Below are positions 1 through 64,000 of a stretch of DNA of 64,000 bases, piece by piece. Origin of the DNA: Pirellulales bacterium. GTDB taxonomy: Bacteria > Planctomycetota > Planctomycetia > Pirellulales > JAEUIK01. Numbering within the stretch: the first letter of the stretch is position 1; every line of letters starts with the position of its first letter. Under the pieces are notes generated by a model. The model was not told the DNA's origin. It searched no databases and saw only the letters and a program-made list of their open reading frames with translations. A program made the translations under genes and the position numbers. The stretch is from assembly GCA_019694435.1 (NCBI GenBank), contig JAIBBZ010000031.1:1-64000 (forward strand), read 5' to 3'.

Positions 1-10
1 GTCCAGAAAG

Positions 11-83
11 CTCCCCGACAAGGACTCGAACCTTGGACCTAGCGGTTAACAGCCGCTTGCTCTACCAACTGAGCTATCGGGGA
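11..83 (-). tRNA. tRNA-Asn (GTT anticodon)
   Basis: The reverse strand folds as a 73-nt cloverleaf. The 7-bp acceptor stem pairs TCCCCGA with TCGGGGA and is followed by discriminator G. The D-arm contains AGCTCAGTTGGTAGAGC, the anticodon loop is CTGTTAA and the T-loop is GTTCGAGTC. The anticodon GTT reads asparagine codons. CCA is not encoded. Confidence 0.96.
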
Positions 84-208
84 ATCCGGCAGGCCGCCAG
101 GGTGATCCCCCGGCGGGCACTTCCAAGCCTCGTATGGTATCGCAGCCTGTGCGGGCCAGCAAGGCGACCGCACGGCGGCGCGGGGCCGAGGGCGAGGTCC
201 GCGGCGCG

Positions 209-655
209 TCACTCGGACGCCGATTCGCGGCGTTTTTCCATCACCACGCAGTTGCCACGCCCGTCGTACTCGACGCGGGTCATGAAGTTGCGCATCAGCA
301 TGATTCCCCGGCCCGAGGGCACGTCGATCCGCTCGTCAGAGGTTGGGTCGGGCACCTGATCGGGGTCGAATCCCGGGCCTTCGTCGCAGATGCGAATCCA
401 GCAGTGGTCGACGGCGACGCGGCACTCGACCTGGACCTGCTTGCTCGGATCGCCGCCGTTGCCGTGGCGGATGGCGTTGACCAGGGCCTCTTCCATGGCG
501 AGGTGGACGCTGAAGATATCGCGCTCGACCCACTCGTGGCGCGATAGCGCCGCCAGGAGGGCGTCGAGCACCTGCTTGCCGGCCTGCGGATCACTGGGAA
601 TGACCCGCTGGTCGTGATAAAGCCAACCTTGGTTGGGCATCGACGGGTTCGCCAC
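209..655 (-). CDS. RsbW/SpoIIAB-like ATP-binding serine kinase (anti-sigma regulator)
   Basis: This 148-aa cytoplasmic protein is essentially one GHKL ATPase domain. It shows the N-box in EEALVNAIRHGN, the G1 box DEGPGFD and a G2-like GRGIMLM. Its size matches RsbW/SpoIIAB kinases, which bind a sigma factor or other target and phosphorylate a STAS antagonist. The start is GTG, preceded by GAGG about 9 nt upstream; an ATG five codons in (640) is the alternative. It lies 79 bp downstream of a STAS-domain gene on the same strand, so the two probably form a partner-switching pair. No sigma factor or PP2C phosphatase gene is adjacent, so the regulated target is unknown. Confidence 0.85.
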   Translation of the reverse strand: MANPSMPNQGWLYHDQRVIPSDPQAGKQVLDALLAALSRHEWVERDIFSVHLAMEEALVNAIRHGNGGDPSKQVQVECRVAVDHCWIRICDEGPGFDPDQVPDPTSDERIDVPSGRGIMLMRNFMTRVEYDGRGNCVVMEKRRESASE

Positions 656-734
656 GCTGGGCAGCCTCGAAAAGTCGCCGGAGATCGCACGGGCGGAGAC
701 GTGAGCAGCCGCGCCGCCCGCAGGAAGTGTGCCG

Positions 735-1088
735 TCAGAACGCCTCCAGGGCTTCGGCCTCGTCCTCGCGGATGTCGAACATCTTGTTCAACTTGGTGAT
801 CGCGAAGACCTCGTAGATTTCCGGGCGGATATTGCAAAGCTTCAAGGTCCCGCCGTGGGCCTTGACCTTCTTGTCGAGGGTGATGAGCTTGCCGAGCGCG
901 GCGCTCGACAGGAAATCGACCGTGTTGAAATTCAACAGGATCTTCTTGCGGTTCTCGGTCTCGACGAGCTGAAACAATTCGAGACCCAGGTCTTGAATGT
1001 TTTGTTCGTCGAGAATCTTGCGATCGACGAAGTGCACGACGGCCACGTCGCCCACTTCGGATACATCCAAGCGCCGATGCACACTCAT
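735..1088 (-). CDS. STAS-domain anti-sigma factor antagonist
   Basis: A 117-aa single-domain protein of the SpoIIAA/RsbV type. The conserved DFLSSAALGKLI segment places the phosphorylatable serine at residue 61 or 62, in the usual position before the second helix. The ATG is preceded by GGAGAG at good spacing. It is the upstream partner of the RsbW-like kinase on the same strand. Known members bind the kinase when dephosphorylated and so release its target. The acidic C-terminal tail (DEAEALEAF) is not part of the core fold. Confidence 0.88.
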   Translation of the reverse strand: MSVHRRLDVSEVGDVAVVHFVDRKILDEQNIQDLGLELFQLVETENRKKILLNFNTVDFLSSAALGKLITLDKKVKAHGGTLKLCNIRPEIYEVFAITKLNKMFDIREDEAEALEAF

Positions 1089-1252
1089 GTACCGCTCTCC
1101 TGCACGCTATGCCGAGGGTGTGGCCGCAGGGGCCGCTTCGCCGGGATGCAACCCGTTGCCCCGACCAGTCGTCGCCGCAAGCCCTTGGGGAGAGTGTTAT
1201 TCCGCCAAGCCGGGGGTGTCAAGCGCCGGGCACACTCTTGCCTTGGGGCGAA

Positions 1253-1720
1253 CTACCGCGCGGCCCGCGCCGAACCCGCGGGGCCGGATTTGAGCACGGC
1301 ACGCGAAAGCAGCAGGTAGTTGTCGCCACGAAACTCCGTCACGGTCCCCGAGACGCTCCAGGGAAGGCTCGATTTGCCCGCTTCCTGCAGGGTCTTGGTG
1401 ACCCGTTCGGCGTTGAGGTTTTCCAGGATGACCAGCGGCCGGATTTCATCCTGTGGCTGAAAGACCAGCCGCTCGCCAACGTGGCGAAAATTGCCCCGGA
1501 TGTCGTCGACCTGAGAGCCTTCGCGGGTGAGAGGCGCTTCGGATCGTTCGAGGGCCCTTTGGCTATCGCGCTGGCGGGCGTCGAGGCGATCGGTACCCAT
1601 CCGGTCGCCGCGCCCCGCAGGGTATTCGGCGCTGGCTTGGGCCAACCAGGAAAGCATCACGACGGCCAGCCCGGCCGTGAGACGACGGCGGCCGGACCCG
1701 CGGTAGGTCGAGTCGAACAT
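1253..1720 (-). CDS. Hypothetical secreted protein
   Basis: A 155-aa protein with a basic N-terminus and a hydrophobic stretch (residues about 14-31, ending AQASA) that looks like a cleavable signal peptide. The middle is charged and rich in Arg/Asp. The C-terminal half (FQPQDEIRPLVILENL, then TEFRGDNYLLLSRA) looks like a small beta domain. I do not recognise the family and assign no function. It is transcribed away from the next gene across a 340-bp gap, and 164 bp separate its stop from the STAS gene. Confidence 0.6.
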   Translation of the reverse strand: MFDSTYRGSGRRRLTAGLAVVMLSWLAQASAEYPAGRGDRMGTDRLDARQRDSQRALERSEAPLTREGSQVDDIRGNFRHVGERLVFQPQDEIRPLVILENLNAERVTKTLQEAGKSSLPWSVSGTVTEFRGDNYLLLSRAVLKSGPAGSARAAR

Positions 1721-2060
1721 GGATTGCGCCTGGGCGAGGGCGAGCGCGCGCGGCGATTGCGGCGGCGGGGTTGGTCAGTGGCTAATTCGGCCAGTCCGCG
1801 CGCCAAACTCACGCTCTTACGGCCGGCGCCGTACGTCCGGCACAACCGCCACCAGACAAGACCCAGGCGGCACGTCGTCTTTGGGCAACATGCCGTCGAG
1901 TTCTCGCCTCGTGAGGATCCGGCGAGCGCGCCGCTTGCGGCGACTGTTCTTCGTGCGGAAGATGAAATTCGGCCACCGTTTACGCGCAGATCACTACGCG
2001 CGGCGCCGAGCGCGGAACGGACTTTGCCCGTTGGACGCATTCCGTTCATCAGGGTGTCCC
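1721..2060. other. Divergent intergenic region, 340 bp
   Basis: This gap separates two divergent genes for secreted proteins, so both promoters should lie here. It is GC-rich and I see no convincing -35/-10 pair, repeat or RNA fold. Open frames crossing it have no protein-like character. Confidence 0.4.
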
Positions 2061-2933
2061 ATGTCTCGAACCTGTGTATCGATCGCCAGTTGCCTGGCGC
2101 TGCTCGCGGTCGTGCCGCTGCTCGGAGGAGCGAGCCGTTCGGTCGCGGCGGAAGTGCAGGTCGTGCTGCGCGACGGCCGCACGGCTCAGGGCGAGGTCGA
2201 TAGCCGCACGGACACAGAACGGCTTTGGCTGCGCACCGAAGGCGCACGCCATCAGTGGACGCAATCGATCCCCTGGCTGTCGGTCGTCGAAGTACGCCAA
2301 GCGGGACAGGTGCTGGCCCGAGAACAAATCGTTGCCCAGGCGACGGCCCCCACCCGGCGGCTGTTGTGGCGGAGCACGGAACCTGCGTCAAATTCCGAAC
2401 CGTCGACGCAGGTTGAACCCGCGGCTGCATGGTTCGACGTGCAGCTACCGGTACGCAGTGTTTACGTCGACGCGTTTGCCGCCAATTGGGACGCCGACGT
2501 GGCGGTCGACGGCCTTGTCGTGCAATTTACGGCGGCCGATCGCTGGGGTCGCCCGACGGCCGCGAGCGGGACGCTCGAAATCGATTTGTATGGCTTTCGC
2601 GATCTGACCCGGCGCTACGCCGCGAGCCTGGACCGCTTTGCCCATTGGTCGGTTGGCGTCGCCGCCGAACAGTTTGGTCCCGAGGGACTGTTCGTCGAAC
2701 TTCCCTATCAAGGCGTACAGCCCGAGTTCGACGTGGCCGTGGCGCCGCGCGGCCTGATTCGCGTGCGGTTCAGCTCGCCGGGGTCGGGGGTGTTCGAGGC
2801 CACGGCCACCGACGTACGGTTGCGCCCGTATAGCGCCTTCCGCGATCGTCTCCAGCAGTGGACCGGTTCGCGGTTCTTGCCGAGCGAGTCTGCCGGCGGA
2901 ACGACGCGCAAGCGGTCGTCACATGCCCGTTGA
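2061..2933 (+). CDS. Hypothetical secreted beta-rich protein
   Basis: A 290-aa protein. Residues 1-28 form a signal peptide (SIASCLALLAVVPLLGG, then SVAA before the predicted cleavage). The first mature segment, VQVVLRDGRTAQGEVDSRT, resembles the small barrel start seen in many planctomycete secreted proteins that read a 'rule/ratio' strand pair, but no named domain is certain. The rest alternates hydrophobic and polar residues, as in a beta-sandwich. The ATG was chosen because the signal peptide starts there, although the frame is open further upstream. The C-terminus is basic (TTRKRSSHAR). Function is unknown. Confidence 0.65.
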   Translation: MSRTCVSIASCLALLAVVPLLGGASRSVAAEVQVVLRDGRTAQGEVDSRTDTERLWLRTEGARHQWTQSIPWLSVVEVRQAGQVLAREQIVAQATAPTRRLLWRSTEPASNSEPSTQVEPAAAWFDVQLPVRSVYVDAFAANWDADVAVDGLVVQFTAADRWGRPTAASGTLEIDLYGFRDLTRRYAASLDRFAHWSVGVAAEQFGPEGLFVELPYQGVQPEFDVAVAPRGLIRVRFSSPGSGVFEATATDVRLRPYSAFRDRLQQWTGSRFLPSESAGGTTRKRSSHAR

Positions 2934-2954
2934 ACGGGGGCCTAAGACCACTCC

Positions 2955-2977
2955 CCCGCCGGCTATCCGGCGGGTTT
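2955..2977 (+). terminator. Hairpin terminator after the secreted-protein gene
   Basis: CCCGCCGG-CTAT-CCGGCGGG followed by TTT forms a perfect 8-bp stem 21 bp after the plus-strand stop. It also contains the stop codon of the converging minus-strand gene, so the two 3' ends interlock. The T-run is short. Confidence 0.6.
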
Positions 2978-3259
2978 CGGCATTGCCAGGCTGTGCAAGA
3001 TCAGCACCGCCCCGATCGATCCGATGCACCAGCCGAGCCACTCGGGCGGCGTAATCGACTTGCGCGGCGCGACCGGACCCAGGCTGGGCAAGAACGAGAC
3101 GGTCCGCTCGGAGATACTCGAGCTGCTGGACCCTTTGGCCTTGGCCAAGACCCTGCTCGCCTGCTCGTTGAGTACGTAGGTATCGACCATGCGGAACTGG
3201 ATGCCCAGCAGCAGCAGGACGATGCCGACGAGGAAATACTGATTCCGATTGATCTCCAC
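2963..3259 (-). CDS. Small two-helix membrane protein
   Basis: A 98-aa protein with a membrane segment at about residues 6-20 (QYFLVGIVLLLLGIQFR) and a second near the C-terminus (WLGWCIGSIGAVLILHSLA). A serine-rich loop lies between them. A GTG start was preferred to an in-frame upstream start at 3391. GGAG lies 8 nt before the GTG, and the protein begins cleanly with VEINRNQYF, whereas the upstream extension is low-complexity and basic. Family not recognised by name. Both ends should lie on the same side of the inner membrane. Confidence 0.65.
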   Translation of the reverse strand: MEINRNQYFLVGIVLLLLGIQFRMVDTYVLNEQASRVLAKAKGSSSSSISERTVSFLPSLGPVAPRKSITPPEWLGWCIGSIGAVLILHSLAMPKPAG

Positions 3260-3543
3260 CGCAATTGCTCCAGCAACCGCAGGGCCCGTGTGTAATGCAA
3301 CCTCGCTCGACACAGGCTGTGGTCGACTGGGTGGCCGCCGCCGTGCGGACCCGTGATGTCGCTTGGTAGTATCGAGCGGCGCGCTTCGCACTCTTCAGCG
3401 AACACGCGCGGGACGAGCTTGCAATTCGCCCGAGCGGGCCCCGTACGACGGTCGTGCAGATCGTGGCCGGAAAGTCGAATCTGCGGAGAAGTGCAACCGC
3501 GCGGCGCGGGACCTTGTAGCTCGATTAACCGTCGCTACGCCCC

Positions 3544-4347
3544 TCAGTCGTCGATGAGCCCGGCGCCGATCTCGGCCAAGGGCTCGAAACGCGCCAGCGG
3601 CTGTCGCCCCGCCCAGGCGATTCCGCGCAGCAAGACCAGCCGGTAAAGCGGATCGCCGAAGGTCCGCAGGAAATGCCCCGGCGTCGTACAGAAGACCCGG
3701 CCAGGGCCGGCCTCGTGGGTCCAGATTTGCGGTCGGGCTTGGCCGAGTTCATCGGCCGTCGCCAGGACGTTCACCCGGCCCGGATCGCCGTCGAAGTCCC
3801 AGTAAGTTTCGTCGACCAACTCAAGTCGGGGCAGGCCGTGGAAAAAGGAGCCCTGTGCGGCCGCGGTCGCCTTGAGTTCGGCTGGGCCATGGCGGAATTG
3901 CAGACGCGGACGCTGTCCGGCGAGGCCAAATCGTTCGGCCAGCCGCTGCGGTGCACGGTCTTCGACGAGACCTGCGTGAATCGCCACGACACCTCCGCCT
4001 CGCCCGAGGTGAGCGTCGAGTTCGGCGTAGTCCTGGTCGCTCCAATGATGATGCCAGAAGTACCAGATCATCACCTGCGACTGCCGCCAGTCGTCCGACG
4101 ACGGCCAGTCGAAAGGAGTGCGAATCGCGACCCGGGGAGCTTGGCCGAGTAGTTCACGCCACTGTGCCTGCCAGGTCGGATACTCGTGTTCGCCCGGACC
4201 GTGGTCCTTCTTGCTGGCGACCAGGCACAGGGTCAGCGGTTCGGCGGTCGCGTTGGGATCGACGGGCAATCGTGCGGCGGCCAACTCGCTCCGGCGCCGA
4301 GGGCCAGGTGCGGAATGTACTTCGCGGGCAGCCACCTGTTCAGACAT
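3544..4347 (-). CDS. ThuA-like domain protein
   Basis: A 267-aa protein. The segment TLCLVASKKDHGPGEHEYP, followed by VMIWYFWHHHWSDQDYAEL and GGGVVAIHAGL, matches the ThuA (trehalose-utilisation, class-I glutaminase-amidotransferase-like) fold widespread in planctomycetes. The C-terminal part has GRVFCTTPGHFLRTFGDPLYRLVLLRGIAW (residues about 215-245), the usual end of ThuA-like proteins. No signal peptide is visible. It lies 127 bp downstream of the GT9 gene on the same strand. The biochemical activity of this branch is not established; a role in sugar metabolism is inferred from the family only. Confidence 0.8.
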   Translation of the reverse strand: MSEQVAAREVHSAPGPRRRSELAAARLPVDPNATAEPLTLCLVASKKDHGPGEHEYPTWQAQWRELLGQAPRVAIRTPFDWPSSDDWRQSQVMIWYFWHHHWSDQDYAELDAHLGRGGGVVAIHAGLVEDRAPQRLAERFGLAGQRPRLQFRHGPAELKATAAAQGSFFHGLPRLELVDETYWDFDGDPGRVNVLATADELGQARPQIWTHEAGPGRVFCTTPGHFLRTFGDPLYRLVLLRGIAWAGRQPLARFEPLAEIGAGLIDD

Positions 4348-4474
4348 CGAGCCAGGGTCTCTGCAACAATCCTAGGGCCGAAAGTACCCCCCAGTATGTC
4401 GCCCTTCGCGGCCGACGCCAAACCTTGCTCGGCGAACGGCCGGTGGCATGCCTGTGGGAGCGTCCAGCGGCGCT

Positions 4475-5776
4475 TCAAGGGCTCTCGATTGCCGGGCGAC
4501 TCAAGGCCGGGCAAACCTGCAAGGTCAGACGCAACACCTCGTCGACCGTCACCTCGCGCATGCAGACGTTGTCGCGGCAGGGCGAACTGCGGTGATTGAA
4601 CGCGTGCAGGCAGGGGCTGCACGCCAGCCCGGACCACAGCGAGTGGTTGTGCGGTGTCAACGGCGAGTACAGCTGCGGAGTTTCGGGCCCGAAGATCGAA
4701 ACGATCGGGATGTCGGTCAAGGCAGCCATGTGACCGGGCCCACAATCGCTGGTGACGAGCACGTCGGCCAGCGTGAACAACGTGACCAGGCTACGGAGCG
4801 TCGTGTCGCCGGCGAGCGAGAAGCATTGCGTCGGCGAAATCTCGCGGGCCAGCGCTTCGGAAGCCGTCCGCTCGGTTTTCAAGCCGGTCAGCAGGATCGT
4901 GGCCTGCGGCGACAGGTCCAGCACGCGACGTCCGAGTTCGAGAAATCGCTCGCGGGGCCAGCGCCGCAGCGGCAAGAGGTCGATCAGGTTGCAATTCAAG
5001 ATCACCAGCGGCCCGGCGGCCCCAGCTCCGCAGCGGCTCGCCAGCAACTGCCGCATGTCGGCCACTTCGGCCGCTGAAGGCTGGAACAGCGGCAAGCGAT
5101 ATTTGTCCAGACGGATGGCACGCTTCAGCAGCGGGACCTGCCCGGCCGGCGCGTCCAGGGCCTCGACTAGCGTCAGAAACTGTGCGCTGGCGTGGTTGTA
5201 GTAGTTGCACGCCACGCGATGGGTCAACAGATCGCCGCGGTACAGCCCCTCGGTCGTATAGCGGTCGAGTCCCACGCGCACCTTCGCGCCCGAGAGTCCC
5301 GCGAGAATTGCGGAGATGCGCGAAAACCCCTCGAGATCGATGACGCAATCGATGTCCTCTCGACGGCACCGTTTGAGAAAGGCCAGCACATCGACGGCGA
5401 ACGTCCAGAGATTTCGGTCCCGAATAGTGATCAGGTTCTCCCCGCGAAAGAACCCGAGCAGGTCGTGGATCTCGCGATTGCCCGCGAGCATCAAGCAGAA
5501 CAGGTTTTCGCGGCCCACGCGCCGGGCAGCGGCCTCGAAGGCGGGCATCGTCAGCACGATCGCCCCCATTTCCGCCAGCTTGATGAATACGATCTTGCGC
5601 GGGGCAGCCGTCGTACGACGGCCGCGCAACAGCCGGCTCAGGCGCAGCAGCAGCGTCAGCATCCAGCACAGGGGGATGCCGATCCAGATATCGAGCGTGC
5701 GGCTGGTCTTTTCGTTCAATGCGGGGCCCTCGCGCGCCCGACCATGGTTCGTGCGACCGGCCGCGTCAAGACGCAC
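4475..5776 (-). CDS. Glycosyltransferase family 9 (heptosyltransferase-like)
   Basis: A 433-aa GT9/ADP-heptose:LPS heptosyltransferase-like protein. An N-terminal hydrophobic anchor (WIGIPLCWMLTLLLRL) precedes KIVFIKLAEMGAIVLTMP, the family's first strand. The C-terminal nucleotide-sugar half has VLVTSDCGPGHMAALTDIP and IVSIFGPETP. A cysteine-rich tail (CSPCLHAFNHRSSPCRDNVC) matches the GT9 C-terminus. The GTG start overlaps the hldE stop by 11 bp; a TTG at 5719 with GAGGG 7 nt before it is an equally good start. Together with HldE it implies heptose-containing surface glycan or LPS core synthesis. Confidence 0.88.
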   Translation of the reverse strand: MRLDAAGRTNHGRAREGPALNEKTSRTLDIWIGIPLCWMLTLLLRLSRLLRGRRTTAAPRKIVFIKLAEMGAIVLTMPAFEAAARRVGRENLFCLMLAGNREIHDLLGFFRGENLITIRDRNLWTFAVDVLAFLKRCRREDIDCVIDLEGFSRISAILAGLSGAKVRVGLDRYTTEGLYRGDLLTHRVACNYYNHASAQFLTLVEALDAPAGQVPLLKRAIRLDKYRLPLFQPSAAEVADMRQLLASRCGAGAAGPLVILNCNLIDLLPLRRWPRERFLELGRRVLDLSPQATILLTGLKTERTASEALAREISPTQCFSLAGDTTLRSLVTLFTLADVLVTSDCGPGHMAALTDIPIVSIFGPETPQLYSPLTPHNHSLWSGLACSPCLHAFNHRSSPCRDNVCMREVTVDEVLRLTLQVCPALSRPAIESP

Positions 5777-7265
5777 GGCCCGCGGTCGTGCCGGGCTTTT
5801 CCAGGATCCGCTCGATCAGCCCGCTCGTCGAGTAGTCGCCTTGCATCGGCACGCGGATCACCTGGCCGCCATGAGCCTGGACCAGCTCGTGGCCCACGAC
5901 TTCCGCCAGCTCGTATTGTGCCGCCTTGACGAGCACGTCGGGCAGGATTCGCCCGATCAGGGGCTCGACGCTGACTTCGTCGAACAACACGACGAAATCG
6001 ACGGTTTCCAGCGCCGCCAGCATCTCGGCCCGGCCACGCTCGTCGATGATCGGGCGGTGCGAGCCCTTGAGCTGGCGAACGCTGACGTCGCTGTTCAGGC
6101 CGACGACCAGGCAGTCGCCGAGCTTGCGCGCCTCGCGCAGCAGGCCCACATGGCCGGGGTGAATCAGGTCGAAACACCCGTTGGTCATCACGATGCGATG
6201 CCCGGCTTGCTTGCGGCGCGACAACTGGGGCAGCAGCTCCTCGAGACTGACGATTTTGCGCCGTCCGGGATAGTCGCCGCCGCGCAGCTCGCGCATGAGG
6301 TCTTCGCGCGAAAGCGGGACCACGCCCAGACGTTCGACCTCCAGGCCGCCGGCCAGATTCGCCAGTTCGACGACCTGGGCGTGCGGTAAGCCGAAGGACA
6401 GGCAGAAGCCGATCACCGACAGGACCATGTCGCCGGCGCCGGTGATGTCGTACACCTCGCGAGGGCGACATGGGGCCAGGCCGCGCTCGCCGGTCCGCGT
6501 GGCCCAGGCCATGCCGTCGCGGTCGAGCGTGACGATGGCCGACTCCACGCCGAAATCGAGCAACGCCGCGGCGGCCGCGAGTCCTTCCTCGGGCGTGCCG
6601 ATCGTCCGCCCAGTGGCCAGGCTGGCCTCGAGCCGATTGGGTGTGATGCAGGCGCAACCGGCATAGCGCCGATAGTCGCCACCACGAATCGGGTCGGCCA
6701 CGACCGCCAGGCCCCGCCGCCGTGCTTCGGCGACGATGCGCGGGACCATGTCGCCCGAGCAGACCCCCTTGTTGTAATCGCTCACCAGCACCAGCTCGAC
6801 CTGGTCGAGCTGTGCAACGATGCGCGCGAACAGGGCTTCGCGCAGGTCGTGGGACAATGGGTGATCGGCTTCGTAGTCGATACGGATAATCTGTTGCGGA
6901 TGGCGGCTTTGTGCCCGCCCCAGAAAGCGCTCTTTGACCGTCGTCGGGCGCCCGGGGTCGGGCAAGATGGCCGTTGCGTCGACTTGCGCCGCCGCGAGCA
7001 GCTCGCCAATGCGCGTGGCGTGCTCGTCGGTGCCCACAATCGCCGCCAGGCGTACGTCGCAATCGAGGGCCGCCAGCATCGAGACGACGCTACCTGCCCC
7101 GCCCAGTCGCTGTTCGTGGCGATCGACGCGCAGCAGCGGAATGGGTGCCTCGGGGCTGATGCGGTCGACGTTGCCCCAGACATATCGATCGAGGATGACG
7201 TCGCCGACGACGAGGATCCGGGGTCGCTGCGCGCGTTCGAGCACCGAGATCAGATCTTGCGACAT
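5766..7265 (-). CDS. hldE: Bifunctional heptose 7-phosphate kinase / heptose 1-phosphate adenylyltransferase
   Basis: HldE makes ADP-heptose by phosphorylating D-glycero-D-manno-heptose 7-phosphate at C1 and later adenylylating it. The N-terminal ribokinase-like domain has ILVVGDVILDRYVWG, the substrate segment RLGGAGSVV and the anion-hole motif DITGAGD. The C-terminal nucleotidyltransferase domain has VMTNGCFDLIHPGHVGLL (the HxGH motif) and a conserved tail ending YSTSGLIERIL. Starting at the ATG gives 499 aa, close to the usual 475. An upstream GTG at 7304 adds 13 unconserved residues. The downstream GT9 gene overlaps its 3' end, indicating coupled expression. Confidence 0.95.
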   Translation of the reverse strand: MSQDLISVLERAQRPRILVVGDVILDRYVWGNVDRISPEAPIPLLRVDRHEQRLGGAGSVVSMLAALDCDVRLAAIVGTDEHATRIGELLAAAQVDATAILPDPGRPTTVKERFLGRAQSRHPQQIIRIDYEADHPLSHDLREALFARIVAQLDQVELVLVSDYNKGVCSGDMVPRIVAEARRRGLAVVADPIRGGDYRRYAGCACITPNRLEASLATGRTIGTPEEGLAAAAALLDFGVESAIVTLDRDGMAWATRTGERGLAPCRPREVYDITGAGDMVLSVIGFCLSFGLPHAQVVELANLAGGLEVERLGVVPLSREDLMRELRGGDYPGRRKIVSLEELLPQLSRRKQAGHRIVMTNGCFDLIHPGHVGLLREARKLGDCLVVGLNSDVSVRQLKGSHRPIIDERGRAEMLAALETVDFVVLFDEVSVEPLIGRILPDVLVKAAQYELAEVVGHELVQAHGGQVIRVPMQGDYSTSGLIERILEKPGTTAGRAS

Positions 7266-7392
7266 GACGACAGCGGCGATTCGGACCGAGACGGGTGCGG
7301 ACACGTAAGCACGAAGGACCGGACTTCAGTATAGCCGCCCAACACTGGAGATAGCGCCCGAAAGCGGCCACCCGCTGCTACAAACCGCGCCG

Positions 7393-8163
7393 TTAGGCGG
7401 TCAGCGGCGGTGCAAAATCGGCCCAAGCCTGATAGGCGGACAAGACGACTCGGGCATCTAGATTGGCCGGCAGAAACAGTCCTCGGACCCGCGCACGGCG
7501 GATGACCCCTTTTTCCAGCCGCTCGCCAAACAAGCGGTGCTGTAGCACCCAGCCGCCGGTGCCAAGTGTGCAGCACGACGTCGGATCGGCGAACTCTCGC
7601 GCATCGTCCGGATGCAGCATCTCGACGTAGCGCAGCTTGGTCTGGCCCGCTTCGATTTCGAAGGCCACGGGCATCGCGGTGAGCGGGATTCCCGTCGTCC
7701 AGCGCTGCCACTGGCCGGTCGCAGTGAGCTGCTCAACAGTGTTCGACGCGATCACGCTGCGTGTGGCCAGCGCGGGCCAGCTATCCAGCAAATCGGTTTG
7801 CGTCGAGACCTGGAGATCGATGACTGCCAGCGCCGCCTCGGGCACACACGGCGCTTGTCCCCAGCGCCAGTAGATCTGCACTCGGGCCGGACGCGCCTCG
7901 GTCGGATCGAACGTCGTCACCAGATCGCCGTCGCGCGTGAAGCAGTCGCTCTGGGGGACCAAGGCATCCGCTTTCGCGTCGATTAGGACGCCGAGCAATT
8001 TCAGATCGTCGCACGAGATCCCGGCGACGCGCCACCGCTGCAAGCCAAGCCCTGGTTGTGCGAGGGTGATTTCCGCGGCGACTTGCCCTGCGCGAAGCAG
8101 TGCGACGCCAGATTCCCTTTGCCAACTAGCGGCGATCGGTGGGTTTGCGGCAGCCGACGTCAT
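7393..8163 (-). CDS. Hypothetical protein downstream of the structured leader
   Basis: A 256-aa protein without signal peptide or membrane segments. It contains tryptophans in a beta-type pattern (LQRWRVAGISCDD, VQIYWRWGQ, RWTTGIPLTAMPV) and a cysteine pair TSCCTLGTGG. I do not recognise the family. The leader is the striking part: a Rho-independent terminator ends only 17 nt before the ATG, downstream of a folded RNA with its own promoter. Expression may therefore depend on transcriptional readthrough. The open frame and codon pattern look real. Confidence 0.65.
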   Translation of the reverse strand: MTSAAANPPIAASWQRESGVALLRAGQVAAEITLAQPGLGLQRWRVAGISCDDLKLLGVLIDAKADALVPQSDCFTRDGDLVTTFDPTEARPARVQIYWRWGQAPCVPEAALAVIDLQVSTQTDLLDSWPALATRSVIASNTVEQLTATGQWQRWTTGIPLTAMPVAFEIEAGQTKLRYVEMLHPDDAREFADPTSCCTLGTGGWVLQHRLFGERLEKGVIRRARVRGLFLPANLDARVVLSAYQAWADFAPPLTA

Positions 8164-8180
8164 CGCGGATTGCCCCGTCG

Positions 8181-8344
8181 AAAAACAAAAAACCCCGCCG
8201 TCCGCGGTCAGGCGAAACGGCGGGGCCGGAACAGAGAAGAGGCCGAAAAAATGATCCGCTAGCCGGGACAGGATGATGACGGGTGCCTGAGAAGCTTTCG
8301 TTCGCGACAGGAACTTATTGCTTGCTCAGCGTCCCTTAGCTAAC
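8181..8344 (-). ncRNA. Structured RNA with intrinsic terminator (leader/attenuator or sRNA)
   Basis: On the minus strand a transcript starting near 8344 can fold into nested stems: GCTA 8337-8340 with TAGC 8258-8261; GGGAC 8331-8335 with GTCCC 8265-8269; CTGAG 8325-8329 with CTCAG 8287-8291; AAGC 8320-8323 with GCTT 8292-8295; GTTC 8311-8314 with GAAC 8300-8303. A 9-bp GC-rich hairpin (8217-8225 with 8193-8201) is followed by TTTTTTGTTTTT, a textbook intrinsic terminator. A promoter lies directly upstream. The terminator ends 17 nt before the next ATG, so this is either a cis-acting attenuator/riboswitch or an independent sRNA. It matches no riboswitch class I can name. Confidence 0.6.
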
Positions 8345-8351
8345 GAATCGC

Positions 8352-8379
8352 ATCTTACCAGCCCCACCAGCGGTGTCCA
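8352..8379 (-). promoter_or_regulatory. Sigma-70-type promoter for the structured RNA
   Basis: The minus strand reads TGGACA (-35), a 16-nt spacer, then TAAGAT (-10). The predicted start near 8344 falls four bases before the first pairing strand of the RNA fold. A perfect TTGACA also lies upstream at 8385-8390, but its spacing to TAAGAT is too long. Confidence 0.5.
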
Positions 8380-8499
8380 GAAGATTTGTCAAAAAACTGA
8401 ACCGGCGGGGTCTACGTCGAGAATCGGTGTCTCGCGGGCTCGTTTCTGAACCCCGGTTCTGCTGCCGGCAAGAGCCGTTTCGGTGCGGCGGGCGCGGCC

Positions 8500-8505
8500 T
8501 ATAAT
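8500..8505 (+). promoter_or_regulatory. -10 element upstream of the inositol-phosphatase gene
   Basis: A perfect TATAAT lies 51 bp before the start codon at 8557. No good -35 is evident at 16-18 bp, so only the -10 is claimed. Confidence 0.45.
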
Positions 8506-8556
8506 CGGCGGTCTTTGAGTTGCCCGCGTGTGCCTTTGGGAAGGAAGGAGCGAGCC

Positions 8557-9339
8557 ATGGCCGACTATCTCGAGGTTTGTGAAACCGCTGCCCGGGCCGG
8601 TGGCCAGGTGCTCCGAGATTGGGCCGGCCGCTTCGCCGTCCGCGAAAAAGGCCCTGCCGATCTGGTTACCGAAGCCGACCTGGCGTCGCAGGAAACGATT
8701 CGCGAAATCGTGCTCAAGGCGTTTCCCAGCCACGGGTTTCTCGGCGAAGAGGGCGGCGGCATCCCGGCCGGTCCCGAGGGCTTTCGGTGGATCGTCGATC
8801 CCTTGGACGGAACATCGAATTACGTCCACGGCCTGGCTTACTACAGCGTATCGGTGGCTCTTGAGTGCCAGGGCGAGCTTCTCGCGGGCGCGGTTTACGA
8901 CCCGGTGATCGACCACATGTTCTCTGCGGCCGCCGGTCAACCCGCGCACCGCAACGGCGAAACGCTCCAGGTCAGCCGTTGCACTCGCATGGACGATGCC
9001 ATGGTGGCCGCGAGCCTTGCCGCGCGGCTCAGCCCTGACCATCAGGAAATGCGGGATTTTGTCGCGGTAACGTGCCATTGCCAGACGATTCGCCGCCTGG
9101 GCTCGGCGGCCTTGAACCTGTGCCACGTGGCGAGCGGCAACCTGGACGCCTACTGGGCCATTAGCAACCAGCCCTGGGACATCGCCGCAGGTTTTCTCAT
9201 CGCCCGACAGGCCGGAGCCGTGATCACGGAGCTCGACGGCGGCCCGGTCGATCTGGCTCGTCCCCGATTCATTGCCGCTTCGAGCGAGCCGCTACGAGCC
9301 GAACTGCAGGCGATTCTGGCCGCAACGCGAACAGCATAA
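8557..9339 (+). CDS. Inositol monophosphatase family protein
   Basis: A 260-aa Mg-dependent phosphomonoesterase of the IMPase/FBPase/CysQ superfamily. Metal-site motifs are complete: GEEGG (about residues 66-70), WIVDPLDGTSNYVHG (about 81-95) and the C-terminal WDIAAGFLIARQAGA. Likely substrates are inositol 1-phosphate or a related sugar phosphate; the sequence does not decide between SuhB-, HisN- and CysQ-like roles. The ATG is fixed by AAGGAAGGAG seven bases upstream. It is probably monocistronic, with a TATAAT element just upstream. Confidence 0.9.
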   Translation: MADYLEVCETAARAGGQVLRDWAGRFAVREKGPADLVTEADLASQETIREIVLKAFPSHGFLGEEGGGIPAGPEGFRWIVDPLDGTSNYVHGLAYYSVSVALECQGELLAGAVYDPVIDHMFSAAAGQPAHRNGETLQVSRCTRMDDAMVAASLAARLSPDHQEMRDFVAVTCHCQTIRRLGSAALNLCHVASGNLDAYWAISNQPWDIAAGFLIARQAGAVITELDGGPVDLARPRFIAASSEPLRAELQAILAATRTA

Positions 9340-9406
9340 AGCACTTGCAGCGTGCATCGCGTCGCATCTCGGGTCGTGCTGCCCCGAGCAGGGGGAGCTC
9401 TGAAAC

Positions 9407-9435
9407 TTGGTGCCCCCGTCAAGGCTAGTTAGACT
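9407..9435 (+). promoter_or_regulatory. Candidate promoter of the giant-protein operon
   Basis: TTGGTG, a 17-nt spacer and TAGACT lie about 80 bp before the first giant gene. The -35 and -10 match the consensus at four positions each, with ideal spacing. A GC-rich hairpin (CTCGGG 9368-9373 with CCCGAG 9383-9388) upstream may end the preceding gene. Confidence 0.4.
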
Positions 9436-9513
9436 AAATCTGGTCGGAACATTCGGCGTATCAATCCCGTCTTGCGCCGCCTGCTTGCGCGATATTGGCG
9501 GTCGTCTTTTCCC

Positions 9514-12500
9514 ATGACATCACGACGCAAGGGGGCCGAGCGCGGGCTCCTGGCGGCGCTGTTGCTTCTGCTGCTGGCCAACCCGGTTGGCCTTGCTCAG
9601 CAACCGCCCGAGTCCGCGCCACCGCTGCCCCCTGTCAGCCCAACGACGGTTGCTTCGCCGCCTGGCGAGTCGCAGGCGGTCCAGCCCGCGCCCGTTGCCG
9701 AGCGTCAGCCATCGGTCTTTTACCTGCCGGACGAAACGGGCAAGCTCCAGCCCGTGTTGAATTTTCCGTTGGCCGATTTCCAGGAGTTGTTGGCTCTCCG
9801 CGAAGCCGAGGCAGGCAGCGCCGCTCGGCCGAAATACTCGCTCGAACTTTCGATCGAGGGCAGCGAGCAGCCCGGCCATGCGGCCCTCGAAATTGTAGCC
9901 ATCGTCAAAGCGGCCAGCGAAGGCTGGACGCGCGTGGCGTTGGGGATGCCCGGCGCGGCGCTGATCGACGCGCCGCAATACGAAGGCGAAGGCGAATTCT
10001 TCCTGGACTACCAGCGGGCGGCGGCGCCCCAGGAACAGGACGAGGGCTACGTCGTCTGGCTGCGCGGCGACGCCGCACAAATCCACCGGATCGCATTTTC
10101 CATGCGCGTGGCCATTGCGCGAATCGGCGAAGAATCCCGGCTCAAGCTGCAACTGCCTCAAGCCGAGCCGGCCAGGCTGCGATTTCAAGCGGCCGTTGCC
10201 GCTGCCCAAACCACACTGAGCACCGGCGCGGTGCTCGTCGATCAAACGACGAACGAAACGGGTACGCTTCTCGACATCGCGGGGCTGACGCCGGAGTTTG
10301 AGTTGGCCTGGCGCGCTCCCGAGACTCAGGCCGCCGCCGTGCCTGCGGTGCTCCAGGCGAGCGGCACCGTCCAGTTGAGCATCGACGGGCGCACCGTCAC
10401 GAGTGAGGCCTTGTTGGCCGTCAGCAGCCTGGGCAACGTCCCGCTGCAAACGATCGAGATCCAGTTGCCGCCGGGCGCTGACCTGATCACGGGTCCGCGA
10501 CAGGATTACACCGTGATCGAGGCGGGCCTGGGGCCGGGCGACGTGCCGTTGGCCGACACGGTCCAAATCAAGCTGCCGCAGCCCACGCCCGGTCCGGTCG
10601 AAGTGCGGCTGATCACGCAGCGAGCTTATACCCCTGTGACCGGAGAAAACTGGCTCGAACTGGCTGGCTTCGAAGTTGTGGGCGCGGCCCGGCAGACCGG
10701 CTTCATGACGATTCAGGTCGTCGGCGACTGGCAAATCGTCTGGGGCGCCCGGCGCGGCGTGCGCCAGGTCGAAACGCTGCCCGCCGAGCTGCGTAAACCC
10801 GAACTGTTGGCCGGATTCGAGTACCTCAGCCAACCTGCCTCGCTGCTGGCTCGCGTCGTGCCGCGCGAAACGCGCCTGGCCGTCGAACCGGAGTACATCG
10901 TGCTCGTCGACGCCGACCGGGTGCGGCTCGAAGCGAGGCTTCGCTACACAGTGCGCGGCGCCAAGGCCTTTGCGCTCGACGTCGAAATGCCCGATTGGGA
11001 GATCGACGAAGTGGGGCCGGCGTCGCTGGTCGACCTCAATGGCCTGGTGCCTGAGCAGCGGATGCCGCTGTCGCTGCCATTGTTGCAGCCGGCCGTTGGC
11101 GAATTGCAACTGGCCGTGCGTGCGCATCGTTCGCTTTCGCCCGATACGCAGCAGCTCCAGATTTCGTTGCCGCGACCGCGGGCCAACGCGCAGGGCGCCG
11201 CGACCGTGTATGTATTGCCCGCCGACAATGTGACCCTGGTTGAACGCACCGCCTCGTGCGTCGGGCTCAATCGCCAGGCAGTCACGTTGCCGGCCGATTT
11301 GCCGCGACGATCGCAGGAGCCGCTGACCTATCGCGGCGAACCGGGCGATTTGGTGTTCGCGGCCGACTATCGCGTCGAACCGGGGCGAGTCCGGGCCCAG
11401 GTGACCGGGCAAGTCGAACTGCGGGACGACGGCGCCCTGATCGAACAGACTCTCGCCTATCAAATCGCGTACGAGCCCGTCGAAAGCGTCATCGTGCTCG
11501 TGCCACGCGCCATGGTCGACTCGCCGGCGCTTGAGTTTCTGCTGGATGACAAGCCGACGAAGCCGACCGTACTACCCGGAGACGAGCTGCAGGACGCCGG
11601 CATCGCGCGCCTGCGAGTGCCGCTGGGCAAGCCGACAATCGGCAGCCTCAACCTGCGAACGCGGTTCAGCTCGAGTGAAGATCCGCTGCCGTCGGGTACG
11701 ACCGTGGCGCGCGGTTGGCCCTTGGTCATGCCGGCCGACGACGTGTTTTCGCGCTGCGAGCTGCGCGTCGTGACGCGCCCCGGGCTGCGCGCGCTGCCGC
11801 GGTACGACGAGTGGACCAACCCACCGGGTGCTGTGTTGCGGCGCGATGAATTGTTGCTGGCCGCTGCCAAGCCGGTGCACGAGCTGCGCATGGCCCTCAG
11901 CCTCGAGGACCGCGCCCCGTTTGGCGGCACGCTGGTCGAGCGGGCTTGGATTCAGTCGTGGCATGGCCCGCGCGATGCGCAATATCGCGCAGCCTACTTG
12001 CTCGCCAGCGCAGAGCCTGAATTCATCCTGGAATTGCCCACGGGTGTGCCCTTGGCGAGCTGCGAGTTTGCCGTCGACGGGCGCCGCGTGGCGCCGACCG
12101 TGATGGCCGACGGGCGCTTGCAGTTTGCGCTGCCGGCCGCTGCCGATGGGCGTCATCGCCTCGAATTCGACTATCGCCTGCCCAACGGTCCGAAACAGCC
12201 CGTGCTCGTCGCGCCACGGATCGCCGGGGGAGCGTGGGTGCGGCGCATGTTTTGGGAAGTCGTGCTCGCGCCGGGTACCCATTTGCTGCAAACGCCAACG
12301 GGTCTCTACGGCGAGTTTCGATGGGCCTGGCAAGGTGCCGGATGGGGCAGGCAGCCAACGCTCTCGACGCGTCAACTCGAGGACTGGATCGGTGTCGAGC
12401 AGCGGGCGGCACTGCCGCCGGGTGCACAGCGCTATCTGCTCAGCGCCGCGGGAATGCCTGACGAGGCATCGCTGGCAACCGTCGAACGCCGAACCTTGCT

Positions 12501-12867
12501 GCTCTTGGCCGCCGGGCCGGCCTTGGCCCTGGGCTTGTGGATGATCTATTGGTCGGCCTTGCGCCAACCGGCCATGTTTCTGGTGTTGGGAATCGCGCTG
12601 GCCTGTGTTGCGGGCCTGGCGCCGGAGCCTGCCGTGCTGTTCGCGCAGTCTGCGCTGGCGGGTATCGCGCTGGCCTTGGTGGCCGCGCTCTTGCGGCAAT
12701 GGACTTTGCGGCGGCAACGGCCCCCGACTCTGCCGCGCAGCCGCGGCGGCAGCTCGATCGTCGAGTTGGGCTCGACGGCACGTCAGCGTGCGTCCCGGAG
12801 CGGTGTGCCTTCGACGACGGAGCCGGCGCCGCTGCCGATTGCCATGCAAACCAGCGAGCAGCCGTGA
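9514..12867 (+). CDS. Large secreted, C-terminally membrane-anchored protein (1117 aa)
   Basis: Residues 1-29 form a signal peptide (GLLAALLLLLLANPVGLAQ), followed by a Pro/Ser-rich linker. The bulk, about residues 70-1000, is a chain of beta-sandwich-like segments with no Cys clusters or catalytic motif I recognise. The C-terminus has three membrane helices (LLLLAAGPALALGLWMIYW, MFLVLGIALACVAGLA, SALAGIALALVAALL) and a short basic cytoplasmic tail. The ATG was preferred to an upstream TTG at 9472 because the signal peptide begins there. The stop shares an A with the start of the next gene. Function is unknown; the topology suggests a large cell-envelope surface protein. Confidence 0.75.
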   Translation: MTSRRKGAERGLLAALLLLLLANPVGLAQQPPESAPPLPPVSPTTVASPPGESQAVQPAPVAERQPSVFYLPDETGKLQPVLNFPLADFQELLALREAEAGSAARPKYSLELSIEGSEQPGHAALEIVAIVKAASEGWTRVALGMPGAALIDAPQYEGEGEFFLDYQRAAAPQEQDEGYVVWLRGDAAQIHRIAFSMRVAIARIGEESRLKLQLPQAEPARLRFQAAVAAAQTTLSTGAVLVDQTTNETGTLLDIAGLTPEFELAWRAPETQAAAVPAVLQASGTVQLSIDGRTVTSEALLAVSSLGNVPLQTIEIQLPPGADLITGPRQDYTVIEAGLGPGDVPLADTVQIKLPQPTPGPVEVRLITQRAYTPVTGENWLELAGFEVVGAARQTGFMTIQVVGDWQIVWGARRGVRQVETLPAELRKPELLAGFEYLSQPASLLARVVPRETRLAVEPEYIVLVDADRVRLEARLRYTVRGAKAFALDVEMPDWEIDEVGPASLVDLNGLVPEQRMPLSLPLLQPAVGELQLAVRAHRSLSPDTQQLQISLPRPRANAQGAATVYVLPADNVTLVERTASCVGLNRQAVTLPADLPRRSQEPLTYRGEPGDLVFAADYRVEPGRVRAQVTGQVELRDDGALIEQTLAYQIAYEPVESVIVLVPRAMVDSPALEFLLDDKPTKPTVLPGDELQDAGIARLRVPLGKPTIGSLNLRTRFSSSEDPLPSGTTVARGWPLVMPADDVFSRCELRVVTRPGLRALPRYDEWTNPPGAVLRRDELLLAAAKPVHELRMALSLEDRAPFGGTLVERAWIQSWHGPRDAQYRAAYLLASAEPEFILELPTGVPLASCEFAVDGRRVAPTVMADGRLQFALPAAADGRHRLEFDYRLPNGPKQPVLVAPRIAGGAWVRRMFWEVVLAPGTHLLQTPTGLYGEFRWAWQGAGWGRQPTLSTRQLEDWIGVEQRAALPPGAQRYLLSAAGMPDEASLATVERRTLLLLAAGPALALGLWMIYWSALRQPAMFLVLGIALACVAGLAPEPAVLFAQSALAGIALALVAALLRQWTLRRQRPPTLPRSRGGSSIVELGSTARQRASRSGVPSTTEPAPLPIAMQTSEQP

Positions 12868-15800
12868 TGCGTACCGCGCACAGGATGGTCACGCTGGCTG
12901 CGTGCACGGCTGCCTTGATCTGCTTGTCGGCCGAGGCCGCCGAACCGCAGCAGGCGGCGCTCGAATTTCGCCGGGCGTATGTGCCTGCCGACCGGGTCGA
13001 CGATTGGCCCTTGGCGGCCGAAGCCTATTTTCCCGTCGCGCCCGCAGAGTTCGAACGCCTGGTCGATCTTGCAGAGCGCGCCGGCGCAGGACTCCCGATC
13101 GAAGTCGCGCGGCTCCAATCGGCCGAATACGAACTGACGGCCGACGATCAATCGCTCGTTGGTCAAGGGCGGTTCGCCGTCGAGATGCACGGGACCGAGC
13201 CCGGCTGGCTCGGTTTGCATCCCTGCAATTTTGCCGTCGTCGGCGGACGGTGGCAGGGCACTCCCGCGCAGCCCGTTCGCCTGGCGATGAATGCCGCGGG
13301 TCAATTGATCGTCTTCGTCGAAAAGTCGGGGCAGCTCGAGCTCGATCTCGTGCGGCGGCAGGTGCATGGGGGAGCGTCCGTCGCCTTGTGGCGCTGCGAG
13401 CTGCCGGCCGCGGCGCGCAGCCGTTTGCAACTGCGTCTTCCTGCCGACATCCAGGCGGCGTGCAACCAGGGCGTCTGGGAATCGCCGGCGGCCGACAGCG
13501 GCCTGTGGCAGGCCGACCTGGGCGGCACGACCACCTTCGAGGTGCGCACGATGCGGCGCGGCAGTTCGTTGCCGGTCGATGCGTCAGCCGAACTACGTCA
13601 ATCGATCGCCTATCGAATCTTGCCGCAAGGACTCGAGGCCAGTGCGTCGCTCACGATCGGGCCTAGTTCGGCCGGCACCGATCGCGTGCGCGTTGCACTG
13701 GCCCGGCCGCTGCAGGTGATTTCGGTATCGTTGCGCGGCCAGCCCTTGCCTTGGGCGCCCGACGGCGAAGGAAACTCGTCCCTCCAGCGCTTCGTGGTGC
13801 AATTGCCAGAGACGACTTTCGACACGGTATCGTTGCAGGTGATCGCGGTGGCGCCTTGGCCAGAAGGCACTGAGTTTTCGTTGCCGCGGTTCGAATTGGC
13901 CGACGTCACTCACGGGTCGCACCGCGTGGCCTTGGTCGTGCCGGCGCCGCTGGTGGTGAGCGAGCTTTCGGCGCCGGGCTATCGGCAATCGAAATTCAGC
14001 CGCGTTGCCGGAGACAGTCCAGGGGAGACCTTCGAATTCGAGCGGACCGACCCCGAGGCGAGCATCCATCTCGTGATTCAGCGCGCACTAGCGCGCGCTG
14101 CGGCAGAACTCGTCACGCATTGGGAAATCGGGCCGACATTGCGGGCCCGTATCGTCGGTCGCTTCCACGGTAGCGAGGGCGAACGCACGCGTCTCGAAGC
14201 CGACGTCCAGCCGGGCTGGACGGTTTCCGCGGTCGAGGCGTCGCCGACCGAGGCTTTGGCCGGTTGGCAGATGGAGACCGACGACGCGACCGGTGCACGC
14301 CTGGTCGTGCGACTGAACAGCGCGCTCGCCAACGCGAGATCGGTACAGCTCACCGTCGAGGGCACCAGCAGCGTGGATTTGTCGGGCCGCACGTCGCTGC
14401 GGCTGGCAGAAGCGAAATGGCTGCGGTATCGCGACGTTCAGATCCGCGAGCACTGGCTGCACGTCCGAGCCCAACCACCTATGCGCATCGAAGCGGGCGG
14501 CGACCGGTCCAACGTCACGCGCGCTGATTTGGGAGAGACAGCGCAACAACTCCTGTCGACCGATACGGATGGGTTGCTGTTCGATCTGCTTGAGTCGGGC
14601 CGCAGCCGCAAGATCGACATGGCCCGCCAGCGGTCGCGGTACCGCGCCGCATGCCGGAATGAGATTTGGGCCGAACGACAGACTTGGCTCGAATCATTGT
14701 CGATTCGTTGCGTACCGGAAGAGGGGCCGCTCGACCGGATCGTCGTCCAAGCGACCGACGGTTACGACTGGCAATGGACGTGCGAAGCGGCCGGCCCCGA
14801 TGGGTTGGTGGTCACTCCGCTGGACGACTTGGGTCCCGGTTTGCAGGCCTGGGAACTGCGGATGCTGCGCCCGCAAACGGTGCCGGTCGTGTTTCGAGCC
14901 AAGCGCGAGGTAGCGGGAAACGAGCCTTTGGTGCCGACCTTGGTCAGTGTTCCGGAAGCGACCGAGCAATCGGGACTGCTCGCCCTGGGCGCCGGCGCCC
15001 ATGCGCGACTGCGGCTCAGCGAATGCCACCTCGAGGCCGCGCCCGTTGACCCGCCCGCGGACGCATCGCCTGCCGGCTGGACGCACGGTTTTGCCTACGA
15101 GCCGGCAACCGCTTTGGCGGCGACAGGCCGGCCGTTGTTGGTGGTCAACCAGGCGGAACAGTCTGCGCAGCACACGATGCAACTCTGGCAAAGCAGGTGT
15201 GTTTCGCGGCTGCAGCCAACGGGCCTTGCGCGGCACACTTTGACCTACCGGCTGGAAAACCCTGCCGGGGCGCCGGACCTCGACCTGGAGATTCCTGCGC
15301 AACTGACCGTGCGGCGGGTTTCCGTCGATGGCGAGGTCGTCCCACGCAACTTTTCGGCTGCTCGGCTCCGTGTCGCATTGCCCCGTGCGAAGCGGCTGGC
15401 GACGATCGTCATCGAGGCCGAGTCGACCGATCGGTGCCCCGACTATCGCGGACGGTTTAGTTTTCCCTGGCCCAAGTCGCAGGCATCCTGCAACGAATAC
15501 GTGACCACGCTCGTCGTGCCCGAACGGTACGCCTGCCACCGCGTCGATCAGGCGGCTTCCCGCGGCCCGGGAATCGTAGCGCGGTTGTGGGGACCGCTCG
15601 CGCCGAGTGCCTTGGACGAACGGGTAGCGCAATCGCGGCTTGGGGAACAATTGCCCGCGAGCAGCGACGAGGCGAGCCCGGGCTGGGCCGTCTACGAAGA
15701 TCGCGGCAGCGATCCGGCGCGGCTGGCATTCGAATTGACCGATCGCTCGGTGCGACGCGCCTGGGGCTGGGCCGGTCTGATCACGGCGCTGGGCCTGGCG

Positions 15801-18800
15801 GCGCTGTTGCTCCGCTGGCCGCGCGCTTGGGCCGTGTGGTGCGGCACCGTAGTGCTGACGGCGCTGTGCGCGCCGGGCGAGACCGCGCATCTGGCAGGCT
15901 ACGCCGCATTGGGCACTCTGCTCTCGTTGCTCAGCATGCTTTCGAGCAGGCCATCCGTTCCGCAGAGCGTGGTCGAACGATCGAGCGTGCGCCGCGCGGG
16001 GACCGTTGCCGTCGCCTCGACGGCGCTGTTGCTGTTCGTGAGCCTGGCGCGATTGTGCAGCGCCCAATTGGCCGCGCCGCAGCGCTGGGCCGAGGTGCTG
16101 ATCCCCGTCGGTGCCGACCGCGAGCCGACGGGCGATCGTTACCAGGTGCCTGCCCGCCTGTACGACGCGTTGCACCGGGTGGCCGCTCGTGCCAGCGGTC
16201 TGGCCGATCCGTGGTTGATCGAGGAAGTGATCTATGAACTGGCTCCACGGGAAGACAACGCAACCAGCACGAGTTTCGCAACGGGTCGGCTGCTCGTACG
16301 GATTCAATCATTCGTCCCGCGCCAACGCGTGACGCTGCCCTGGGGCGGCGAGTCGGCTCCGGCCGCATTGGACGGCGCGCGCCTGGCCGGTAGGCCTGTC
16401 GAGGTGCAATGGGACGTGCAGCGCAGGCAAATCGAGTTTGAGATCCCTCAAGCCGGTGCAAGTGTCTTCGAGTTGCCCTTCGAGATTCCGAACAGCGGCA
16501 CCGGAGCGGGCGAGCTACGTACCGTCCCGTTTGCCCTGGCCAAGGTCCGGCTTGTTCCCTATGCAAATCGCGCTGCGAATTGGCGCGTGACATCGGCCAT
16601 TGGCCCCGTGCAAGAGAACGCCTCGGGAGCGTCGTTGGTGGTCATGGGGCCTGCCGATCGATTGCGACTGGAAGCGAATGCTGCCGCGCCCGAATCGCCG
16701 CCCGAGACCGAATCCGCCCGGGTAGAAGTCGAGCAGATGATCTGGCTGCGGCCTCAGGCATCGTCGACCGTGGCCAACGTCCGGTGTCGCTACCGTGTAC
16801 TGCAGGGCAGCGTACGAACGCTGCGATTGAAGGTCGATCCTGCGTTGAGCCTGCCCCCTTTCACCGGGGCCAGTTCGAGCGTGGCGCGGGCCAGATTGTC
16901 GAGCGGAGAATTGACGCTCGATTTGGCCCAGCCGTGCACGGATCGCGTGACGGTCGACCTCACGTTTCTGCTGCGCGGAGGCGGCGAGGCACAAACGCTC
17001 GTCTGGCCCGAACTCCAGCCGCTCGAAGCCACGGTGGTTTCGCGGCAGATCGCCGTGACGCTCGGCGACTTGTGGCAGGCGAAGGCGCCTGCGGCAGCAG
17101 GATTCATCGAACAATCCGTCGCCGAGTTTGCGACGGCCTGGGGCCAGCGTGCGCTGCCGCCGAGCCTGGCTTATCGGGCGACGGAAGCAAACGCCACGTG
17201 GTCGTTGCCGCTCGGGGCGACACGCGTGCGCGCAACGGCAGTCAACGACCTGTGCGTCCGTCTGGGGCGGACGGCGGCCGAGTTTCGCTGGCAAGTTACG
17301 CTGCTTCCGGCGGAAGCAACACCCTTTCAATATCGAGCCTTGGTGCCGGCCGAACTCGAGATCGACGAAGTTAGCGTCAGTACGCCGGACGTCGAACACG
17401 TCGCACGCTGGTCGTTGCCCGCCGCGGGACAATTGAATGTATTCCTGAGCGAGCCGATCGATACACCAGCGGTGCTGCGCGTTGGAGGCCGGTTGCCGCT
17501 CGGCACGCCGGGGACTTGCGACATCGAACCGCTCGCCCTGGCCACGGCCACCGACGGGCCGAGACGCGTGTTCGTGTTTCGCCAGCACGACGTGCTGGCC
17601 AACGTCGCGATGCTGCCGCCATGGCAATTCGTAGCCGACGCCTTGCCAGAGGGTGCGCCGACCGCCTGGGGACAGCCGATCGGCGGCTGGTCAGGTCCGA
17701 ACCTGGCGACGCTCGAAGCCAAGGTACAGGCCAACGAGCCGAGCGCCCAATTGACGACGGTCGTCGCGCTCGACCACGAGGCCGACGATCGCTGGTCGGC
17801 CTCGCTCGCCGGTCGACTGCTCGTCAGCGCGGGCGTCGTAGACCGGCTGCAGTTCGAAGTGCCCGCCGAATGGACGGGGCCCTACGCGGTCGAGTCCGAA
17901 GGCACGGTGCGCCTGGCAGGTACGACGGCCGCTGGCGGCAGGATACTCGAGATCGAACCGGCAGCGCCTGTGGCCCAGGTGTGGCAGTTCCGCATTCGTG
18001 GACCGCTCGTGGCATCGCCCGGTCGCCCGCAGACGACGCCGCGCATCGTATGCCTCGACGCCCAGGCCGATCGCTACTATCGCTTACCCACGCAGGCCAA
18101 TGCCGCCTTGCTGGGTTGGGAGCTGCGCGACCTGGCTGCCGACGAGCTGCCGGCAGGCTTCGAGGAAGGGCCCGTAGGTAGCGACGCGACGACCGTCTAC
18201 CGTGCGATCAGCGACGACGCTTCCGCCGCGCTGCGGCTGGCCCTGGCGGCCGACGGCATGGCCCGCGTCCGGCTTGCCGATATCCGCGTGGTGCAGGTCG
18301 ACCTGGACCAGATCGGCGGCATCGCGAGCTACGATCTCGAGCCGGGCGGTATGAGCCAGGTCGAAGTGGAATTGCCTCCGGCATGTACGGCATTGCAGTG
18401 GCGAATGGCCGAAGTCCCGGCCGACCCCGAGCGTGTCGCCGCGCGGCGTTGGCGGCTGCGGCTGGCGTCTCCGCGCTTGCCGCAACGGCTGGAATTGCAA
18501 TTCCGCATCTCGCGGAGCGAATTGCCCGCGGATGCGACGGTCTTGGCGCCACAGATCGTCGACCTGCCGGTCGAACGCACCGTTTGGACGGCGCCGGCGG
18601 CGTTCCGATCGGCGGCCAAGACGGGTCGTTCGGTCGGGCCCCTGCCCGCGGCGATGCTACGCATCCAAGCCGCGACGGAACTGTTGAAGCTGGGAGCAGC
18701 GCAGCTGGCCGATTCGCCTGCCGAGCTGCGCACCCGGTGGTATCTGCCCTGGCAGCGGCGCTGGCAAGCGTGTCGAGCCGATGTGGCGGCGCAGTTGGCC

Positions 18801-19325
18801 CTAGCGCCGCCGTCGAACTTGACCGCCGCCATGACCACCGAACTGCGGCTCATCGACGAGGAACAGGCCAAGCTGCGCACCAGCCTGCTGGTCGATCTCT
18901 CGACCCCTGCCGGCAACAACACGACGGATCAAGACGACTTCCAGCAACTGGCCGCATCACTGTTGGCCAGCGACGAACGTGCGCTGTCCTGGGAAGCGGC
19001 GGGCGAGCTGCCGGCGCTGCAGATGAAGCCGTCGCGAGCGGGCACGTATTCACCTGTCCCGCGATTTCTCTGCGCAGCCTTGGCGCTGCTGGTTGCGGCG
19101 TGGTGCGTGTTCGGCGATGGGCTCGCATGGCTCACTGAACAGGCGCGGCGCTGGTCGGCGCTCGTTTGTGTTGCAGTCGGCGCGCTGTGGTGGGCCGCTT
19201 TGCAGCCCGCTTGGATCGGCCCGGTGCTCGTCATCTTGGGTCTCTGGCGAGCCTGGCGTGGCGTGCCGTTGGAACGTCCCGTGCGCGGCAGTGTACGGAT
19301 GCGTTCAGTGGCCAGCGGTTCGTGA
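12867..19325 (+). CDS. Giant membrane-associated extracytoplasmic protein (2152 aa)
   Basis: A signal peptide (MVTLAACTAALICLSAEAA) leads into about 930 residues of beta-rich sequence. A block of about four membrane helices follows (residues about 961-1065, including WAGLITALGLAALLLRW and TVAVASTALLLFVSLARLC), then a second long beta-rich half and two C-terminal helices. Each half begins with a similar pattern: a short strand, a Tyr/Pro segment, a helix with Leu/Phe spacing and a strand with Tyr-x-Leu. This resembles the start of the upstream 1117-aa protein. The ATG overlaps the previous stop (TGATG), so translation is coupled. Codon usage and frame are intact throughout. No function can be assigned. 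Confidence 0.75.
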   Translation: MRTAHRMVTLAACTAALICLSAEAAEPQQAALEFRRAYVPADRVDDWPLAAEAYFPVAPAEFERLVDLAERAGAGLPIEVARLQSAEYELTADDQSLVGQGRFAVEMHGTEPGWLGLHPCNFAVVGGRWQGTPAQPVRLAMNAAGQLIVFVEKSGQLELDLVRRQVHGGASVALWRCELPAAARSRLQLRLPADIQAACNQGVWESPAADSGLWQADLGGTTTFEVRTMRRGSSLPVDASAELRQSIAYRILPQGLEASASLTIGPSSAGTDRVRVALARPLQVISVSLRGQPLPWAPDGEGNSSLQRFVVQLPETTFDTVSLQVIAVAPWPEGTEFSLPRFELADVTHGSHRVALVVPAPLVVSELSAPGYRQSKFSRVAGDSPGETFEFERTDPEASIHLVIQRALARAAAELVTHWEIGPTLRARIVGRFHGSEGERTRLEADVQPGWTVSAVEASPTEALAGWQMETDDATGARLVVRLNSALANARSVQLTVEGTSSVDLSGRTSLRLAEAKWLRYRDVQIREHWLHVRAQPPMRIEAGGDRSNVTRADLGETAQQLLSTDTDGLLFDLLESGRSRKIDMARQRSRYRAACRNEIWAERQTWLESLSIRCVPEEGPLDRIVVQATDGYDWQWTCEAAGPDGLVVTPLDDLGPGLQAWELRMLRPQTVPVVFRAKREVAGNEPLVPTLVSVPEATEQSGLLALGAGAHARLRLSECHLEAAPVDPPADASPAGWTHGFAYEPATALAATGRPLLVVNQAEQSAQHTMQLWQSRCVSRLQPTGLARHTLTYRLENPAGAPDLDLEIPAQLTVRRVSVDGEVVPRNFSAARLRVALPRAKRLATIVIEAESTDRCPDYRGRFSFPWPKSQASCNEYVTTLVVPERYACHRVDQAASRGPGIVARLWGPLAPSALDERVAQSRLGEQLPASSDEASPGWAVYEDRGSDPARLAFELTDRSVRRAWGWAGLITALGLAALLLRWPRAWAVWCGTVVLTALCAPGETAHLAGYAALGTLLSLLSMLSSRPSVPQSVVERSSVRRAGTVAVASTALLLFVSLARLCSAQLAAPQRWAEVLIPVGADREPTGDRYQVPARLYDALHRVAARASGLADPWLIEEVIYELAPREDNATSTSFATGRLLVRIQSFVPRQRVTLPWGGESAPAALDGARLAGRPVEVQWDVQRRQIEFEIPQAGASVFELPFEIPNSGTGAGELRTVPFALAKVRLVPYANRAANWRVTSAIGPVQENASGASLVVMGPADRLRLEANAAAPESPPETESARVEVEQMIWLRPQASSTVANVRCRYRVLQGSVRTLRLKVDPALSLPPFTGASSSVARARLSSGELTLDLAQPCTDRVTVDLTFLLRGGGEAQTLVWPELQPLEATVVSRQIAVTLGDLWQAKAPAAAGFIEQSVAEFATAWGQRALPPSLAYRATEANATWSLPLGATRVRATAVNDLCVRLGRTAAEFRWQVTLLPAEATPFQYRALVPAELEIDEVSVSTPDVEHVARWSLPAAGQLNVFLSEPIDTPAVLRVGGRLPLGTPGTCDIEPLALATATDGPRRVFVFRQHDVLANVAMLPPWQFVADALPEGAPTAWGQPIGGWSGPNLATLEAKVQANEPSAQLTTVVALDHEADDRWSASLAGRLLVSAGVVDRLQFEVPAEWTGPYAVESEGTVRLAGTTAAGGRILEIEPAAPVAQVWQFRIRGPLVASPGRPQTTPRIVCLDAQADRYYRLPTQANAALLGWELRDLAADELPAGFEEGPVGSDATTVYRAISDDASAALRLALAADGMARVRLADIRVVQVDLDQIGGIASYDLEPGGMSQVEVELPPACTALQWRMAEVPADPERVAARRWRLRLASPRLPQRLELQFRISRSELPADATVLAPQIVDLPVERTVWTAPAAFRSAAKTGRSVGPLPAAMLRIQAATELLKLGAAQLADSPAELRTRWYLPWQRRWQACRADVAAQLALAPPSNLTAAMTTELRLIDEEQAKLRTSLLVDLSTPAGNNTTDQDDFQQLAASLLASDERALSWEAAGELPALQMKPSRAGTYSPVPRFLCAALALLVAAWCVFGDGLAWLTEQARRWSALVCVAVGALWWAALQPAWIGPVLVILGLWRAWRGVPLERPVRGSVRMRSVASGS

Positions 19326-19363
19326 TCGCGCGCGGCATTCGGCGAAAGTTTTCGCGGCAAATT

Positions 19364-19379
19364 CGCCTGCTAGCAGGCG
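19364..19379. repeat. Perfect 16-bp palindrome
   Basis: CGCCTGCTAGCAGGCG is a perfect inverted repeat 39 bp after the giant gene's stop and 172 bp before the GNAT gene. Without a T-run it is a weak terminator; it could equally be an operator. Confidence 0.5.
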
Positions 19380-19550
19380 GCCCGCGGTCTCGTCTTCACA
19401 CGCTGAAAAGCATCTGTTACGGTACCCCCGCAGTCGTGGCCAGGGACGCGAACCCCGATGCCGCCGCGGCGGCGTGAACGGATGCCTAATCTGCGCCGCA
19501 GCGCCTCAGGGCGACCGCGGTGTTTGGGGTCAGCACGGAAGGAGCCCTCG

Positions 19551-20081
19551 ATGAGTTCGGTGCCTAAGCGGGAGCTGCCGAAGCAGGAATTGCGCGTCCA
19601 CATTCGCTGGATGATTCGCCGCGACATGCCCGAGGTGCTCGAGATCGAAAACGAGTCCTTCGAATTTGCCTGGCAGGACGACGATTTCGTGCGTTGCCTG
19701 CGTCAGCGCAACTGCATCGGCATGGTGGCCGAGCACGACGACCGCATCGTCGGCTTCATGATTTACGAGTTGCACCGCACGCGGCTGCACATCCTCAACT
19801 TTGCCGTCCGCGAATCGGCCCGCCGGCGCGGCGTCGGCGCGCAGATGTCGGCCAAGTTGGTCGGCAAGCTCTCGCAGCAGCGCCGGTCGCGCATCGTGCT
19901 CGAGGTACGCGAGACCAACCTGGCCGCGCAGCTGTTCTTCAAATCGGTCGGCTTTCGCGCGGTGTCGGTGCTGCGGTCGTATTACGAGGACACGCCGGAA
20001 GACGCCTACGTGATGCAGTATCGCTATCGCGGCGAATCGGCCACGGTGATCCCGATCGATCGCCTGCGTCGAGCGGGCTAG
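19551..20081 (+). CDS. GNAT N-acetyltransferase, RimI-like
   Basis: A 176-aa single-domain acetyltransferase. The acetyl-CoA loop is RRRGVGAQMSAKL (R/Q-x-x-G-x-G), preceded by the strand LHILNFAVRE and followed by IVLEVRETNLAAQLFFKSVGF, a strong RimI signature for modification of ribosomal protein S18. The C-terminal SYYEDTPEDAYVM also fits RimI. The ATG is fixed by GGAAGGAG 7 nt upstream. The N-terminal 20 residues extend beyond E. coli RimI. RimI is the best call, but other protein N-terminal acetyltransferases are possible. Confidence 0.82.
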   Translation: MSSVPKRELPKQELRVHIRWMIRRDMPEVLEIENESFEFAWQDDDFVRCLRQRNCIGMVAEHDDRIVGFMIYELHRTRLHILNFAVRESARRRGVGAQMSAKLVGKLSQQRRSRIVLEVRETNLAAQLFFKSVGFRAVSVLRSYYEDTPEDAYVMQYRYRGESATVIPIDRLRRAG

Positions 20082-20111
20082 ACCTTCGCCGGTAAACGAG
20101 ATCACCGCCGG

Positions 20112-20609
20112 CTAGAGAACGTCGCTCTCCAATCGCAAGACCTCGACGGTCAACTCGGGCAATTGCACGAGTGCGATCGTATGGGGCCGGGCGCGGTAGA
20201 GCGCACCCGGGTTGAGCACCAGCGTCCGGCCGTGCTGCTCCCGACGCACCTGATGCGTATGGCCGTGGCAGACCAGGTCGTACCCGCCGCCGGCGATCGT
20301 CGCGGCCAGCAGGCGCTCGTCGTCGCCGTGCAGAAAGGCGATGCGGCGGCCAGCCAGCTCGAGTTCGCCAAAGCGATCATGGCACCGGCTTCCTGCGGCG
20401 GCCATCGCGGCGCGCAGGCCGGACAAGTCCCCGTCGGTATTGCCGAAGACGTAGTGTGCCTCCCACTGCGCGAACCGGTCGATGATTGCCGGGGTGCCGA
20501 TGTCGCCACAATGCAGGACGGACGCCGGGGCAAAGGGCTCGAGCAGCAGCGCTGCCGCGCGGGCATTCGCGAGGTGGCCGTGGGTATCGCTGACGACGGC
20601 AAGATACAT
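20112..20609 (-). CDS. YfcE/MJ0936-type metallophosphoesterase
   Basis: A 165-aa phosphodiesterase with the complete calcineurin-like metal set: VVSDTHGH at the N-terminus, LHCGDIG, VFGNTDGD, FLHGDDE and CHGHTHQ. The fold and length match YfcE-family enzymes, which hydrolyse phosphodiesters in vitro; the physiological substrate is unknown. The ATG starts the first strand (MYLAVVSDTHG); longer starts add only low-complexity residues. It converges on the rimI-like gene with a 30-bp gap and is divergent from plsC. Confidence 0.88.
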   Translation of the reverse strand: MYLAVVSDTHGHLANARAAALLLEPFAPASVLHCGDIGTPAIIDRFAQWEAHYVFGNTDGDLSGLRAAMAAAGSRCHDRFGELELAGRRIAFLHGDDERLLAATIAGGGYDLVCHGHTHQVRREQHGRTLVLNPGALYRARPHTIALVQLPELTVEVLRLESDVL

Positions 20610-20722
20610 CGCTGGAGCGGCAGCCGGGCTGGACGAGGAGCGGACGGTTCCCGAATCACACCTCGCGCGAGTATAGTGTCCGCGTTGCCATTCCTCCAAC
20701 GCGCGGCGCACACCCGGGACTC

Positions 20723-21496
20723 ATGACGACGACGCACATCGCCATGCTCTTCCTCTCGCTGCTGTTTCTGCCGCTCGTCGCTGCGACCATCTGGTATCGC
20801 TTGCGCACGCACTACAACTGGGTGCAATTCCCGTTCTGGCTAATCTACTTGTTTTTTACGCGGTTAGTTTGGCGCGCGAAGATCAGCGGGCCCGTACCCA
20901 TTCCCGACGGTCAAGGCGCCGTGATCGTTTGCAATCACAGTTGCCCGATCGATCCGGCGTTTATTCAGATGGGCGTGCATCGCACGGTTCATTGGATGGT
21001 GGCCCGCGAATACAGTCTGCGGCCGGGCCTGGCCGGCATGATGCGTGCCCTGGGCGTGATTCCCTGTAATCGGAACGGGATCGACACCGCCGCGACAAAA
21101 ATGGCGATTCGGTACGCGGAACAAGGCGGACTGGTGGGAATGTTCCCCGAGGGGCGCATAAACGACACGCCAGCCGTGCTGCTGCCCGGGCGCCCGGGCG
21201 TGGCGCTGATCGCCTTGCGAGCCAAGGTGCCGGTGGTGCCCTGCTATGTAAAGGGTGCGCCGTACGACGGCACTTCGTGGGGCTGTTTCTTCATGTTTGC
21301 CCGCGTGCGGCTGACCGTGGGCGAACCGATGGATTTCTCGGCGTATTACGGGCGCGATCAGGACAAGGCCGTGCTGGCCGAGGTCACCTGCGAAGTGATG
21401 CGCGCCATGGCCCGGCTCGCCGGAGCGAACGACTTCGAGCCGCAATTGGCCGGGCGTCGCTGGAAACCGGGCATGGAAGACGAGGAAGAAGGCTGA
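20723..21496 (+). CDS. 1-acyl-sn-glycerol-3-phosphate acyltransferase (PlsC-like)
   Basis: A 257-aa inner-membrane acyltransferase for phospholipid synthesis, converting lysophosphatidate to phosphatidate. One or two N-terminal membrane segments (MLFLSLLFLPLVAATIWY, FPFWLIYLFF) precede the catalytic HX4D motif in VCNHSCPIDP and the glycerol-3-phosphate motif FPEGRIN. Later, VPVVPCYVKGAP matches motif IV. A TATAGT element at 20672-20677 may be the -10. The acidic tail EDEEEG is unusual but short. The substrate could be a related lysolipid. Confidence 0.88.
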   Translation: MTTTHIAMLFLSLLFLPLVAATIWYRLRTHYNWVQFPFWLIYLFFTRLVWRAKISGPVPIPDGQGAVIVCNHSCPIDPAFIQMGVHRTVHWMVAREYSLRPGLAGMMRALGVIPCNRNGIDTAATKMAIRYAEQGGLVGMFPEGRINDTPAVLLPGRPGVALIALRAKVPVVPCYVKGAPYDGTSWGCFFMFARVRLTVGEPMDFSAYYGRDQDKAVLAEVTCEVMRAMARLAGANDFEPQLAGRRWKPGMEDEEEG

Positions 21497-21590
21497 CTGC
21501 CGCACGCAGGGCGGCTGGCGAACGCTCACGGCGCGTCCTAGAATGTCCGCCGTTACGGCTTTTGCCTTTCTTGTGCCCGTGGAGGTTCTC

Positions 21591-22205
21591 ATGTTGCGAT
21601 CGTTCACCGCGGCGGCGGTGTTGCTGATGGGTCTGGCACCGGTCTTGGCCGACGAAGCGTTCGTTCCGTTGTTCGATGGCAAGTCGCTTGAAGGTTGGGA
21701 CGGCGACTCCGCCCTGTGGTCGGTCGAGGACGGCACCATCGCCGGCACGACGGAAGGCCATCCGATCAAGAAGAACACTTTTCTGGCCACCAAACAGACC
21801 TATAAAAACTTCGTCCTGAAGGTGAAGTTCAAGCTGCGCAACGGCAACTCGGGCATTCAATTCCGCAGTAAGGCCTTCGATGAACACGTCGTTCGTGGCT
21901 ATCAGGCCGATATCGCCGACAATCAATTCATGGGCATCTTGTACGACGAGGGCGGCAAGCGCGGCATCCTGGTCAACGTCGACCCGCAAGAAGTGGGCAA
22001 ACACGTCAACAAGGGCGATTGGAACGAGTACGTGCTGACGGTCGACGGCAATCACATCACCCAGGAAATCAACGGCTTCAAGACCGTCGATTTCACCGAT
22101 ACCGACTCCAGCGGCGCCAAGGAAGGGATCATCGCGCTGCAGTTGCACGTCGGCCCGCCGATGCGGGTGTGGTTCAAGGACATTCAGATCCGCGAGTTGC
22201 CGTAA
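21591..22205 (+). CDS. Secreted DUF1080 (3-keto-disaccharide hydrolase-like) protein
   Basis: A 204-aa protein with signal peptide (MLRSFTAAAVLLMGLAPVLA) and one concanavalin-like DUF1080 domain. It begins FVPLFDGKSLEGWDG and contains FKLRNGNSGIQFRSK and a terminal VWFKDIQIRELP, all typical. Characterised DUF1080 members act on 3-keto-glycosides in the periplasm, a family expanded in planctomycetes. The ATG has GGAGG six bases upstream, and a TAGAAT at 21539-21544 may be the -10. It is paralogous to the gene at 47159. Confidence 0.88.
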   Translation: MLRSFTAAAVLLMGLAPVLADEAFVPLFDGKSLEGWDGDSALWSVEDGTIAGTTEGHPIKKNTFLATKQTYKNFVLKVKFKLRNGNSGIQFRSKAFDEHVVRGYQADIADNQFMGILYDEGGKRGILVNVDPQEVGKHVNKGDWNEYVLTVDGNHITQEINGFKTVDFTDTDSSGAKEGIIALQLHVGPPMRVWFKDIQIRELP

Positions 22206-22245
22206 AGACCGGCACTCGCCTCGACCGCGATGGTCTCGTCCGCAG

Positions 22246-22276
22246 CCGCCGGGGGCCTCTGGCCCCCAGACGGCGG
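22246..22276. terminator. Strong hairpin between convergent genes
   Basis: CCGCC plus GGGGGCC, loop TCT, then GGCCCCC, AGA and CGGCGG form a two-part stem between the DUF1080 stop and the ATP-grasp stop. There is no T-run on either strand, so it may stabilise 3' ends more than terminate. Confidence 0.45.
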
Positions 22277-22280
22277 TGCG

Positions 22281-23423
22281 CTAGCGGAATTGCGCATACA
22301 GCCAGGCCTGCGCCTGATCCAATCGTTCGAGCACTTGTTGCCGCGAACTGCCCGTGGCCAGCACTGTCGCGATCGGTGTCTCGGCCGCGATCTCGGACCC
22401 GGCGACGGGCACATCGGCTACCTGTGCCGATTCCAGCCAGGCCTGCGCCACGGGGGACGACACACGCAGCGCGCTGGCCGCGTAGACAATTCGCTTGCCG
22501 GCCCAGGGCAGTTCGACAGTGCTTGGAACGGCATCGGGAAGTTTCCCATCGGCACAGGCATCGACGTGGAGCGCGATGGTGCTGGTCGAGCCGAGTTGGC
22601 GCACTGAGCCAGCCATTTCCAGCACCTCGAGTGATGCGACATAGCGCGGGTTGATCTCGATCGGCCAATACGTGTCGCCTTGCACCACACCGTCGACGCC
22701 GAATAGCCCCTGCAGCGAGAAACGCTCGGCCAACAGGTGGCCAAGACGCTCTACCGAGGTCCGTAGCGTTTCGGGCGGTCGGAGGGGCCCGATAGATCCT
22801 CCATATCGAAACGGTGTGCCCTCCCCGGGCGATGGCGCCAGGAGTTGCTCGGTCATGCCGACCAGGCAGGCGCGTCCGCCCGCGGCCACGAACGCGGCCG
22901 AACACGGCTTCCCTGTAATCCGGCGCTGCAGGTAATGCCGCCGGGCATCGAATGAGGCTTCGGCCGCGGCGGTCCAAGGCACGACGTGCGATCCTCCGCT
23001 ACCTCGAACGAGCTTCAACAGCCAGGAGCCGTCGCGAGGCAACCCGCTGGGGGCGCGTTGCACTTCCGGCACGGCCAAGCCAGCCGCCGCGAACTCCTGT
23101 GCGAGGCGAAAGGGATCGCGCACCGCGCGGAGCACGGCGCCGTGGTTGCCGAGGAGCCGGTGGGCTCTGGCGAGCCGATCGACAAGTCGCGGGTAATTCT
23201 CCAATCCGCCCGTGTAGAGCCAGCCCCAACAGCTACTCTTCTGCGCGGCGGCCAGTGTGCTGGCCGAAAAACGGCCGACCCGCGTACAGCGTGCAATGGC
23301 TTGCAGATCGGCATCGGCAAACAGGTCGATCGCTTCGACCTGCCAACCCGAGCGGTGCGCGGCTTGAGCAGCGGCGCGGGCACTGGCGCCGAGAATCAGC
23401 AAATTGGCGGAACGGTCCATCAT
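22281..23423 (-). CDS. ATP-grasp domain protein
   Basis: A 380-aa ATP-grasp ligase-type protein. It starts with a Rossmann-like strand (NLLILGASARAAAQAAHRSG), has the ATP-lid region WLLKLVRGSGGSHV and the metal-binding end of the fold in YWPIEINPRYVASLEVLE (E-x-N-P-R). The C-terminal 100 residues form a separate small domain. The substrate is not decided. Comparable ATP-grasp proteins occur with tetrahydromethanopterin-linked C1 genes in methylotrophs and planctomycetes, and fae and mtdB lie 3-4 kb away, so a role in cofactor synthesis is plausible but inferred. It is not in the same operon. Confidence 0.78.
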   Translation of the reverse strand: MMDRSANLLILGASARAAAQAAHRSGWQVEAIDLFADADLQAIARCTRVGRFSASTLAAAQKSSCWGWLYTGGLENYPRLVDRLARAHRLLGNHGAVLRAVRDPFRLAQEFAAAGLAVPEVQRAPSGLPRDGSWLLKLVRGSGGSHVVPWTAAAEASFDARRHYLQRRITGKPCSAAFVAAGGRACLVGMTEQLLAPSPGEGTPFRYGGSIGPLRPPETLRTSVERLGHLLAERFSLQGLFGVDGVVQGDTYWPIEINPRYVASLEVLEMAGSVRQLGSTSTIALHVDACADGKLPDAVPSTVELPWAGKRIVYAASALRVSSPVAQAWLESAQVADVPVAGSEIAAETPIATVLATGSSRQQVLERLDQAQAWLYAQFR

Positions 23424-23724
23424 GGCGCGCGGAGCTGCTGCGGCGGATCAGTGACAAGCAACCGTTGTACGCGTTGTCGCAGTGGTTGGCGATCTACCGT
23501 GAGGCCGGTCCCGGCGCTGCCAAATCGCAACGCCGTGGCTTCCGGTCAATGCCACTGAGGTCAAGACGCAACCGACGCGACGGATTGCGAAGGGGAATCC
23601 GAGAATTCGCGTGGAACACTTTGCCAGGGGTGAATTCCTGACGTACGCATTGAATAGCTCGTTGTTTCCCATCTCGTCTTGGTGCGGTTCCGCACCTCGA
23701 GCTATTACATCAGGAGGCTTCACT
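23424..23724. other. Divergent intergenic region before the TadG-like gene
   Basis: The 301-bp gap should hold promoters for the ATP-grasp gene (minus) and the TadG gene (plus). A perfect small hairpin, GGTGCG-GTTC-CGCACC (23681-23696), sits just before the Shine-Dalgarno AGGAGG (23712-23717). Part of the region (about 23435-23535) translates in one plus frame into protein-like sequence but lacks its own start context; see rejected items. Confidence 0.4.
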
Positions 23725-25227
23725 ATGACCATGCACCCTCTGTTGCCAGGCGCGGGAGTCTCGCGTCGTCGTCCCGATGAGCGTCGGGGCAACGTGTTGA
23801 TCCTGACGGCACTGTTGTCCGTCATCCTGCTGGGCATGGTCGCATTCGCCGTCGACGTCGGCTACATGGCCGTCGTCAAAACCGAGCTGCAGCGTTCGGT
23901 CGACGCGGGTGCCTTGGCCGGAGCCGGTGTGCTGGTCAACGGGGCCGAAGCGGCCAATGCCGAGGTGCTCGAATTCGTCAACTCGAACATCGTGGGCGGC
24001 GCGGGCTTCAACTTCGCGGGCAACAACAACAACAACAACCAGAACCAAGGCGGCAACGGCGCGGGAAGTGGCCCCAATGTGACCACGCTCGACGACGATA
24101 TCGAGATCACCACCGGCGACTGGGATCCGCAAACCGGACAGTTCACCGAAGTCGCCACGTTGCCGTCGGCGGTGAAGGTCTCGGTCACCCGGTCCGGCCA
24201 ACCGTTGTTCTTCGGCCGGATCTTCGGGCGCGATCAATTCTCCGTTTCGGCCGAATCGATCGCCACGTACCAGCCGCGCGACATCATGCTGGTGCTCGAC
24301 TTCTCGGCGTCGATGAACGACGACAGCGAGTTCAGTTCGGCCGGGCAGTTTGGCAAGGCTAACATCATTGCGAACCTGTTCCAGATCTACACCGAAATGG
24401 GCTCGCCGCATTACGGCAGCATGCAGTGGACGCCGGTTTCGATCTCTTCGACCAACGTGACGACGGTCAAGACGCAGCTCGGTATCAAGAACCTGGCATA
24501 TCCCTTCCCCGGCGGGAGTTGGGACGACTATGTCAACTACGTGATGACCAGCAGCGTACTGAACTCGGTCGGGTACAAGAAAAAGTACGGCTACATGACC
24601 TGGATCAACTACCTGCTCGAGCAACGGCCCAAGTACAGCGAGACGCCGGCGCTGGTCAACGTCAGCGCCCAGCCGATTGCTCAGCTCAAGGCGGCCGTGC
24701 ACTTGTTCGCCGACTACCTCGAAGAGCTCGATTCGGACGACCGTCTCGGGTTTGCGATCTACAACTCGACTAACGGCACAGGCCAACTGGAAAAAAGCCT
24801 GACGGCGGACTTCCAGAGCGTTGCCAACACGGTGCAGGGCCGTCAGGCCGGTCACTACGATCACTACACGAACATCGGCGCGGGTGTCTACTATGGCCGC
24901 CAGGAACTGGCTGCCCATGCCCGGCTGGGTGCGTACAAGATGATCGTGTTGATGACCGACGGCCTGGCGAATCGGCCGAGCAACGAGACTCAAGGCCGGA
25001 CCTACGCCTTGCAACAGGCCCAGGCCGTGGCGGACATGCATGTCCCGATCTTCGCCATCAGCTTGGGAGCGGGTGCCGACGTGAATCTGATGCAGCAGAT
25101 CGCCGATATGACTGGCGGCAAGCACTTCAACGTGCCGGGCGGTCAGGGCGTGCTCCAGTACGAAGAGCAGTTGCTCGACACGTTCGAGTCGATTGCCAAG
25201 AGCCGTCCGCTGAAGGTGGTGAAGTAA
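23725..25227 (+). CDS. TadG-like membrane protein with von Willebrand factor A domain
   Basis: A 500-aa protein. After a basic N-terminus (RRRPDERRGN) comes the Flp/Tad-type membrane helix NVLILTALLSVILLGMVAFA and VDVGYMAVVKTELQRSVDAGALAGA, the signature of TadE/TadG pilus-associated pseudopilin-like proteins. An Asn/Gly-rich linker coded partly by AAC repeats follows. A VWA domain starts at about residue 187, with the MIDAS motif DFSAS at 192-196 and the later IVLMTDGLAN. The start is fixed by AGGAGG seven bases upstream. No other tad genes are nearby, so it may work alone as a metal-dependent adhesion or scaffold protein on the cell surface. Confidence 0.87.
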   Translation: MTMHPLLPGAGVSRRRPDERRGNVLILTALLSVILLGMVAFAVDVGYMAVVKTELQRSVDAGALAGAGVLVNGAEAANAEVLEFVNSNIVGGAGFNFAGNNNNNNQNQGGNGAGSGPNVTTLDDDIEITTGDWDPQTGQFTEVATLPSAVKVSVTRSGQPLFFGRIFGRDQFSVSAESIATYQPRDIMLVLDFSASMNDDSEFSSAGQFGKANIIANLFQIYTEMGSPHYGSMQWTPVSISSTNVTTVKTQLGIKNLAYPFPGGSWDDYVNYVMTSSVLNSVGYKKKYGYMTWINYLLEQRPKYSETPALVNVSAQPIAQLKAAVHLFADYLEELDSDDRLGFAIYNSTNGTGQLEKSLTADFQSVANTVQGRQAGHYDHYTNIGAGVYYGRQELAAHARLGAYKMIVLMTDGLANRPSNETQGRTYALQQAQAVADMHVPIFAISLGAGADVNLMQQIADMTGGKHFNVPGGQGVLQYEEQLLDTFESIAKSRPLKVVK

Positions 25228-25262
25228 GCCTCGCAGCGACGGAACTTTCCCCGGTAAACACG

Positions 25263-25307
25263 CCTGCCCCGGTCGCTCGCATGGAGCGGCCGGGGCAGGT
25301 TGCTTTT
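25263..25307 (+). terminator. Intrinsic terminator of the TadG-like gene
   Basis: CCTGCCCCGG (25263-25272) pairs perfectly with CCGGGGCAGG (25290-25299), followed by TTGCTTTT. It lies 36 bp after the stop. Confidence 0.8.
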
Positions 25308-25334
25308 CGGGGTATGGCTCGATCCTGGCGGCGA

Positions 25335-25841
25335 TCAGCGGAGCTGCAAGCACCAGAACAACGTGCCGTCCGCCGCATGGTAGGCCGCTGCGCCGACCTG
25401 CGAATAGCCGCCCAGGATGTTCGCCCGATGGCCGGACGAGTTCATCCACGCTTGGACCGCTTGCTGGCTATCGGTCTGGCCCATGGCGATGTTCTCCGCG
25501 ACCCCCGCGGAGGTGTGTTGCAAGGATCGCCGGCTGGCCATCCAGGAACAGTGGCGACGCGCCGAATCCATCAGGCCGAACGAGATGGCCAACGGCGGCC
25601 GGCCGTAGCGCGCGCGCTCGGAGTTGACCTGCGCGATGATGTTCTGCTCGACCGGCAGCAGGGTGCTGGCCGGATCAACGACAGCAGGCTTCGCAACCGG
25701 CGCCGGGCTCGGCATGGGCGCGGCCGTGGCGGTATTCGTCGCAGCCGGATCGATCGTCGTCGCCGCGTTCGAAGGATCTTCTGCAAGCGCCGCCGACAAG
25801 ACCAGCGAGCTGACCACCGTGAAAAATGCTTCGGTCCCCAT
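25335..25841 (-). CDS. Secreted CAP (SCP/PR-1) domain protein
   Basis: A 168-aa protein with an N-terminal signal peptide (AFFTVVSSLVLSAALA), an Ala/Pro/Thr linker and a CAP domain of about 115 residues. Family motifs include IIAQVNSERARYGRPPL, GVAENIAMGQ and AWMNSSGHRANILGGYSQVG, which carry the conserved His/Glu/His-type cavity residues. The end FWCLQLR replaces the common W(T)Q-F. Function in bacteria is poorly defined. The ATG at 25841 was chosen because GGAGGAG lies 7 nt upstream; a TTG two codons earlier is less likely. Confidence 0.87.
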   Translation of the reverse strand: MGTEAFFTVVSSLVLSAALAEDPSNAATTIDPAATNTATAAPMPSPAPVAKPAVVDPASTLLPVEQNIIAQVNSERARYGRPPLAISFGLMDSARRHCSWMASRRSLQHTSAGVAENIAMGQTDSQQAVQAWMNSSGHRANILGGYSQVGAAAYHAADGTLFWCLQLR

Positions 25842-26212
25842 CCGCAAACTCCTCCTTCTTTCCGTCGTGGTGATACGGCGAGTCGCTTAAACCTGCGCGA
25901 CTCGTGGTCAGCAGGCTAGACGCGCGGCGCGCGGCGGCTCAACCCCCTGGCAACGGGTAAAATTGCCGCCGAAAACCCTGCCTCTTGAGCTAACCGCTTC
26001 GCAGGGTTGCATTTGCAGGTCGCTTTGCTAAGTTCGTGCATCCTGGAAAATTTCCGCGATTCCGAGAACGATTCGCAGCCGACTCTGCCGCGAACGAGCG
26101 CTGCGCAGCGAATTGGCCTGAGCAGTTGACCGAACTCTGAACAATCGACGGAACTCTGGGCGGCGATTGGCGCGCCACACCACACACCATTACGCAAACG
26201 GAGAGTACGAAG
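25842..26212. promoter_or_regulatory. fae upstream region with direct repeats and a candidate promoter
   Basis: This gap of about 370 bp precedes fae. GAACTCTG occurs twice, at 26132-26139 and 26151-26158, 19 bp apart (about two helical turns), a spacing typical of a dimeric or paired activator site. A possible promoter is TTGCAT (26007-26012), 16 nt, then TAAGTT (26029-26034), which would give a leader of about 175 nt. GGAG at 26200-26203 is the ribosome site for fae. No regulator is identified. Confidence 0.35.
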
Positions 26213-26710
26213 ATGTCGATGATGATCGGCGAAGCCCTCTCGGGCGAAGGCAACGAAATCGCGCATATCGATCTGTTGATCGGCAGCAAGGACGGGCCGG
26301 TCGGTCACGCGTTCGCCAGCGCCCTGGCGCGGCAGAGCGAAGGTCACTCGAACCTGCTGGCTGTGCTCGAGCCCAACCTGGCCGTGAAGCCGGCGACCGT
26401 GATGATCACCAAGGTCACGATCAAGGGTATGAAGCAAGCCGTGCAGATGTTCGGCCCCGCGCAAGCCGCTGTGGCCAAGGCCGTGGCCGATTCGGTCGGC
26501 GCCGGCGTCATTCCGCAATCGCAGGCGGAGGACCTGGTCATTGTCTGCGGCGTGTTCATCCACCCGGCCGCGGAAGACGATCGCAAGATCTATCAGTACA
26601 ACTACGACGCGACCAAGATGGCGATCGCCAACGCCATGGGGAACAAGCCCTCGGCCGCCGAGATGATCGCCGGCAAGGACAAAGCCCAGCATCCGTTCCG
26701 CGGGTTCTGA
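26213..26710 (+). CDS. fae: Formaldehyde-activating enzyme
   Basis: Fae condenses formaldehyde with tetrahydromethanopterin to give methylene-H4MPT. The 165-aa length and sequence are classical. The N-terminus GEALSGEGNEIAHIDLLIG holds the active-site histidine (residue 18), followed by GPVGHAFASALA and NLAVKPATVMI. The C-terminal part has FGPAQAAVAKAVADSV. No hexulose-phosphate-synthase domain is fused. A strong palindromic hairpin separates it from mtdB. In planctomycetes this pathway is usually a formaldehyde-detoxifying or C1-interconversion route, not methylotrophy; that is family knowledge. Confidence 0.96.
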   Translation: MSMMIGEALSGEGNEIAHIDLLIGSKDGPVGHAFASALARQSEGHSNLLAVLEPNLAVKPATVMITKVTIKGMKQAVQMFGPAQAAVAKAVADSVGAGVIPQSQAEDLVIVCGVFIHPAAEDDRKIYQYNYDATKMAIANAMGNKPSAAEMIAGKDKAQHPFRGF

Positions 26711-26758
26711 TCGCTTGATCGGGAGGTGCCGCCGGGCGCTTCCCCCGCTGATTATGCT

Positions 26759-26788
26759 CGTGTGCCACTGCCCGTGCAGTGGCACACG
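26759..26788. repeat. Perfect 13-bp-stem palindrome between fae and mtdB
   Basis: CGTGTGCCACTGC, a CCGT loop, then GCAGTGGCACACG forms a flawless hairpin. It is followed by TTCGTT, not a real T-tract. It may attenuate between fae and mtdB, stabilise fae mRNA, or belong to a dispersed palindromic repeat family. Confidence 0.7.
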
Positions 26789-26826
26789 TTCGTTAGGGGC
26801 ACCCGTTTGGCGACAGGGGTTCGGTG

Positions 26827-27708
26827 ATGGCCGCGACGAGCGACAAGCCGAAGATTCTGATTCAGCTCGATGGCGATCCCCAGCCGAGCGTGTTCGATGC
26901 CGTGGTGGCGGTCGATTCCGGCGTCGATCAGCTATTTCGGCACGGCGGCATCGAGCCCCGGGCCGTGCGCGACCTGGTTTACGGCGGCTTGTTCACGCGC
27001 GGCATTGACGAACTGCACCGCACAGCGGTGTTCGTCGGCGGTTCGAACGTGGCCCGTGGCGAGGAAATTCTGCAAGCCGTCCAGGCGAGCTTTTTCGGTC
27101 CCTTTCGGCTGTCGGTGATGTTCGACGCCAACGGTGCGAACACGACCGCCGCGGCGGCCGTCCTCGCGGTATCGAAGCATCTCGAACTGCACGACGCACG
27201 GGTCGCGGTGCTTGGCGCGACGGGTCCCGTCGGCCAACGCGCCGTGCGATTGCTCGCGCGCGCCGGGGCTCAGGTCGCGGCGGGCTCGCGGCAGCTCGAT
27301 CGCGCGGCGGCCGTCTGCGAGTCGTTGGCCCAGCGCGTGACCGGGGCGCGCCTGAAAGCGTTTGTCTGGCCGTCGCAGGGCGAGGTCCCGTCGGCCTTGG
27401 CCGAGGCCCAGGTCGTGATTGCCGCGGGCGCGGCCGGCGCCGAGCTGCTCAGCGTCGATCAGCGTCGGGCGCTGGTGCCTTTGCGCGTGGCGGTCGACCT
27501 GAACGCCGTTCCCCCGACGGGGCTCGCGGGCATCGAGCCGACCGACAAGGCGCGCGAACAGGACGGCGTGACGTGTTACGGCGCGCTCGGCGTGGGAGGC
27601 TTGAAGATGAAAATCCATAAGGCGGCCCTGCGACGATTGTTCGAACGCAACAATGCCGTGCTCGACGCCGAAGAGATCTTCGAGCTGGGCCGAGAGTTGG
27701 GCGTCTGA
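26827..27708 (+). CDS. mtdB: NAD(P)-dependent methylene-H4MPT dehydrogenase
   Basis: A 293-aa protein that oxidises methylene-tetrahydromethanopterin to the methenyl form, the step after Fae. The N-terminal domain (KILIQLDGDPQPSVFDAVVA) is the MtdA/MtdB-type catalytic domain. The Rossmann domain has VAVLGATGPVGQRAVRLLARAG, with RQLDRA after beta-2 consistent with NAD(P) binding. The C-terminus shows VAVDLNAVPPTGLAGIE and GALGVGGLKMKIHK, as in methylotroph MtdB. The ATG at 26827 was preferred to a GTG one codon upstream. It probably shares transcription with fae, depending on the hairpin between them. Confidence 0.9.
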   Translation: MAATSDKPKILIQLDGDPQPSVFDAVVAVDSGVDQLFRHGGIEPRAVRDLVYGGLFTRGIDELHRTAVFVGGSNVARGEEILQAVQASFFGPFRLSVMFDANGANTTAAAAVLAVSKHLELHDARVAVLGATGPVGQRAVRLLARAGAQVAAGSRQLDRAAAVCESLAQRVTGARLKAFVWPSQGEVPSALAEAQVVIAAGAAGAELLSVDQRRALVPLRVAVDLNAVPPTGLAGIEPTDKAREQDGVTCYGALGVGGLKMKIHKAALRRLFERNNAVLDAEEIFELGRELGV

Positions 27709-27745
27709 GCCCCGAGAGGCCGGGCATCGCCTGGACCAACGATCG

Positions 27746-28768
27746 ATGGCCGCCGAGCATCGCTTGCCGCCGGGTCAGCAACTTGCCGCGCCGGGCCGTT
27801 GGCCCGTGATTGGCGAACGTGCGCCGGAGCAGGCTGCCGACCCGTGGCAACTCGAGGTGACGGGCCTGGTCGCGCAACCGCTGCGCATTCCGCTGGCCGA
27901 AGTGCAGCGCTCGGCGCGCGTCGAGCGGGAAATCGACATTCACTGTGTGACGCGGTGGTCGATGTTCGGTGTGCTGTTCCAAGGTTGGCCGCTGCTCGAT
28001 GTCCTGGCACGCGCGCAGCCGCAGCCCGAAGCACGTTACGTCAGTTTTGTCGCCCGCAGCAGTCGCCGGCACAGCACGTCGCTACCCCTGGCCGATCTGG
28101 GTGCGCTCGATCCGCTGGTGGCCGTGGCTGCCGACGGGCATGCGCTGGATGCGGCGCATGGCGGGCCGCTCAGGCTGATCGTTCCGGGCCGGTATTTTTA
28201 CAAGAGCCTCAAGTGGCTCGCGCGGATCGAATTGGTTGCCGACGACGTGCTGGGCTACTGGGAACGCACGGCCGGCTATCACAATCAGGCCGATCCGTGG
28301 CGCGAGCAGCGCTACCTGGCGCCGCAGCTCGATCGGGCCGAAGTGCGCCGCCGGCTGGCCGCGCGCGACTTTTCGGCGGCCGAGCTGTGCGGCATGGACG
28401 CGGCAGGCCACGACTTAACCGCGCTCGTCGCGCGCGATGCCTTGTTGCGTGACGCACGTTTTGGCAATGCGGTGCTGAAGTTCGCGGATTTTTCCGGCGC
28501 CAACCTGTCGAACGCGCATTTCGATGGCGCCGATCTGTGCGACGCGGTTTTTCACGGCGCCGATCTCGAGGGGGCGTCGTTCATCGGGGCCGACCTGCGG
28601 GGGGCCGACTTTTCGCAGGCCCTGCTCACGGCGGCGACCTTGTTCGCGCCGAACTCGCCCGGCGATACCCGCGTCGACGCGCGCACGCGCTTCGACGCTG
28701 CGGCCCTCGAGCAGCTCATGCCCGAGCAATCCACGCTGTTGCGACAGGCGTCGGCCGCGATCGCCTGA
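27746..28768 (+). CDS. Molybdopterin-binding oxidoreductase domain fused to pentapeptide repeats
   Basis: A 340-aa protein. Residues about 30-185 form a sulfite-oxidase-type (YedY/MsrP-like) molybdopterin domain: WQLEVTGLVAQPLRIPL, then IDIHCVTRW, where Cys67 would ligate molybdenum, LRLIVPGRYFYKSLKWLARIEL and YWERTAGYHNQADPW. Residues about 210-297 are pentapeptide repeats of the A-D/N-L-x-x type (FSGANLSNAHF, GADLCDAVFHGADLEGA, GADLRGADF), predicted to form a right-handed beta helix. No signal peptide is visible. It starts 38 bp after mtdB and may be co-transcribed. Its stop abuts the stop of the converging metalloprotease gene. Confidence 0.82.
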   Translation: MAAEHRLPPGQQLAAPGRWPVIGERAPEQAADPWQLEVTGLVAQPLRIPLAEVQRSARVEREIDIHCVTRWSMFGVLFQGWPLLDVLARAQPQPEARYVSFVARSSRRHSTSLPLADLGALDPLVAVAADGHALDAAHGGPLRLIVPGRYFYKSLKWLARIELVADDVLGYWERTAGYHNQADPWREQRYLAPQLDRAEVRRRLAARDFSAAELCGMDAAGHDLTALVARDALLRDARFGNAVLKFADFSGANLSNAHFDGADLCDAVFHGADLEGASFIGADLRGADFSQALLTAATLFAPNSPGDTRVDARTRFDAAALEQLMPEQSTLLRQASAAIA

Positions 28769-31309
28769 TCAGGGACTGGCGTCGGTTTGCTGTTCGCCGA
28801 ACTCGGGCACATCGGCAATGTCTTCGCCGAAGCTGAAGATCAACCAGTCGAGTTCGCTGCCGCCGATCAGCTTGTCGATTGACGAATCGTCGAGCGTCGT
28901 GGTGCCCGGAAGAATCGTATCGAGCAACAGCATGCCGACGCGCAACAAATAGGGCTCGGGCCCAGCCCAGACGCCTTGCGTGCCACCCAGGGTTCCATAG
29001 AGATCGTCGAAGGCCGTGAAGTCGAACCGCTCGGAGAACAACAAGTCTTCGCCCGCGCCGCCGTCGAGCGTGTCGGCGCCGAGATAGCCGACGAGCACGT
29101 CTTGCCCCTCACCGCCGAAGAGCCGATCGCCCAGGTCGGTGTTCTGAGTGCCGCCGACCAGCAGGTCGTTGCCCTGTCCACCGTACAGCGAGTCACCGCG
29201 AGAACCGCCGTACAGCGCGTCGTCGCCTCCCTCGCCGTAGAGCTCGACCACGCGCGACGACACGAGTTCGGCCGTGATGACATCGAGCCCTTCGTGCCCA
29301 TAGGCCTTAATGCGGCCGTTAATCCCGGGCACGATGTGGTTCGAAATTGCGAGGATCGAGTTTTCGAATTGTGTGAAGATCGAGATGGACTGGCCGATGC
29401 CGAGAAAGAACACGCCGTCGAAACCCGGTGTGCCGCCCCAGAGCAAGTCGGTCGTGCTGCCGTTGAAACGCGCGACATAGGTAGTGACATTGATCGCCGT
29501 CGTGCTCACGGTGCCTGTCCCGCCGTCGTCGTCGGTGGCGCGAACTGCGATAGTCGGCGTTCCGTTGGTCACATACGCGTGGCTGACCGTAGTGCCCGCG
29601 GGGCCCACGACCGTTTCGTCGAACAGGGTGTCGTTGTCCCAGTCGATCTCCCAGGTGAAGGTGCCGGCCTGGTCGGCGGCAGCCGGGTCGACCGCGGCCA
29701 AGGTGTAGCTCACGCTTTCGCCGCGGAACTGGGCGCTTGCGCCGGGACTGATCGATGCCGCAGGCGCCACGTTTTGCACCGTGACGGAAATCGTCTCCGA
29801 GTCGCTGAGCACCGGCACGCCGTTGTCGCTGACGATGACTTGGATCGACACGGGACTCGGCACATCGTCCGTCGGCGTCCACGTAAACACGCCTGTCACG
29901 GGGTCGATGACCGCACCCACCGGGGCTCCCGGTCCTAGGCTGAACGACAACGACTGGCCGTCCGGTTCGGTGGCCGACGCCGTGAAGGTCAAGAGTGCGC
30001 CTTCCGCGATGGTCTGATTGCCGATCGGATCGAGCACGGGCGGCTGATTGGCAACGATATCCCAGCCGATCAGGTCGAGCGCGCGAATGTCGGCATAGCT
30101 GACCGGTACCACTTGTTGTGGCGCCAGCGTGGGGTCCATGACGCCGATCAGCGTGCCGCTGAGGTTGTTGTCTTTCCAGTGGCTGGCTTGGCGCCCATCG
30201 CCCGTCGAGACGCCGGTCGACATGCGCCATTCATGGGTCGTGTCGTCGGTGATGACGGTTCCGCCCGCGGTGAGCGTACGCGAATAGTTGGTGAAATTTG
30301 CGCTCGTGGCAGGGTCTTTTCCGGCGACGTTATCGGCAAACCGGAATAGATCGAGCGGGCGCGGCGAAACGTCACCCGTCAAGCCGGCACCGACCAGTCC
30401 ATCGACCGTGTCGACGGTGGAGATAAACCCCAGGGCGTGGCCGATCTCGTGCGTGGCCACGGTCTCGAAATCGGTCAAGCCCGAGCCGACGCCATCGGAA
30501 TTGTCGTAGTCGAAAGTGAATTGCGTGTTGAACGTGATCGTGCCGTCCGCGGCGCCGAACGCCGTATCGAGGCCGACATAATCGATGGCTTTCAAATTGG
30601 CCTTCGAGGCGATGAGATCACCCGTCAGACCAAAACCAGCAGGCAGCACCGCCGTGAACTGGACCGCCGTCGGCAATGAGGCGAGTATCGCATCGTCGGC
30701 ATCGGCGTCGGCCACGATCGCGTTGCGAATGGCGTTGTAGCTGGTTTGCAGCAGTACCGTGCTCGTTTGGCCGATGACGTTCGGCGCGCCGAGATTGGCC
30801 AGGTCGGCGTTCAGGGTCACCAGGATCGGATCGGAGATCATGGCTTCCCAGTGCGCGGCTGCCCGTTCAAAGGCCGCGAGCGCATCCGCATTGGCCACGA
30901 GCGTGGGGCCCGCATTGAGCACGATATTGAAGCCGCCCAAGCTGCTGGTCTGCTCGTCGACCAGCGTGAAGCCGTCGAACGCGTTGTCGGACGCCGGATC
31001 GCCGCCACTCTCCGTTGAAGAGCTGAGTTGATCGTCGATCTCTTCCAGCACAGCGTCTTCGCCCACACGCGTCAGCGGACGGTCGCCGAGATCGAAGGGC
31101 AGGGGCTGGTGGACGACCGTGTCTTCGATCGTCGTGGTGGCGGCAGGCCGTAGATTGGCCACCTCGCTCACCACATCGTTGTTCAGACCGCAGCAAAGCG
31201 GGCAGCTACAGCCCATCGGCGATGCCGAGAACAGCAATCGCCGTTCGAGTCTCTCTTGGTTCGCCCGACGGCAGGCGCGCTGACGCCGGAGGACAAATAG
31301 GCGCGGCAT
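28769..31309 (-). CDS. Secreted multi-domain zinc metalloprotease with Ig/PKD-like and RTX-like repeats
   Basis: An 846-aa protein. The basic N-terminus with LERRLLFSAS (residues 21-30) matches the LEPR-type motif of planctomycete exported proteins. A Cys cluster CSCPLCC (34-40) follows. The metalloprotease domain has HEIGHALGF (287-295), with zinc ligands H287, H291 and catalytic E288. Then come a cadherin/Ig-like region (QPPVLDPIGNQTIAEG), a PKD-like domain (WEIDWDNDTLFDE) and Ca-binding nonapeptide-like repeats (GGDDALYGG, GNDLLVGG, GADTLDGGAGEDLL). The start at MPRLF has GGAG 6 nt upstream; a start 14 codons earlier is possible. Substrate unknown; likely extracellular or surface protein degradation. 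Confidence 0.87.
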   Translation of the reverse strand: MPRLFVLRRQRACRRANQERLERRLLFSASPMGCSCPLCCGLNNDVVSEVANLRPAATTTIEDTVVHQPLPFDLGDRPLTRVGEDAVLEEIDDQLSSSTESGGDPASDNAFDGFTLVDEQTSSLGGFNIVLNAGPTLVANADALAAFERAAAHWEAMISDPILVTLNADLANLGAPNVIGQTSTVLLQTSYNAIRNAIVADADADDAILASLPTAVQFTAVLPAGFGLTGDLIASKANLKAIDYVGLDTAFGAADGTITFNTQFTFDYDNSDGVGSGLTDFETVATHEIGHALGFISTVDTVDGLVGAGLTGDVSPRPLDLFRFADNVAGKDPATSANFTNYSRTLTAGGTVITDDTTHEWRMSTGVSTGDGRQASHWKDNNLSGTLIGVMDPTLAPQQVVPVSYADIRALDLIGWDIVANQPPVLDPIGNQTIAEGALLTFTASATEPDGQSLSFSLGPGAPVGAVIDPVTGVFTWTPTDDVPSPVSIQVIVSDNGVPVLSDSETISVTVQNVAPAASISPGASAQFRGESVSYTLAAVDPAAADQAGTFTWEIDWDNDTLFDETVVGPAGTTVSHAYVTNGTPTIAVRATDDDGGTGTVSTTAINVTTYVARFNGSTTDLLWGGTPGFDGVFFLGIGQSISIFTQFENSILAISNHIVPGINGRIKAYGHEGLDVITAELVSSRVVELYGEGGDDALYGGSRGDSLYGGQGNDLLVGGTQNTDLGDRLFGGEGQDVLVGYLGADTLDGGAGEDLLFSERFDFTAFDDLYGTLGGTQGVWAGPEPYLLRVGMLLLDTILPGTTTLDDSSIDKLIGGSELDWLIFSFGEDIADVPEFGEQQTDASP

Positions 31310-31557
31310 GGTCGTCTCCGGTGCGTCGACGTAAATCACGACGACGGCCATGCCCCGGACCGCTAAGGGTCGCGCCCGCGCTCACTTGCCGCGGCCGAGA
31401 CCAACCTGCTTGCCCGGTGCCCAGGGCTCCGGCATTGTTAGCTGGGGATTTCGCGGGGTCAACTTCTTGTGCGTCTGCACAAGCCGGGCAAGGAATGCCG
31501 CCGCTGGCAGTGCTGGAAGTCGGGCCCGGATTGGGCTACCTGGCCGGCGATCGTCGC

Positions 31558-32232
31558 TTACCGCTGCGGCAGCACGTAAGCGATGATGGCGATGTAGTGC
31601 AAGGTGCTGCCGGCGATGACGAGCAGATGCCAGACCGCGTGGAAGAACGGAACCCTGCGGTCGAGCATCAGAAAGAAGGTCCCGATCGTGTAGCACGCGC
31701 CACCGCCGATCATCAGCAGCAGGCACTCGTGTGGAACGACTTCGATGGCGCGCGGCACCGTGACGATCGGCAGCCAGCCGAGCACCACGTAAGCCCACGT
31801 AGCCACGCTGTCGACGCGATGTGCGAAGAACACCTTCGAGGCGAACCCCAGCGCAGCCGTCGTCCACATCGCCGCGTTGAGCAGCCTGTACCAGCCGTCG
31901 TGGAAGTACACCACCGCGAAGGGCGTATACGTGCCCGCGATCAGCAAGTAGATGCACCCCTGATCGAGCATCCGGAAGATGCGGCGCCAGGTCGCATGGA
32001 AATGGAACACGTGCGACAAAGTCGAGGCTGCATACAGCGACACGAGCGTGAACGCATAGACGCTCGCGCCGAACATGTGCCAGGCGGATTCCTTCATGGC
32101 CAACAAGACCACGGACGGCGCGGCTAGCAGGGCCATTACAAAGCCCATGCCATGCGTAATCCCGTTGACGATTTCCTGGCGATTCGACAACGGCGACAAA
32201 CCGGGTTGGCTGTCCATTTGCAGTGCTGGCAT
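31558..32232 (-). CDS. Hemolysin III / YqfA family membrane protein (PAQR)
   Basis: A 224-aa protein with about seven membrane helices, matching the HlyIII/PAQR family. Metal-ligand motifs are present: NGITHG at helix 1, TLSHVFHFH in the loop after helix 2, and HAVWHLLVIAGSTLHY near the C-terminus. The segment MLDQGCIYLLIAGTYTPFA is highly typical. Family members affect membrane-fluidity responses and may have lipid-hydrolase activity. The region between this gene and the metalloprotease start (31310-31557) holds only a small hairpin, CTTGTGC/GCACAAG, at 31466-31483. Confidence 0.9.
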   Translation of the reverse strand: MPALQMDSQPGLSPLSNRQEIVNGITHGMGFVMALLAAPSVVLLAMKESAWHMFGASVYAFTLVSLYAASTLSHVFHFHATWRRIFRMLDQGCIYLLIAGTYTPFAVVYFHDGWYRLLNAAMWTTAALGFASKVFFAHRVDSVATWAYVVLGWLPIVTVPRAIEVVPHECLLLMIGGGACYTIGTFFLMLDRRVPFFHAVWHLLVIAGSTLHYIAIIAYVLPQR

Positions 32233-32407
32233 TGCTCTCAGTCGAGCCGAAGGCTCGCGTTCGAACTCGTGGTTTCCTGGTCTTCCGCACCGCTTTCCGA
32301 GGGGCGGCTACCTTCCTTCATGATATCGGTCGCTACGGCCGCGGCTGGGCAAAGTTGTCGCAGCACTCGACAGAGTCCGCACGGTCGATCCGAACCGTAA
32401 GCCAGCC

Positions 32408-32437
32408 TTGACGTTCAGTCGTCGCTCGCACTAAAGT
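32408..32437 (+). promoter_or_regulatory. Sigma-70-type promoter for lptB
   Basis: TTGACG, an 18-nt spacer, then TAAAGT. The predicted start near 32444 leaves a leader of about 65 nt before the ATG at 32509. Confidence 0.55.
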
Positions 32438-32508
32438 TTTCGCCGCGCTGGCAGCTGCGCATTTGCCCCGGCCAGAACGCGACACGTCGGTCAAGGACGA
32501 CAACTTCG

Positions 32509-33312
32509 ATGGCATTGTTGGAAGCCCACGGACTCATCAAATACTATGGCCGCCGCAAGGTCGTCGACGGCGTCGATTTTCACGTCGACCCGGGCGAAAT
32601 CGTCGGGCTTCTCGGGCCCAACGGTGCCGGTAAGACGACGAGCTTTCGGATGACCTGTGGGATGATTCCGGCCAACAAGGGCCGAGTCATTCTTAACGAT
32701 ATCGATGTGACCGACTGGCCGATGTATCGCCGCGCCCGCGAAGGCGGTATGGGCTACCTGGCTCAGGAATCGAGCGTCTTTCGCAAGCTGACCGTCGAAG
32801 ACAACCTGCTGGGCGTGATGGAGATGCTGGGCGTGGGCCGGGCCGAACGGCGCCGCCGCTGCGATGAACTGCTCGAACAGTTCAAGATCACCGCGCGCCG
32901 CAAGCAATTGGCGATGAGCCTGTCGGGTGGCGAGCGCCGACGGCTGGAGATTGCCCGCTGCCTGGTCTCCGATCCGAAGATTCTGCTGTTCGACGAGCCC
33001 TTCACGGGCATCGACCCGGTGACGATCGCAGGCATCCAAGAGATGGTGTGCAGCCTGCGCGAGCAGGGGATTGCGATCCTCATCACCGATCACCAGGTTC
33101 GCGAGACGTTGCAAATCACCGATCGCAGCTATGTGATTCGCGAGGGGCGCGTGCTGTGCCACGGGGCGCCTCACGAAGTCGTGCGCAATCCCGAGGCGCG
33201 CAAGTTCTACTTCGGCGAAGGGATCGATCTGGGCGTGCCCGGCATCCCACCCCCACACAGCGAGTCTGATCGCCCGGCTCGGAGCGAGCCGCGTTTTCGC
33301 TTTCGCCGGTAG
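32509..33312 (+). CDS. lptB: LPS export ABC transporter ATP-binding protein
   Basis: LptB is the cytoplasmic ATPase of the LptB2FG transporter that extracts lipopolysaccharide from the inner membrane. The 267-aa protein has Walker A GPNGAGKTT, Q-loop YLAQESSVFRKLTVEDN, signature LSGGERRRLEIAR, Walker B ILLFDEPFTGIDP and the switch His in LITDHQVRET. FRKLTVEDNL and YVIREGRVL are diagnostic for LptB over generic branched-chain amino acid ATPases. The C-terminal 30-residue Pro/Arg tail exceeds E. coli LptB. No lptA, lptC, lptF or lptG is adjacent. Confidence 0.9.
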   Translation: MALLEAHGLIKYYGRRKVVDGVDFHVDPGEIVGLLGPNGAGKTTSFRMTCGMIPANKGRVILNDIDVTDWPMYRRAREGGMGYLAQESSVFRKLTVEDNLLGVMEMLGVGRAERRRRCDELLEQFKITARRKQLAMSLSGGERRRLEIARCLVSDPKILLFDEPFTGIDPVTIAGIQEMVCSLREQGIAILITDHQVRETLQITDRSYVIREGRVLCHGAPHEVVRNPEARKFYFGEGIDLGVPGIPPPHSESDRPARSEPRFRFRR

Positions 33313-33342
33313 CGGCGCCGTTTCGAAGAGTGGGAACCGACC

Positions 33343-34269
33343 ATGGCCGCGACTACGGCTCAGGCGACCGCACCCGGCGCGAGCAAGCGCTTCGATGCCG
33401 CTGCCTTCTCAACGGTGGCCTTGCGCCCGGCGCGGCGGCGGTATCGTCGGACGGCTGCCTTCGTCTTGGTCTTGGTTGTGTTCGCGACCGCGTGGGGCAA
33501 TGGGCGCCATGCGGCCGACGCCCGCAGTGGCACTCTTGCGAGCGTGGGGCAACAGCCCTCATCGCATGTCCCTGGCCGGTTTCGCGTGGCCACGTTCAAC
33601 ATTGCCACAGGGCACCGGCGTGACGGCGGCGTCGATCTCGCGGCCGTAGCCCGCGCGCTGCACGGCATCGACGTTGCCGCGCTGCAAGAAGTCGACGGGC
33701 CCTGGATTGCCTATCGCGACAACCAGGCGGACGACCTGGCCGACCATCTCTCCTTGGCCGCGGCGTTTGCACCCACCGAGCGACGCTGGTGGCAGGACCA
33801 CATGGGTAACGCGCTGTTGACCCGGTTCAACGTTGCGCCCTGGCAGAGTATTCCATTGCCGTGCACGCAGCGCCGCGGGTTTCGCAATCTGCTGTTTGCC
33901 ACGCTACCGACGGAATCAGGCAAGCCGCTGAAGGTACTGGTCGCCCATATCGACCGCCGCCAAGATCGCGAGGCCCAACTCGAGATCGTTTGCAACTTGT
34001 TCGAGTCGCTCGCCGAGCCAGCGATGCTGTTGGGCGATCTGAATACGACGCGCGACGATCCGCGCCTAGCCACCTGCTTTGGTCGCGGCGCCCGCGACGC
34101 GCTGGACGACGCCGGCGCCGGCTCGTCGGAACGTCGGATCGATTGGATTCTCCTGCGCGGCTTGCGCGGGACCGCTGGCGGCGAGGTCCGCGAAGAAGTC
34201 TCGGATCACCCGTTGTATTGGGCCGATGTCGAGCTGATGGGACCGGCCACGACCCAGCCTGGGGAATGA
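33343..34269 (+). CDS. Endonuclease/exonuclease/phosphatase family protein
   Basis: A 308-aa protein with an N-terminal membrane anchor or signal segment (TAAFVLVLVVFATAWG) and an EEP domain. Motifs visible are VATFNIATGH, LQEVDGP (catalytic Glu), the metal/phosphate-site MLLGDLNTTRDD and the terminal EVSDHPLYWADV (catalytic Asp-His). Because it is exported or anchored, a phosphodiesterase or lipid-phosphatase role is more likely than DNA repair; this is inference. It starts 30 bp after lptB and ends 4 bp before the glycosyltransferase gene, so the three likely form an envelope operon. Confidence 0.85.
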   Translation: MAATTAQATAPGASKRFDAAAFSTVALRPARRRYRRTAAFVLVLVVFATAWGNGRHAADARSGTLASVGQQPSSHVPGRFRVATFNIATGHRRDGGVDLAAVARALHGIDVAALQEVDGPWIAYRDNQADDLADHLSLAAAFAPTERRWWQDHMGNALLTRFNVAPWQSIPLPCTQRRGFRNLLFATLPTESGKPLKVLVAHIDRRQDREAQLEIVCNLFESLAEPAMLLGDLNTTRDDPRLATCFGRGARDALDDAGAGSSERRIDWILLRGLRGTAGGEVREEVSDHPLYWADVELMGPATTQPGE

Positions 34270-34273
34270 ACAC

Positions 34274-36004
34274 ATGAGTCTGGAAAGGCCCGGCATGATG
34301 GTGCGCTGGGTGGTTATTGTGCGCGGCCGGCTTGCCCGGCCTTGCGGGCCAATGCCCGTGGGCAGTTGGCTATTGCTGTTGACGGCCGCGTTATTGCTAT
34401 ACGGGTTCAACCTGAGTGGCGCGCGGGCCTTGACCGAACATGAGATTTACGTCGCCGGAGTCGCCAAACAGATGGACGACTCCGGCGATCTGCTGCTGCC
34501 GCGCGTCGGCGATCAGCTCTGGCTGGAGAAGCCGCCGCTTCCACATTGGCTAGTGATCGCCTGCAACCGTCTGGACGGCTCCTGGGATGAGGCGACGGCG
34601 CGTTGGCCCTCGGTACTTTCTGGCACGGCGGTTGTGCTGCTGATTGCCGGTCTGACGGCGCAATGGTTTGGCCCGACCGCCGGGCTGCTGGCGGGCCTGT
34701 TTCAAGCGTCATGCGTCTACATGATTACCTATGCTCGGCTGGCCGAAGCCGACATGCTGCTCTGCGCGCTGACGACCGGCGCCTTGACCGTGTTTGCACG
34801 ATTGCAGGCAGGGTGGATGCCGCAGCAGCGGCAATTGGGCCGCGGCGGCTGGGTGCTGTTCTGGTGCCTGATCGGTTTGACGAACCTGGTCAAGGGGCCC
34901 CTGTTTGGTGCGGGACTCGTGTTGGGAGTGATCGGCTGTTGGCAGATCACGCGGCGCGATTGGCGGGGCGTTGTGGCCATGTTCTCGCCGTTGGGACTGT
35001 GCCTGGCGGTCGGTCTCGCCGTTGCCTGGCCGCTGTCCGTGGCCTATCGCGAACCGGCCGCATGGGAACTCTGGCGCGATCACCTGCTGGGCCGCGCAGC
35101 TGGGACCGTCGATTTCAATTCGAAGCCCTTCTGGTACTACCTGACTTGCTGGCCGTGGCAGTTGTTGCCGTGGACGCCATTGCTGTTCATCGCGGCGCTG
35201 CCCAGCGCGCGCACCGCGTGGGAGCAAAAAAATTCGCCTGAACGGTTCTTGTGGTGTTGGGCACTGGCGCCGCTGGTGCTGTTGTCGCTCTCGCGCGGCA
35301 AGCATCATCACTACTTGATCTACGCCTTGCCGGCGCTGGCTCCGATCATGGCCCAAGGCGGTCTGCTGCTGGCCGGCTCGATTCGCACGCGCGGGCGGCT
35401 GGCGTTGCACTGGGGCAACCTGTGTATCCGCATCTTTGCACCCGCCGCGGCGATTGCCGCCGCGATCGTAGGTTGGCGCTCGAACACGTTTCGCGGTGAC
35501 TGTGTCGTGATGGGCCTGACGAGCCTGGCGCTGTTCACGGCGGTCGGATGGCTAACGCGAAGGGCCTGGCCTGCCGCGTCGATGGCCGCCACGATCGGCG
35601 GCGTGCTGTGGTTGGAAGTCTATGTGCATGGTTGGGTCATGCCGCGCCGCGATCCGTCGGCGGCCGACCGTCAGTTCCTGCAAGCGGTCGCGAGCGAGGT
35701 CCCGGCCGACGCGCGGTTGGTTGCGTGTGGCGGCGGAGAGATTGCCCGACACATCTTCTACATCGATCGGCACGTCGAGGGGCATTGGGAGCTCGTCCAG
35801 CTCAAGGCCGATCCGCGCAGCGGCGCCCTGTATGTCGTGGCCCGGGGCCGGGACGCCCAGCAGCTAGAGCACTTGGGGCGTGTCGAGCAGTTGTCGCAAA
35901 GTCGCCAGACCCGGCGCGAGACGTCGCCGGAAGATCGCTATACGCTGTTCCGCGTCGATCCGGAGCGGTTGGTCCAGGGCGCTGCGGCTCCGCACCGTGA
36001 ATGA
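34274..36004 (+). CDS. ArnT/PMT-like dolichyl- or undecaprenyl-phosphate sugar transferase
   Basis: A 576-aa integral membrane glycosyltransferase of the GT-C/ArnT (GT83) type. It has about 10-12 hydrophobic helices in the first 430 residues. The first periplasmic loop shows ALTEHEIYVAGVAKQM and WLEKPPLPHW, the region that carries the catalytic acidic residue in ArnT. LSRGKHHHYLIYALPALAP and GLTNLVKGPLFG are typical. The soluble C-terminal domain (about 440-576) ends hydrophilic. Likely transfers a lipid-linked sugar to lipid A or a protein. The upstream EEP gene ends 4 bp away, and lptB is earlier in the same run. Confidence 0.87.
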   Translation: MSLERPGMMVRWVVIVRGRLARPCGPMPVGSWLLLLTAALLLYGFNLSGARALTEHEIYVAGVAKQMDDSGDLLLPRVGDQLWLEKPPLPHWLVIACNRLDGSWDEATARWPSVLSGTAVVLLIAGLTAQWFGPTAGLLAGLFQASCVYMITYARLAEADMLLCALTTGALTVFARLQAGWMPQQRQLGRGGWVLFWCLIGLTNLVKGPLFGAGLVLGVIGCWQITRRDWRGVVAMFSPLGLCLAVGLAVAWPLSVAYREPAAWELWRDHLLGRAAGTVDFNSKPFWYYLTCWPWQLLPWTPLLFIAALPSARTAWEQKNSPERFLWCWALAPLVLLSLSRGKHHHYLIYALPALAPIMAQGGLLLAGSIRTRGRLALHWGNLCIRIFAPAAAIAAAIVGWRSNTFRGDCVVMGLTSLALFTAVGWLTRRAWPAASMAATIGGVLWLEVYVHGWVMPRRDPSAADRQFLQAVASEVPADARLVACGGGEIARHIFYIDRHVEGHWELVQLKADPRSGALYVVARGRDAQQLEHLGRVEQLSQSRQTRRETSPEDRYTLFRVDPERLVQGAAAPHRE

Positions 36005-36049
36005 ATACCGCGTTCGTTGCCCGCAAGCCAGGCCCGCGGCCTGCGGCGT

Positions 36050-36403
36050 TCAGCCGTCTTGAACGACGACCAGCGGCAGCTTTTGGGGGTCCACGAGCAC
36101 GGCGATGCACTGACCGTTCGGCATCTTGCGCGGCGGCACGACGACGGCCGCCCCCAATTCCATCGCATGGGCGCAGGTGTCGATCACGTTGTCGACCGAG
36201 ACGACCAGTTGTACGCTGGGGCGCAATTCACGCACGGCTGGCAGGATCGAACCGTGCAGGTTCTCGGCCGTCTTGGCGTCGAGCCGCCGGATGCCGCCGG
36301 TGACCTCCTGGCCAATCTTCCAATCGAACAGTCGACCGTAAAAATCGGCCGCTGCCTGAGGATCGCGCGAAACGATCTCGAAACCGATCACGCACGCGTT
36401 CAT
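36050..36403 (-). CDS. VOC (glyoxalase/bleomycin-resistance) family protein
   Basis: A 117-aa single VOC fold: CVIGFEIVSRDPQAAADFYGRLFDW at the start (residues 4-28) and CIAVLVDPQKLPLVVVQDG at the end are the paired beta-alpha-beta modules. VOC enzymes bind metal with His/Glu. Here the usual N-terminal His is replaced (GFEIVS), and at most a Glu is left in the visible ligand positions, so the site may be metal-free. Substrate unknown. It is convergent with the ArnT-like gene. Confidence 0.82.
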   Translation of the reverse strand: MNACVIGFEIVSRDPQAAADFYGRLFDWKIGQEVTGGIRRLDAKTAENLHGSILPAVRELRPSVQLVVSVDNVIDTCAHAMELGAAVVVPPRKMPNGQCIAVLVDPQKLPLVVVQDG

Positions 36404-36556
36404 GGCCCGACCAGCCTAAAGGACGGCACAATCGGTCCCGGCACGCAAAGCGGCCCGTCCGATTGAACCCAACCGTCAAGACTCGGAGCAGAATTAGAAT
36501 GCCCGTTTTGCTCCGTAGCTCTTAATCCTAGTCCGCCATTCCGTTCCCCGCCATTC

Positions 36557-37837
36557 ATGAAGTCTAAAGTTCGCTTAAGTTCCAAGTTGAGCGGTAGTTC
36601 GGGAGTTCATGTATCGACCGATGGGGCCGATCGTGTCATCCGGCTGAAGTCCAGCAGCCTCGGTCCGCGCCTGGGAATCGCCAGCTTTATGGCCTTTTGG
36701 CTCGCCGGATGGACTGCCGGCTGCGTGGCCATCGCCAACAAGCTCTTCCATGAGCCGACCCTTGAAAACGGCATGTTCGCCACGCCGTTCTTCATCGGGT
36801 GGCTGTTCGGCGCGCTGGTCTTGCTGACCACGATTTTCGACCGCCAGGAATTGCGTCTGTCGCCCGATGCGGTTGCGCTGGTATGGCGCACCTACACCGG
36901 ACGTCAGGTGCAACGCGTGCCGCTGGCGGAGATTCGATCGGTCGATATCGACGTGACCGGCACCGAGCACTCCTCGGGCGGGGTGAACCGTCGGGTGCGC
37001 ATCGAAACGCTAGGCAAACCGCTGACCTTTGGCGGCTCGTTGAGCGTGAGCGATTGCGACGCGGTGATTCGCGAGATCGTGCGATATGTCGAGGCCCACT
37101 GCCCGAGCAGCTTGCGCCGCGACGAACCGCACGGATCAAGCACAGCCGCCGAGACGGCGTCAGGCGCAGAGGCCGCCGAGCTCCTGGCTCCGCGCGCTGC
37201 CGGCTTCGTTCAGCGCCAGGCCGTCCATCGCGGCCCTCGAAGCTCCGCCGAACTCGAACTCACCGATCTGTCCAGCCGGGTCGAGCCGCCGCCCGACACG
37301 CCCTGGCGCTGCGACCAGGACGTCGACGGCGTCAGTTTTCGCTGGCGCGGGCGATTTCAGTTGGGCGCGCTGGTCGCCGTGCTGTTTCTGAACGGCTTCT
37401 GGAACTCGATCGTTGGCATCTTTCTGATGCAGGCCATCAAGCAAGGCGAGATCGGCCTGCACCTGTTCTTGATTCCCTTCGAGCTGATCGGCCTGCTGCT
37501 GCTGGCCGGCATTCCGGCGCTGATCACCATGCCGCTGTGGCGGCGGCGCTGGACCTGTTCGCGACATGCCCTGGATTGCTATGCCGGCGTGCTCGGCATC
37601 GGGCCGCGCCGCCATTACGACATCGTCGGTGTCGAACGGATTTCGTTGTTCGATCGGCGCAACGACAAGTACTGGCACGGCGGCAAGGTCGGGTCCGATG
37701 CCGAGGGCAAGGACTACGACGTGTTGCTGCACGATGCCGGTGAAACTGGCCAGATTCGTCTGGGGCCGCTCACCGAGGCCGAGGCCCGTTGGGTGGCGGC
37801 GACCATCCGCGCCAATTGCCCGGCCTGGTTTCGCTGA
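36557..37837 (+). CDS. Hypothetical membrane protein with four predicted helices
   Basis: A 426-aa protein with two hydrophobic pairs: about residues 38-62 (SFMAFWLAGWTAGCVAIA) with 72-92, and about 275-297 (LGALVAVLFLNGFWNSIVG) with 305-333. After each pair comes a similar soluble module (LRLSPDAVALVWRTYTG, and CSRHALDCYAGVLGI), both PH-like in appearance and with a Arg-rich strand. The protein therefore seems to be an internal duplication of membrane pair plus soluble module. I do not recognise a named family. It is a single gene flanked by non-related genes. Confidence 0.65.
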   Translation: MKSKVRLSSKLSGSSGVHVSTDGADRVIRLKSSSLGPRLGIASFMAFWLAGWTAGCVAIANKLFHEPTLENGMFATPFFIGWLFGALVLLTTIFDRQELRLSPDAVALVWRTYTGRQVQRVPLAEIRSVDIDVTGTEHSSGGVNRRVRIETLGKPLTFGGSLSVSDCDAVIREIVRYVEAHCPSSLRRDEPHGSSTAAETASGAEAAELLAPRAAGFVQRQAVHRGPRSSAELELTDLSSRVEPPPDTPWRCDQDVDGVSFRWRGRFQLGALVAVLFLNGFWNSIVGIFLMQAIKQGEIGLHLFLIPFELIGLLLLAGIPALITMPLWRRRWTCSRHALDCYAGVLGIGPRRHYDIVGVERISLFDRRNDKYWHGGKVGSDAEGKDYDVLLHDAGETGQIRLGPLTEAEARWVAATIRANCPAWFR

Positions 37838-37848
37838 GCGCGGGCGGC

Positions 37849-38598
37849 TTACTTGACGCCCATCAGCTCTTTGACCTTGGGTTCGATCGCCTCGGCCCAA
37901 ATGCGATAGCCTTCGGGGCTGAGGTGCAGGTAGTCGGGCATGATGTCCTTGGGCAGCGAGCCATCGGCCGCGAGGAATTTGTCGCCGATGTTGAGATAGT
38001 GCACCATCTCGCCGTCGGCCACTTCCGAGGCCAGGCGGCTGGCCTCGGCGTTCTTTTCGCGCTGCGGGTTTGGCATCGGTCCGCGCGGAAAGATGGCCAG
38101 CAGCAGCACCTTCGTCTCCGGCAGCCGCTTGCGCAGCTCGGCAACAATGGCCTTGATGCCGTCGGCGATCTCGACGCCCGTGTTGTCGTTGCCGTTGGAG
38201 TTGTTGGTGCCAATCATCAGCACGACGAGCTTCGGCTTCAGGCCGTCGATGTTGCCGTGTTGCAGCCGGTAGAGCACGTGCTGCGTGCGATCGCCGCCGA
38301 TGCCCAGGTTCAGCGGGTGATAGGCCTCGAAGTGTTTCTTCCAGATCGCGTTGTCGTTCCAGCCCTGGGTGATCGAGTCGCCGAGGAACACCAGGTCGTA
38401 GTTGCCGGCCTTGGCCCGTTCGTTGAGCTCGGCGAATCGCTGCTTCCAGCCCTCGTCGGTCCGGGGCGCAGGCGTGTCGGCGTCGTGTGCGAGGGCCGGC
38501 GCAGGCGTGCAAACCGCCAGGGGCACGATCGCCACGACCGTCGCCGTCGCTAAGAACCGCAGAAACGTTCGCCGACACAATTTCGCTAGATCAAGCAT
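37849..38598 (-). CDS. Secreted SGNH/GDSL hydrolase
   Basis: A 249-aa esterase/lipase-type hydrolase with a signal peptide (FLRFLATATVVAIVPLAVC). Block I is VFLGDSITQGW (catalytic Ser), block II has LGIGGDRTQHVLYRL (Gly), block III is MIGTNNSN (Asn) and block V is DYLHLSPEGYRIW (Asp and His). It resembles platelet-activating-factor acetylhydrolase-like GDSL proteins of planctomycetes and may deacetylate glycans or lipids. The start is supported by GGAG 8 nt upstream. It is transcribed divergently from pfk. Confidence 0.9.
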   Translation of the reverse strand: MLDLAKLCRRTFLRFLATATVVAIVPLAVCTPAPALAHDADTPAPRTDEGWKQRFAELNERAKAGNYDLVFLGDSITQGWNDNAIWKKHFEAYHPLNLGIGGDRTQHVLYRLQHGNIDGLKPKLVVLMIGTNNSNGNDNTGVEIADGIKAIVAELRKRLPETKVLLLAIFPRGPMPNPQREKNAEASRLASEVADGEMVHYLNIGDKFLAADGSLPKDIMPDYLHLSPEGYRIWAEAIEPKVKELMGVK

Positions 38599-38781
38599 GG
38601 GGGCAACTCCGGGAAATGCGTGAATGGGCCACAGCTTAGAGTGGCGGCCGCGCGGCTGCAAATCGGCGGGCGCGGCCGCCGCGCCTGACCTATAGATGAT
38701 TGCGGGTCGAGGCCGAGAACCGGGCCGCGACGCGGCCACTCGCCCGCGCGAACACCAGTTTGGCTGGGAGCTCACGAGCCC

Positions 38782-39942
38782 ATGACGGCGATCAACAAGC
38801 GGATCGGCATTCTCACCAGCGGCGGCGATTGTCCGGGACTGAACGCCGTGATTCGCGGCGCCGTGAAGACGGCCAACTACCTGGGCTACGACTGCATCGG
38901 CTTCATCAAGGGGTACGAAGGGCTCGTCGAGCCGGTCACGTACATCCCGTTGAACCAGAAGAATACGACGGGCATTCTCAACCAAGGTGGCACGATCCTC
39001 GGTTCGACCAACAAGGGACGCTTCGTGGCCCGGGCCGGCGTGGCCGATCGCCTGGAAATCGAAGGCGATATGCTGCGGGCCGCCAAGACCACGGTCGAGC
39101 AACTGGGGCTCTCCGGCCTGATCTGCGTGGGCGGCGATGGTTCGCTCGCGATCGCCTTGCAGTTCCACGAATATGGAATGCCGGTCGTCGGTGTGCCCAA
39201 GACGATCGACAACGATCTGCAATGCACGGCGTTCACCTTCGGATTCGACAGCGCGATCGCATGCGCGACCGACGCCCTCGACCGCCTGCACACGACAGCT
39301 GCCTCGCACGAACGGATTATGGTCATGGAGGTGATGGGGCGCCACGCGGGCTGGATTGCCCTGCACGCGGGCATCGCGGGCGGCGCCGACGTGATCCTAA
39401 TTCCTGAGATCGGTTGGAACTACGAAAACGTCTGCCAGAAGATTCTGGAGCGCGAAACACAAGGCAAGCGGTTCACGCTGATCGTGGTCGCCGAGGGCGC
39501 GCTGTTGCCCGACGGTGGTTTGATTGCCCGCAGCGCCGGCACCGGACAGGTGCGCCTCGGCGGCGTGGGCAATCACGTGGCGGCCGAAATCGAACGGCGG
39601 CTGCAACGCGAGACGCGCTGCGTGGTGCTGGGCCATCTGCAGCGCGGTGGGCCGCCGACTACGTTCGACCGCGTGCTGGCCACCCAGTTCGGCGCACATG
39701 CGGTACGCCTGATCGACCAGCAGCGATTCGGCGAAATGGTCTGCTTTCAGCCGCCGAATATCGAGAGCGTCGCCATTGCCGATGCCGTCAGCAAACTCTC
39801 GCAGGTCGATCCATCGAGTTCGGCAGTGCAGGCGGCGCGGGCCCTGGGCATCAGCTTTGGCGACCAGGCCTCGGCTTGCAATCCGTTCATCATTCCGACG
39901 CGTACCGCGAGCGTGAACGAGTTCGCCGAGGCGACCCACTGA
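38782..39942 (+). CDS. 6-phosphofructokinase
   Basis: A 386-aa enzyme phosphorylating fructose 6-phosphate. It shows the nucleotide loop ILTSGGDCPGLNAVIRG, CVGGDGS (117-121) and the catalytic loop VPKTIDNDL (TIDND 141-145), then VMEVMGRHAGWIA and QRGGPPTTFDR. Gly120 in GGDGS indicates ATP as phosphoryl donor, since PPi enzymes have Asp there. Lys140 in PKTIDND is instead typical of PPi and atypical ATP-PFKs. This mixed signature places it in the 'long' atypical ATP clade. It has 66 residues more than E. coli PfkA. GGGAG lies 10 nt before the ATG. Confidence 0.93.
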   Translation: MTAINKRIGILTSGGDCPGLNAVIRGAVKTANYLGYDCIGFIKGYEGLVEPVTYIPLNQKNTTGILNQGGTILGSTNKGRFVARAGVADRLEIEGDMLRAAKTTVEQLGLSGLICVGGDGSLAIALQFHEYGMPVVGVPKTIDNDLQCTAFTFGFDSAIACATDALDRLHTTAASHERIMVMEVMGRHAGWIALHAGIAGGADVILIPEIGWNYENVCQKILERETQGKRFTLIVVAEGALLPDGGLIARSAGTGQVRLGGVGNHVAAEIERRLQRETRCVVLGHLQRGGPPTTFDRVLATQFGAHAVRLIDQQRFGEMVCFQPPNIESVAIADAVSKLSQVDPSSSAVQAARALGISFGDQASACNPFIIPTRTASVNEFAEATH

Positions 39943-40055
39943 TCTTCGGCGAGTCTTGCCGGGGTTTGCCACGCGCCCGGCGCCCAGCATAGGCTGACGA
40001 TAACGGGCCGCGCGGTTTCGGCCCGAACCGAGCGGCAGCAGGGCGCGCGGGCGGC

Positions 40056-41252
40056 ATGTTCCTGTTCTTTCCGTACAACACCGACGCGCCGGTCTATTCG
40101 TTTCCGTACGCGACGGTCGGCCTGATCGTCCTCAACACGGCCATTCATCTGCTGTGCTTCGGTCTGGCCTATCATCAGGCCGACGCCGAGGCCGCGTTGT
40201 TTGCCGAAACTCTGCTGCCGTGGACCTTGCAATGGGGCGACGGTTTGCACCCCGTGCAGTGGCTGACGTCCAACTTCGTGCACGGGGGTTGGGCTCACCT
40301 GATCGGCAACATGGTGTTCCTCTGGCCATTCGGGCTGATCGTCGAAGGCAAGCTGGGCTGGTGGAGGTTCCTGCTCGTCTACCTGCTGTTGGGCGTCGCG
40401 CAAAGCGGCATCGAGCAGTCGATCATGCTGGCGGCACCGGGCGGAAACTCGTTCGGCGCCTCGGCCATCATTTTCGGACTCGTTGCCATGGCGTTGGTCT
40501 GGGCGCCCAAGAACGACCTGTACTGCTTCTTGTTCGTGTTCCTGTTCTTCCGCCCGATCATCCAGACGGTCGAAGTGCAGGTCTGGGTATTTGCCCTGGG
40601 CATGGCGGGGTATGAATTCGCGTTTGCCGCGCTGGCCGGGTTCGGCATGGAGACGCCGGTGTTGCACTTGATGGGCTTTGGGCTGGGGCTCCCGGTGGCC
40701 ATCATCATGTTGCGACTGAAACTCGTCGATTGCGAGGGCTGGGACGTGTTCACCGTCTGGCAGGGCAAGACCGGCGTGTTCGCCGATCAGCCGCGGCCTG
40801 AGGCCAAGCCGGTCGACGAGCGCAAGTTGGCCGAGGCCCGGCAAGAGACGCAGAACAAGATCGACAGCTTGATGGCCCAATCGCAGCCGCGCCTGGCGCT
40901 GGCCGTGCATCGCAAGGCCGAGAAGACCTTGCCCGACTGGCAACTGCCCGAACCGAGCCATCGCGCACTTGCGGCCGGACTCGAGCAACAGCAGGCCTAC
41001 GACGAGTTCGTCGCCTTGGCGGTCGACTATCTACGGCTCTATCCCGACAAACAGGTGCGGATGCGGCTCAAGCTGGCCCAGGTGTTGATTTATCGCCTGC
41101 AGCGCCCCGGGCAGGCCCTGGTCGTGCTGCAGAAGCTGCCGGCCGAGGGCCTGCCGCCGGACTTCGAGAAAATCCGTCGTGGATTGATCAAGACAGCCAA
41201 TCACCAGCGGGCAACCGGCGAGCACCTGGAGCTCGCGCCGCACGACTGGTAG
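40056..41252 (+). CDS. Rhomboid family intramembrane serine protease with C-terminal helical domain
   Basis: A 398-aa protein. The six-helix rhomboid core covers residues about 15-222: HGGWAHLIGNMVFLW (76-90) supplies the oxyanion His/Asn, GASA at 134-137 holds the nucleophile Ser136, and LHLMGFGLG holds His204. The soluble C-terminal half (230-398) is helical and TPR-like, with repeated Ala/Leu patterns (QQQAYDEFVALAVDYLRLY, LAQVLIYRLQRPGQALVVL). Such proteins may use the repeat domain to recruit substrates. A bidirectional terminator follows. Confidence 0.9.
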   Translation: MFLFFPYNTDAPVYSFPYATVGLIVLNTAIHLLCFGLAYHQADAEAALFAETLLPWTLQWGDGLHPVQWLTSNFVHGGWAHLIGNMVFLWPFGLIVEGKLGWWRFLLVYLLLGVAQSGIEQSIMLAAPGGNSFGASAIIFGLVAMALVWAPKNDLYCFLFVFLFFRPIIQTVEVQVWVFALGMAGYEFAFAALAGFGMETPVLHLMGFGLGLPVAIIMLRLKLVDCEGWDVFTVWQGKTGVFADQPRPEAKPVDERKLAEARQETQNKIDSLMAQSQPRLALAVHRKAEKTLPDWQLPEPSHRALAAGLEQQQAYDEFVALAVDYLRLYPDKQVRMRLKLAQVLIYRLQRPGQALVVLQKLPAEGLPPDFEKIRRGLIKTANHQRATGEHLELAPHDW

Positions 41253-41289
41253 CGGCGCTGCCCGTGAGTCGCTGCCGAAGACAAAAACC

Positions 41290-41334
41290 GCGGCCAGGAG
41301 TCGCTGTCGCGCGTTCCTGGCCGCAGTTTGTTTT
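41290..41334. terminator. Bidirectional intrinsic terminator
   Basis: GCGGCCAGGA (41290-41299) pairs with TCCTGGCCGC (41315-41324). The plus side continues AGTTTGTTTT; the minus side continues GGTTTTTGTCTT. It therefore serves both the rhomboid gene and the converging oxidoreductase operon. Confidence 0.8.
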
Positions 41335-41351
41335 GCGATTGGCAGGCGGCG

Positions 41352-41588
41352 TCAGATGACCTGTTGAAAGCAGCCCCGGCCGGCCTGGCAATTCGGCCGA
41401 TCAACCAACTGATCATCGGGGCCCAGGACGTTTTGCGTGCGATTGCACCAGCAATAGCCGTCGCCCATCGAGCCTTCCTGAGTCGGGTCGACCAGCCCGG
41501 TGACGTACATCCCCTTGGAGCGGAGATGCAGGCAGGCGGGTCCACGAACCTCGGCCCCATCGGCATCGACCTGTTTGCGGTAGACCAT
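41352..41588 (-). CDS. Small cysteine-rich protein at the end of the oxidoreductase operon
   Basis: A 78-aa cytoplasmic-type protein with five cysteines (about residues 19, 46, 48, 67 and 73) in the pattern GPACLHL, GYCWCNRTQ, PNCQAGRGCF. The arrangement suggests a metal or Fe-S site. It begins just 2 bp after the FAD-subunit stop, so it is the fourth gene of the operon, and it ends before a bidirectional terminator. The PaoD/XdhC-type maturation gene that normally accompanies this enzyme class is absent here. I do not recognise the family; a role tied to this oxidoreductase is inferred from position only. Confidence 0.7.
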   Translation of the reverse strand: MVYRKQVDADGAEVRGPACLHLRSKGMYVTGLVDPTQEGSMGDGYCWCNRTQNVLGPDDQLVDRPNCQAGRGCFQQVI

Positions 41589-41590
41589 GG

Positions 41591-42580
41591 TCAGAATCCT
41601 CCCGTTTGCAGGCCGAAGGCCAGAAGCGCGGCACGTTCGACGGCCACGCGCGCGAGTTGCACCTTGTAACGATTCCCCGGCAGCGGCGTCGCCTCGCGCA
41701 CGGCAGCCTCGCCGGCAGCGGCGGCCGCTTCGCGCGACGCCAACTGGCCCAGCAGAACATTCGCCGCCAGGCTCGAAACCCACGGCACCGGCGCGACCTG
41801 TCCGAGCACCACGCGGGCCGCGATGATCCGCCCGGCTTTGAGTTGGACGGCGGCCGCGGCCGAGGCCAGCGGATAGTCGGGCCCGGCGCCCTGACGCACC
41901 TCGTAGGTCGCGTTCGCCGGCACGACATCGCGCGGGATCGTGATGTGGGTCAGGACTTGATTGGGCAGCAGCACCGTTTCACGCTGCTGCTCGTCGCGCG
42001 GCGTGCGATACAGCGCGTCGAGTGGGAACTGCGCTTCATCTTCGGGCCCTGGCCCGACGACGCGTACCTTGGCGCCCAGGGCCATCAAGGCTGGGGCCAA
42101 GCGCGAGCCTGCACAGAACTTCGCGGGTCCAGCGTTGCCAAAAATCGCGTGATACCGGTGATCGCCTTCGGCCACGAGCCGGCCGTTCTGGGCGAGATAG
42201 CCGTGACCATTGCGGAAGTACCAGCACCGCGGACGCTGGCAAAGCTCGCCGCCGAGCGTCCCTTGGGCTTGCAACTGGAGGCTGCTGATCCCGCGGATGG
42301 CCTGTTTGATCGAGGGGAAATCGTCGAGGTCCGGGCTGTCGAGCAGATCGCTGAGCGAGGTCGTAGCCCCGATCCGCACCGATTGCGAGTCGGCCTCGAC
42401 GCCGCGCAGGCTCGGCACGTCCATGATGTTCACGACCCGGCTGGGCGTGACCACCATCTTGTACATCAGACCGACCAGGTCGGTGCCGCCGGCGAGGATT
42501 TCGCTTTCACCCCAGCGGGATGAAAGCAATCCGGCGATCTCGCTTTCGCGGCGCGGAGCCGCGTATTCAAAGGCTTTCAT
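41591..42580 (-). CDS. FAD-binding subunit of xanthine-oxidase-family oxidoreductase (PaoB-like)
   Basis: A 329-aa medium subunit. The flavin pyrophosphate motif is ILAGGTDLVGLMYK (AGGTDL 30-35); the second is TLGGELCQRPRCWYFRNG. The cysteines C114, C119 and C156 correspond to the insertion that holds a [4Fe-4S] cluster in PaoB/YagS, although one ligand cannot be placed. The C-terminal CO-dehydrogenase flavoprotein domain (VPWVSSLAANVLLGQ) is present. The ATG shares an A with the stop of the large-subunit gene, so translation is coupled. It would pass electrons from the small subunit's cluster to an acceptor. Confidence 0.9.
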   Translation of the reverse strand: MKAFEYAAPRRESEIAGLLSSRWGESEILAGGTDLVGLMYKMVVTPSRVVNIMDVPSLRGVEADSQSVRIGATTSLSDLLDSPDLDDFPSIKQAIRGISSLQLQAQGTLGGELCQRPRCWYFRNGHGYLAQNGRLVAEGDHRYHAIFGNAGPAKFCAGSRLAPALMALGAKVRVVGPGPEDEAQFPLDALYRTPRDEQQRETVLLPNQVLTHITIPRDVVPANATYEVRQGAGPDYPLASAAAAVQLKAGRIIAARVVLGQVAPVPWVSSLAANVLLGQLASREAAAAAGEAAVREATPLPGNRYKVQLARVAVERAALLAFGLQTGGF

Positions 42581-44796
42581 CAGGAAGCGCTCCCTTCGAC
42601 CAGGGCCTTGTGTTCCAGCGACGCGAGGACACGCTGCGGCGTCAGCGGCAGCACCGGCACCCGCACGCCCAGCGCGTTGCATACGGCGTTCGAGATGGCT
42701 GCGCCAGGAGAGATCACCGGAGGCTCGCCCAGTCCGATCACGCCGCGGTTGTACTCGCTTTCCGGCTCGTACATCTCGATGACGATCTCGCCGATGTCGC
42801 CCAACCGCGGCAAGCGATAATCGCTCAGCTCAGCGTTGACGAACGCGCCGGTGCGGCCGTCCATGATCCGTTCTTCGAACAGGGCATACGCGATGCCCAT
42901 GATGACGGCGCCGTAAATCTGGCTCTCGGCCGTCTGCCGATTGACGATCAGGCCCATGTCCTGCACGGCCACGAATTTCTTCATCTGGACGATGCCGGTG
43001 GCCTTGTCGACGGCCACTTCGGCCATCTGCACGCCACCGACCAGCGTGCTCGACAACGGGCTCTTGGCCCCCTGTTTGAACTCGCCTTTCACTTCCAATG
43101 GGTTCATGCCCAACAGGCTGCACGCCTCTTTCCAGCTCAGGCTCTTGCCCGGGTCGCCTACGACTTGGATGCGGCCTTCTTTGGCCTCGAGCTCTGCCGA
43201 CTGCACGCCGAGCTTCGTGGCGACCAGCTCGCAGAGTTTGCGCAGGGCGTCTTGCGAGGCCCGGCGATTCGACTCGGAGACGCCGCCGATCGTGGTGCTG
43301 CCGCCCGACGGACCGCTTTGCGGATAGGCCGAGCTGCCGATGTTGACCTTGATGGCGTTGACCGGCAGGCCAAACGTCTCGGCCACCACGACGGCGATGG
43401 CCGTGCGGGTGCCGGTGCCCAGGTCCTGGCTACCGAGCGAGGTTTCCACGCCGCCGTCGGGATGGATGCGTACCACGCAGGTCGAAGCGTGGCCCGCCCC
43501 GCCCCAGGTGTGCAGCGCCAGGCCCAGGCCCGTGACGATCGAGCCGTCTTGCGGCCCCTTGCCGTGCGGATGCCATTTGGCCTTCCAGTCCATCAGCTTG
43601 GCAGCGATTTCCATTTCGGCCCGATAGACGTCTTCCTTGCCGTTGCGGACCGAAGCCAGATTGGCCAGGAACACGTCGTAACTGTCCTTGCCGAGCTTCA
43701 TGGCGACGTCGTCGTAGGCCGTTTGCGTCATCGCGCAGGCCTGCGGATGGTTGGGCGCGCGCCAGGCCCGGCTGGGGCCCGTGTTGGTCTTGATGGCTGT
43801 GGCCACGCGACGTCGGTTGGGCGGATCGAAAACATAGGGGATCTCGCCTTGCGAGACTCCGCCGCCCCCGGGCCCACCGGTACCCCAGTGGTGCGAGTCC
43901 CACACCTTGACCACGCCGTTGGCGTCGGCGCCGACGCGGGCCTTGAGATAGCCCGAGGGCCGCGAGCCGGCCGACTTGAGCTCCAGGTCGCGGTCGAGCA
44001 TCAGCTTGACGGGCCGGCCGGTCTCCTTCGCGATCTTGGCACAGACGACGCCCCAGGAATCGGCGGCGAACTTGCTGCCGAAACCGCCGCCGATGAAGTC
44101 GCAGTGGACCGTGACGTCGTCGGCCGTGATGCCCAGCGGCGAGGCGAACTGGCCCGCGGTGCCCGAGACGTTTTGCGTCGACAGGTGGGCCAGCAGCTTG
44201 CCGTCTTTCCATTCGCACGTCGAACCGTGCGTTTCGAGACACATGTGCGTGATCGCGGCGATGCCGTAGTAGCCATCGACCACGACGGCCGACTCCTTCA
44301 GCAGCCGGTCGATCTCTTCGTCTTCGAACTTGTCTTCGTCGGCGCCTTCGGCGGGCTCTTTTTCGAGCTGCACGTTGCGGCCGGCGCTCTTGGCCACTCC
44401 GGCGGCCTCGGCCGCGGCGAGATGTTCGTCGAGGACGAAATGCGGCTCGACGGCGTACTTGACTTCAATCGCAGCCAGGCCCTCGGCTGCGGCGCCGTCG
44501 GAATCGGCCGCGACGACGGCGACCAGATCGCCTTCCCAGCGGATTTCGTTGCCCGGTTCTTTGAGCGCCTCGACGTGCCGCACGCCCGGCACTTTCAGCG
44601 CCGGTGACGTGTCGATCGACACGACTTTGCACGACGCGTGCGGGCAGCCCAATGCACGGGCAAACAGCATCTTGTCGCGCATAATGTCGTAGGCATACTT
44701 CGCGGCGCCGCTGGCCTTGGCCACGCCGTCGAGACGGTCGTGTTCTTTGCCCAGCACCGAGGCGGTGCCGTACTTGGGCCAATTATATTCAGCCAT
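42580..44796 (-). CDS. Molybdopterin-binding large subunit (PaoC/YagR-like)
   Basis: A 738-aa catalytic subunit of a xanthine-oxidase-family hydroxylase. N-terminal substrate channel segment RLDGVAKASGAAKYAYD is followed by DFIGGGFGSKF, LGTGTRTAIA and the terminal GLGEPPVISPGAAISN, which holds the catalytic Glu. The Arg-containing loop is RAWRAPNHPQ. The length fits PaoC and CoxL-like proteins. The N-terminus overlaps the small-subunit gene by 8 bp. The probable substrates are aldehydes or heteroaromatics. The CoxL active-site Cys motif is absent, so CO dehydrogenase activity is unlikely. Confidence 0.92.
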   Translation of the reverse strand: MAEYNWPKYGTASVLGKEHDRLDGVAKASGAAKYAYDIMRDKMLFARALGCPHASCKVVSIDTSPALKVPGVRHVEALKEPGNEIRWEGDLVAVVAADSDGAAAEGLAAIEVKYAVEPHFVLDEHLAAAEAAGVAKSAGRNVQLEKEPAEGADEDKFEDEEIDRLLKESAVVVDGYYGIAAITHMCLETHGSTCEWKDGKLLAHLSTQNVSGTAGQFASPLGITADDVTVHCDFIGGGFGSKFAADSWGVVCAKIAKETGRPVKLMLDRDLELKSAGSRPSGYLKARVGADANGVVKVWDSHHWGTGGPGGGGVSQGEIPYVFDPPNRRRVATAIKTNTGPSRAWRAPNHPQACAMTQTAYDDVAMKLGKDSYDVFLANLASVRNGKEDVYRAEMEIAAKLMDWKAKWHPHGKGPQDGSIVTGLGLALHTWGGAGHASTCVVRIHPDGGVETSLGSQDLGTGTRTAIAVVVAETFGLPVNAIKVNIGSSAYPQSGPSGGSTTIGGVSESNRRASQDALRKLCELVATKLGVQSAELEAKEGRIQVVGDPGKSLSWKEACSLLGMNPLEVKGEFKQGAKSPLSSTLVGGVQMAEVAVDKATGIVQMKKFVAVQDMGLIVNRQTAESQIYGAVIMGIAYALFEERIMDGRTGAFVNAELSDYRLPRLGDIGEIVIEMYEPESEYNRGVIGLGEPPVISPGAAISNAVCNALGVRVPVLPLTPQRVLASLEHKALVEGSAS

Positions 44797-45412
44797 TGCC
44801 GCCTCCCTTCACCACCTCGAGGGCGGCCTGAATCACGTTGGCATAGGTGCCGCAGCGGCAGAGATTGCCGTTGAGGCCTGCGCGAATGTCGGCTTCGGTC
44901 GCATTTGGATGCTTGTCGAGAAACGCCCGGACAGCCACGACGAAACCCGGGGTGCAGAACCCGCACTGCATGCCGTCGTGGTGCACAAAGGCCTGCACGA
45001 CCGCGTCGGGCTGGTCGCCGCCGAGGCTTTCGACCGTGCGAATCTTCTTGCCCGCGCAGGTGATCGCCAGCGTGGTCGAAGCGGAAACCGTCTTGCCGTC
45101 GACCCATACGGTACTGCCGCCGGTGACTCCCTGGTTGCTGACCGGCTTGCAGCCGGACAAGTTCAACTGGTACCGCAAGACTTCCATCAGGGTCGTCCGC
45201 GGTTCGATCTCGACGGGGCAGTCCTGACCGTTGACCGACAGCACCAGCTTGTGCATGCCGGGACCGACGATCGGGGTCTCCTGGTCTGACTCGGCGCCCA
45301 TGACCGGCTGCGCAACGAGGGCCGTCGCAGCCGCAGCTGCGCCTGAGCCCTTGAGAAACGCGCGGCGATGGAAACCGGACGACGACGATTGGTCGTGTCC
45401 ACCTGTGCTCAT
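44789..45412 (-). CDS. Tat-exported iron-sulphur small subunit with degenerate N-terminal cluster
   Basis: A 207-aa PaoA/YagT-like subunit. The Tat signal HRRAFLKGSGAAAAATALV implies periplasmic export of the whole folded enzyme. The distal [2Fe-2S] cluster is intact: C150 and C153 in MQCGFC, and C185 and C187 in LCRCGTY. The proximal plant-ferredoxin-type cluster is not. Aligning GCKPVSNQGVTGGSTVWVDG with family members places Ser92, Thr97, Ser100 and Ser112 at the four cysteine positions. Two non-canonical cysteines (C88, C119) are nearby. It is the first gene of the operon. Confidence 0.9.
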   Translation of the reverse strand: MSTGGHDQSSSSGFHRRAFLKGSGAAAAATALVAQPVMGAESDQETPIVGPGMHKLVLSVNGQDCPVEIEPRTTLMEVLRYQLNLSGCKPVSNQGVTGGSTVWVDGKTVSASTTLAITCAGKKIRTVESLGGDQPDAVVQAFVHHDGMQCGFCTPGFVVAVRAFLDKHPNATEADIRAGLNGNLCRCGTYANVIQAALEVVKGGGNG

Positions 45413-45729
45413 CGTCAGAGTGCCTCCACGGGCGACGGCGTAATGAATTGGAATGCAGGCGCCGAGGCACGCCCCCCTGCGTTCAATGCGAGTGCCCTAG
45501 GCTCGTCACGAGCCACAGGACGACCTGCACCGAACCTTGCGGCGGCCAGCGTGCTGAGGATTGTAGCCCTTGGTGCTGCGGATTCAACCAAATCTCGCCA
45601 ATCCATTGCGCCGGACGGGCATCTGCGATTGAGACGGAGCGCGCGATCAGTCACGATGATCGGGTCTCGACCGACGTTCGCATAGTCAGGTCGAGCCGAT
45701 CCACCAGCAACTGATTCCTTGGGGTGACG
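45413..45729. other. Divergent intergenic region, 317 bp
   Basis: Promoters for the oxidoreductase operon (minus) and the DUF6807 gene (plus) should lie here. I see no convincing promoter pair, RNA fold or repeat. GC content drops slightly toward the middle. Nothing else is supported. Confidence 0.35.
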
Positions 45730-47034
45730 ATGTACGGCCTTCGTTTGTTGGTTCTGGCACTGGCATGTGGGACCGCGCTCGATGGAGCAGCGGGACAAGA
45801 CCTGCTTCGCTTCCGGGTAACGGTGTCACCACCGCCGAGCGCCATGCAGCAGGTGCCGCTCCGCGCCCGCCTGGTGGTTCCGAGCGACTGGCCCGTCGAC
45901 GGTCGAGCGACGTTGCACCTCAAAGAATCGACCGGTGAGAGTTGGCCCGCCCAGCTTGGCAACGATCCGCTCGTGGCGACGCCCAAGTTGCCGCTCGAGG
46001 TACCGGCAGAACATCGCGTGGTTGAGGTGCACTTCGTCGCCCCCGAGCTGCACGCCGGCAAGAGCTGCGAGCTGGAGTTGGAACTGCGCCGCGACCGCGC
46101 AGCCGGCCCTGCGGACGCCTTCGCCTGGCACGACACGCCCGGCAAGCACACCGATCTGGTCTGGCACACGGCAGCGGGTGCCCGGCCGGTCTTACGCTAC
46201 ATGTACGAGGCGATCGACGAATCGAGCCCTGCACGCCGCGAAGAGACCTACAAGATTTACCATCACGTGTTCGCCCCCGATGGTACGACGCTGCTTACCA
46301 AGGGTCCCGGTGGCCGGTACACGCACCATCGCGGATTGTTCTTCGGTTACAACCGCGTGAGCTACGACGGCAAGCAGGCCGACGTCTGGCACTGCAAGGC
46401 GGGCGCACACCAATCGCACGAGGCGTTTCTCGCAAGCGAGGCAGGGCCGGTCTTTGGCAGGCACCAACTGGCGATCGATTGGCATGGCGCTCAACGCGAC
46501 GTGTTTGCCCGAGAACGTCGCGAGTTGACCGTCTATGCAGCTCAGGGCGGCTGTTTGATCGATTTTGCCGCGCTCGTCGAAACGGCCGCCGGCCCGGTCC
46601 GGCTCGACGGCGATCCGCAACATGCCGGTTTTCATTTCCGCGCGGCGCAAGAGGTCGCGGCCGAGACGTTCAAGCAGACCTACTATCTCCGGCCCGACGG
46701 TCGCGGCGAGCCGGGGGCGACGCGCAACTGGCCCGACCAGCGCGACCACGTCAATTTGCCTTGGGACGCCATGAGTTTTGTGGTCGGCGGGCAACGTTAT
46801 ACGGCCCTGTACCTCGTCCGACCCGAGAACCACGCTGGGGCCGAGGCACGGTTCAGCGAGCGCGACTATGGCCGCTTTGGCTCCTATTTCGAGCACGACC
46901 TGACAGGAGAGCAGCCGCTGGCCATCCGCTACCGGGTCTGGATCCAGCCCGGTGAGCTGACTGTCGAGCAGGCGGGGGCCCTGAGCATGGCCTTCCTCGG
47001 CCCGCCGGCGGTCGAGGCCGTGGCTTTGCCCTAG
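45730..47034 (+). CDS. Secreted DUF6807 (PmoA-like) family protein
   Basis: A 434-aa protein with a signal peptide (LRLLVLALACGTALDGAAG). The N-terminal region is beta-rich. The C-terminal two thirds, from RPVLRYMYEAIDESS, carry family hallmarks: IYHHVFAPDGTTLLTKGPGG, YTHHRGLFFGYN, AGFHFRAAQEVA and AMSFVVGGQRYTALYLV, as in the planctomycete PmoA-related DUF6807 group. Known members have no established enzymatic role. The His-rich HHRG segment could bind metal or sugar. An upstream GTG two codons earlier is possible. Confidence 0.8.
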   Translation: MYGLRLLVLALACGTALDGAAGQDLLRFRVTVSPPPSAMQQVPLRARLVVPSDWPVDGRATLHLKESTGESWPAQLGNDPLVATPKLPLEVPAEHRVVEVHFVAPELHAGKSCELELELRRDRAAGPADAFAWHDTPGKHTDLVWHTAAGARPVLRYMYEAIDESSPARREETYKIYHHVFAPDGTTLLTKGPGGRYTHHRGLFFGYNRVSYDGKQADVWHCKAGAHQSHEAFLASEAGPVFGRHQLAIDWHGAQRDVFARERRELTVYAAQGGCLIDFAALVETAAGPVRLDGDPQHAGFHFRAAQEVAAETFKQTYYLRPDGRGEPGATRNWPDQRDHVNLPWDAMSFVVGGQRYTALYLVRPENHAGAEARFSERDYGRFGSYFEHDLTGEQPLAIRYRVWIQPGELTVEQAGALSMAFLGPPAVEAVALP

Positions 47035-47158
47035 CAAGCAGCCAGCGGCACGGCCAGCCTGCCCGCCGCGTTGCGTCGTCGCTGCGCTCGGCTTACGATC
47101 CAAGTCTCGCGTTGTGTCGGTTCCCGCCCTCGTGATTCCGCCCTGGATACATCTTGCC

Positions 47159-47833
47159 ATGCCGCTCCGCTTGACCTGCCTGCTGTTGTTGCTCTTGTTC
47201 GGGAGTTCGAGCCAGGCCGCCGATAACACGCCGCCGGAAGGTTTCGTCGCGCTGTTCAACGGCCAGGACCTGGCGGGCTGGAAAGGTCTGGTGATGAACC
47301 CGAAGAAACGGGCTGAGCTGACGCCCGAGCAACTTGCCCAGGCCCAGGAAGCGGCCGACGCCAAGGCCCGTGCCCATTGGACGGTCATCGACGGGGCGAT
47401 CCATTACGACGGCGTCGGGCCCGGCGAGAATCACCTGTGCACCGTGAAGGACTACGGCAACTTCGAGCTGTACGTCGATTGGAAGATCAATGCCAAGGGC
47501 GACAGCGGCATCTACCTGCGCGGTTCACCCCAGGTGCAGATCTGGGACGATCCGGTCGGCTCGGGCGGCTTCTACAACAATCAGAAGGGGCCCAGCAAGC
47601 CGCTGGTCGTCGCCGACAAGCCCGTCGGGCAGTGGAACACGTTCTACGTCAAGATGGTCGGCGAGCGTGTCACCGTGAAGTTGAACGACCAGTTGGTCGT
47701 CGACAACGTGGTGATGGAGAACTACTGGGAGCGCGACAAGCCGATTTATCCCACCGGCCAGATCGAGCTGCAGAGCCACGGTAGCGAGCTGTGGTTCAAG
47801 AACATCTATCTCCGCGAGCTGCCGGCAGAGTGA
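47159..47833 (+). CDS. Secreted DUF1080 (3-keto-disaccharide hydrolase-like) protein
   Basis: A 224-aa protein with a signal peptide (LRLTCLLLLLLFGSSSQAA) and a DUF1080 jelly-roll: GFVALFNGQDLAGWKGL, YGNFELYVDWKINAKGDSGI, YLRGSPQVQIWDDP and ELWFKNIYLRELP. The insertion MNPKKRAELTPEQLAQAQEA after the first strand is a helical linker common in longer members. It is a paralog of the 21591 gene (similar ends, low overall identity by eye). The ATG starts the signal peptide. It is followed by an 18-bp palindrome. Confidence 0.87.
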   Translation: MPLRLTCLLLLLLFGSSSQAADNTPPEGFVALFNGQDLAGWKGLVMNPKKRAELTPEQLAQAQEAADAKARAHWTVIDGAIHYDGVGPGENHLCTVKDYGNFELYVDWKINAKGDSGIYLRGSPQVQIWDDPVGSGGFYNNQKGPSKPLVVADKPVGQWNTFYVKMVGERVTVKLNDQLVVDNVVMENYWERDKPIYPTGQIELQSHGSELWFKNIYLRELPAE

Positions 47834-47844
47834 CGTGTCGCGAC

Positions 47845-47862
47845 GGCCGTTGCGCAACGGCC
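47845..47862. repeat. 18-bp perfect palindrome
   Basis: GGCCGTTGCGCAACGGCC, 11 bp after the DUF1080 stop, is fully self-complementary and would form a 7-bp hairpin with a 4-nt loop. No T-run follows. Confidence 0.6.
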
Positions 47863-47960
47863 ACGGCGCTGCTGCAAACGCGCGACGGCCGGCCACGGAT
47901 GATGCCATCCTCGACCGACGCGATGCGATCGGACCGGATTTGCCGTCTGCGGCCGGTTCG

Positions 47961-47990
47961 TTGACACTCGGTTTCCAGCGCCTCTAGAAT
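47961..47990 (+). promoter_or_regulatory. Strong sigma-70-type promoter for acs
   Basis: A perfect TTGACA, an 18-nt spacer, then TAGAAT. The start near 47997 gives a leader of about 42 nt with AAGGA 9 nt before the ATG. Confidence 0.75.
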
Positions 47991-48038
47991 CCCGCGCAAC
48001 TACGCATCGTCACGTCTCTTGCGCGAAGGATTCTCGCC

Positions 48039-49991
<1,953 letters not shown>

Positions 49992-50082
49992 TCCCCGTTT
50001 CGCCCAACCTAACGCCTTTCCTAAGTCTTATGTGTTGGCAGTCAGCAGCGCTGGCGCCATCCATCCTTCCGGAAACAGCCCA

Positions 50083-51048
<966 letters not shown>

Positions 51049-51118
51049 CGTGTTCCTCCTGAATGCGTGCGGACCGCCCGGTGTGGGTGCGTCCGGTCAA
51101 ATGCTGAAGCGCGCGAAA

Positions 51119-51148
51119 AGTATAGGGTAGCACGGTAAATTGGGTCAA
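51119..51148 (-). promoter_or_regulatory. Sigma-70-type promoter for cysK
   Basis: The minus strand reads TTGACC, an 18-nt spacer, then TATACT, one mismatch from each consensus hexamer. The predicted start near 51112 leaves a leader of about 64 nt. Confidence 0.7.
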
Positions 51149-51226
51149 TTCTGCCGGCGGCCGGGGGCGGAAGTGCATGGCATGCGACGGCGGCCACTGG
51201 CGGCACCGCTTCGGGCGCAATCGCGC

Positions 51227-52294
51227 TCAATCGGCGCGATTCATGCCCGCTAGGGTGGCGGGAAGCTTGGGCAAGACGACCGCGCGGCCGTCATCGGCGG
51301 CGATCCGCTCGAAGCTTTGCCGCGCCTGCCAGTGCGGATGGGCCGTGACCTCGGCAAAACGCAGCACCGGTTCGCAGCAGGCGTCGGCGGCCGCGAACAC
51401 CTGTTCCCAATCGGCCCGAGTCTTCGTGGCGAAGATTTCGGCCAGCCGGGCGGAAACCCTGGGGGCCTCGCGCGAAGGCAAGTGGGGGACATCGGCCAGG
51501 TCGGGCGCATCGATGGCCGCCAACAGCGCGGTCCAGAATTTGGGCTCGAGCGCTCCGACCGTGAACCACTGGTCATCGGCCGTGCGGTATTGTCGGTAAC
51601 ACGGAGCGCCGCCGCTGAGCACTTCGCCGTCGCGCAGCGGGTCGCGTTCGGTGGTCGACGCGACGGCATAGTTCGTACTGAGCAGCGGCAGCAACTGCTC
51701 GGACATGCTGACGTCGAGGTGCCGCCCCTGGCCTGTGCGGGTGCGCTCGAACAACGCTGCCACGATGAGCATGGCCGCAGCGTAGGACCCGCCACAGGTG
51801 TCGGCCACTTGGATCTCCGGGTTCGCCGGAACGTCGCCGCCCGAGATCGACAACACGCCGGCCAGCGCCTGGTAGTTCAGATCGTGGCCCGCGCGGTCGG
51901 CCAAAGGGCCCGTTTGGCCATAGCCCGAGATGCTACAGACGATGATGCCGGGGTTCAGTTCGTGTAGCCGCGGATAACCGATGCCCAGCTTGGAAATCAC
52001 GCCGGGGCGGAACCCCTCGACGACGACGTCGGCCGTGCGGGCCAACTCGAAGAACCGCTCGCGGTCGGCATCTTGCTTGAGATTGAGCGAGACGATTTGC
52101 TTGCCGCGGTTGACGGCCAGATACATCGCCGAGACGCTGCCCGCCTGAGGCGGCCACAGTGCCATATAGTCGCCCGGCGCCGGGGGCTCGATTTTCGTGA
52201 CCCGTGCGCCCAGGTCACGCAGGATTTGGGTGCACAGGGGCCCCGGCAGCAGCATCGACAAATCGAGGACGTGAATTCCGTCGAGGGCGGGCAT
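51227..52294 (-). CDS. CaiB/BaiF-type family III CoA-transferase
   Basis: A 355-aa CoA-transferase. The N-terminus GIHVLDLSMLLPGPLCTQIL and ADVVVEGFRPGVISKLGIGY are classical, and the catalytic aspartate is expected in the loop around NRGKQIVSLNLKQDADRER to GHDLNYQAL. Others in this family transfer CoA between carnitine, oxalate, bile-acid or 2-methylacyl substrates, or act as alpha-methylacyl-CoA racemases; the sequence fits the racemase-like branch without proof. The ATG at 52294 follows a TTG two codons upstream. The gene is on its own. Confidence 0.87.
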   Translation of the reverse strand: MPALDGIHVLDLSMLLPGPLCTQILRDLGARVTKIEPPAPGDYMALWPPQAGSVSAMYLAVNRGKQIVSLNLKQDADRERFFELARTADVVVEGFRPGVISKLGIGYPRLHELNPGIIVCSISGYGQTGPLADRAGHDLNYQALAGVLSISGGDVPANPEIQVADTCGGSYAAAMLIVAALFERTRTGQGRHLDVSMSEQLLPLLSTNYAVASTTERDPLRDGEVLSGGAPCYRQYRTADDQWFTVGALEPKFWTALLAAIDAPDLADVPHLPSREAPRVSARLAEIFATKTRADWEQVFAAADACCEPVLRFAEVTAHPHWQARQSFERIAADDGRAVVLPKLPATLAGMNRAD

Positions 52295-52379
52295 CGGCAA
52301 GGCTCGAGGTCTGGCGACGGCCGGCCATCACGAAATCGGGCTACGCCTGCTCGACGTCGCGGCCGGGCTCGCCAGCCTA

Positions 52380-52799
52380 TCACCTGCGCGGCGGCGACGA
52401 AACTTGCGCCATCCGCACGCTGCGCACATACTTGTGGCACTGCACGCACTCGAGCGTCAATTGCACGTAGGCCAAGGTCGCGCCGTCGAGATTTTTCTTG
52501 GCGGCAGCATCGGCCAACTCTTCGGCGACGCGGCGAAACTCGAGGCTGTGCTGCACATACTCCGGAGTTTGCAGAACCTGCCACGACGCGGCCTGACTGA
52601 TCACGCCCATTTCCTTGGCCCCGCTGGCAATCAGCGAGAAATCCTCGACCGCCAGCCCTTCGAGCACCTGCTGCGATTGGGCCAGCTTTTTGCGCATGAA
52701 CTCGTTGACCTGCTGATTGGGCTCGCTACGTGCAGGCAGCGCAAAACCCAGCACCACGACGCACAGGCAGGGTATCGCCACGATCAACAATCGTTTCAT
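52380..52799 (-). CDS. Periplasmic c-type cytochrome, possibly cytochrome c-prime-like
   Basis: A 139-aa protein with a signal peptide (LLIVAIPCLCVVVLGFALP) and one heme-c motif CVQCH (118-122) near the C-terminus. The four helices before it and the C-terminal heme attachment match the cytochrome c-prime architecture, which binds gases such as NO. The length fits. GGGAG is 7 nt before the ATG. It lies downstream of the CBS and universal-stress-protein genes on the same strand, with 52- and 43-bp gaps, so it may be co-transcribed with them. Confidence 0.75.
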   Translation of the reverse strand: MKRLLIVAIPCLCVVVLGFALPARSEPNQQVNEFMRKKLAQSQQVLEGLAVEDFSLIASGAKEMGVISQAASWQVLQTPEYVQHSLEFRRVAEELADAAAKKNLDGATLAYVQLTLECVQCHKYVRSVRMAQVSSPPRR

Positions 52800-52851
52800 G
52801 GTGCCAACTCCCGTTTGTTCAGGCTGCCCGGCCAGGTACGCCGCAGGTGCC

Positions 52852-53352
52852 CTAGCCGACGTTCACTTCTTCGTCCGTGGCGTTTACCAGCGCGGCGACA
52901 ATGTCGAGCGACGTGATCATCCCCAGGGGCCTTCCGCCCGCGTCGAGCACCGGCAGCCGATGGACGTGCGTTGCGCACATCTCGCGCGCGGCTTGCAACA
53001 GCGAAGCCTCGGGGGCAATCGTCTGTACCGCGGGGCTCATGTATTCGCTCACCACGTCACCCGCGTGCGGCTTGCTCTGCAAGGCGCCACTCGATTGCAC
53101 GTCGTGCGGCACGCCGGCCAACAATGTCGTGCTCTCTGCGCAGCGATCAGCGTGATACCTGACAAAGTCGAAAGCGCTCAGGATGCCCACGCAGCGACGC
53201 TGCTCGTTGACGGCCGGGGCGCCGGTGATCTCGTGAGCCACGAGCGTGCGCGCCGCCTCGGCCAGGCAGGCGCTGGCCTCGACCTCGACCACCGCGCGCG
53301 ACATCGCGTCCTGGACCTGCAGCTCTTGCAGGCGTTCAATCAAGTACGTCAT
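52852..53352 (-). CDS. Tandem CBS-domain protein
   Basis: A 166-aa protein made of two CBS domains (residues about 10-65 and 100-158). Signatures are VQDAMSRAVVEVEASACLAE with ITGAPAVNEQRRCVGILSAF, and VVSEYMSPAVQTIAPEASL with VHRLPVLDAGGRPLGMITSL. Paired CBS domains bind adenine nucleotides and regulate partner proteins. No enzymatic domain is fused, so it is a stand-alone sensor. The ATG at 53352 is supported by GGGGGGAG upstream. It lies between a universal stress protein gene and a cytochrome gene. Confidence 0.88.
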   Translation of the reverse strand: MTYLIERLQELQVQDAMSRAVVEVEASACLAEAARTLVAHEITGAPAVNEQRRCVGILSAFDFVRYHADRCAESTTLLAGVPHDVQSSGALQSKPHAGDVVSEYMSPAVQTIAPEASLLQAAREMCATHVHRLPVLDAGGRPLGMITSLDIVAALVNATDEEVNVG

Positions 53353-53395
53353 CGTGTACTCTCCCCCCAATGCCCGATGACCCTGCCGCGAATGC

Positions 53396-53842
53396 TCAGG
53401 TTGTCTTGGCGGGCTCAGGCTTGGGCTGCTTGAAGGTCAGCACCGGACAGGTTGCCCGACGCACGATGGCCTCGGCGACACTCCCCATCAACAGTCGTCC
53501 CAGGCCCGTGCGACCATGCGTTGCCATCACGATCATTTCGACGTGTTCGGCATCTGCCAGCTCGACGATCTCGGTGGCCGGCTCGCCCACGATCAGGCGA
53601 TGCTCGTAAGGCACCCCGGGATCGGTCGGCACGATGGCTTGCAGCATCTTCTTGAGCGCAGCCGTGTCGGGCTCGGGAATGCCGTAGTAAAGTTCGCCGC
53701 CGCCGTAGGCCATCGGTGGCTCTTCGACATGCACGATGAGCAGGGTTGCCCCGGTGCTCTTGGCCAATGCCGTCGCATGCGCAAGCGCCGCGTCACTGGC
53801 GTGCGAAAGGTCGGTCGGAAAGAGGATTTTTTTGGTTCCCAT
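53396..53842 (-). CDS. Universal stress protein (UspA family)
   Basis: A 148-aa Usp domain. The first strand is KILFPTDLSHASDAALAHA, and the ATP-binding motif G-2x-G-9x-G-S is complete in THGRTGLGRLLMGSVAE, with ATCPVL after it. ATP-binding Usp proteins respond to starvation, oxygen limitation or membrane stress. An insertion at residues about 50-75 (YGGGELYYGIPEPD) is unusual but seen in related planctomycete Usps. The start ATG has AAAGG 8 nt upstream. It is the first gene of the Usp-CBS-cytochrome run, and opposite the sigma-54 activator. Confidence 0.9.
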   Translation of the reverse strand: MGTKKILFPTDLSHASDAALAHATALAKSTGATLLIVHVEEPPMAYGGGELYYGIPEPDTAALKKMLQAIVPTDPGVPYEHRLIVGEPATEIVELADAEHVEMIVMATHGRTGLGRLLMGSVAEAIVRRATCPVLTFKQPKPEPAKTT

Positions 53843-53990
53843 GATTGGCGCCTTTCGTGTGGAGGGGGCTGCTCCCGCTGGAAAGCACCTCCGAAACACA
53901 AATCGAGCAATTCAAATGCCAAGCGACACGCTTCGCACGGCATTGACGAGATCACCGAAAAATCGGGAGCCATCCAGCAGATCGATATTC

Positions 53991-54043
53991 GTGCGGCACT
54001 CTTCCGGTAGCATAAGGTGTGCGGATTGGCACGCAAGTGTGCC
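53991..54043. promoter_or_regulatory. Dyad elements, candidate activator binding sites
   Basis: Two short inverted repeats, GTGCGGCAC (53991-53999) and GGCAC-N6-GTGCC (54028-54043), share the GTGC/GCAC core and lie 108-160 bp upstream of the sigma-54 promoter, where enhancer sites of such promoters usually occur. Confidence 0.35.
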
Positions 54044-54150
54044 CACTTGGTAAGCTCAGTCCGGCAGCCCTTGAGAGCATGGCAAGGCAAGACGCGGGTT
54101 TTCCCCGGTAATTGCGCGGCGAGCGCGGCCAGGCCGCCGCAAGCCTTTCG

Positions 54151-54166
54151 TGGCACAGACGTTGCT
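54151..54166 (+). promoter_or_regulatory. Sigma-54 promoter
   Basis: TGGCACAGACGTTGCT matches the -24/-12 consensus (TGGCACG, four bases, TTGCW) with GG and GC 12 bp apart. The start near 54178 leaves about 47 nt before the ATG at 54225, inside the alternative long frame from 54150, which argues for the short start. Confidence 0.75.
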
Positions 54167-54224
54167 AATTCATCCTGAATTGACCACGCCACGCGTTGGG
54201 CCGATTCAGGGCGGAAACCGAACG

Positions 54225-55622
54225 ATGCACGATCCGGAACACATCGATTTACTGCTGGTCGACGACGACGCCGAATTTCGTGGCTCGATCGCGCGGAGAT
54301 TTCTGCGCCGCGGCTACCGGTTGCACGAGGCCTCGGGCGCGGAAGAAGCGCTCGCCTTGGCGCAGCGCCGACAGTTCGACGTCGTCGTGCTCGACATGGT
54401 CATGCCCGGCATGTCGGGGATTCAACTGCTCGAGAAACTCAAGGCGGCCAGCGGCGAGTGCGAAATCGTGATGTTGACCGGGCAGGGCACGATCGAGTCG
54501 GCCGTCGAGGCGATGAAGCTGGGCGCTTACGACTATCTGACGAAGCCGTTTCCCTTGGCGGATCTCGAGCTCGTCCTGCAAAAGGCCTACGAGCGGCGCC
54601 AGTTGAAGAAGGAGAATTCGCAGCTCAAGGCGGTGCTCGCCCGATCGCAGCCGTCGGCCGATATGATCGGTCAATCGCCGGCCATGCTCGAAGTGCTGCG
54701 GTTGATCGAGCGCGCCGGGCCGACGGACAAGGCGATTCTGATTCAAGGCGAAAGCGGCACGGGCAAAGAACTCGTCGCCCGGGCGCTGCATCGTGCCAGC
54801 AGCCGCGCCGAGCGGCCGATGGTCGTCATCAATTGCGCGGCCTTGCCCGACACGCTGCTGGAAAGCGAGCTGTTTGGCCACGAAAAAGGGGCTTTCACTG
54901 GCGCGATCTCAACCAAGCCCGGCCTGTTCGAAGTGGCCGACGGCGGGACCCTCCTGATCGACGAGATCGGCGAGATGAGCGGCGCCGTGCAGGCCAAGTT
55001 GCTGCGCGTGCTGGAAGACGGCTCCTTGCGCCGCGTCGGCTCGCTCAAAGAGCAACGGGTCAACGTTCGACTCTTGGCGGCGACCAACCGGAACCTGGCC
55101 GAAGAGGTTCGCCAAGGCCGATTCCGCGAAGACCTGTATTACCGGATCAATGTCATGTCGCTAATGTTGCCTCCGCTCCGGCAGCGGCAAGGCGATATCC
55201 CGGCCTTGGTGCGGCACTTCCTTGGTACTGAATGGCAGATTGAGCCGCAGGCCCTGGCTGCGCTCGAAGCGTATCCTTGGCCTGGCAACGTGCGGCAGCT
55301 CATCAACGCGATCGAACGGGCCAAGATCATGGCCGACGATTGTGTGGTGCGCAGCATCGATTTGCCGGCGGAAATCGTCGTCGCGCACGCCCCGGCGGCG
55401 GCGTCGGCGTCCAGCAGCACGCTGCCCAGTGCCGCCGCGCCGGGGGATCATCTGGCCGACATTCAACGTGCGCATGTCGTCGAGATCTTGCGCCGCGAGG
55501 GTGGCAACAAGGCGCGCGCGGCGCGTGCCCTAGGCATCAACCGGCGGAGCCTGTACCGGCTGCTCGACAAGTACGGCCTGCACTCCGCTGCTCAAGATCA
55601 ATCCGAATCGACGGTCGAATGA
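54225..55622 (+). CDS. NtrC-family sigma-54-dependent response regulator
   Basis: A 465-aa activator. The receiver domain (1-120) has acidic-pocket LLVDDD, phosphoacceptor Asp in VVVLDMVMPGMSG, and conserved Thr/Lys in MLTGQ and LTKPF. The AAA+ domain (about 148-375) has Walker A GESGTGKE, the sigma-54 contact loop GAFTGA, Walker B GGTLLIDEIGEM and R-finger region FREDLYYRINV. The C-terminal Fis-type helix-turn-helix is NKARAARALGINRRSLYRLL. The ATG at 54225 is downstream of a sigma-54 promoter, which would make it autoactivated. The converging kinase gene is its likely partner. Confidence 0.95.
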   Translation: MHDPEHIDLLLVDDDAEFRGSIARRFLRRGYRLHEASGAEEALALAQRRQFDVVVLDMVMPGMSGIQLLEKLKAASGECEIVMLTGQGTIESAVEAMKLGAYDYLTKPFPLADLELVLQKAYERRQLKKENSQLKAVLARSQPSADMIGQSPAMLEVLRLIERAGPTDKAILIQGESGTGKELVARALHRASSRAERPMVVINCAALPDTLLESELFGHEKGAFTGAISTKPGLFEVADGGTLLIDEIGEMSGAVQAKLLRVLEDGSLRRVGSLKEQRVNVRLLAATNRNLAEEVRQGRFREDLYYRINVMSLMLPPLRQRQGDIPALVRHFLGTEWQIEPQALAALEAYPWPGNVRQLINAIERAKIMADDCVVRSIDLPAEIVVAHAPAAASASSSTLPSAAAPGDHLADIQRAHVVEILRREGGNKARAARALGINRRSLYRLLDKYGLHSAAQDQSESTVE

Positions 55623-55697
55623 GCGGGGGAAATCCTCCGCACACTTTCGCCCGGGCCACGCGCGCGGGTGACGCTGTGGGGCGGTTCATGCAACGCC

Positions 55698-56981
55698 TTA
55701 CGTGTCGGCGCGGCGAACGATTTCGGCTTCGTCCGGCGATCGATGCAGCTCGACGATGAACCGGCTGCCGCGGCCCGGTTCCGACTCGGCCCAGACGCGG
55801 CCTCCCTGCGCTTCCACGATGTTCTTCGTGAAGTACAGTCCCAGGCCCGACCCGGGATGTCCGCGGTGCATGGGCAACCGGCGGAACGGCACGAAAATCC
55901 GCTCGAGCTCGCTCGTGGGAATGCCGGGGCCGTTATCGCTGATGGTGAATTGACACCGGGTGCCCTCGACCTGCGCGCGAACTTCGATCAACCCCGGCCG
56001 CTTGTCAATGAACTTGGCGGCATTTGCGAGCAGGTTGAAGAACGCCTCGCGCAACCGCACCTGATCGCCCCACACGGCAGGTAACGGTCCTTGCACGCGG
56101 AGTTCGATGCCTTTCTCCTGTAGCACACCGCGTAGCGGCTCGGCCGCGGCATGGATCAATTCCTCGCCGCGCACTTTGCCGTGGTGTTCCGCGTCGACTT
56201 TGCCGACGGTCGACAAGAGCTCGTCGATCAACGTGCTCATGCGAAAGACACCCTGCGAGGCCTTGCGCACCAGCGAACTAGCCTCCTGGGGCATCTGGTC
56301 GCCGAATTCGTCGATCGCCTCGTCGCACAGGTTAGCCACGGTTGCCAGCGGCGTTTTCAAGTCGTGCGAAGTCAGTTGTGCGAACTGTCGCAGCTCGGTG
56401 TTGGCCCGGAGCAGCATGTCGAGCGCGACCCGCTGATTCCGGGTTGCCTGCAGGAAATATGCGTCGAGGGTCAGCCCGATGTCGAGAAAGATCGCCTTGA
56501 GCAGCGGCAGCAGCCAAGGCAGATCGAGTTCGAGGTTCAGTCCCTGCTGCTGCGCGAAATGTCGGAAGCAAATCTGGATGTACTGGTTGTAAGCGCCCAG
56601 GAACAGATGCGGTTCGATGCCGACGTCGGCGTGCATCTGGCCGACGCGGCGGCGCTGGCCGGCATAATCTTCATTCCAGCGGGCTTCGAGCAGCGACTCG
56701 AAATGCTCTTGCTGCATTTGCTTGAGCCGGGCCAGCCGCTCGGGTTCTCGCAGAAATTTCGCGGTTTCGTCGAAGGCCGTGAGGTGGCTGTAGAACTTCT
56801 CGGCAAACTCGGTCATGTAGCCGGCGAACTTCGTGCACAGTTGCCGGATTGCCCGCGCATCGGTCTCGTCGAGCTCCAGGAAACTGAGACGCCGGGCCAG
56901 GATGGCGGCGTCGTCCTGGTCCGAACCGCCGGATGGGACGAGTTTCTTCGAGGGATCCTTCATGATCTCGTGGGCCCGCAT
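55698..56981 (-). CDS. Globin-coupled sensor histidine kinase
   Basis: A 427-aa soluble kinase without membrane helices. Residues about 25-180 form a globin-coupled sensor (protoglobin) domain. The proximal heme ligand would be His117 in VGQMHADVGIEPHLFLGAY, matching the family's E-F-helix pattern. The HisKA H-box is LTSHDLKTPL (His206). The ATPase domain has N-box NLLANAAKF, G1 ISDNGPGIP and G2 HPGSGLGLYFTKN. Such proteins sense oxygen, NO or CO through heme. It is convergent with the sigma-54 response regulator, so signalling between them is likely but unproven. Confidence 0.9.
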   Translation of the reverse strand: MRAHEIMKDPSKKLVPSGGSDQDDAAILARRLSFLELDETDARAIRQLCTKFAGYMTEFAEKFYSHLTAFDETAKFLREPERLARLKQMQQEHFESLLEARWNEDYAGQRRRVGQMHADVGIEPHLFLGAYNQYIQICFRHFAQQQGLNLELDLPWLLPLLKAIFLDIGLTLDAYFLQATRNQRVALDMLLRANTELRQFAQLTSHDLKTPLATVANLCDEAIDEFGDQMPQEASSLVRKASQGVFRMSTLIDELLSTVGKVDAEHHGKVRGEELIHAAAEPLRGVLQEKGIELRVQGPLPAVWGDQVRLREAFFNLLANAAKFIDKRPGLIEVRAQVEGTRCQFTISDNGPGIPTSELERIFVPFRRLPMHRGHPGSGLGLYFTKNIVEAQGGRVWAESEPGRGSRFIVELHRSPDEAEIVRRADT

Positions 56982-57055
56982 TGCGCGGGCACCCCAGGCA
57001 GCGACACGGGGCAGGTTTCGGCCACACAGTCTAGCCTACCGGGGGCCACTTTGGC

Positions 57056-58105
57056 CTAGAGCGGTAACTGCGCCACACGCGCGGCGACCGTGCCGCATTC
57101 CAGCACTGTCCCGGGCGCATGAGCTTCGCGACGCACAAAGCCTAGACCCACGGCACGTTCGAGTCGCGGCAGATAGGCAGCCGAAGTGACTTGCCCGACT
57201 TCCTGGCCTGCGAGCGTCAACGTCGTGCCGGGTGCTGGCGGTTCACGGCTGTCGAACACGACTCCGCAGAGCGTCTTGTTGACGTGGCCCAGGGCGTCGA
57301 GCCGGGCAACGGTTTCCTGGCCGATGTAGCACCCCTTGGTGAAACTGATCGTACGATCGTCGCGCGCCACTTCTTGCGGCAGCGTCTTCGCGGTGATGTC
57401 GACGCCGTACCAGGGCGATCCGGCGGCGATCCGTTCCGCCTCGATCGCGGCCAGTCCCACCGGTTTCGCTCCTGCGCCGACGAGGTGAGGCCCGATGACT
57501 TCAAGATTCTCGCGCGGCGCGATCAAGCTGAACGCGGGCGATCGCACCCAGGCCGTACGGCAAACCCAAACCTCGCGGCCGGCCAAAGCGGTCGCGCGGC
57601 AGCTCAGCGGCGTCGCAGGAAGTTCGACACCCTGACGCTGCAAACCGTTCTCGGCCTCGGGCCCGGCCAGGAGCAGTTCACCCCAGTCTTCTGTTCGATC
57701 GTTGAGTTCCACACGCTCGCGAATCAGGTAACGGTCGAGATGCGCCACGATCGTCGCCCCCTGATCGGGCACGGTGTCGAGCAAGATCGCCTCTTCGCCC
57801 ACGTAGACAAACACATGGCCCAGGACACGGCCATGGGCGTCGGTGAGAAAAGCCTCGCAGCCTTCCCCCGCAGCGCGCCGGCGGATCTCGTTCGTGCATA
57901 AGTTGTGCAGAAACGTGGCGCGATCGTTGCCCCGGAGCGCTACCCGCGTGCGGCTGCTCAGGTTGGCGATCGCCAGGCCGTCGGACAGGGCCTCGGCCTC
58001 GCCGGCAGGGTCGCCCAACGAGAGCAGTTCCGCGTGCCCGTGCAACTCGCCAGGCACGGGAGTCAGACCTGCATACAGCCGGGCCAGAGTTTCGGTGATT
58101 TCCAT
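57056..58105 (-). CDS. ygfZ: Folate-binding YgfZ/GcvT-like protein
   Basis: A 349-aa GcvT-fold protein. The diagnostic YgfZ motif is KGCYIGQE, followed by LDALGHVNKTLCGV. The N-terminal folate-binding region shows RVALRGNDRATFLHNLCTNEI and GCEAFLTDAHGRVLGHVFVY. YgfZ uses folate to support some Fe-S enzymes and tRNA thiolation; members lack the glycine cleavage T-protein catalytic residues. The ATG starts MEITETLARLY; upstream in-frame starts add unconserved residues. It is divergent from the TlpA-like lipoprotein across a 226-bp gap. Confidence 0.9.
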   Translation of the reverse strand: MEITETLARLYAGLTPVPGELHGHAELLSLGDPAGEAEALSDGLAIANLSSRTRVALRGNDRATFLHNLCTNEIRRRAAGEGCEAFLTDAHGRVLGHVFVYVGEEAILLDTVPDQGATIVAHLDRYLIRERVELNDRTEDWGELLLAGPEAENGLQRQGVELPATPLSCRATALAGREVWVCRTAWVRSPAFSLIAPRENLEVIGPHLVGAGAKPVGLAAIEAERIAAGSPWYGVDITAKTLPQEVARDDRTISFTKGCYIGQETVARLDALGHVNKTLCGVVFDSREPPAPGTTLTLAGQEVGQVTSAAYLPRLERAVGLGFVRREAHAPGTVLECGTVAARVAQLPL

Positions 58106-58331
58106 GGCAGTCGCGCCAGACTCAGGGTGGAACAACAGTGCGCCGGCCGATGCCGCCTGTCGATTCCAAGGGGCAGGGAATGATATCGCCGCTAGCAAGC
58201 CACGGGCAAGCCGCGGACGTGTTGCCAGCAGACCGAGCTTTACGTGCAGCCGCCGCCGCAGGAATAATGCGAGCTTGCAGGGCGCGGTTGGCGCCACCGC
58301 AGTTGGACAACTCTGCAGGGGAAACTGGCCT

Positions 58332-60797
58332 ATGGATGGGCTTATGACGCACCTTCGGCGTCGACTCGACATCGCCGCGCTACTCATGTCTGTTGCGCTG
58401 GCAACCGTGGCCGGTTGCGAACCGGCAGAGCCCGAGGCAGCTCGCCAGCCCCATGCCGATGCGGCACCTGGATCGGCCGCCGTAGCGCCCGCCGCGGTAG
58501 CTCCGCGCGAGCTGCTGACGCAGCTGGTTTCGGCCTACCGCGGAGCACAAAGCTACGAGGACGCCGGTCAGGGGCGGCTGCGCTACGAAATGGCCGACCA
58601 GCGGGTCGACGAGACATTTCCGATGAGCGCCGCCTTCGAGCGGCCCAACAAGCTACGTCTGCAAGCCTACGACGGCATCTTGCTGGTCGACGGTGCCGAA
58701 TTGCGCGGGACCATCGGCCAACTGCCGGGACAAGTGCTGGCAGCCAAAGCGCCGGCCGAGCTGACGCTCGAATCGGTCTATCAGAACCAGATTCTGGGAC
58801 GCGCGCTGGGTGCCGATGGATTTGGCATCGCCGGGACTTCGCCGCAACTGACGATGCTGCTGAGCGACTCGTTCTTCGAAGCCATCATGACCGACGCTGC
58901 CGAACCGGAACTCGTCCAACCGATCGTGGTGGACGAAGCCACGTGCCACGGAGTGCGGTTGCGGCGGCCTGACGGCGATCTGACGCTTTGGATCGACCCG
59001 CAAGGCCCCACGCTGCGACGGATCGAATTTCCGACGGCGGCGCTGGCCAAGCAGATCGCGCCCGATGGCCGGATCGCCAATCTGAGCCTGACGCTCGATT
59101 TGAAGAGCGCGCGTTTGAACGGGCCGATCCAGCCGCTGGCGTTCGAGTTCGAGATGCCCGCTGATGCGAAACTCGTCGAGGCCTTCGACCTGCGGCCGCT
59201 GCTGCCGAAACCGGCGCCGCCGTCGCCGCTGCTAGGACAGAAGCCGGGCGATCATAGCTGGACCACGCTCGAAGGCACCCCGGTTGCCAGTCAGGACCTG
59301 GCCGGAAAAGTCGTAGTGGTCGACTTTTGGGCCACCTGGTGCGGGCCGTGTCTGCAGAGCCTGCCTCGGCTGCAAGAGGTCTACGAAAAGTATGCCGGCA
59401 ACGAACGAGTGCGCTTCCTGGCGGTCAGCACCGATGTCGCTGAAGTCACGAACGAACAGATCGCGCAAGCGTTTCGCGAGCGCAAGCTCACGATTCCGAT
59501 CGTCCGCGACCCGAATCTTGCCGCACGCGACGTGTTCCGTGTCGAGGCGATTCCGAACACCTTTGTGCTCGGGCCCGATGGCACCGTGCAAGTCAACGAA
59601 GTGGGCGCCAATCCGGCATTTGCCGAGGAACTGGGCGGCTATATCGAGTCGCTGCTGGCCGGGCAGAGCGTGGTCGATCAGGTGCGGCAGAAATACGCCG
59701 ATCGGCTCGCGGAATTCGACCGTCAGATGAGCCAGCCCGCCGAGGCGCAGGCGCCGTCGACGGTTGAGCCGGCCAAGATCGCCCCAGCCGGCGAACCGGC
59801 GAAGCTGCGCCGCGAATCGAGTTGGACACTCGACAAGCTACAGTTTCCGGGCAATTTCCTCGTCGTGCCCGACGCGTCTGGCGCCGCACGGCTCTGGGTG
59901 CTCGACGGCGGCAAGTCGGTTGTCGAAATCACGACTGCTGGCGAGTTGGGAGAGAAGCACGAGCTCGGTTTGCCGCAAGGCAGCGACGTGACTTATTTGC
60001 GTACCGGCGCCGACCGCGACGGCAAACGCTGGTACGCCGGTTCGGCTCCTGCCCAGCAGCAATGCCATCTGTTCGACGACGGCTGGAACAGGCAGCTCAG
60101 CTATCCGGCCGAAGGCGAGCACCCGGGCATCTCCGACCTGCAGTTGGCCGACCTCGATGCCGACGGGCAGTTAGAGCTGTTGATCGCCTACTGGGGCGTC
60201 GTCGGCGTGCACAGCGTCACGCTCGATGGCCGGCGCAATTGGGCGAACGCGTCGCTGGAGGACACTTTCTCCCTGGCGCTCTCCGGACCTGATGCCGGCG
60301 GCCGACGCGTCGTGCTCTGCGCCAACCGCCGCGGTAGCCTGGTGCCCATCGACGGGATCGGCAACGCCGGGAACGATTTGCTACTGTCGGGGCGATATTT
60401 TCGCCTGATCGCTTCGGCCGATCTGACCGGCGACGGGCAGGCGGAGTATTGCGGCGTTTCGCTGGCGACCGACGGCAGCGAACAAGTCGTGGGTTTGACG
60501 TCGGGCGGGGAAGAAGCGTGGAGCCATCCGCTGCCGCGGGGAGTGCACGTGCAGCCGGTCGAGATGCTGCAAGCGGGGAATCTGCTCGGCGACGAGACCG
60601 GCCAATGGGTCATCGCGTGTCCCGATGGTGCCGTGCTCATCGTCGCGGCAAGTGGCGAACTCATTGACCGCTTCAACTACGGCGAATCGCTCGCCGGTTT
60701 GGCCGTGTGGCCGAACCCGGACGGCCCCTTGCTCGTCGTCAGCAGCCGCAATGCAACCGGCGGTAAGCTCGAGGCCCTGCGCCTCTCGCGGCCTTGA
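58332..60797 (+). CDS. Lipoprotein with a TlpA-type thioredoxin domain
   Basis: An 821-aa protein. The lipobox LATVAGC predicts lipidation at Cys29. Residues about 55-290 resemble the secreted LolA/DUF2092-like beta fold (YEDAGQGRLRYEM). Residues about 300-470 form a thioredoxin/TlpA domain with WCGPC at 336-340 and a cis-Pro loop VEAIPNTFVLGPDG. Residues about 500-821 look like a beta-propeller or FG-GAP-type repeat region (LQLADLDADGQLELLIAYWG, ADLTGDGQAEYCGV). The active site suggests periplasmic thiol-disulfide exchange. The ATG at 58332 has AGGGGA upstream; one at 58344 is possible. Confidence 0.87.
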   Translation: MDGLMTHLRRRLDIAALLMSVALATVAGCEPAEPEAARQPHADAAPGSAAVAPAAVAPRELLTQLVSAYRGAQSYEDAGQGRLRYEMADQRVDETFPMSAAFERPNKLRLQAYDGILLVDGAELRGTIGQLPGQVLAAKAPAELTLESVYQNQILGRALGADGFGIAGTSPQLTMLLSDSFFEAIMTDAAEPELVQPIVVDEATCHGVRLRRPDGDLTLWIDPQGPTLRRIEFPTAALAKQIAPDGRIANLSLTLDLKSARLNGPIQPLAFEFEMPADAKLVEAFDLRPLLPKPAPPSPLLGQKPGDHSWTTLEGTPVASQDLAGKVVVVDFWATWCGPCLQSLPRLQEVYEKYAGNERVRFLAVSTDVAEVTNEQIAQAFRERKLTIPIVRDPNLAARDVFRVEAIPNTFVLGPDGTVQVNEVGANPAFAEELGGYIESLLAGQSVVDQVRQKYADRLAEFDRQMSQPAEAQAPSTVEPAKIAPAGEPAKLRRESSWTLDKLQFPGNFLVVPDASGAARLWVLDGGKSVVEITTAGELGEKHELGLPQGSDVTYLRTGADRDGKRWYAGSAPAQQQCHLFDDGWNRQLSYPAEGEHPGISDLQLADLDADGQLELLIAYWGVVGVHSVTLDGRRNWANASLEDTFSLALSGPDAGGRRVVLCANRRGSLVPIDGIGNAGNDLLLSGRYFRLIASADLTGDGQAEYCGVSLATDGSEQVVGLTSGGEEAWSHPLPRGVHVQPVEMLQAGNLLGDETGQWVIACPDGAVLIVAASGELIDRFNYGESLAGLAVWPNPDGPLLVVSSRNATGGKLEALRLSRP

Positions 60798-60831
60798 TCG
60801 GCTACGCCCGGGCCTTGCGACCGCGTGAACG

Positions 60832-61725
60832 TCAACCGTCGAGCAGTTTGACGCCGGCCTCGAGCTCGCAAACCTTGACGACCGCGGCAAAATCGGCCGC
60901 GGCATGCCCCAGGTTCATGGCCGTGGTGTATTGTTGCAACGCCACGGCCGCCAAGGGCATGGGCACGTCGAGATGGCGTCCCAACTCCAAGGCCAGGCCG
61001 ACGTCTTTTCGCATCAGCTCGGTCTTGAAGCCGGGCACGTAATTGTTGGCGAGGACGAATTTGCGCCCGCGCGCCTCGAGCATGGCGGAATTGCCGCTCG
61101 AGGCTGCCAGCACGTTGAGCAACTGGTCCAAATCGACGCCCGCGGCCTTGGCCAACACCAGGCCTTCGCCGATCAAGGCCATCGCACTGCCCGCGAGCAG
61201 TTGATTAACCAGCTTGACGGTCTGGCCTGCGCCCAAGGGGCCAACGTGGTGGATCGATTTGCCCATCGCGGCGAGGATCGGCTGGGCGCGGGCAAAGTCG
61301 TCGGCTTCGCCGCCGACCATGATCGTCAACTCCGCGGCTTCGGCGCCCCAGGGGCCTCCGCTGACCGGCGCGTCGAGCATCTGGATGCCTACCGAGAGAA
61401 GCTTGGCACCAACCTCGCGCGTGGTCGCGGGGCTGATGGTGCTCATGTCGAGGTACAGCTTGCCTGGCGAAGCCCCCTCGATGAGCCCACGGTGCCCCAG
61501 CGCCACTTCGCGCACTTCGGCGTCGGCCGTGACGATCGAGATCATTACCTCGGCTGCCTGCGCGACTGCCGCCGGGTCGGGCGCAGAGGTTGCGCCGGCG
61601 GCGGTGAACTCTTCGATCACCTCGGGCCGCCGCGCGTAGAACACGACCTCGTGCCCGGCCTTGATCAGATGCTTGGCCATGGGCCGGCCCATGGTTCCCA
61701 GACCGATAAACCCGACAGTGCTCAT
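60832..61725 (-). CDS. 2-hydroxy-3-oxopropionate reductase / 3-hydroxyisobutyrate dehydrogenase-like
   Basis: A 297-aa beta-hydroxyacid dehydrogenase. The Rossmann N-terminus is GFIGLGTMGRPMAKHLIKAGH, the conserved signature is LDAPVSGGPWGAEAAELTIM, and the catalytic lysine is in GAGQTVKLVNQLL. The KTELMRKDVGLALELG segment is standard. The family includes GarR (tartronate semialdehyde reductase), MmsB and GLYR-type reductases; the sequence does not choose between them. No glyoxylate operon is adjacent. Upstream (61726-61918) is a divergent gap shared with the phosphoglycerate-kinase-like gene. Confidence 0.9.
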   Translation of the reverse strand: MSTVGFIGLGTMGRPMAKHLIKAGHEVVFYARRPEVIEEFTAAGATSAPDPAAVAQAAEVMISIVTADAEVREVALGHRGLIEGASPGKLYLDMSTISPATTREVGAKLLSVGIQMLDAPVSGGPWGAEAAELTIMVGGEADDFARAQPILAAMGKSIHHVGPLGAGQTVKLVNQLLAGSAMALIGEGLVLAKAAGVDLDQLLNVLAASSGNSAMLEARGRKFVLANNYVPGFKTELMRKDVGLALELGRHLDVPMPLAAVALQQYTTAMNLGHAAADFAAVVKVCELEAGVKLLDG

Positions 61726-61918
61726 CGAACGACCCTCAACGGCTCAACTCTGCGCGACGCGACAAACTTGGGGAATCGCCAGGAACGCGAGATTTTGGGT
61801 TAAGTGGCCTGTCCTGGCAAGGCGCGCCGTCGAGCATCTTTCGCCGGGGCGGGTATTTGCTACCCTGATCAACGAACTTTCGACCGTCCGCAGGTAGAAG
61901 TCAGCGGAGATACTCAGG

Positions 61919-63325
61919 ATGACTGTCAGCAACGATGCGATGGTGCGCTGGTGCGAAACCCTGTTGGGTGCCGACGGCCAGCCACCTCGCGAACTGGAAG
62001 ACTACCTCGCGGCGATTCCACGGCTGGCCGCGATCGACAAATTGCCCAGCGGGACGCGCGTGCTCATTCGCGGCGACGTCGACTGCAAGCCGGGCGAGCA
62101 GATCGGCGACGGCGATATTCGCCTGCGCTCGATGGTCGAGACGCTCAAGTTCGGCCGCGAGCGCGGCTGGGTGCAGATCATCTTCGGGCACATCGGCCGC
62201 AAGCCCGAGGGTACGCTGGCCAAGGTCGCCGCGCGCCTGGCAAAACTGCTCGAGGCGCCGGTCGAACTGATCGGCGACTGGTACGACGAGGCTGCGATGC
62301 AGATCTCGCCGGCGTGCGCCGCGCGGCTCAAAGACGCCGCCCCGGGCAGCGTTTGGGTGCTCGACAACACCCGCCGGTACGACGTCGAGCGCGTGCTTTG
62401 GAAGGCCAAGCCGGCCGATTTGCCGGGTTTGGCTCCGAAACTGGCGGCGTTTGCCAACCAGCTCGCCGAAAAAGTGGCCAAGTACTACGTCAACGAGGCG
62501 CTCTCGGCCGGAAGCCTTGATGCTTCGAGCACGATCGTGCCGGCGGCGATGGAACGCTCGGTGTTGGGAGCCTATGTCGATCGCGAATTCAACGGGCCCA
62601 TGCTGCGATGCCGTCGCTCGCAGGCAGTCGTATTCAGCGGGTTGAAGACCGACAAGCTCGACGACCTGGAAGCGATGATCAATCGCGGCACCGTGCAGAC
62701 GGTAATTTCGGCGGGTTCACTGGCGATGGCCTTGAAGAAGGCCGCCGCCAAGCTCGACGGCCAGGATTTTCCGTTAGGTGTGGCCGAGGACCCGGCACAT
62801 GCCGACAAGCCGTACTACATTCCGCCCGATCGCATCGAACAGGCCCAACGGATGATTGCCGATGGCCGTAAACGGGGCGTGAAGTTCGTGCTCCCCGTCG
62901 ATTTCGTGCTGGCCGATGGGACGGTGTCCGAGCAGTTGGGACCCGGCGACCAACAATTCGACATCGGCCCGAAGACCAGTGCCGTGTTTGAACAGGCGGT
63001 GAGCGATTTGATTGCCCAGAGCAAGTCGCAAATGGCGGCCGGACAGCCGCCGCTGGCTGTGTTTCACAACGGCGTATTCGGCATGTTCGAAGACCCACGC
63101 TTCGAGTCGGGGACACGACACTTCATCGGGCAATTGCAGCGCATGCGCGAGGCTGGGCTCGAAGTGTACGTGGGCGGTGGCGAAGGCGGCACGGCGCTGG
63201 AAAAATATGGCCAGCCCGATTGGGTGACCCACTGTTTCACCGCTGGCGGCACCGTCTTGAATGCGTTGGGCAATCAGCCGGTGCCTTACCTGCAGGCACT
63301 CGCGCTCGCGGCCGCAGGCAAATAA
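61919..63325 (+). CDS. Divergent phosphoglycerate kinase family protein
   Basis: A 468-aa protein recognisable as PGK but well outside the canonical enzyme. Conserved pieces include HIGR (for HxGR), VLDNTRRY (for ENLRF), GLKTDKL (for GxKVSxK) and FDIGPKT. Many others have changed: the N-terminal RVDFNVP becomes RGDVDCK; the substrate loop that is normally AHRAHAS is AGSLDAS, losing the Arg/His basic patch; the tail WNGPMGVFE becomes HNGVFGMFE and GGGDT becomes GGGEG. It is about 70 residues longer than usual. It may be inactive on 3-phosphoglycerate or use another substrate. The ATG has GCGGAG upstream. Confidence 0.8.
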   Translation: MTVSNDAMVRWCETLLGADGQPPRELEDYLAAIPRLAAIDKLPSGTRVLIRGDVDCKPGEQIGDGDIRLRSMVETLKFGRERGWVQIIFGHIGRKPEGTLAKVAARLAKLLEAPVELIGDWYDEAAMQISPACAARLKDAAPGSVWVLDNTRRYDVERVLWKAKPADLPGLAPKLAAFANQLAEKVAKYYVNEALSAGSLDASSTIVPAAMERSVLGAYVDREFNGPMLRCRRSQAVVFSGLKTDKLDDLEAMINRGTVQTVISAGSLAMALKKAAAKLDGQDFPLGVAEDPAHADKPYYIPPDRIEQAQRMIADGRKRGVKFVLPVDFVLADGTVSEQLGPGDQQFDIGPKTSAVFEQAVSDLIAQSKSQMAAGQPPLAVFHNGVFGMFEDPRFESGTRHFIGQLQRMREAGLEVYVGGGEGGTALEKYGQPDWVTHCFTAGGTVLNALGNQPVPYLQALALAAAGK

Positions 63326-63367
63326 CCGGCGCACTGTCGGCCGATCGCGGCGAACCGCCGGCCCGCG

Positions 63368-63700
63368 CTAGCCGGCAACGCCGGTGCGTATGCGGCGACA
63401 CAGCTCCGTCAGCTCGCTGAGGGCGCTCTGGATCTCGGTCTCGGGCTTATGTTCCTTGACCGTGCCCTCGAGCCGCGCTGCAAAGGGCGTGAGCTGGTTA
63501 AAGCCGTAGCTCCCCGCGGCGCCCTTCATCTGGTGGGCCAGCCGGCCGAGTTCCGTCCAGTTCGCGGCGTCGTATTGCGCCTGCAGGCTGGCGATCCGGT
63601 CGGGCATTTCGTCGACGAACATGTCGACCAGTTCGCTCATGTCCGGATCCGCCGCGAGGCTCGAGTAAAAGGCTTCGGGCAGCTCGGTGAACATGGTCAT
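63368..63700 (-). CDS. Histidine phosphotransfer (Hpt) domain protein
   Basis: A 110-aa single-domain phosphorelay protein. The phosphorylatable histidine is in LAHQMKGAAGSYGF (HxxKG), within the helical bundle typical of Hpt. Stand-alone Hpt proteins shuttle phosphate between hybrid kinases and response regulators. No hybrid kinase is in the window, so its partners are elsewhere. The ATG is preceded by AAGGA; longer upstream starts are less likely. Confidence 0.87.
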   Translation of the reverse strand: MTMFTELPEAFYSSLAADPDMSELVDMFVDEMPDRIASLQAQYDAANWTELGRLAHQMKGAAGSYGFNQLTPFAARLEGTVKEHKPETEIQSALSELTELCRRIRTGVAG

Positions 63701-63871
63701 GGCGGGCTGTTCCTTCCTTTGGGGCAGATAAGCTCCCCCGGCTGCTCCACGATCGATAGGGAGCCGCCCGGATGAAAAAGCATAGTTCGCATTTATGGCG
63801 CTGAATTGCCGAGACATTCAGCAGAAAACGGCTGGATTTTCTGTGTTTCTGCGGCGGGGCAATTGCGCGGT

Positions 63872-64000
63872 CTAGCGCGGTCGTGGCGCTTGCCCTGCCC
63901 GGCGCGAAGTGAGTTCGCGGCGGGGCTTCGAGGCACGGCCTGCGGATTGACGTAGCGTTTCGGCAGCACGGACCCATCCCGCCTCGAGAACTGCCCGCCA
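63872..64000 (-). CDS. C-terminal fragment of a gene crossing the right edge (putative)
   Basis: The minus strand is open from the window edge to a TAG at 63872-63874, giving 42 residues that look like a protein C-terminus: WRAVLEAGWVRAAETLRQ followed by a basic tail ending APRPR. No domain is identifiable. It is a candidate only; without the sequence beyond the edge it cannot be confirmed. Confidence 0.3.
   Translation of the reverse strand, partial: WRAVLEAGWVRAAETLRQSAGRASKPRRELTSRRAGQAPRPR

Follow-up and report, generated by a model that had tools for sequence, protein, structure and literature searches.

A PaoABC-like molybdenum hydroxylase operon of a Pirellulales bacterium with a small subunit predicted to lack Fe/S cluster II

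Introduction

In the textbook view of xanthine oxidase-type enzymes, electrons pass along the chain Mo - Fe/S I - Fe/S II - (FAD), and some members of the family are without FAD altogether. The small subunits CoxS and CutS and the Fe/S domain of xanthine oxidase share one two-domain architecture, in which both clusters are present. The periplasmic aldehyde oxidoreductase PaoABC of E. coli (5g5g) consists of three subunits, of which the small one, PaoA, bears a Tat leader and contains both [2Fe-2S] clusters; the cysteines of a [4Fe-4S] cluster are found in PaoB. A shortened redox chain is represented in the family by the D. gigas aldehyde oxidoreductase, which contains both clusters and no FAD (PMC3958847). 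In another enzyme family, the N-terminal beta-grasp domain of an L-proline dehydrogenase-type oxidoreductase (1Y56) lost its cluster cysteines, while the domain itself was kept (PMC1949818).

Here we describe a locus of a Pirellulales bacterium in which, by contrast to the D. gigas enzyme, the FAD subunit is kept and the site of the adjoining cluster is lost. The window, i.e. the whole stretch of 64,000 nucleotides that was analyzed, belongs to contig 31 of a genome of 6.1 Mb (97.9% complete).

Operon and genome context

The locus comprises four genes, all on the minus strand, in the order small subunit, large subunit, FAD subunit, and a small protein termed CWC:

44789..45412 (-), small (Fe/S) subunit; ATG start, ORF of 207 aa; aligned to CutS, PaoA and CoxS
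42580..44796 (-), molybdopterin-binding large subunit, PaoC-like, 738 aa; Pfam MoCoBD_1/2, best PDB match PaoC
41591..42580 (-), FAD subunit, PaoB-like, 329 aa; Pfam FAD_binding_5 and CO_deh_flav_C, aligned to PaoB
41352..41588 (-), fourth operon gene, CWC protein, 78 aa; invariant C19, C48, C67 and C73

The large subunit was matched in Pfam by MoCoBD_1, MoCoBD_2 and Ald_Xan_dh_C, and PaoC is its best match over the full length among PDB entries; the FAD subunit was matched by FAD_binding_5 (PF00941; E 2.9e-27), and its closest solved relatives are the medium subunit of aldehyde oxidase and PaoB. For the small subunit, the best PDB match is CutS (E 1.7e-33). The equivalog cut-offs of NCBIfam were missed for PaoA (135.6 bits vs 322) and for PaoC (301.7 vs 1180). 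Of the features of the xanthine oxidase family, the molybdenum-cofactor large subunit with its catalytic Glu, the Fer2_2 domain with four cysteines, and the FAD loops are present; the plant-ferredoxin-type domain, which has four cysteines in the family, can be aligned and its cluster site is absent. The genome also encodes TatC and a MoaA domain, and on contig 12 a second, canonical small subunit with eight of eight cysteines. The complex is best explained as a member of the xanthine oxidase family, a molybdenum hydroxylase exported by the Tat pathway and predicted to be PaoABC-like in its molybdenum-cofactor, Fe/S and FAD subunits.

PaoABC shares with this complex the three-subunit make-up and the Tat leader, but differs in that no fourth gene corresponds to the CWC gene that follows here. 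Furthermore, Arg440 of PaoC, which stands beside the catalytic Glu and which we take to be residue 440 on the strength of the His in entry 5g5h, aligns with W431 of the window's large subunit. W431 is invariant across the family alignment, and the substrate range therefore probably differs from that of PaoABC. Closer in organization are planctomycete operons (e.g. L131, L133, L149 and L170) with the same gene order, CWC included, and with related large and FAD subunits; these differ in that all four Fe/S II cysteines are kept.

Small subunit

The features of the small subunit are, by residue or by position:

residues 14-32 (-), Tat signal; Pfam TAT_signal (PF10518), over the cut-off
residues about 54-125 (-), plant-ferredoxin-type domain, predicted clusterless; alignment
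45137..45139 (-), Ser92, first lost Fe/S II ligand; codon AGC, alignment
45122..45124 (-), Thr97, second lost Fe/S II ligand; codon ACC, alignment
45113..45115 (-), Ser100, third lost Fe/S II ligand; codon AGT, alignment
45077..45079 (-), Ser112, fourth lost Fe/S II ligand; codon TCG, alignment
44852..44965 (-), Fe/S I ligand stretch with C150, C153, C185 and C187; kept in 49/49 aligned rows

A reading of the DNA alone had proposed that the four cysteines of the plant-ferredoxin-type cluster are replaced by Ser92, Thr97, Ser100 and Ser112 while the distal cluster is intact, and both parts were borne out. In an alignment with solved subunits of the CoxS/CutS/PaoA type, the four residues occupy the ligand columns of the C-x4-C-x2-C-x11-C pattern, and their codons specify Ser and Thr; the codons 150, 153, 185 and 187 are TGC (Cys) throughout. 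The lost site is that of Fe/S II, the plant-ferredoxin-type [2Fe-2S] cluster adjoining FAD, which PaoA possesses. In the Pfam scan of the small subunit the Fer2_2 domain (PF01799) was matched (E 3.6e-26), and the plant-type Fer2 domain was not. Two further cysteines that might have served as shifted ligands were excluded: C88 stands in a non-ligand column where 46 of the 48 relatives have Ala, and the column of the small subunit's C119, likewise not a ligand column, is filled by Cys in several relatives with a full set of four ligands. The small subunit thus appears truly to lack Fe/S cluster II and to carry Fe/S I only. R16 and R17 of the Tat leader are present in every aligned row that reaches that far.

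Recurrence among relatives

Relatives were collected from a scan of GTDB genomes, one per species (84,980 species), with sampling in depth confined to Planctomycetota. The scan yielded 48 relatives, planctomycetes to the extent that their titles tell (three titles give 'bacterium' only). The Fe/S II ligands are absent in all relatives with the columns covered, with a maximum of one Cys at one column, and the Fe/S I cysteines are kept in all of them. Recurrence of the substitutions among planctomycete relatives had been expected and was thereby confirmed, and since 48 independently sequenced relatives share the loss, a sequencing or frameshift error does not account for it. As a separate observation, one small subunit of the four-cysteine type (L229, genome G637) has a gap in its ligand loop (C-CC), an oddity suggestive of misassembly or an indel.

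The commonest loop in the window's clade is PVSxDGSSGASTV, and Ser stands at the four ligand columns in 44, 43, 40 and 32 of 48 rows, respectively. The columns of the relatives also hold A, G, N, D, E, K, V or a single C, in patterns including AVSG, SAAD, SSAA, KDDG, DADG, GDDG and EADN. In family f5 of the same class, close relatives carry either four ligand cysteines or none, the latter with KDDG, DDDG, EDDS, GDDG, QDDG, SDDS, DSDS or DADG.

These residues bear on the proposal that a [2Fe-2S] cluster is held by the oxygens of Ser and Thr (or Asp), for which the prevalence of Ser in the window's clade, and the recurrence of Asp at columns 97 and 100 in family f5, might be taken to speak. However, close relatives whose subunits are conserved in other respects have Ala, Gly, Asn, Lys or Val at these columns, which makes such ligation very unlikely, and we know of no protein with an all-oxygen [2Fe-2S] site; we regard the proposal as highly improbable.

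Number of losses

In a tree built from 113 rows of large and FAD subunits, six changes between the four-cysteine and the clusterless state were counted, at least four of which are forced by well-supported branches, and five changes were counted in a mixture-model tree of 26 rows; from such counts, loss is not distinguishable from a regain of the cysteines or a swap of small subunits. A single clade of the nine clusterless f5 rows was rejected, both with the large and FAD subunits (p-AU 0.0005) and with the small subunit minus the loop (p-AU 0.0017). Since a regain of four cysteines at once is unlikely, the changes are read as losses, and Fe/S II was probably lost several times. The loss in 1Y56, described as a single old one, differs in this respect from the repeated losses in the xanthine oxidase-type electron wire. 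The small-subunit tree joins some of the f5 losses to the window's clade, and Asp at column 100 is common to the f5 losses; exchange of small subunits between lineages is therefore possible.

Constraint on the remaining subunits

The column of the catalytic Glu691 in the large subunit holds Glu in 113 of 113 rows, and in the same alignment no large-subunit residues were found that are fixed differently in clusterless and four-cysteine enzymes. In the FAD subunit the FAD-loop residues G32, D34, T108 and G111 are kept. In a subclade of the relatives (L027-L029, L031, L038, L040-L043 and L046) T-x-V-G, or a sequence close to it, takes the place of T-x-G-G in the second FAD loop; FAD binding may be altered there.

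Within the small subunit, clusterless lineages have an identity of 0.60 in the N-terminal domain vs 0.70 in the C-terminal domain (large-subunit identity, 0.59), while these domains are about equal in four-cysteine lineages (0.61 vs 0.63). The domain without the cluster thus appears slightly relaxed and not decaying, and its conservation points to a maintained protein rather than a relic. That the complex as a whole is decaying, or is a pseudo-enzyme, might be argued from the two cluster sites that are gone and from the slightly faster evolution of the clusterless domain; against this, the subunits are intact and conserved over many genera with the catalytic Glu column filled in every row, and we give decay very little credence.

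The second of these sites is the [4Fe-4S] site of the FAD subunit. Its cysteine columns, which we assigned from alignments with PaoB and aldehyde oxidase and, in part, by analogy with PaoABC and 4-hydroxybenzoyl-CoA reductase, are occupied in PaoB, but three of the four are lost in the window; C119 of the FAD subunit (codon 42224-42226, -) alone is kept and is invariant in 43/43 rows of the window's clade. The same single column is kept in family f5 and in the four-cysteine loci L067, L084, L087, L091, L131 and L133, and three or four of the cysteines persist among the distantly related operons of the phylum. All losses of Fe/S II that were seen fall in the part of the tree without a [4Fe-4S] site. 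The loss in the FAD subunit is thus the older of the two.

CWC protein

In 107 loci the CWC gene is the next gene after the FAD gene, and it was present in 93 of 392 genomes sampled across Planctomycetota. The 92 aligned members all share the cysteines C19, C48, C67 and C73 (two of the columns have one gap), which is suggestive of a metal or Fe-S site. No match to the family was obtained in the Pfam and NCBIfam scans, and a signal peptide of its own is not apparent. AlphaFold2 models reached a pLDDT of 59 with 39 sequences and of 80 with 92 diverse sequences, the latter a fairly confident small fold, for which Foldseek and VIA-align found no match in the PDB.

That another protein replaces the missing cluster had also been suggested from the DNA. 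In the sense of a newly acquired replacement this was rejected for CWC, since its gene accompanies operons with four-cysteine small subunits as well as clusterless ones; CWC is thus an ancestral part of the operon that did not arrive with the loss. What stands of the suggestion is that CWC may, as a relay, make Fe/S II dispensable. CWC was found in 25 of 25 clusterless vs 40 of 57 four-cysteine genomes of the class (L229 left out); the association with cluster loss has a Fisher p of 0.009 with one gapped row counted as a loss, and no significance on the tree with independent pairs. The clusterless L048 genome gave no CWC match.

In the lineage with SSAA at the ligand columns the operon is split, and CWC stays directly behind the FAD gene; in L047 and L049 (genomes G498 and G573) the small and large subunit genes are at one place and the FAD and CWC genes at another. 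A loss of the FAD gene from this lineage was considered and rejected, as whole-genome searches found the FAD-CWC pair elsewhere in the genome. Behind the operon, no recurrent neighbor gene other than CWC was found in the loci of the 48 relatives; upstream, outside the four-gene unit, recurrent neighbors occur in 22-25 of the 48 loci.

Electron route

With Fe/S II lost and the rest of the enzyme kept, electrons would leave by a different or slower route than that of the textbook chain. Of the readings offered by the sequence-only reading, the one left standing as a possibility is that electrons would bypass the missing cluster; the loss of [4Fe-4S] cysteines in the FAD subunit, the CWC gene and the repetition of the Fe/S II loss go beyond what that reading had noticed. 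We consider it moderately probable that the enzyme is a hydroxylase without Fe/S II in which electrons do not follow the customary path Fe/S I - Fe/S II - FAD, with CWC as the favored exit. The plant-ferredoxin-type domain would persist as a structural element, folded but with no cluster, electrons from the substrate would pass from Mo to Fe/S I, and from there they would exit by an unusual route: by CWC, which would serve next to the FAD subunit as a small metal or Fe-S relay, by slow direct tunneling to FAD, or by way of an external acceptor that docks near Fe/S I.

For direct tunneling from Fe/S I to FAD, the Moser-Dutton ruler, a generally known formula, gives roughly 1-600 per second at 18-20 Å edge to edge, about 1-37 per second at 20 Å, and 0.002-0.06 per second at 24.6 Å. 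A slow hydroxylase that takes this one long step, and whose flavin still passes the electrons on, would fit the rates at 20 Å and the conservation of the FAD subunit and its loops beside a clusterless small subunit. The geometry of Kdh speaks against it: the cofactors there lie in line with steps of 13.5, 13.8 and 10.8 Å (PMC8305194), so that Fe/S I and FAD would be ~25 Å apart between the points measured if Fe/S II is missing, and most rates in the range are slow. Such tunneling also offers no selective reason for repeated loss of the cluster, and we regard it as possible, on the unlikely side.

An external periplasmic acceptor near Fe/S I, e.g. a c-type cytochrome, would leave the FAD subunit as a structural part, or with FAD that does not turn over. 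The Tat signal on the small subunit is consistent with such an acceptor, as are the D. gigas aldehyde oxidoreductase, a family member that works without an FAD domain, and PaoABC, whose own acceptor is unknown (PMC3958847). However, CWC is the only recurrent neighbor found behind the operon, and the FAD gene is retained even in split operons; we rate an external acceptor as rather unlikely.

CWC as the relay is slightly favored over these routes, since no other further part is both rich in cysteine and conserved, and since CWC stays with the FAD gene; taken by itself this route is tentative, and CWC is a lead, a candidate relay. A more far-reaching version, in which CWC would be a new small Fe-S or metal electron carrier or exit subunit that takes electrons from Fe/S I or FAD, and that removed the need first for the [4Fe-4S] cluster and later for Fe/S II, so that Fe/S II was lost repeatedly, we put forward as speculative and doubtful.

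Conclusion

Ferredoxin-type domains without cysteines are already known from elsewhere (PMC1949818), as are family members without FAD; in the open-licence literature searched, we found no report of a xanthine oxidase-type enzyme with FAD and repeated loss of the adjoining cluster. In the enzymes described here the rule of the Mo - Fe/S I - Fe/S II - (FAD) chain would fail while FAD is retained. Their close relatives with and without Fe/S II form a natural set for testing which cofactors the electrons need, and the same set bears on the reach of tunneling and on the role of the four-cysteine CWC family.
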